Source: a virus. From it: a stretch of DNA of 20,619 nucleotides. Location of the stretch: the IMG/VR virus record IMGVR_UViG_3300022842_000794, positions 1 through 20,619 of that record; one strand, written 5' to 3'. Both the position numbers and the translations under genes were made by a program. This document shows, one piece after another, positions 1 through 20,619 of this stretch. The notes under the pieces were generated by a model. The model saw only the letters and a list, made by a program, of their open reading frames with translations. It did not search any database and had not been told where the DNA came from. Within the stretch, counting starts at the first letter, position 1; every line of letters begins with the position of its first letter.

Positions 1-31
1 TTAACCATTGATATACGTAGAAGTGATTCAT
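1..31 (-). CDS. 5' end of a gene cut by the window edge, possible GIY-YIG-type protein
   Basis: An ATG at 31-29 on the minus strand follows the stop of the upstream gene after one base (TAATATG). It opens a frame reading MNHFYVYQWL before the window ends. This opening resembles the first strand of phage GIY-YIG nuclease-like proteins, which often begin with FYVY or YVYEYL and continue to a YVGKG motif, but the diagnostic part lies outside the window. Ten residues cannot establish the family. The tight spacing behind the upstream gene is the main support for a real start. Confidence 0.35.
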   Translation of the reverse strand, partial: MNHFYVYQWL

Positions 32-32
32 A

Positions 33-506
33 TTATTGATATTCCACAAATCCAGGATTTGCGAGCGCCGGACACTCTGGGTTGATTTCTGATTTCAATG
101 TTGCTTTCAATTCTGCTTCAGTGTGTTCTGCACCTGATGCCAGTTCGATACATCTCGCGGCGTTCTTGCCACCTTTGTTTATAATTCTTTCAATGGCTTC
201 TGTTCTTTCAATGGCCAGTTTGCCCACGTCACGTTTGCCCTTGTTGAATCTCTTGTCTAGGTCCTGTAGGTCTTTCTTGAATGTGTTGATCAACACGTTC
301 AGTTTCTTGTTGCTTTCCAAAATGGCAGTGAAGTCCGCCTTCTGCTGTTCTAACACCTTCTTCTGTGATTCTATGGATTGTTCCAACTTCAATTGGTTGG
401 CCTTGAGTGTGGCGTTGTCCGCACGTAATTTCATCACGTACACTCCTGCACCTGCTATTCCAACAATCATCATGATGGCAATGGCCATTTTAATCTGTGT
501 AAACAT
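33..506 (-). CDS. Membrane-anchored coiled-coil protein, candidate inner-membrane spanin (Rz-like)
   Basis: This 157-residue protein has a short N-terminal segment, one hydrophobic helix at about residues 7-26, and then a long charged heptad-like stretch (about 28-105) rich in Lys, Glu and Gln. The C-terminal region carries two cysteines (C119, C144) and ends in a Pro-containing tail. An N-terminal anchor with a long periplasmic coiled coil is the architecture of i-spanins, which help disrupt the outer membrane at the end of lysis. I recognise no specific family, and no separate o-spanin lipoprotein is visible here. A TATAAATA late-promoter-like octamer lies 24 bases upstream, so expression is probably late. 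A membrane-tethered structural or assembly protein would also fit. Confidence 0.6.
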   Translation of the reverse strand: MFTQIKMAIAIMMIVGIAGAGVYVMKLRADNATLKANQLKLEQSIESQKKVLEQQKADFTAILESNKKLNVLINTFKKDLQDLDKRFNKGKRDVGKLAIERTEAIERIINKGGKNAARCIELASGAEHTEAELKATLKSEINPECPALANPGFVEYQ

Positions 507-516
507 ATTTTGTTCT

Positions 517-544
517 TTGCGTTATAAATTATTTATAGTATAAT
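517..544 (+). promoter_or_regulatory. Sigma70-like promoter candidate for the sugar cassette
   Basis: A perfect TATAAT -10 hexamer lies at 539-544. A weak -35 (TTGCGT, 517-522) sits 16 bases upstream. Transcription would begin near 551 and read into the epimerase gene at 564. It overlaps the oppositely oriented late promoter octamer, so the two transcription units share a compact divergent promoter region. The -35 is poor and the region is AT-rich. Confidence 0.45.
530..537 (-). promoter_or_regulatory. T4-type late promoter octamer TATAAATA
   Basis: On the minus strand this reads TATAAATA, an exact match to the T4 late promoter core recognised by the gp55/gp33/clamp-dependent polymerase. It lies 24 bases before the ATG of the candidate spanin gene, at a sensible distance for a short leader. 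The region is AT-rich, so a chance match is possible. Confidence 0.6.
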
Positions 545-563
545 ATTATATGTAAATATAAAA

Positions 564-1448
564 ATGAAGTATTTGGTAACAGGATCAGCAGGATTTATTG
601 GTAAACATCTGGTTAGATCTATATTAAAGTTAGGTCACACAGTTTATAGCATTGATAAAAATCCAATTGGAATCAAACATACTAATTTAAAACATACCAC
701 AAAGGATTTAACAAAAATGACTGTTTTTCCTAAAGTTGATGTTGTATTACACCTAGCAGGACATAACGGAACTAGATTTTTTTATGAGAAACCAATACAG
801 GTTATTGATGATAACTTGAACTCTACTTTAAATCTTATAAAATTTTATACTAAAAATAAATGTAAACTTTTTGTCTATGCCGGAAGTCCCGAATCAATAG
901 CAGGAACAACAGATTATTTTAAAATGCCATTACCAACAAAAGAAAATTATCCAGTGGTTATTGATGACATACAAAATGCTCGATGGAGTTATGCTACCAG
1001 TAAAGCATTATCTGAATTATTAGTGGCAAATGCAAAACTTGATTATTGTGTGATAAGATATCATAATGTATATGGTCAAGGACAGGTAGAACATTTTATA
1101 CCGGACTTTATAAAGAATTGTCGTAACGAAAAATTTGTACTAAAAGGATATAACAATACACGATCTTTTATGTATATTGATGATGCCATAGAAGCCACAC
1201 TTAAAATAATTTCTAATAAAAAATGCAAAGGAGAAATTATAAATGTTGGTACAAGTAACGAAATAAAAATAATTGATGTGGCAAAAAAAATACTTAAAAT
1301 ACTTGGAAAAAATAAAAAATTAAAATTGTTGCCTGCACCAATAGGTAGTGTAACAAGACGATGTCCTGATCTAAAAAAACTTAAAAATATTTTTAAATTT
1401 AAAAGCAAAATAAGTCTCGATAACGGATTAAAGAAGGTTTGTATATGA
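564..1448 (+). CDS. NAD-dependent epimerase/dehydratase (extended SDR family)
   Basis: This 294-residue protein belongs to the extended short-chain dehydrogenase/reductase family acting on nucleotide sugars. It opens with a Rossmann glycine motif, GSAGFIG (7-13), has a Ser in AGSPES (near 108), and carries the catalytic YxxxK pair as Y143-K147 in WSYATSK. The segment RYHNVYGQGQ matches the substrate-side region of UDP-glucose 4-epimerase and dehydratase homologues. The exact sugar and reaction (4-epimerase, 4,6-dehydratase or decarboxylase) cannot be read from sequence. It is the first gene of a plus-strand cassette, and its stop overlaps the next gene's ATG by four bases (ATGA). It probably supplies a modified nucleotide sugar for glycan remodelling during infection. 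The gene looks even more AT-rich than the minus-strand genes around it. Confidence 0.85.
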   Translation: MKYLVTGSAGFIGKHLVRSILKLGHTVYSIDKNPIGIKHTNLKHTTKDLTKMTVFPKVDVVLHLAGHNGTRFFYEKPIQVIDDNLNSTLNLIKFYTKNKCKLFVYAGSPESIAGTTDYFKMPLPTKENYPVVIDDIQNARWSYATSKALSELLVANAKLDYCVIRYHNVYGQGQVEHFIPDFIKNCRNEKFVLKGYNNTRSFMYIDDAIEATLKIISNKKCKGEIINVGTSNEIKIIDVAKKILKILGKNKKLKLLPAPIGSVTRRCPDLKKLKNIFKFKSKISLDNGLKKVCI

Positions 1449-2242
1449 AGATAGGTATAATAGGACTAGGAGTTGTAGGAAATGCTAACAAGATAGGATT
1501 TGAATTGTTGAATCATGAAGTGGTAGTACACGATTTAAAACATAATACAAAATTTGATAAGTTACTTCAAACAGAAATAATTTTTATTTGTTTGCCAACT
1601 GATCCAAAAAACAGAGAGGAATGTTTTACAACACATATTGAGGAATATGTTGAATTATTAAACAAAAAATCATATGTTGGAATAATTGTTATAAGATCAA
1701 CTGTGTATCCGGGATTTACACAAAAAATGATAGATCTTTATTCTAATTTAAAAATTTGTAATAGTCCTGAATTTCTTAAAGAAAGAGCATCGGTAGAGGA
1801 CTTCATGAATCAAAACTTACTAGTAGTTGGTACAAACGACAAATGGATATACAACAAAGTGGTCGAAGTTCATGGAACTTATCCAAAACAAATAGATCAA
1901 TTGTTGCCTGTGGAAACTGAAATTTTGAAATATTATGCTAATACGTTTGCCGGTTTGCGGGTGGTCTTTGCAAACATTTTTTATGAAATTTGTAACAAGT
2001 TTGATGCCAATTATACGGAAATAAAGAAATCGTATATTAAAACAAAAAATACAACAGATTTTTATTTAGATGTGAATAAAAATTTAAGAGGATATGCAGG
2101 AACTTGTTTACCAAAAGACATCAACTTTATAAGTTCTTTTCTTAAAAAATTAGATCTTGATTACACACTGTTAGATAGCATAGTTAAAGATAATGACAAA
2201 TTTGAAGCTACATCACCAAAAGGAATGCGTAAATCAAAATGA
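1445..2242 (+). CDS. UDP-glucose/GDP-mannose dehydrogenase-like protein lacking the C-terminal domain
   Basis: The first ATG is at 1445, overlapping the epimerase stop as ATGA; an in-frame TTG at 1439 is possible but less convincing. From the ATG the product is 265 residues. It shows an NAD-binding motif GLGVVG (7-12), the family segment PEFLKE (108-113), and the catalytic cysteine in GYAGTCLPKD (Cys about 221). Full-length enzymes of this family are roughly 390-450 residues and carry a further C-terminal Rossmann-like domain that binds the UDP part. Here the frame stops about 45 residues after the active Cys. The NAD domain and central helical domain are therefore kept and the nucleotide-sugar domain is missing. 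It could be a minimal dehydrogenase, a partner of another protein, or a decayed gene, though the frame is intact and coupled to both neighbours. Confidence 0.8.
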   Translation: MKIGIIGLGVVGNANKIGFELLNHEVVVHDLKHNTKFDKLLQTEIIFICLPTDPKNREECFTTHIEEYVELLNKKSYVGIIVIRSTVYPGFTQKMIDLYSNLKICNSPEFLKERASVEDFMNQNLLVVGTNDKWIYNKVVEVHGTYPKQIDQLLPVETEILKYYANTFAGLRVVFANIFYEICNKFDANYTEIKKSYIKTKNTTDFYLDVNKNLRGYAGTCLPKDINFISSFLKKLDLDYTLLDSIVKDNDKFEATSPKGMRKSK

Positions 2243-2733
2243 TATTGCAAGGCAAAGTACCTATAACATGGAGTGGCCAAGATTATGAAGATGTATTATA
2301 TAAAAGTCATCCCAATCCGTACCGAGGTTTTGATGCATCAGCACAAATAAAACAAAATAGTAACTTGAAATTAGATGTGCATATTTGTTACGATGTAAAT
2401 CAAAATATTAAAAAGTGTTTAGAACAATTTAAATTAAACAATGTAGCGATACAGTTACAAAAATATTTGCCGGGAGACTATTTGCCATTTCATAAAGACA
2501 CATATGCCACTTATAAAAAACATTACGATATAAAAGATACAGACACAGTTGTGAGAATAATAGTGTTCTTACATGACCAAACCCCCGGACAACAGTTATG
2601 GATAGATGATAAAATGTATTATGGAAATTGTGGAAGTTATTTTGGGTGGACAAACAACACAGAACACATGGCGGCAAACCTAAGCTCTCAGCCAAGATAC
2701 AATTTACAAATAACCGGTACTTCTACTTTTTAA
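2239..2733 (+). CDS. 2-oxoglutarate/Fe(II)-dependent oxygenase-like protein
   Basis: This 164-residue protein has the signature of the double-stranded beta-helix oxygenases. An HxD pair (H85, D87) lies in LPFHKDTYATY, a distal histidine (H143) in NTEHMAAN, and a basic residue ten positions later (R153) could bind 2-oxoglutarate. These enzymes couple decarboxylation of 2-oxoglutarate to hydroxylation of proteins, small molecules or nucleic acids; the substrate is unknown. The start overlaps the preceding stop (ATGA), so the three plus-strand genes are probably translated as one operon. The gene ends 11 bases inside the oppositely oriented aminotransferase gene. Such small oxygenases are frequent in T4-like marine phages. 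Confidence 0.75.
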   Translation: MILQGKVPITWSGQDYEDVLYKSHPNPYRGFDASAQIKQNSNLKLDVHICYDVNQNIKKCLEQFKLNNVAIQLQKYLPGDYLPFHKDTYATYKKHYDIKDTDTVVRIIVFLHDQTPGQQLWIDDKMYYGNCGSYFGWTNNTEHMAANLSSQPRYNLQITGTSTF

Positions 2734-3316
2734 AAAGATTTATATTTCGACAATCGTGATACTGTATTTTTGCAGGTACAAAATTCTTTTTCTTTGAATA
2801 CTCTTTTAAAAGTTTACTACAATTAATGGCGTGTTCTATTGGCATATTATAATGGAACCCGAGACTCCAGTGTTCTTGTTCACTAGTGCTCAACGGTAAT
2901 AGTCTACCATCAGACGACATTTTCTTTAGTGCTTCGTACCATTCTTTGTTGTCAGTAAGTATTGCTCCTCCTCGTTTGTTGTCCAAGGGTTTACCGTTTC
3001 CAAAACTTAAACATTGTAATTGTCCTTTTTTATACATATTTGGTTTAAGCAACCTGGCACTATCCCATATAGGAGTATTTTTTATATTATACTCGCCGGT
3101 CCATTCATCATCGTTTAATTCAAATTTAATATCAAGTTTTAGATATAACATAGGTACACTCACATATGTGAATGCAGTACTTGAAACAGATTTAGGTTCA
3201 AGAAGTCTTAAACATAGTTCTATGGCATGAGTACAACAATCAGTTGCTATAACATATGGTGATCCAGTGAAATCTGCAAGTTGTTTTTCAAAATCAAAAA
3301 TATGTTGGTATGACAT
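2723..3316 (-). CDS. Shortened DegT/DnrJ/EryC1-type PLP aminotransferase
   Basis: This 197-residue protein keeps the recognisable core of sugar aminotransferases: a TDCCTHAIEL segment near 25-34 (normally G-T-x-A-L), an STAFTYVS segment (46-53), D85 in IWDSARLL (the Asp that contacts the pyridine nitrogen of PLP), K109 in SFGNGKPL as the likely Schiff-base lysine, RGGAI just after it, and a GFHYNMP segment (153-159). Family members are usually about 360-400 residues. Here the inter-motif distances are compressed and the C-terminal domain is missing. It could be a minimal aminotransferase, but loss of activity is equally possible. Its ATG is five bases after the stop of the 35-residue membrane protein, placing it in the operon behind the endolysin. 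Confidence 0.75.
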   Translation of the reverse strand: MSYQHIFDFEKQLADFTGSPYVIATDCCTHAIELCLRLLEPKSVSSTAFTYVSVPMLYLKLDIKFELNDDEWTGEYNIKNTPIWDSARLLKPNMYKKGQLQCLSFGNGKPLDNKRGGAILTDNKEWYEALKKMSSDGRLLPLSTSEQEHWSLGFHYNMPIEHAINCSKLLKEYSKKKNFVPAKIQYHDCRNINLFKK

Positions 3317-3321
3317 TTAAC

Positions 3322-3429
3322 TTATTTGATTTTTTTAAGATTTTTTGTCTTCTGTCCTAAACTATATCCTAGACCAAATGCTATTGCTAACATTCCTCCT
3401 ATCAACAATGTGTGCCATAATAAAAACAT
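3322..3429 (-). CDS. 35-residue single-pass membrane protein beside the endolysin, holin candidate
   Basis: This small frame starts at ATG 3429-3427, overlapping the endolysin stop by one base (TAATG), and ends at 3322, five bases before the aminotransferase ATG. The 35 residues are about 24 mostly hydrophobic residues (MFLLWHTLLIGGMLAIAFGL is the first 20) followed by a very basic tail (QKTKNLKKIK). That is a one-helix membrane protein with a cytoplasmic positive tail. The coupling to the endolysin, the intact frame and the strong hydrophobic/basic partition argue for a real gene. A position next to the peptidase makes a small holin or holin partner attractive, but the sequence does not show pore formation. 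Confidence 0.65.
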   Translation of the reverse strand: MFLLWHTLLIGGMLAIAFGLGYSLGQKTKNLKKIK

Positions 3430-3893
3430 TATTGAATCAATTCCGGCTTGTAGACAGTTTTACCATTTTCTTTCATGGCAGTCAGTGATTGCTTACGATT
3501 GCCTTCTGATTTATAACTGACGTGTACCCAACCTGAATCAGGTATGCCTGGTGTGTAGAATTCTAAGATGAGTTGATCGAAGTCTAGGTTGTCTTCTATC
3601 CATTTGGCCACGTCATAGTTGCCTGTGCCTGGACACTCTATGTCCACTGCCTCACCTTTGCAGTGTTGTGAGTTGCTTGAACCACCTACTGCTTCGTTCA
3701 GTGCTGGTCCTCTGTATCCTGAGTTGATGACAGTGACACCAAAGTTCTCTCTGACTTTTTGCACAACATTCTCAAACAGTTCTTTTGCGTTTGCTAGATG
3801 TTCTTCGCCTGGAGTGTTATCAAGACCTTTTCTTGTGGCTGTCTGACTTTTTGTGAATTCTGCTAGTGTGAAGTTTGTGCTTAATCTTGTCAT
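3429..3893 (-). CDS. M15-family peptidase, putative endolysin
   Basis: This 154-residue protein matches the peptidase M15 (D-Ala-D-Ala carboxypeptidase / L-Ala-D-Glu endopeptidase) fold. The zinc motif appears as H77 and D84 in SQHCKGEAVDI, with the third ligand H124 in GWVHVS. The upstream segment NSGYRGPALNEAVGGSSNSQ is typical of the M15_3 group used as phage lysins and as tail or cell-wall peptidases. It would cut peptide crosslinks in host peptidoglycan. No signal peptide is visible, so release would need a holin, and a tiny membrane protein overlaps its stop codon. The N terminus, LSTNFTLAEFTKS, is the usual opening of this family, supporting the chosen start. Confidence 0.85.
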   Translation of the reverse strand: MTRLSTNFTLAEFTKSQTATRKGLDNTPGEEHLANAKELFENVVQKVRENFGVTVINSGYRGPALNEAVGGSSNSQHCKGEAVDIECPGTGNYDVAKWIEDNLDFDQLILEFYTPGIPDSGWVHVSYKSEGNRKQSLTAMKENGKTVYKPELIQ

Positions 3894-3901
3894 AATGTTT
3901 C

Positions 3902-4648
3902 TTACCAGTTGTGTTTACTTATAACAGCACTCTGTCCGCCTTTAGTAAAAACGAATTTATTCTCAAAGGTTTTGGTAATATGATATGGTCCAAAATATTT
4001 TGTAAGATACATACACTCAGACATTGACTGTTCGTCGAGCTTAAATGCTTTTGATTCTTTTAAGACCTGTGATGTTGAACCAAACGTATGTAGTTCAAAC
4101 TGCAAAGGATTTGCGTTTAGTTTTTTAACTTCAAATATATTATTTTCTAATTTAAATTCTAAGATCTTAAACTTGTCAAAGAAGCTATGCACTTCACCTA
4201 AACGGAGTTGATTAACTTTACTATTATAAGCAATCGATGTTCTAGGTAAAACGTTTGCTAAATTTTCTCTTGATGCTAAAAAAGGTTTATTTCTTTTGTG
4301 ATAGGTAAATTCAAAATTTTCAATATTAGTTAATTTACTTAGGTCGTCCAAAAATTCTTTTATGTATGAGTCTAGCTTTTCTTCTCTAGGAAATTCAATA
4401 AACACTCTGTACTGGCCGTCGTCCATTGTTCCCGGAGTTGCATCAGCATCTAGAACTTTTGTGTATCCTTTTTCGGCAAATCTTTCTAAATCTTTTGCTC
4501 CCTCGGCGTTAGAACAAACAAAAGCCAAGACACAAACATCTTTGTCTTCGCCCATTTTTGATTTAAATTGATCTACTGAGAATCGTTTTTCAACTATACC
4601 CTCAAGGTCGCCTGATCGTAGGCCTTCATTAAGTTGTTTCATTTTCAT
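3902..4648 (-). CDS. Unrecognised conserved-looking phage protein (248 residues)
   Basis: I cannot name a domain. The first half (about 15-110) reads as a compact alpha/beta unit with ordered hydrophobic strands, such as VCVLAFVC and YRVFIEF. The second half contains many aromatic residues and ends in AVISKHNW. I see no catalytic motif, signal peptide or membrane helix. The general look recalls a protein family found in T4-like marine phage genomes, but I am working from memory only. It overlaps the preceding gene by 20 bases, so the two are probably translated together and may act together. The start could be M1 or M3 (4648 or 4642). Confidence 0.75.
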   Translation of the reverse strand: MKMKQLNEGLRSGDLEGIVEKRFSVDQFKSKMGEDKDVCVLAFVCSNAEGAKDLERFAEKGYTKVLDADATPGTMDDGQYRVFIEFPREEKLDSYIKEFLDDLSKLTNIENFEFTYHKRNKPFLASRENLANVLPRTSIAYNSKVNQLRLGEVHSFFDKFKILEFKLENNIFEVKKLNANPLQFELHTFGSTSQVLKESKAFKLDEQSMSECMYLTKYFGPYHITKTFENKFVFTKGGQSAVISKHNW

Positions 4649-5156
4649 CTGTATCTAAAACTGTTTCATCTGTGTCAAATTTCTTTTGAATTTTATTTTC
4701 AACCCCGTTTTTAAAACTAGCTGTTAAACTTTTTGGCATACGTATTTCTACTATCCATATATCATGAGAATCAATTTTACCTTTTACTGTTCCTGGTCTG
4801 TAATCCTCTGGAGATTTAATTTCTCTAGGTTTGAACAATTCGTCTCTCTTATAGAAAACTTTGCAATCTCTGTCAGTTAATCTTTTTCCTCCTGAAGGAT
4901 CTGGCATCTTATCGCTAGGCCACATAAATGAACAAGTGACAAAATGTCTCGAATCAATTGGGCCAGAAACTAGTTCTCCGTCTTCCCAATTTTTAAAAAC
5001 ATATACATCTAACTCATCTAACACTCTTTCAAAATCTTTTAAAGAGTCAAGTGCCGGTGAAATACCGTATAGACCTTGTGTATTTTTGATGATATCTAAA
5101 ACGTCAAGCATTGTCGTATATTTAGCAGTGATAATTGGCTTGTGATATATGTACAT
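4629..5156 (-). CDS. Unrecognised conserved-looking phage protein (175 residues), start uncertain
   Basis: This soluble protein has a central segment rich in aromatic and acidic residues (FKNWEDGELVSGP, then FVTCSFMWP and KMPDPSGGKRL), a basic RPGTVKGKI stretch, and an acidic C-terminal tail (DTDETVLDTDENETT). No enzyme motif is visible. The first ATG gives 175 residues. The Met at residue 16 (5111), opening MLDVLDIIKNTQ, is an equally reasonable start, because neither has a clear Shine-Dalgarno sequence and the first 15 residues look less constrained. It precedes and overlaps the 248-residue protein. A virion or assembly role is possible but not shown. Confidence 0.7.
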   Translation of the reverse strand: MYIYHKPIITAKYTTMLDVLDIIKNTQGLYGISPALDSLKDFERVLDELDVYVFKNWEDGELVSGPIDSRHFVTCSFMWPSDKMPDPSGGKRLTDRDCKVFYKRDELFKPREIKSPEDYRPGTVKGKIDSHDIWIVEIRMPKSLTASFKNGVENKIQKKFDTDETVLDTDENETT

Positions 5157-5192
5157 ATATTAACCATGGTAAAATATTAAATACTTTTACAA

Positions 5193-5378
5193 ATGTCTCA
5201 TAAACAAAGACACATTAAATCACAATCAATCACAACCTACGAGGAACCCTATGTTATATCAAAGCCTACAACTGCGGCCTTTATTTCAGAGAAAATTATG
5301 GAAACTAATGAGGAAAAAGACTGTGTACGACAAGCGAGTGAAGTTGTACACAATGAATCAAAATTGGTTAAAGATTAG
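5193..5378 (+). CDS. Small hydrophilic frame, 61 residues, coding status doubtful
   Basis: This frame begins at the first ATG of a plus-strand gap between a divergent and a convergent minus-strand gene. The product is hydrophilic, with an acidic middle, and matches no family I know. There is no Shine-Dalgarno sequence before the ATG. It overlaps the 72-residue frame at 5251-5469 over most of its length, so either only one is real or the two overlap in different frames. Confidence 0.35.
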   Translation: MSHKQRHIKSQSITTYEEPYVISKPTTAAFISEKIMETNEEKDCVRQASEVVHNESKLVKD

Positions 5379-5469
5379 AAAACAGAAGGATAGACGTAGG
5401 CGTAGAATATTGACTAGATTATGGAAAGCAAAACAGTTGGCTATGCTTCAACGTATGTATAGGTGTTAA
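5251..5469 (+). CDS. Small very basic protein, 72 residues
   Basis: The ATG at 5251 follows CGAGGA (about 5240-5245) with good Shine-Dalgarno spacing, unlike the overlapping frame that starts upstream at 5193. The product is strongly basic, with KIRKQKDRRRRRILTRLWK in its second half, as in small nucleic-acid-binding proteins. The frame fills the gap exactly: its TAA shares bases with the TTA stop of the convergent gene at 5466. No known domain is visible. Nucleic-acid or anionic-surface binding is an inference from charge only. Confidence 0.45.
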   Translation: MLYQSLQLRPLFQRKLWKLMRKKTVYDKRVKLYTMNQNWLKIRKQKDRRRRRILTRLWKAKQLAMLQRMYRC

Positions 5470-6050
5470 ATTTTAGATAACCAAAGAGAGTGTGCTTGAT
5501 TGCAGAGCTGTTTGTCTAGCGATAGGCCAAGTTTTTTTGTTTCATCTAATAAATGGGTTATAAAATGTTTGCCCTCAAATAATTCATCGCCGTTGATGCT
5601 AATTATTTCATCATCAATGTGAAAACATTTTATAAAGTTTTCTTTGGTATAAAGACTTTTCATTTCATAATAAAAATAACTGTCTTTAAAAGCCGGGTAT
5701 AATTGACTCATCCTGTTATAACCTTTGCTTCTTTCCTCAGGCATTGTAATAATTACAAATTTTTTCTTTATAAGTTTAGCAAAGCCAAATCCAGAATATT
5801 CAAAAAAATGTGTTCCATAAGAACGATTCTTGCTTACAGTTTCTTTAATATCAATATTGTCTTTACTCAGCACATTGTTATCAAAATAGTGTGCCTTATT
5901 TGTAGTGTCTTTATAGTCTTCTATATTGAATCTAGACGTTAAGTTTTTGTCTGTTGAAATTAAGTTGGCTATGTGATTGCCTCCATTGCCAGGAGCAAAA
6001 ACTGTAAAGACATTATTAACTGTTGATGAATTCGTCGATGACATCTGCAT
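5466..6050 (-). CDS. Unrecognised protein, possibly sulfotransferase-like
   Basis: This 194-residue soluble protein begins with a short Ser/Thr/Asn-rich segment, followed by VFTVFAPGNGGNHIANLIS (about 15-33). That is a beta-strand, glycine-rich loop and helix, similar in layout to the phosphosulfate-binding loop of sulfotransferases. The C-terminal part, with ISINGDELFEG and then a helical region ending in AHSLWLSKI, also resembles the tail of phage sulfotransferase-like proteins. The match is weak, and I would not assign an activity. Its start overlaps the upstream small gene by 35 bases; the ATG two codons later (6044) is an alternative. Confidence 0.6.
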   Translation of the reverse strand: MQMSSTNSSTVNNVFTVFAPGNGGNHIANLISTDKNLTSRFNIEDYKDTTNKAHYFDNNVLSKDNIDIKETVSKNRSYGTHFFEYSGFGFAKLIKKKFVIITMPEERSKGYNRMSQLYPAFKDSYFYYEMKSLYTKENFIKCFHIDDEIISINGDELFEGKHFITHLLDETKKLGLSLDKQLCNQAHSLWLSKI

Positions 6051-6285
6051 ACCACTTTCTATAATGTTTGATCATATTTTTGTATGGTATATCCACTTTT
6101 TCTTTCATTGGCAATATATTTTTAATCACTTCTTCATTGACACAATCTAATATCACAGTGGCCTTACTAAATTTTCCAGATCCTACAGTTTTCTTTGATA
6201 ATTCAACAACCTCGTCAAATTTTCCATCTGGCTTAATATTATAATTTACTATAAAATATCTTTTCTTATTGTGTTTTTTACCCAT
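6016..6285 (-). CDS. Small basic protein coupled to the clamp-loader gene
   Basis: This 89-residue protein opens with GKKHNKKRYFIVNYNIKP and continues with a basic N-terminal half predicted as beta strands, then a C-terminal helix (YKNMIKHYRKWYADVIDEFI). I do not recognise a named family. Its ATG overlaps the stop of the gp44-like gene by eight bases (ATGGGTAA), implying coupled translation. In T4 the gene after 44 is 62, the small clamp-loader subunit. This product is much shorter than gp62 (187 residues in T4), and I see no similarity that would justify that name. Confidence 0.7.
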   Translation of the reverse strand: MGKKHNKKRYFIVNYNIKPDGKFDEVVELSKKTVGSGKFSKATVILDCVNEEVIKNILPMKEKVDIPYKNMIKHYRKWYADVIDEFINS

Positions 6286-7204
6286 TGTGTATCCTTGCTA
6301 GTTTGATCATCGTAGCCGCAAGATTTATTTCTGGATCTGCTACAAATGAATGGTCAACCAATCCTTGCTTTATTGCTAGAATGGCCTTGTCTTGTCCGTC
6401 ATCGTCTTTCGCAATCAATTCTAAATTATCATAGAGCCAACGGAAGATTTCCTCTACTTCTTCTGGTCTGGCTTGAGAACAAACAATTTTTCTTGCTTCT
6501 AGTATTTTACCTTGTTTGAACAGTTCTACCATTTCTAAACGATAGTCGGCTTGACCTTTGTCCGACTTGTCGGGTGCGTGTAAAGTACCATCTCTAGAAT
6601 TCATTTGTACAAGGTTGATACATTTTCTCATATCCGGATATGTAGCTTTTACATAGGTATCAATTAAATCGATATTTGGTTCGACCTTTTCAGAAATTAA
6701 TATTTCTGCTATACGAGCTGTGAACTCGTTTTTGTCTAAAGTTTCAATATGGAATCCTTGGCATCTGCTGTGTAGTGCAGGAATTACTCTGTTAGGATAG
6801 TTACAAGTTAGAACAAATCTTGCCGATGTGTGATATGTTTCCATAACACCACGAAGTGCCGCTTGTCCGTTGGGAGTGATATAATCTGCTTCATCTAATA
6901 GCACATATTTGAAATCACCAAATGGCATTATCTGTACAAAGTTTATGATCTTGTCTCTGACTGTGTCCACAGAGTTTTCTCTAGATGCGTTGATCTCTAA
7001 CATATCATACGGATCTACATTTAATTCTTGAAACAGTACTTTGGCCAGTGTAGTCTTGCCTGTGCCAGGAGCTCCTGAGAACAACAAATGTGGTATAGCA
7101 CCGTCTTTGAGCCAACCTTGAATCTGTTGTCTTTGATTTTCGTCACGAACCACATAATCTTTTAAAGATGTTGGTCTATATTTTTCTACCCATAGGTCTT
7201 TCAT
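6278..7204 (-). CDS. 44: Clamp-loader large subunit, AAA+ ATPase (T4 gp44 / RFC small-subunit type)
   Basis: This 308-residue protein is a clear clamp-loader ATPase. It opens with WVEKYRPTSLKDYV (RFC box I), has Walker A GAPGTGKT (44-51), Walker B VLLDEAD (101-107), sensor 1 in LTCNYPNR (132-139), and the SRC motif (146-148) that carries the arginine finger. Length and motifs match T4 gp44, which with gp62 loads the gp45 sliding clamp onto DNA for replication and, in T4, for late transcription. No gp45 or gp62 is identified in this window. The ATG follows an AT-rich leader with no strong ribosome binding site. The gene overlaps the next small gene, and a plus-strand radical SAM gene diverges from it 33 bases away. 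Confidence 0.97.
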   Translation of the reverse strand: MKDLWVEKYRPTSLKDYVVRDENQRQQIQGWLKDGAIPHLLFSGAPGTGKTTLAKVLFQELNVDPYDMLEINASRENSVDTVRDKIINFVQIMPFGDFKYVLLDEADYITPNGQAALRGVMETYHTSARFVLTCNYPNRVIPALHSRCQGFHIETLDKNEFTARIAEILISEKVEPNIDLIDTYVKATYPDMRKCINLVQMNSRDGTLHAPDKSDKGQADYRLEMVELFKQGKILEARKIVCSQARPEEVEEIFRWLYDNLELIAKDDDGQDKAILAIKQGLVDHSFVADPEINLAATMIKLARIHNG

Positions 7205-7237
7205 AAGCTAATTATTTTAATAGTTTTTAAATTTAAT

Positions 7238-8224
7238 ATGTATTCAACAGAAACCTTAGAACAAATTACCATTGAACCAACCAGTTATTGCAATGCTCGA
7301 TGTCCGCAGTGCGACAGGTTCGACGATAAAAATAATTTAATAGTTCCATTAAAACATCTAAATATTAGCATTTTACAACAGAACTTGCAACCTAAACTTC
7401 TACCCAATTTAAAACAAGTAGACCTTGAAGGTAATTGTGGTGATGTATTAAGCCATAAAAATCCGTTAGGATTATTGCTTGTTTATAAAGATGTTAAAAA
7501 GATTAGAATGGTAACAAACGGATCCGTTAGAGGTGTTGAGTTTTTTAAAGATCTAGCACAATTTAAAAATACAGAATTGGTATTCAGCGTTGACGGATTG
7601 CAAGACACAAACCATTTGTATAGACAAGAATGTAATTTTGAAAAAATAATGTCGAATGCCGAATCCTACATCAATGCCGGCGGCAATGCAACTTGGAAGT
7701 TTATTGTTTTTAAACACAACGAACATCAAATCAACCAAGCAAAAGAGCTAAGTCAAAAAATTGGATTTAAAAATTTTATAGTACAACATAGTGATAGAAG
7801 TTGGTATCACGGATGGAAATGGCCTGTCTACAATAACAACACCTATCAATATGATCTTGAACCTAGTAGTATGTTTGAAAAGTCGTTGTCAAGCGATCAT
7901 AGTAAATTAAATGAAAAACTTATAACAATTTATAAACAAAATAAAGTTGTTAAACAATGTCCAATGGCACTGCAGAAGAAAATTTTTGTAGATTATAATG
8001 GTTATGTTATTCCTTGTTGTATGCTTAGTAATGACTTGTGGAATGAAACTTATAATACTAAATTTTTAAAAAAATATGTTAAAGATCTAGGAACCATAAG
8101 TCTTTATAAAAACAATATTAAGAAAATATTTGAGGGAGAATTTTATAAGAAGGATTTGCCCATGAGCTTTAAAACAAAACCAATGCCAAAATGTCTTCTT
8201 TATTGTGCTGAAAAAAAATCTTAA
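7238..8224 (+). CDS. Radical SAM protein with C-terminal SPASM/twitch-like cysteines
   Basis: This 328-residue protein carries the radical SAM [4Fe-4S] motif CNARCPQC (C18, C22, C25) right after a beta strand, EQITIEPTSY. The GNCGDV and MVTNGS segments resemble the SAM-binding strands of the partial TIM barrel. A second cysteine group follows: C241, C260, C261, C319 and C323, with VDYNGYVIPCCML between. This is typical of SPASM or twitch domains that bind extra Fe-S clusters in peptide-modifying and other enzymes. The substrate is unknown, and no precursor peptide is obvious next to it. It is a single plus-strand gene between minus-strand gp44 and the co-chaperonin, and its stop shares TTAA with the co-chaperonin stop. 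Confidence 0.88.
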   Translation: MYSTETLEQITIEPTSYCNARCPQCDRFDDKNNLIVPLKHLNISILQQNLQPKLLPNLKQVDLEGNCGDVLSHKNPLGLLLVYKDVKKIRMVTNGSVRGVEFFKDLAQFKNTELVFSVDGLQDTNHLYRQECNFEKIMSNAESYINAGGNATWKFIVFKHNEHQINQAKELSQKIGFKNFIVQHSDRSWYHGWKWPVYNNNTYQYDLEPSSMFEKSLSSDHSKLNEKLITIYKQNKVVKQCPMALQKKIFVDYNGYVIPCCMLSNDLWNETYNTKFLKKYVKDLGTISLYKNNIKKIFEGEFYKKDLPMSFKTKPMPKCLLYCAEKKS

Positions 8225-8685
8225 TCGTTTCCAGGCAGTTTAGTCATCTGTTGGGCACCGCCCATGTTGACGTACCCTGCTTGTTTGTTATTGTGTTCAG
8301 GTTCGTCTTGTGACACTAACAATATATCATTTTCGTCAATCATTCTCACTTCTAGTTCAACGCCGATGTCACCTGCTGATCCTTTTTCTTTTCTTTTGAG
8401 TTTGAAAGCCCTGGACCATCTACCATGCGAGACCATTATCCATTCACCTACTTTAACATCAACTTGATCTTTGCCAACAGCATATACCTTGCCCCATCTA
8501 GGATGTATGCCTCCTGCTGTACCGTCATCATCAACTATGATAATTCCGCCTTTGGACTTTGTTTCTCCAAAGTGCATGTCAGAAACTAGTACTCTATTTT
8601 TAAGTGGTGTGATATCGTTCTCGACAGTGTATTGCTTTCCACCATCTCCACCGAATCCTTTTGCCTGTGCTGATTTTATGTCCAT
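8221..8685 (-). CDS. Co-chaperonin, GroES/T4 gp31 type
   Basis: This 154-residue protein has a Cpn10 fold signature: ITPLKNRVLV (25-34), a mobile-loop region ETKSKGGIII (41-50), GKVYAVG (65-71) and VKVGEWIMVS (77-86). The loop is closer to bacterial GroES (ETKSAGGIVL) than I would expect for a T4 gp31 loop. Compared with the usual 95-residue GroES it has a 20-residue glycine-rich N-terminal extension, a longer middle (RWSRAFKLKRKEKG) and a longer tail. It would cap host GroEL and help fold phage proteins, as gp31 does for the T4 capsid protein gp23. A TATAAT hexamer at 8700-8695 on the minus strand lies only nine bases before the ATG, giving an unusually short leader if used. Confidence 0.88.
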   Translation of the reverse strand: MDIKSAQAKGFGGDGGKQYTVENDITPLKNRVLVSDMHFGETKSKGGIIIVDDDGTAGGIHPRWGKVYAVGKDQVDVKVGEWIMVSHGRWSRAFKLKRKEKGSAGDIGVELEVRMIDENDILLVSQDEPEHNNKQAGYVNMGGAQQMTKLPGND

Positions 8686-8706
8686 CGTAGTACTATTATA
8701 CTAGAT

Positions 8707-9105
8707 TTATTCTAATCCGTCAAGAGCCGCATCAATGCCTGATTTTGGTTCTTCTTTTTTTGGTGCTTTTTTGATGATGTTAACAGGCGTTGGCTTAACT
8801 TTTTTAACTGTAGGATTCATTACTTGAACCTGTTCTACTCTTGGTTGAGGAATAGGTGTAACTTTTTGTGTTTTTTTTACAGTTGTGTCCTGCGCCTTGC
8901 CTTTAGGTGTTTCGTAATACTGTTTCATAACTGCATCTTTTGATTTTATTATTTGACCATTTTTGCCCAACACGTCTCCACGAGCATTGACCCCCATATT
9001 ACCAACAGCAGGTGTTTCGAGGTTTGATGATCTTAATTTGTCTATATCCACCATACGTCCTTGCATGGTCCTATACATTTTTTTTCTTACTGGTTGTCTA
9101 GCCAT
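8707..9105 (-). CDS. Basic, Pro/Lys-rich phage protein of unknown function
   Basis: This 132-residue product has a basic N-terminal part (MARQPVRKKMYRTMQGRMVD), a conserved-looking middle (PAVGNMGVNARGDVLGKNG, about 33-51), a disordered Pro/Lys/Val-rich stretch (about 78-120) and an acidic end (IDAALDGLE). I recall similar N-terminal and middle segments in T4-like marine phages but not an assigned function. The layout of a folded head plus charged disordered tail would suit a scaffolding, head-core or DNA-associated protein, which is inference. A strong Shine-Dalgarno sequence (AGGAG, complement at about 9115-9119) supports the start. It lies just upstream of the co-chaperonin gene on the same strand. 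Confidence 0.75.
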   Translation of the reverse strand: MARQPVRKKMYRTMQGRMVDIDKLRSSNLETPAVGNMGVNARGDVLGKNGQIIKSKDAVMKQYYETPKGKAQDTTVKKTQKVTPIPQPRVEQVQVMNPTVKKVKPTPVNIIKKAPKKEEPKSGIDAALDGLE

Positions 9106-9142
9106 TATCGTTAACTCCTAATTTTACTTATCATCTCAAAAA

Positions 9143-9967
9143 TTACAACAACAAATGTTTGAACTTATTGGCATTGTCTTTTATATATTTTGGTAAAACA
9201 TCAAAGCCAACTTTTTTTAAATCTGTTGTTGGGTTATTGTAGTTGTATCTACCATTAAATAAGTCTTGTTGATTGTTTAATTTTTCTCTTATTTGATCTA
9301 CAGTTAATTTGTTCTCTGGTCTGTAGTTAATAAAAGATTGAATTTTTTTATAAATTCCTGTTTCAGGTAACACATAAGAAAAATGCCACCCGCCCGGATC
9401 AACTAACTGTGAGCTTAATGTATCATAATTTCCAAGGTTCTTGTGATAATTCAAATGCATTCTCAGTTCTTGGCAATTACCAAGTTTTCCGTGTTTTATT
9501 CCTTTTGGATGTTTATCCCATGGTGTATATGCAGGATTGAGTAGATTTAATTTTCCTTGAAAACACAGTTGTTTAAAAATAAAAAGATCTTTTTCATAAT
9601 CTAAATTTTCTATTATAGGTATCTCGTCAACATCACACAATAAAATTATATCGTCTACATCGGCATCGTGTAGTCCTTGCTTAATTTGTTCTCGTAAATT
9701 ATATTCTCTTTTTCGACCAGAACTGTGTTTTTCTGACCATGTTGGAAGTTTTTGCCAATCCACGTCCTGTTCTTTGACTTGAAAATATCTTATCTTATGC
9801 TCAAATTTTTTATTATTCTTAAATTGAAAGCCTTTGTAGTTGTCCGCAAAGTCATAATCTGCCTCGACTATAACGAAATAATCAACAAATTCATCCAAGA
9901 CTTCAAATCTAAGTTCAAGTAAATCATTCTCTAGACCGGAATAAGGAAAACAGTCGTATATCTTCAT
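9143..9967 (-). CDS. Glycosyltransferase family 17-like protein
   Basis: This 274-residue protein matches the GT17 pattern (the family of eukaryotic beta-1,4-N-acetylglucosaminyltransferase III, with many bacterial and phage members). It opens with KIYDCFPYSGLENDLLELR (2-20), followed by VDYFVIVEADYDFADNYKG, and has the metal-binding DxD-type motif as DVDEIP (112-117). A WHFSYV segment lies in the C-terminal half. The enzyme would transfer a sugar from a nucleotide donor; the acceptor could be host surface glycan or a virion component. Its ATG overlaps the stop of the polymerase III alpha-like fragment by four bases (ATGA), so the two are co-translated although their functions look unrelated. 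Confidence 0.85.
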   Translation of the reverse strand: MKIYDCFPYSGLENDLLELRFEVLDEFVDYFVIVEADYDFADNYKGFQFKNNKKFEHKIRYFQVKEQDVDWQKLPTWSEKHSSGRKREYNLREQIKQGLHDADVDDIILLCDVDEIPIIENLDYEKDLFIFKQLCFQGKLNLLNPAYTPWDKHPKGIKHGKLGNCQELRMHLNYHKNLGNYDTLSSQLVDPGGWHFSYVLPETGIYKKIQSFINYRPENKLTVDQIREKLNNQQDLFNGRYNYNNPTTDLKKVGFDVLPKYIKDNANKFKHLLL

Positions 9968-10488
9968 CTCAAAAATTCTTTATAATCGAGCTCATAAAGT
10001 AACGGATTTATTTTGTGTACACCTATTAAAAATAAACAAAAACTTGAAACTGAACTTCCTCTGCCAACACCCCATACCACATTATTATTTCTAAGAGTAT
10101 CTATGAAATATATTAAAAACTGCAGAACTTTAATAAATCCTTTTTTATTAAACAGTTTCATCTCATCAATAACTCTTTGCTTTTCCGTATCGTTGGCACA
10201 TTTATCAAGCAACCATTGTTCAACATTTATTGTTTCGTAATGCACAGGCATAAACCATTGTTCTGTGTTTGCAAGGTCAAATTCTTCAAGTGGCAATGTG
10301 CTTTTCAGTAATTGTTTTGGAACCGGCAAATCTATCCCCGAGTCGTGTAATGCTTGTAGATATTGGTCGGGCGATTCAAGATGTAGTTGTGAAATATCAG
10401 TAAGTGGATTTGAATATATGTGTTCTATGAGATAGTCTTCTTTAAAGACACAGTCACCGTACTCATTTATTTTTATTTTTTCCACCAT
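9964..10488 (-). CDS. Fragment of DNA polymerase III alpha subunit (C-family), lacking the catalytic Asp motif
   Basis: The last third of this 174-residue protein, from about KGFIKVLQFLIYFIDTLRNN (116-135) through VVWGVGRGSSVSSF (137-150) to DYKEFLR at the end, aligns by eye with the start of the polymerase III alpha palm: a helix, the GxGRGS loop that binds incoming nucleotide, and the sequence leading to the ERFLN segment. In complete enzymes the catalytic DxD (D401/D403 in E. coli) comes soon after; here the frame stops first. The N-terminal part (about 1-100) is not recognisable as a PHP domain. The protein therefore cannot be a polymerase alone. It might bind nucleotide or a partner, complement another fragment elsewhere in the genome, or be a relic, although the frame is intact and overlaps both neighbours. 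Confidence 0.75.
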   Translation of the reverse strand: MVEKIKINEYGDCVFKEDYLIEHIYSNPLTDISQLHLESPDQYLQALHDSGIDLPVPKQLLKSTLPLEEFDLANTEQWFMPVHYETINVEQWLLDKCANDTEKQRVIDEMKLFNKKGFIKVLQFLIYFIDTLRNNNVVWGVGRGSSVSSFCLFLIGVHKINPLLYELDYKEFLR

Positions 10489-11095
10489 CTATTACTTTCG
10501 CATTAAATTCAAAAATTTTTGCATTCTCGGGTTTTTTAACCTCAGTATTTGGTACTGGGTTCCACGGAAAGTGTCCTGAATATATTCCTTTTGATAATTC
10601 TTTGTCATAAGTTGCTGTATCATTTCTTAACCACCATGGGTCAAACTTATTATACTTGGTTGAAAACCAATTGTCAACGTCAAGCAACTGAAGTTCTGTG
10701 TAGTCTTTTTCTACAGTATAACTAATACCATCTCCTTGAAAACTTTCTAGTTCTATACTGTCTACTACAATTTTACCTTCTAAAATAGCAGTTGATTTGG
10801 TAAAACAAACAGCTGACATTATTTGATCGTATGGAGGTTTTGGCAATTCTATAAATCTATTACTAGTATGTTTTTGTAAAACTTTGTATAATGGCTCATT
10901 TCTTGCTGTTATTATAGAGTTGTTAAAAATTACGTGATAGAGAGTTTTTAATCTTTCAAAATATATGTTTTGCTCAGCAAGATTGGATGTTATAGGTCTT
11001 ATCTTTATTTTTACTGTATAATTGTTATAGAATAGCTCTCCGTCAACTACTATGATACCTTTAAAATCTGTTGCCCAATTGAAGTTTTTTTTCAT
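10463..11095 (-). CDS. Unrecognised protein upstream of the polymerase III alpha-like fragment
   Basis: This 210-residue soluble protein looks mixed alpha/beta. Its notable segment is the aromatic run FDPWWLRNDTATYDKE (about 151-166), followed by YSGHFPWNPVPNTE. No signal peptide, membrane helix or metal motif is visible. It overlaps the polymerase III alpha-like gene by 26 bases, strongly suggesting one operon and possibly a joint function. No Shine-Dalgarno sequence is evident before the ATG at 11095; the leader is AT-rich with a direct ATAACT repeat. Confidence 0.7.
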   Translation of the reverse strand: MKKNFNWATDFKGIIVVDGELFYNNYTVKIKIRPITSNLAEQNIYFERLKTLYHVIFNNSIITARNEPLYKVLQKHTSNRFIELPKPPYDQIMSAVCFTKSTAILEGKIVVDSIELESFQGDGISYTVEKDYTELQLLDVDNWFSTKYNKFDPWWLRNDTATYDKELSKGIYSGHFPWNPVPNTEVKKPENAKIFEFNAKVIDGGKNKNK

Positions 11096-11225
11096 TGTTT
11101 TAATTAGTTATAGTTATAGTCATTATGTGCATACATTTCAGAGTAGATATAATGGTAATTTTAGTTTGTATCTTTAATATCTAGGTAAATAATTACATTA
11201 TAACAGAATTTAGGAGTAGAAAACA
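11096..11225. promoter_or_regulatory. Divergent intergenic region between unrecognised gene and 2OG oxygenase
   Basis: These 130 AT-rich bases separate divergent genes. On the plus side there is a late-like octamer variant GGTAAATA (11184-11191), a -10-like TATAAC (11199-11204) and a strong Shine-Dalgarno TAGGAG (11211-11216), nine bases before the ATG at 11226. On the minus side no ribosome binding site is clear; ATAACT occurs twice in tandem just upstream of the ATG at 11095. No hairpin or RNA gene stands out. Confidence 0.5.
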
Positions 11226-11903
11226 ATGGTACAAATTATAGAGAATGCATTGACTGAACAAGAATTAACACAAATAAGAGCGTTTGATCTTATTGAGGAT
11301 TCATCAGTACAACAAGGAAGAAAATATAGAAACAAGACTGTAAAGAACGACAGTGTAGATCAGTTATCTAATCCGGCAATAGCATTTGTACTTGAAAAAG
11401 TTAAAAAATTAATTCCTGAAAATCACCAAGTTTGTGATATGGTTCTTCACACTACTGAACAAGGTATGCAAATTCACTCAGACGGAAACATTAACAAAAA
11501 AGATCACAAAGCAATTTTATTTCCAATAAACGTTGAAGCCGAAGGCGCTGGAACAATCTTTTTTGAAAATCAATATTTAGGTGAAGGCCCAATGGTTTTT
11601 GCAAAAAATAACCCATGGGGCGGAAGTAACAAAAACAAAGACCCTAAAAACTCTTCAAAAAGAAAAATCACAGCAGACTATTCGGTAGTAACAGACTATA
11701 AAGAAACTGCTAACATCGCCGAAGTACACAAAAAACACTTAGGTCATATACCTGCTGAAAACTCAAACGGATTAACCATTGAAAAAATTTATAAATGGAA
11801 ACCGGGACAAGCAGTTATTTTTGATTCTACTCAGTTACACTGTGCTACTAACCACGTAGGTTATAAGACAGCTTGTACAGTTTTTACAAGACTAGTTGAC
11901 TAA
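11226..11903 (+). CDS. 2OG-Fe(II) oxygenase (prolyl-hydroxylase-like)
   Basis: This 225-residue protein has the iron facial triad pattern. H84 and D86 lie in MQIHSDGN, distal H205 in TQLHCATNH, and K214 nine residues later is a plausible 2-oxoglutarate-binding residue. The strands ILFPINVE, GTIFFEN and QAVIFDS fit the double-stranded beta-helix core. A hydrophilic insert rich in Asn, Lys and Ser (about 127-150) interrupts the core. Such proteins are common in T4-like marine phages; the substrate is unknown. It is a lone plus-strand gene with a strong Shine-Dalgarno sequence and an AT-rich hairpin at its end. Confidence 0.8.
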   Translation: MVQIIENALTEQELTQIRAFDLIEDSSVQQGRKYRNKTVKNDSVDQLSNPAIAFVLEKVKKLIPENHQVCDMVLHTTEQGMQIHSDGNINKKDHKAILFPINVEAEGAGTIFFENQYLGEGPMVFAKNNPWGGSNKNKDPKNSSKRKITADYSVVTDYKETANIAEVHKKHLGHIPAENSNGLTIEKIYKWKPGQAVIFDSTQLHCATNHVGYKTACTVFTRLVD

Positions 11904-11916
11904 AATAAATTTTTAG
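11900..11916. terminator. AT-only hairpin between convergent genes, weak bidirectional terminator
   Basis: CTAAAA (11900-11905) is the inverted complement of TTTTAG (11911-11916), around a five-base loop. The hairpin overlaps the oxygenase stop codon and lies just before the stop of the convergent small helical gene at 11918. A stem with a single G-C pair is weak, and no long U tract follows, so termination is a tentative reading. Confidence 0.3.
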
Positions 11917-11917
11917 A

Positions 11918-12172
11918 TTATTCGATATTAACAAGTTCGCCCATGTCGGGTTCGTTTCTTGCTTTTTTCATATTATCATGAAAGCTCTTAATTCTACGAG
12001 TTCTTAATTCACCTCTATAGCTTTCAAGTGCGTTGTTAAGTTGCCCAATAAGTTCAGGGTTCCTGCCAAATCGAGTAGCAGATGCTTTCTTCTTTGATAA
12101 TTCTTGTATTTTTTTAGATATGTCTTCGTCGGAAAGTTTGCTAAATTCTTCTTGTAGTGGATGGAAATACAT
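11918..12172 (-). CDS. Small helical protein after the fibre genes
   Basis: This 84-residue, highly charged protein is probably almost entirely alpha-helical, with long amphipathic stretches (KLSDEDISKKIQELSKKKA and then LIGQLNNALESYRGELRTRR). No domain is recognised. It follows the short fibre-like gene by 12 bases, with a strong Shine-Dalgarno sequence (GGAGG, complement about 12178-12182), so it is probably the last gene of the virion-surface operon. A role as assembly factor, fibre chaperone or structural accessory is inferred from position only. Confidence 0.7.
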   Translation of the reverse strand: MYFHPLQEEFSKLSDEDISKKIQELSKKKASATRFGRNPELIGQLNNALESYRGELRTRRIKSFHDNMKKARNEPDMGELVNIE

Positions 12173-12184
12173 TCCTGCCTCCTA

Positions 12185-12748
12185 TTAGCTGTAGTTGTTG
12201 CCCAACTGGTGCATCAATATCGTTGTGCCACCATCTGGACTCATAAACTCGTACAAGTATCTACCTGATTCAGTTAATGTGATAGAGTCTGAACTGCCAT
12301 CTGCTCCTGATACATTTCCTGATACCAATACACTTGATGGTATTGTAATTACGTGTGCCACTGATGCTACAGTTATATCAAGGATTATTCTTCCTAGAGT
12401 TGTTGTTAACGGCATATTTGTAATTGCCAATGTAATTGAACCTGTAGTTGTCGCTGTTTGATAGTGTCCGTTTTCGTGATTGAGTGTAGTTGCACCGGTT
12501 ACGTTACCATGTACATAAACTGTTTCAGCAGTGTCTTTTAATACTGCCTTTGTTACAACATTATCTGCAAAGTTTGATGAAGCATTTAAAGAAGCCTTGT
12601 TTGATTGTAGGTCTTCTATTTCAGTTTTTGCATTTGTAAAATTGTTTTTTACTGCTGTAAAATTATCTCTGAACCCTTGAGAACTATTGTCTTGTCCCGC
12701 TATTGGGAAAGTTCCATCTATGTTACCTGGTACTATGTTACTTGCCAT
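12185..12748 (-). CDS. Short tail-fibre-like virion protein
   Basis: This 187-residue protein begins with a module related to the neighbouring fibre proteins: a glycine-rich opening, then SSQGFRDNFTAVKNNFTNAK (22-41), comparable to the R-x2-F-x4-NF pattern of the four paralogues further upstream. After a helical linker the remainder (about 70-187) is Thr/Ser/Gly/Val-rich beta structure with no visible enzyme motif. It probably forms a trimeric or beta-sandwich surface protein attached through the shared N-terminal module. It follows the 872-residue gene by one base (TAATATG), with AGAGGAAT just upstream as ribosome binding site. A GATAAATA octamer at 12781-12788 may add a separate late promoter. 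Confidence 0.75.
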   Translation of the reverse strand: MASNIVPGNIDGTFPIAGQDNSSQGFRDNFTAVKNNFTNAKTEIEDLQSNKASLNASSNFADNVVTKAVLKDTAETVYVHGNVTGATTLNHENGHYQTATTTGSITLAITNMPLTTTLGRIILDITVASVAHVITIPSSVLVSGNVSGADGSSDSITLTESGRYLYEFMSPDGGTTILMHQLGNNYS

Positions 12749-12749
12749 A

Positions 12750-15368
12750 TTATTCCTCTAGTTTCTTTTTAAATGCTAGGTATTTATCACCTTTACGCTC
12801 CACCCTAATCTTAGATGAGGCTATTGGAGCATTTGTAAACACTATTGTTGTTTTTTTGGTTGAACCGTCGTGCGTTAGTCTAAATTGAGGTTCGTAGTCG
12901 GTGCTCCTCAAGGAACTGTCAGCCGCTAAAAATGTTGGCTTCAGTAAATTATCTGCAGTTACTTGATCACCGTATTCCAAAATTGTAGAATTTTCTCTAA
13001 TTTTTATTTCTTCTTCGTGTACTATTTCGTTTATTTCAAATGTTGTAGTAGACCCATCTGGAGTGATTGTTCCAGTATCAACTTTGTGCCCTTTCACTAC
13101 ATATCTATCTATTTCGTAATCAATTTTTTTAAAGTCTATAGATTTATCTAGTATTCTGCTTCTCACAATGCTAGATTTGCCAGGTTTACAATAAGCTAGG
13201 ACAATGGCCATCCTATAACCTAGAGGAACACCTGCGTTATCCTGTGACGTTCTCATCCACAATGGCATATGTACGTATTCTTTTTGTCCAAGGCTTTTCA
13301 TTTGTGATCTCATATTGGCCACCGCATTCGGGTAGAGTCTTTCAAAGTTTCCTAAGTCAGCTGATAAAGGATTGCTGTATCTTATTTTTGATCCGGAAAT
13401 ACTAAAATCTAATCCACTATCGGTCGTTACATTATAAACATCGTAATCCACTGTTATTCTAGAAGCATCAGCCAATGGACCAATCAAAGGTTTAGTAATA
13501 CTATTTCTTAAATCAACAGTAGTTGACACGGCCTTTCCTAGTTTATTGACAAACTGGTCTTGCATTTCTATATAAACTACTTCGTACTTTGTATTTCCAT
13601 TTTCTTTAGCAACTGCTGTTTTTACATCACCAAAGTATAATTTTTTTGGTGAATGATTTTTTTCCATTTGTTCCTGTAATGTTTTTAAAGTTTGCTGTTG
13701 TAGTCCAGATATCAACAGCATTTCGGCAGTGTTTTTTATTCCAAAATTATTATCTTCGGGTCTAAAAATAAATTCTTCTTTGTTTATATTCGGATCCTGG
13801 GCAATTTGAAAGAATAAATCTCGATCACTTAAACTATTTTCTTTATTATTAATCAATCCCTGTGCATACATATTACCATATTCAACCCCGTATGGTAGAC
13901 TAACTTTAAGGGTAAATTCTTTTGTAGCGGCGGTGCTTTGATATTGATCGTTTGCTGTTACTGAAAAGGTATATTCTCTGTCAAAACTCAAAGAGTTTGT
14001 GTCAAATGTAACTTCATTTATGTCGACTGTTGTGAATTCTGTTAGATCTACATTTCCAATTATATTTCCTGCTCTACTTAAACTTAATCCTGTAGGCAAT
14101 GAGCCAGAAATAATATTATATTCTAATACACGGTTGGCTTCTGCCGCTTGTGCTTCAATTGATAACAAACTAGGTATGCCTGCTGTCACTGTTCCGAGAG
14201 TTGCTGATGTAACAAAACTTATTCCTACTTCAATTTCTCCTATAACAGTCATTGTAAACTGTTTGTCAGCAAATACAGAAACACCAGGATATGGAGTTCG
14301 TGTTGCTCTTATCGTAAACGTGTAATTGGTTTCAACGGCCGCTTGTCTAGATAAAGTTCCAGCAATTTCTCCTGTGCTTGTATCTATACTCAGTCCGTTG
14401 GGAATACTACCACTAACTATAGAATATTCTAGATCTCCCTGTAATTTGTCAAAGTCCTCTACATCAATTTTAATTACTACATTGTTATCGTGTTTGAATG
14501 TTCCGAGAGCTGATTCTGTTGAGAATATAGGTTTTCTGTTTCCACTCAAACTCATGGTTAAAGAATATCCGTCTTGTACAGTTTGATCAACAGTTATTAT
14601 TGAGTTATCTACTCTAAAATAATCTGCAGTATAAACAAAAATATTGTTTATTTGTGTGATACTACTAGCCCCGTCGGAAACTCTTACTATAAATTCATAA
14701 TTCTGTGATCTAGATTTTGATCTTGTTGTAGGATCATAAGGAACATCATCGTAGTCATATACATTGTCATAACCGCCAACTTCACCAAATTTTTCATCGT
14801 CAGTAAGACGTATTACACCAGAAATTAACCCAGTTGGAGAAATAGTAACACCTGGAGGTAATTTACCTGAAGCAACATCATAGACAAGGGTCTGGCCTGT
14901 GGCTGTATCAGTATCGGTCGCTGTAATTTGATATTCTACATAACTGCCGTCTATAACAACAAGGTCTCTTGAAGTGTCTGCTGTAACGATTGTATTATCA
15001 GCAAGTAGTATTTCGGAGTCAGCAGTTTTTAATGATGTGTCGGCAAAATCTAACTGCCCACTAGGTGTTCCAAAAATAGGTAGATCTGCCCCTTGTATTT
15101 GTAAAGAAAAAAATCTGTCGGCTATAACCGTTCCGTCCGAAGCACGAATAACAAAATCGTATAAACTTCGAGTTGAAACTTCAAACGGAGTGCCTTGTAG
15201 TAATCCTGTAGAAGTAAGTTGTATACCGGGAGGTAGGGTTCCTGCAATGTGCAAGTAAGTCAAACTAGTGCTGTCCGATGTGTTTGCTTCTAACTGATTA
15301 GAATAGAATTCACGCTCGTTGATTACACCCAAAGATCCTGTTGTAGTAGACCACTTTACATTTGCCAT
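12750..15368 (-). CDS. Large virion protein with four putative Ig-like (He_PIG) repeats
   Basis: The 872-residue product contains four cadherin/Ig-like units typified by LPPGIQL (45-51), LPPGVTI (170-176), IPNGLSI (322-328) and LPTGLSL (424-430). Each is followed by a T-G-x-I-x-G strand and a YDFVIRASDG or YTFTIRAT strand. This is the putative Ig (He_PIG) domain seen on phage and bacterial surface proteins. The C-terminal 370 residues are not repetitive and contain a charged segment near 540-600 and a DGSTTTFEIN strand. It is most likely a long tail-fibre or decoration protein that contacts host glycans. A TATAAATA octamer lies 20 bases upstream, supporting late expression. No cleavage or transmembrane signal is seen. 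Confidence 0.85.
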   Translation of the reverse strand: MANVKWSTTTGSLGVINEREFYSNQLEANTSDSTSLTYLHIAGTLPPGIQLTSTGLLQGTPFEVSTRSLYDFVIRASDGTVIADRFFSLQIQGADLPIFGTPSGQLDFADTSLKTADSEILLADNTIVTADTSRDLVVIDGSYVEYQITATDTDTATGQTLVYDVASGKLPPGVTISPTGLISGVIRLTDDEKFGEVGGYDNVYDYDDVPYDPTTRSKSRSQNYEFIVRVSDGASSITQINNIFVYTADYFRVDNSIITVDQTVQDGYSLTMSLSGNRKPIFSTESALGTFKHDNNVVIKIDVEDFDKLQGDLEYSIVSGSIPNGLSIDTSTGEIAGTLSRQAAVETNYTFTIRATRTPYPGVSVFADKQFTMTVIGEIEVGISFVTSATLGTVTAGIPSLLSIEAQAAEANRVLEYNIISGSLPTGLSLSRAGNIIGNVDLTEFTTVDINEVTFDTNSLSFDREYTFSVTANDQYQSTAATKEFTLKVSLPYGVEYGNMYAQGLINNKENSLSDRDLFFQIAQDPNINKEEFIFRPEDNNFGIKNTAEMLLISGLQQQTLKTLQEQMEKNHSPKKLYFGDVKTAVAKENGNTKYEVVYIEMQDQFVNKLGKAVSTTVDLRNSITKPLIGPLADASRITVDYDVYNVTTDSGLDFSISGSKIRYSNPLSADLGNFERLYPNAVANMRSQMKSLGQKEYVHMPLWMRTSQDNAGVPLGYRMAIVLAYCKPGKSSIVRSRILDKSIDFKKIDYEIDRYVVKGHKVDTGTITPDGSTTTFEINEIVHEEEIKIRENSTILEYGDQVTADNLLKPTFLAADSSLRSTDYEPQFRLTHDGSTKKTTIVFTNAPIASSKIRVERKGDKYLAFKKKLEE
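12781..12788 (-). promoter_or_regulatory. Late promoter-like octamer GATAAATA
   Basis: The minus strand reads GATAAATA, one base from the T4 late consensus. It lies inside the end of the 872-residue gene, 33 bases before the ATG of the short fibre-like gene. It could give that gene its own late transcript. Confidence 0.4.
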
Positions 15369-15387
15369 TGTTTATTACTTCCAATGG

Positions 15388-15395
15388 TATTTATA
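15388..15395 (-). promoter_or_regulatory. T4-type late promoter octamer TATAAATA
   Basis: Exact match on the minus strand, in the gap between the 486-residue fibre gene and the Ig-repeat gene, about 20 bases before the latter's ATG. It is one of the best-placed late promoter candidates in the window. Confidence 0.65.
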
Positions 15396-15411
15396 GTGAA
15401 TTAAGTGATTA

Positions 15412-16872
15412 TTAACTAGCCGCGTAATACGGTATAGCAAACACAGTACCACCTAGGTTTAATTTAAGGTATCCTGTTGGCTGTGCCGGAATAGCCGTCG
15501 CACCACCTGCCGATCCCACAGTTGTCTGTGTTTGTGGATTGTTAATTCTAACTGTACCTGAACCCTGTGTACCTAAAATTAGATCAGAGTTTGTAGCAGA
15601 TTGTTGAATTGATGCAGATGCTCCTAGTATAAGTTCTGAACCAACAGCAACATCTGTTGCGGCAAGTTCGTTTGTTACAGCAACAATGTTACCACCTAAA
15701 GTTATAGTTCCAGTTCCGTTTGGAGTAATGTTAATACCACCATTGGTATTTGTTGATATTATTGTGTTGGCGTTAATATTAATATTGTCAACACCAAGAT
15801 CACCTGTGATTCCTACTGATCCTGTAATTGTTTGACCAATTGTGGTCATTGCCTTTTGTATATCTATAATACCTGTTCCAGCGGCATCAATTTCTAAATT
15901 GTCATTGGTGTTAGCCGATGTAATCTTATTATCTTTTAATAGCACACTGTCTGTTTGTAGTGTTCCAGTGACAACAACTTGTCCTGTTATTGTTACATCG
16001 TTTGTAGTAAGAGTTCCTGTTACATTAACATTTTCAGCCAATGTAATTAATGTAGAATCATCTGATGAAATAGTAGTTCCATTTACTTTAACAGCACCTA
16101 ATATAACGTTTCCAGTTCCGCCTGGGGAAATATTGATGTTTGCATTTGAACTAGAACTTATTGTGCTATCGTTGAGTATTAAATTGTCAACAGTAATGTT
16201 TCCAGTCATCGTGGCCGCATTTATTGTTGGGTTGGTCAATATTTTATTTGTAAGTGTCTGCGATCCGGTCAATGTCACAACAGTGCCGTCTATGGCCGTT
16301 GTCACTGTGTTGTTTACTGCTGATGTTGTGATTCCTGTCCCACCTGAGAACTGCATCACTTCTGAATCTAGGTCAATAGAATTTGTTGTTGAATCGTCTG
16401 CCGTGAAATCTAGGTCACTTGCCGTCACCTGTGCGTCAACGTAAGTCTTGATTGCACCCTGTGTGGCCAACAGTGTTGCACTTGTGCCCAATGCACCGTT
16501 GTCTATGCCTGTGACAGTTGCACCTGAGGCCAATGCTAAACTTGTTGATAAAGTTGTTGCACCTGTAAATGTCTGTGTACCAGAAACTGTTAGTATTCCA
16601 GTTACATTTGTGTTTCCTTCAAGCTCAACTGTACCTGTTCCGTTTGGAATAACTCTAATATTTACATTTGATACAGCTGATGTAATATTAAATCCGTTTA
16701 TGTCTAGATCTCCACCCAGTTGAGGAGTTGCGTCTTCTATTAGGTCATTGGCCTCGGCCGTTGTTCCGTATAATTCTGTAAAGTTATCGTTGATCTTGTC
16801 AAATGCTGATCTTAATGGATCTCCTGTACCGTCGTTTGCACTGGATCCTATGTTGATTGATTGTTTAGCCAT
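15412..16872 (-). CDS. Tail-fibre family protein, long paralogue (486 residues)
   Basis: The N-terminal module (SINIGSSANDGTGDPLRSAF followed by DKINDNFTELY, residues 5-35) is shared with the three genes upstream. The body is built of repeated strands of the form N-x-N-[IL]-x-[IL]-x-P-x-GTG-x-[VI]; I count five good copies, plus intervening Thr/Ser/Val-rich strands such as TVTLTGSQTLTNK and TGTLTTNDVTITG. Almost no Cys, Trp or charged clusters occur, as expected for a fibrous beta-helical or beta-prism trimer. It probably attaches to the tail through the shared head and exposes a variable tip that recognises the host. A GATAAATA octamer and an AAGGAA ribosome binding site precede it. Confidence 0.85.
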   Translation of the reverse strand: MAKQSINIGSSANDGTGDPLRSAFDKINDNFTELYGTTAEANDLIEDATPQLGGDLDINGFNITSAVSNVNIRVIPNGTGTVELEGNTNVTGILTVSGTQTFTGATTLSTSLALASGATVTGIDNGALGTSATLLATQGAIKTYVDAQVTASDLDFTADDSTTNSIDLDSEVMQFSGGTGITTSAVNNTVTTAIDGTVVTLTGSQTLTNKILTNPTINAATMTGNITVDNLILNDSTISSSSNANINISPGGTGNVILGAVKVNGTTISSDDSTLITLAENVNVTGTLTTNDVTITGQVVVTGTLQTDSVLLKDNKITSANTNDNLEIDAAGTGIIDIQKAMTTIGQTITGSVGITGDLGVDNININANTIISTNTNGGINITPNGTGTITLGGNIVAVTNELAATDVAVGSELILGASASIQQSATNSDLILGTQGSGTVRINNPQTQTTVGSAGGATAIPAQPTGYLKLNLGGTVFAIPYYAAS

Positions 16873-16896
16873 TTTTAAATTCCTTTTTGTTGCTGA

Positions 16897-16904
16897 TATT
16901 TATC
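16897..16904 (-). promoter_or_regulatory. Late promoter-like octamer GATAAATA
   Basis: The minus strand reads GATAAATA in the 60-base gap before the 486-residue fibre gene, 24 bases from its ATG, followed by an AAGGAA ribosome binding site. One mismatch to the T4 late consensus. Confidence 0.5.
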
Positions 16905-16932
16905 TGTAATTCTATAAACCGAATGTAAAATA

Positions 16933-17781
16933 TTACACATCCATTAGTATTTTTACAAATTTAAAAACTGTAGAATTGTTGGATATAGGTGTTACTCTAA
17001 TCCTTACGTTGTCACCGTCTATGTCCGCAGTGTAGACTCCTAAACTATCAGTATAACTAGACACAGATCCAAATGTACTGACGTATGCTGTGGTTCCGTT
17101 GTGTGTTACATTGGCTTCTACTGTCTCATACCTACCGTTTGTGGTATCTGTTGCAGATATAAAGTATTTGGCACTCCTGTATAGAGTTTTATCAAACGTA
17201 TCAATATTAGATGTCGTTGATGTGGCAACGGTCGCTGTGCCATCTAGTATATTACTATGATCTAAACTGACTCCTGCTGTGGCAAAACTTAATACTCCGC
17301 TTCCGTTGGTTTTAAGGAATTGTCCTGATGAGCCATCCGTTGTAGGAAAAGCAAAACCATTTACTTCCACTGTTCCTGAGCCGTTACCGCCTAGTTCTAA
17401 ATTGGCATTTGAGATATTTGTAGAAATTGTGTTGTCTTTGAACGATATAGAATCAATAGACACTGACCCTGTGCCTGCCGCATCCAGTTCGAGATTGCTA
17501 TTAGTAACTGTAGTTGTTATTTTGTTATCGCTTATCTGTATGTTGCTGTCTATTAGTATTTTATTTGCTGTAACATCGCCGGTTCCTGAAGCTATCAATT
17601 TTATATCGTCATTGGTTCTGTTTGCCGATATATTATTACCACTAATGGTTATGCCAGAATCAACAGCAGTTTCATTATAGAGTTCAACAAAGTTAGTATT
17701 AATTTTTTCCATTGCGGCACGAAGTGTATCACCTGTACCATCATTGGCATTAGAACCTATGTCAATAATTAATCTTGTCAT
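16933..17781 (-). CDS. Tail-fibre family protein, paralogue with conserved C-terminal domain (282 residues, copy 1)
   Basis: The shared head module (IDIGSNANDGTGDTLRAAM followed by EKINTNFVELY, about 5-35) is followed by three GTG-type repeat strands (about 55-150) and a QFLKTNGSGVLSF linker. The C-terminal domain, about 185-282, carries YRSAKYFISATDTTNGRYE and ends VFKFVKILMDV. That C-terminal domain is clearly homologous to the one in the adjacent gene of identical length, so the pair arose by duplication. Its ATG overlaps the upstream stop by one base (TAATG), with AAAGGAAG as ribosome binding site. It is probably a tail-fibre subunit; two diverged copies may form a heteromer or present two specificities. 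Confidence 0.82.
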   Translation of the reverse strand: MTRLIIDIGSNANDGTGDTLRAAMEKINTNFVELYNETAVDSGITISGNNISANRTNDDIKLIASGTGDVTANKILIDSNIQISDNKITTTVTNSNLELDAAGTGSVSIDSISFKDNTISTNISNANLELGGNGSGTVEVNGFAFPTTDGSSGQFLKTNGSGVLSFATAGVSLDHSNILDGTATVATSTTSNIDTFDKTLYRSAKYFISATDTTNGRYETVEANVTHNGTTAYVSTFGSVSSYTDSLGVYTADIDGDNVRIRVTPISNNSTVFKFVKILMDV

Positions 17782-18629
17782 TATACTTCCTTTAATATCC
17801 TTACAAATTTAATCACGTGTGCATCGTTACTGACTGGAACAGCTCTCAATCTAGCATTTCCGCCGCTGACATCTGCCGAAAAAGTTAATAATGGTAGACC
17901 AAAACTATTTACACTGCCAGCTGAACTGACATAAGCATTCGTTCCGTCGTGTATCATGTTAACTGTTACAAATTCAAATCTACTATTTGTGCTGTCAGAA
18001 ACACTTATAAAGTATTTCCCCGACCTATACTGAGTAACATCAAATTCATTAACAGTTGCTTCTGCACTACTATTTAAAGTAACAGTACCGTCTGATATAT
18101 CTGACAAGGCTGTAATTATATCCGGTAAGACCCATGCAAGGTCTTTGGATCCGTCTGTCGTTAAAAGATAATTGTCAGGAGCATCAGTACCTGGTATGTT
18201 AAATCCGTTGATTTTAATTATACCTGTTCCATTTGGTGTTAAGTTTATATTGTTTGAAGAGTTGGTATTGACTATCTTATTGTGTGTAAATTTTAATTGA
18301 TCTATGATAATACTTCCTGTACCTGACGCATCGAGTTCGAGATCAGCATTTGATACAGTTGTTTTAATTGTGTTGTCAATAATTTTAATATTGTCATCAA
18401 TTTTTAAACTAGACAAAACTACTTGTCCTGTTCCGCTTGGTGCTAAATTTATGTTCCCATTTGTTGACACTGATGTTATGTTGTTTCCGGATAACCTTAT
18501 GTTAGAGTCAACAGCAGTCTCTAAGTATAGCTCTTCAAAGTTCTCATTTACTTTCTGTCCGGCAATCCTGAAAGTATCACCTGTGCCGTCATTTGCTACT
18601 ATACCTATGTTGATTGTTTCTCTGGCCAT
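17781..18629 (-). CDS. Tail-fibre family protein, paralogue with conserved C-terminal domain (282 residues, copy 2)
   Basis: Same architecture and length as the following gene: head module (INIGIVANDGTGDTFRIAG followed by QKVNENFEELY), three GTG-type strands (for example NLAPSGTGQVVL and LTPNGTGIIKIN), a DNYLLTTDGSKDLAWV linker, and a C-terminal domain with YRSGKYFISVSDSTNSRFE ending VIKFVRILKEV. The C-terminal domain diverges at many positions while keeping the frame and aromatic core. It starts one base after the stop of the 122-residue gene, so these fibre genes form one transcription unit. A role in host attachment is inferred from the fibre architecture. Confidence 0.82.
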   Translation of the reverse strand: MARETINIGIVANDGTGDTFRIAGQKVNENFEELYLETAVDSNIRLSGNNITSVSTNGNINLAPSGTGQVVLSSLKIDDNIKIIDNTIKTTVSNADLELDASGTGSIIIDQLKFTHNKIVNTNSSNNINLTPNGTGIIKINGFNIPGTDAPDNYLLTTDGSKDLAWVLPDIITALSDISDGTVTLNSSAEATVNEFDVTQYRSGKYFISVSDSTNSRFEFVTVNMIHDGTNAYVSSAGSVNSFGLPLLTFSADVSGGNARLRAVPVSNDAHVIKFVRILKEV

Positions 18630-18630
18630 T

Positions 18631-18999
18631 TTATATACTCGCTAGTGTGATTTTTTTCCAAATAGTGGTCGAGCCATCATAGTTGGCTGTGCATACATAT
18701 AAATTTGTTGCGTCCCAACTGATTGAACCTGCCACATCACCAACACTTCCTATTCCGGTTGCAGTCTTGGTTGTTGTGATCACAAGTCTGTCTGCATTGA
18801 CCTGAACCTGTCCTGTACCGTTTGGATCCAGTATGATGTTGCCGTTTGTATCAACACTCACTAGTGAATTTCCGGATAATGAAAGGTTGCCGGACATCAT
18901 TTCCGCAAAATTGCTGTTCACTTTTGTGAAAGCACCTCTTACCGAGTCACCTGTTGCGGTATTTCCGCTTGTTCCTAAATCAATTGTTAATCGAGCCAT
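18631..18999 (-). CDS. Short tail-fibre family protein (122 residues)
   Basis: This is the smallest member of the array. It has the head module (IDLGTSGNTATGDSVRGAF followed by TKVNSNFAEMM), a single GTG strand (LDPNGTGQVQVN), and a compact C-terminal cap GDVAGSISWDATNLYVCTAN then DGSTTIWKKITL. That cap is the common tip seen at the end of many phage fibre and structural proteins. It may be a minimal fibre, a connector to which longer paralogues attach, or a donor of the tip module. It is the first gene of the minus-strand fibre operon. Confidence 0.8.
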   Translation of the reverse strand: MARLTIDLGTSGNTATGDSVRGAFTKVNSNFAEMMSGNLSLSGNSLVSVDTNGNIILDPNGTGQVQVNADRLVITTTKTATGIGSVGDVAGSISWDATNLYVCTANYDGSTTIWKKITLASI

Positions 19000-19012
19000 A
19001 GTAATTTATAAG

Positions 19013-19020
19013 TATTTATT
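19013..19020 (-). promoter_or_regulatory. Weak late promoter-like octamer AATAAATA
   Basis: On the minus strand AATAAATA lies 13 bases before the ATG of the first fibre gene, with TATAAATT only a few bases from it. The spacing would give a very short leader. The divergent zinc-ribbon gene starts within 40 bases. Low confidence because the stretch is almost pure A/T. Confidence 0.3.
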
Positions 19021-19038
19021 AAATAAATTAGAAGTATT

Positions 19039-19317
19039 ATGCTCCTAGAAACATTGAAAATAATCCACCTGCACAAACGTAAAAGCAAACTTGGCACATA
19101 TCACACGTTCAAAAGGAAAAAAACTGTTTATAAATTCAAGTGTGATTGCTGTGGTGTGGAGTTTTTAAGGTCAAGAAGCAAGGTAGATCCTGCTAGAGCT
19201 TCAAACGATTACAAACACGTGTGTTCCTACTGTGATACCAAAAAGTACGCACAGAAAATTGGTGTTAAAATGAGGAAGATATATTCTATGGATGCTAGTT
19301 CTACTATGATTTTGTAA
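19039..19317 (+). CDS. Small zinc-ribbon protein
   Basis: This 92-residue basic protein has two CxxC pairs, C35-C38 (KCDCCGVEF) and C62-C65 (VCSYCDTK), spaced as in a single zinc ribbon. The N-terminal segment (KRKSKLGTYHTFKRKK) and C-terminal segment are Lys-rich. Such ribbons bind nucleic acid or act as protein contacts and often occur in HNH-type phage proteins, but no HNH histidines are visible. It is an isolated plus-strand gene between two minus-strand blocks. Its 3' end overlaps the convergent gene by 14 bases. Confidence 0.72.
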   Translation: MLLETLKIIHLHKRKSKLGTYHTFKRKKTVYKFKCDCCGVEFLRSRSKVDPARASNDYKHVCSYCDTKKYAQKIGVKMRKIYSMDASSTMIL

Positions 19318-20077
19318 ATTTTATAATCCACTTAAATTCATCAATAGTAGATACCTGAGGTTTATCTATAAACTTCTGTAGTTCGGCGTAAGAAGCCGCT
19401 TGAAAATTTCCATTAGCATATTTCATATAATGTGGCAAGAAAAAATTATCGTTGATATATTCTCTACGATTTATAAAGTAAAATTGAGTATCTGGAAAAC
19501 GACGAGCAATTTGAGTGAGATGGTACATCCATTCGTACTTCATATATGCTTTCATGTTCATTCTGTCTGGATAGTTTATTGTATTTTTATAAATGTTATT
19601 CTGTTCTCGACTGTGCTTTGAATCCTCATATTCCCATTGTTTGGCACCAAGTATGTCAAACCCAAGTATGAATATATGTTTAAAATTATCCTCGGCGGCA
19701 CCTAGCACAGCCGTACATCCAGAACCTTTGTTTAATGAAAAATCTCGTGCTTTGATAATACCTTTGCCACCACCTTGCCATAACCTGTAAATTTTAAGTT
19801 TATCAGGTACGTCAGACATTTGATCACCTGGAAGAATATAATTCCAATCACTAAACTCGTTTGGTCCAACAAGTTGTGAAGTAAATTTATTGCTTTTTTT
19901 AGCCTCTACTAATTCATCATACATTTCTTCGTTGACGGCAAAAATTTTATCACATAGGGTGGGATTATCTCTATAGATCGCATTGCAACCATATACTGTT
20001 CCTACTTTTTTTAAACGTTGTAGGTCTCCAAATATTTTTCGACTTTCACCATTGCCTATTACGAATGCTGTGTCCAT
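19304..20077 (-). CDS. Possible glycosyltransferase / DUF115-like Rossmann protein
   Basis: This 257-residue protein opens with FVIGNGESRKIFGDLQRLK (5-23), then VGTVYGCNAIYRD. A strand with a G-N-G-x-S turn followed by G-C-N-A is typical of DUF115/MAF-like and some sialyltransferase-like enzymes. A second Rossmann-like signature is SGCTAVLGAAEDNF then HIFILGFDILG (near 120-145). A charged C-terminal half with many Tyr and Phe follows. I infer transfer of a sugar or related group but cannot name donor or acceptor. Its ATG overlaps the Fe-S carrier stop by one base (TAATG), suggesting a shared transcript. Confidence 0.65.
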   Translation of the reverse strand: MDTAFVIGNGESRKIFGDLQRLKKVGTVYGCNAIYRDNPTLCDKIFAVNEEMYDELVEAKKSNKFTSQLVGPNEFSDWNYILPGDQMSDVPDKLKIYRLWQGGGKGIIKARDFSLNKGSGCTAVLGAAEDNFKHIFILGFDILGAKQWEYEDSKHSREQNNIYKNTINYPDRMNMKAYMKYEWMYHLTQIARRFPDTQFYFINRREYINDNFFLPHYMKYANGNFQAASYAELQKFIDKPQVSTIDEFKWIIKFTKS

Positions 20078-20412
20078 TAGACACCGAAGCTCTCACCACA
20101 TCCACAGGATGCTGTTGAGTTGGGATTGCTTATCTCAAACTGTGAACCGAACGTTTCTTCAACCCAGTCGATCTTTGTTCCTATGACATACATCATGGAA
20201 GTCTCGTCCACAACGAATCTACCTGTGTGCCAGTCTTCTATGTGATCGCCAGTGCCCACAGCTTCTTTTGTATCTGCGAAACCCCAGTCGTATTTGAATC
20301 CTGCACAGCCGCCACCCAGCACTGCTAGGCTCACTGCGTACTTGTCCGGATTCTTTTCTAACAGTCTCTCGATCTGTTGCTTTGCTTCTTCTGTTATTTC
20401 AAATGGTGCCAT
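20077..20412 (-). CDS. A-type iron-sulfur cluster carrier (IscA/SufA/ErpA family)
   Basis: This 111-residue protein has the three conserved cysteines of A-type carriers: C36 in LGGGCAGFKYDW, and C103 and C105 in the C-terminal SCGCGESF. The N-terminal FEITEEAKQQIERLL helix and the FVVDETSMMYVIGTKIDW segment are also family hallmarks. Length matches cellular homologues (about 105-125 residues). Such proteins receive Fe-S clusters from a scaffold and pass them to target enzymes; T4-like marine phages often carry one. In this genome a plausible client is the radical SAM enzyme. The gene starts the short operon that continues into the possible glycosyltransferase. Confidence 0.95.
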   Translation of the reverse strand: MAPFEITEEAKQQIERLLEKNPDKYAVSLAVLGGGCAGFKYDWGFADTKEAVGTGDHIEDWHTGRFVVDETSMMYVIGTKIDWVEETFGSQFEISNPNSTASCGCGESFGV

Positions 20413-20426
20413 ACTATTAATTATCC

Positions 20427-20619
20427 CTATTTGTTGCCACTGTTTGCCATTCCTATCGCCAGGAAGAATGCTGTTGCTTCTTTGTTGTCCTCGAAACTCA
20501 TGTAACTGTTTTGTTCCTCCCAGTTGTGACGCATAGGGTCGTAAAGGTCTGTCTGTTCAAACCACCAACCCCATTTGCTCTTGCAATAGGCCTGGCACCA
20601 CTCTATACACTCTTGTGAT
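20427..20619 (-). CDS. 3' end of a Trp/Cys-rich phage protein, 5' end outside the window
   Basis: A minus-strand frame is open from the window edge to a TAG at 20429-20427, giving the last 63 residues. The visible part is rich in Trp, Cys and aromatic residues (ECIEWCQAYC, then KSKWGWWFEQTDLYDPMRHN) and ends FFLAIGMANSGNK. It lies 14 bases before the Fe-S carrier ATG on the same strand. I do not recognise the family. The three cysteines close to the edge (C4, C8 and C12 of the fragment) are spaced like a metal site, but the missing half prevents any assignment. Confidence 0.65.
   Translation of the reverse strand, partial: SQECIEWCQAYCKSKWGWWFEQTDLYDPMRHNWEEQNSYMSFEDNKEATAFFLAIGMANSGNK

Follow-up and report, generated by a model that had tools for sequence, protein, structure and literature searches.

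We propose that a 174-aa open reading frame on the 20.6-kb stretch of viral DNA analysed here (the window) is probably the gene for one of two proteins, the N-terminal subunit, that form a minimal C-family polymerase specific to phages, a split Pol III alpha whose halves pair and which has an accessory role. As judged from sequence, both halves are homologous to DnaE, the split is collinear and conserved, the N-terminal half (N half) is under purifying selection and the two halves co-occur. The N-half features of the window are as follows.

9964–10488, minus strand: predicted N-terminal subunit of a split minimal Pol III alpha, 174 aa (PF07733, phrog_11127, conserved end, dN/dS, AlphaFold/Foldseek)
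10051–10071, minus strand: GVGRGSS loop, residues 140–146 (invariant positions in 57 diverse relatives)
9964–9975, minus strand: conserved C-terminal end, F-L-R-stop (alignment of relatives and mapping onto DnaE)

The initial annotation, made from the letters alone, had described the product as a C-family polymerase fragment, and the profile search it suggested as a check returned such a match. PF07733 was found at E 2.3e-11 (44.3 bits against a cut-off of 23.9; profile positions 16–94 of 260), phrog_11127 matched over nearly its whole length (E 3e-42; positions 8–171 of 171) and residues 104–173 aligned to residues 323–392 of E. coli DnaE. The frame is intact and starts with ATG, and it overlaps both neighbours as had been claimed, by 26 bp with the upstream gene (10463–11095) and by 4 bp (ATGA) with the glycosyltransferase-17 gene (9143–9967). 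The GVGRGSS loop had also been read correctly, and by homology it is expected to bind the triphosphate of the incoming nucleotide; W139, G140, G142–S146 and S149 are invariant among 57 diverse relatives. The protein indeed stops before the DxD motif and lacks the catalytic aspartates. Since the alignment runs up to DnaE residue 392, the end falls about 8 residues short of D401, which we take to be the first catalytic aspartate of E. coli DnaE, and F-L-R-stop lies just ahead of where one-chain polymerases have their DxD strand. The N half is thus not a one-chain DnaE, in which a single polypeptide has the aspartates, the thumb and the fingers. When all six frames of the 20.6-kb window were searched with a sensitive profile method, no catalytic half came up.

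A short gene without catalytic aspartates could be read as what is left of a full-length polymerase after decay or a frameshift, and the conservation of the N half makes this reading barely credible. By tblastn the N half was present in 86 phage records, and a pattern scan confirmed it in at least 575 IMG/VR stretches; a genome scan returned only six loci, in MAG contigs. Every full-length relative in the alignment ends at the same residue, though the genes downstream differ, and no continuation of the polymerase was found in any frame, which excludes a frameshifted full-length enzyme, the outcome named at the outset as fatal to the fragment reading. Among genes of the window's clade, which is about 33–36% identical to the N halves of enterobacterial jumbo phages, the median dN/dS was 0.08 and the maximum 0.29 (85 pairs), indicating purifying selection. 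Neither relaxed selection nor irregular ends among relatives, the marks of a pseudogene, were found. The window N half is a complete, conserved gene, neither decayed nor an accidental fragment, and the earlier argument against simple decay holds.

The initial annotation had regarded the fragment as an oddity and had listed, among other options, that it complements a second fragment. We found that it is better described as the N-terminal part of a split enzyme that recurs, made up of phrog_11127 and phrog_11778. In seven jumbo-phage genomes (121Q, RaK2, CBB, XbC2, Phosso, PAC2 and SCTP-2), PF07733 scored above cut-off only at the N half, and weak finger-domain matches led to proteins of about 200 aa annotated as ‘DNA polymerase’ or hypothetical, e.g. 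121Q gp16. These start with TDIDIDF, carry KVDIL, RPGK and FKKPHA, and belong to phrog_11778. Dismissal of the weak matches as noise was rejected, as they proved to be real C-terminal halves (C halves), with the exception of one match in a long open reading frame (L095). A C-half profile also matched PAC2 and SCTP-2, so all seven jumbo genomes hold both halves. With Atu_ph07 and Vibrio phage 2.275.O, both halves are present in nine named phage genomes, which supports the complementation option, the pairing itself being predicted from sequence. The C half is a protein of about 195–200 aa from a distant gene that starts with DIDID, holds the third aspartate and ends in finger motifs. D3, D5, D7 and D68 are invariant (45 sequences), the finger motifs RPxK and FKKxHA are kept, and the gene sits in a replication block with uvsW, primase and gp41. 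In coliphage 121Q the pair consists of gp56 (N half, 172 aa) and gp16 (C half, 212 aa).

The two halves are encoded apart in every genome examined. This separation, together with the homology of the N half to host DnaE, would suit a protein that on its own mimics part of host DnaE or binds a host replisome subunit. We consider that quite improbable given the near-complete co-occurrence with the C half, conservation that is centred on the nucleotide-binding loop, and hosts that span several bacterial groups. The initial annotation had also offered interference with the host replisome and mimicry of the palm as options, and our analysis turned up no evidence in favour of either. Among listed phage accessions with an N half, 68 of 73 were also among the C-half matches listed, the other five being Klebsiella phages that fall past the end of that list. 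Five of six contigs of at least 200 kb that were chosen by their N half also have a C half. One 288815-bp contig (G069, locus L352) has an N half and gave no C half with two profiles, one of them broader, reflecting either an incomplete contig or a real loss; four contigs of 194–290 kb chosen by their C half showed no N half and may be incomplete. Another contig (G070, 117.7 kb) carries two N-half copies of equal score, at 22490–23005 (+) and 94662–95177 (−), possibly an inverted-repeat assembly artefact.

Structure prediction, also proposed with the initial annotation, gave confident AlphaFold models for the N half (pLDDT 89.4, pTM 0.69) and the C half (pLDDT 90.9, pTM 0.79). In Foldseek searches against the PDB, C-family polymerases were the top matches for each half, with probability up to 1.00, a best E of only about 0.002 and loose superpositions. 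On mycobacterial DnaE1 the N half maps to 337–406 and the C-half motifs to 414 onward, 639–665 and 774–787, placing the split between the GRGS helices and the DxD strand. Alignment spacing implies that about 110 residues are gone at the DnaE thumb and about 90 in the fingers.

These features suggest how the enzyme might work. The N half would supply the helical half of the palm, its GVGRGSS loop holding the triphosphate of the incoming nucleotide. The C half (about 195 aa), whose gene lies at a distance, next to those for the primase and the gp41 helicase, would supply the DIDID pair, the third aspartate and reduced fingers. The two would then associate into one active site, forming a thumb-less mini Pol III alpha that may act in repair, gap filling or on one strand beside the B-family replicase. 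We infer binding between the halves, polymerisation by their complex and an accessory role for it from the homology, the place of the split and the joint occurrence of the two genes. The absence of a thumb region and the presence of a B-family replicase make an accessory role more likely than bulk replication, and with the thumb and much of the fingers missing, polymerase activity of the pair is not assured. The main rival reading accepts that the halves assemble but into a nucleotide-binding regulator or a specialised nucleotidyltransferase, with the Pol-beta-type active site used for another reaction. The residues lost from thumb and fingers and the phages' own B-family replicase speak for it, as do the invariant metal-binding aspartates, which make some metal-dependent chemistry likely. 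However, RPxK and FKKxHA are retained and the C half lies in the replication block, and we judge this reading unlikely.

We next consider where the second half for the window's own phage may lie. The window-clade contigs G001 (about 117–118 kb, the largest), G063 (103 kb) and G002 (84 kb) carry gp44, gp43 and the N half; UvsX, uvsW, primase and gp41 are absent from these fragments. G001 also gave no capsid, terminase or helicase match, and the window is itself a fragment. Genes like gp43 occur on five window-clade contigs (G001, G002, G005, G063 and G064), none within the window, and a B-family polymerase is present in all seven jumbo genomes, so the co-existence with a B-family enzyme that had been supposed does occur. 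A sensitive profile search found no C half in the window or in window-clade contigs of up to 117 kb, which are fragments, and no contig was found to carry both a window-clade N half and any C half.

A candidate partner is a clade of C halves starting with MPDVDIDF, which sits in a block of the uvsW/primase/gp41 type syntenic with 121Q. On its longer contigs the replication block is followed by terminase and capsid genes, and gp43 and gp44 were not found there. Sample 3300025502 contains a C half of this clade and a contig 99.985% identical to window positions 4962–18226. Among the matches listed, the clade appeared in 17 of 50 samples with the window clade versus 0 of 50 with other N halves, a descriptive and habitat-confounded comparison; over pooled samples a Fisher test for co-occurrence was not significant (p 0.14) because every pooled sample was positive for something. 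Two MAG bins hold window-clade N halves, 60% and 56% identical to that of the window, and both have a PDVDIDF C half on a separate contig in the same replication block (81% and 74% identical to the C half of sample 3300025502). The second bin has another, different N half, which leaves the first as the only bin with a single N half and a single C half. Together, these good though indirect links by sample and by MAG bin make the PDVDIDF/MPDVDIDF clade the likely second half for the window's phage. A clade of the NIAKTDIDIDV type, first taken up for its shared samples, was rejected because a 328-kb contig carrying it has its own, different N half. In the Rickettsiales MAG MED657 we observed two different N halves (NZHE01000019.1, locus L578, 8591–9118; NZHE01000025.1, locus L574) and one C half; two phages have therefore probably contributed contigs that were binned with this MAG.

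Near the split C half, after gp41, some contigs also encode a one-chain C-family polymerase of about 545–565 aa, matching PF07733 over its full length and PF17657, with no PHP match. It was present in 8 of 29 MPDVDIDF-clade contigs with at least 2.8 kb after gp41, and its positions include the following.

G086, 23592–25280, minus strand: one-chain PHP-less C-family polymerase
G085, 62338–64026, plus strand: one-chain PHP-less C-family polymerase
G099, 3609–5297, minus strand: one-chain PHP-less C-family polymerase
G062, 7503–9131, minus strand: one-chain PHP-less C-family polymerase

We tentatively raise the idea, an unlikely one, that some of these marine phages have three DNA polymerases. 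The B-family replicase would be joined by the split C-family enzyme lacking a thumb, which might be a switch or nucleotidyltransferase that exists only once both halves have been produced, and by the one-chain PHP-less form of about 565 aa next to gp41.

The surroundings of the N half are partly conserved. The neighbouring genes in the window are these.

10463–11095, minus strand: upstream 210-aa protein, function unassigned (homologues near the N half in relatives; without Pfam or PHROG match)
9143–9967, minus strand: glycosyltransferase family 17 (PF04724), between the N half and the small protein
8707–9105, minus strand: small protein, phrog_14844, function unassigned (syntenic with the N half in jumbo phages by position)
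8221–8685, minus strand: GroES-like co-chaperonin, phrog_931 (syntenic neighbour of the N half)
6278–7204, minus strand: T4 gp44-like clamp loader large subunit, phrog_168 (syntenic neighbour of the N half)

The order N half, small protein, GroES, gp44 is common, by position, to the window, 121Q, RaK2, CBB, XbC2, PA5oct and Phosso, and SCTP-2 has its clamp loader at the same place relative to the N half. The window differs from the named jumbo relatives in the glycosyltransferase-17 gene directly 3' of the N half, which is not at this place in them and is thus not part of the split-polymerase system, and in an opposite-strand gene (7238–8224, +). The latter, between GroES and gp44 and likewise not there in the named relatives, has a start that by eye reads radical-SAM-like (CxxxRCPQC). 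Homologues of the upstream 210-aa protein (190–250 aa) adjoin the N half in many but not all relatives, distant phages among them, and mostly overlap it slightly; in a profile search no HTVC008M protein, the sliding clamp and the baseplate hub gp26 included, matched the 210-aa protein significantly. On visual comparison, an 84-aa protein (11918–12172, −) resembles the short MHPL-type proteins that many relatives encode immediately upstream of the N half.

The split minimal DNA polymerase III alpha of group 2.2 jumbo phages has been described in silico (Iyer et al. 2021, PMC7824862), and PF07733 has been reported as unique to the marine jumbo-phage cluster PGC_A, in 51.9% of it (Weinheimer and Aylward 2022, PMC9123017); the latter lists the domain only, and the word ‘split’ occurs nowhere in its text. 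We found no report in the literature of a bench test of the split enzyme for binding or activity. The split enzyme was therefore already known; our analysis adds its extension to the window clade, the fixed end, purifying selection and a probable second half. That hundreds of large phages should keep, alongside a B-family replicase, an active site shared out between one small protein with the GRGS loop and another with the DxD strand is a striking prediction, and the intact N half of the window hints at the identity of the PF07733 marker in large marine phages.

Compared with the pairs of Iyer et al., such as 121Q gp56 and gp16, the window N half belongs to the same family over its length and has the same end, and its clade shares the neighbourhood (small protein, GroES, gp44) and the B-family polymerase; unlike those phages, the window clade is uncultivated and mostly marine, and its C half has been tied to it through shared sample and MAG bin only. 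The PGC_A marker is the same Pfam domain, there in large marine phages. Bacterial DnaE (E. coli, 2HNH; mycobacterial DnaE1, 5LEW) has the homologous palm segment and GxGRGS block, but is one chain of about 910–1200 aa with PHP, thumb, full fingers and three aspartates, all of which the window gene lacks. The one-chain PHP-less DnaE-like polymerases of phages (phrog_405, phrog_11165; forms of about 565 aa) likewise have a C-family palm and fingers, whereas they hold both halves of the active site in one polypeptide and turn up additionally in some marine contigs where the split C half is also encoded.
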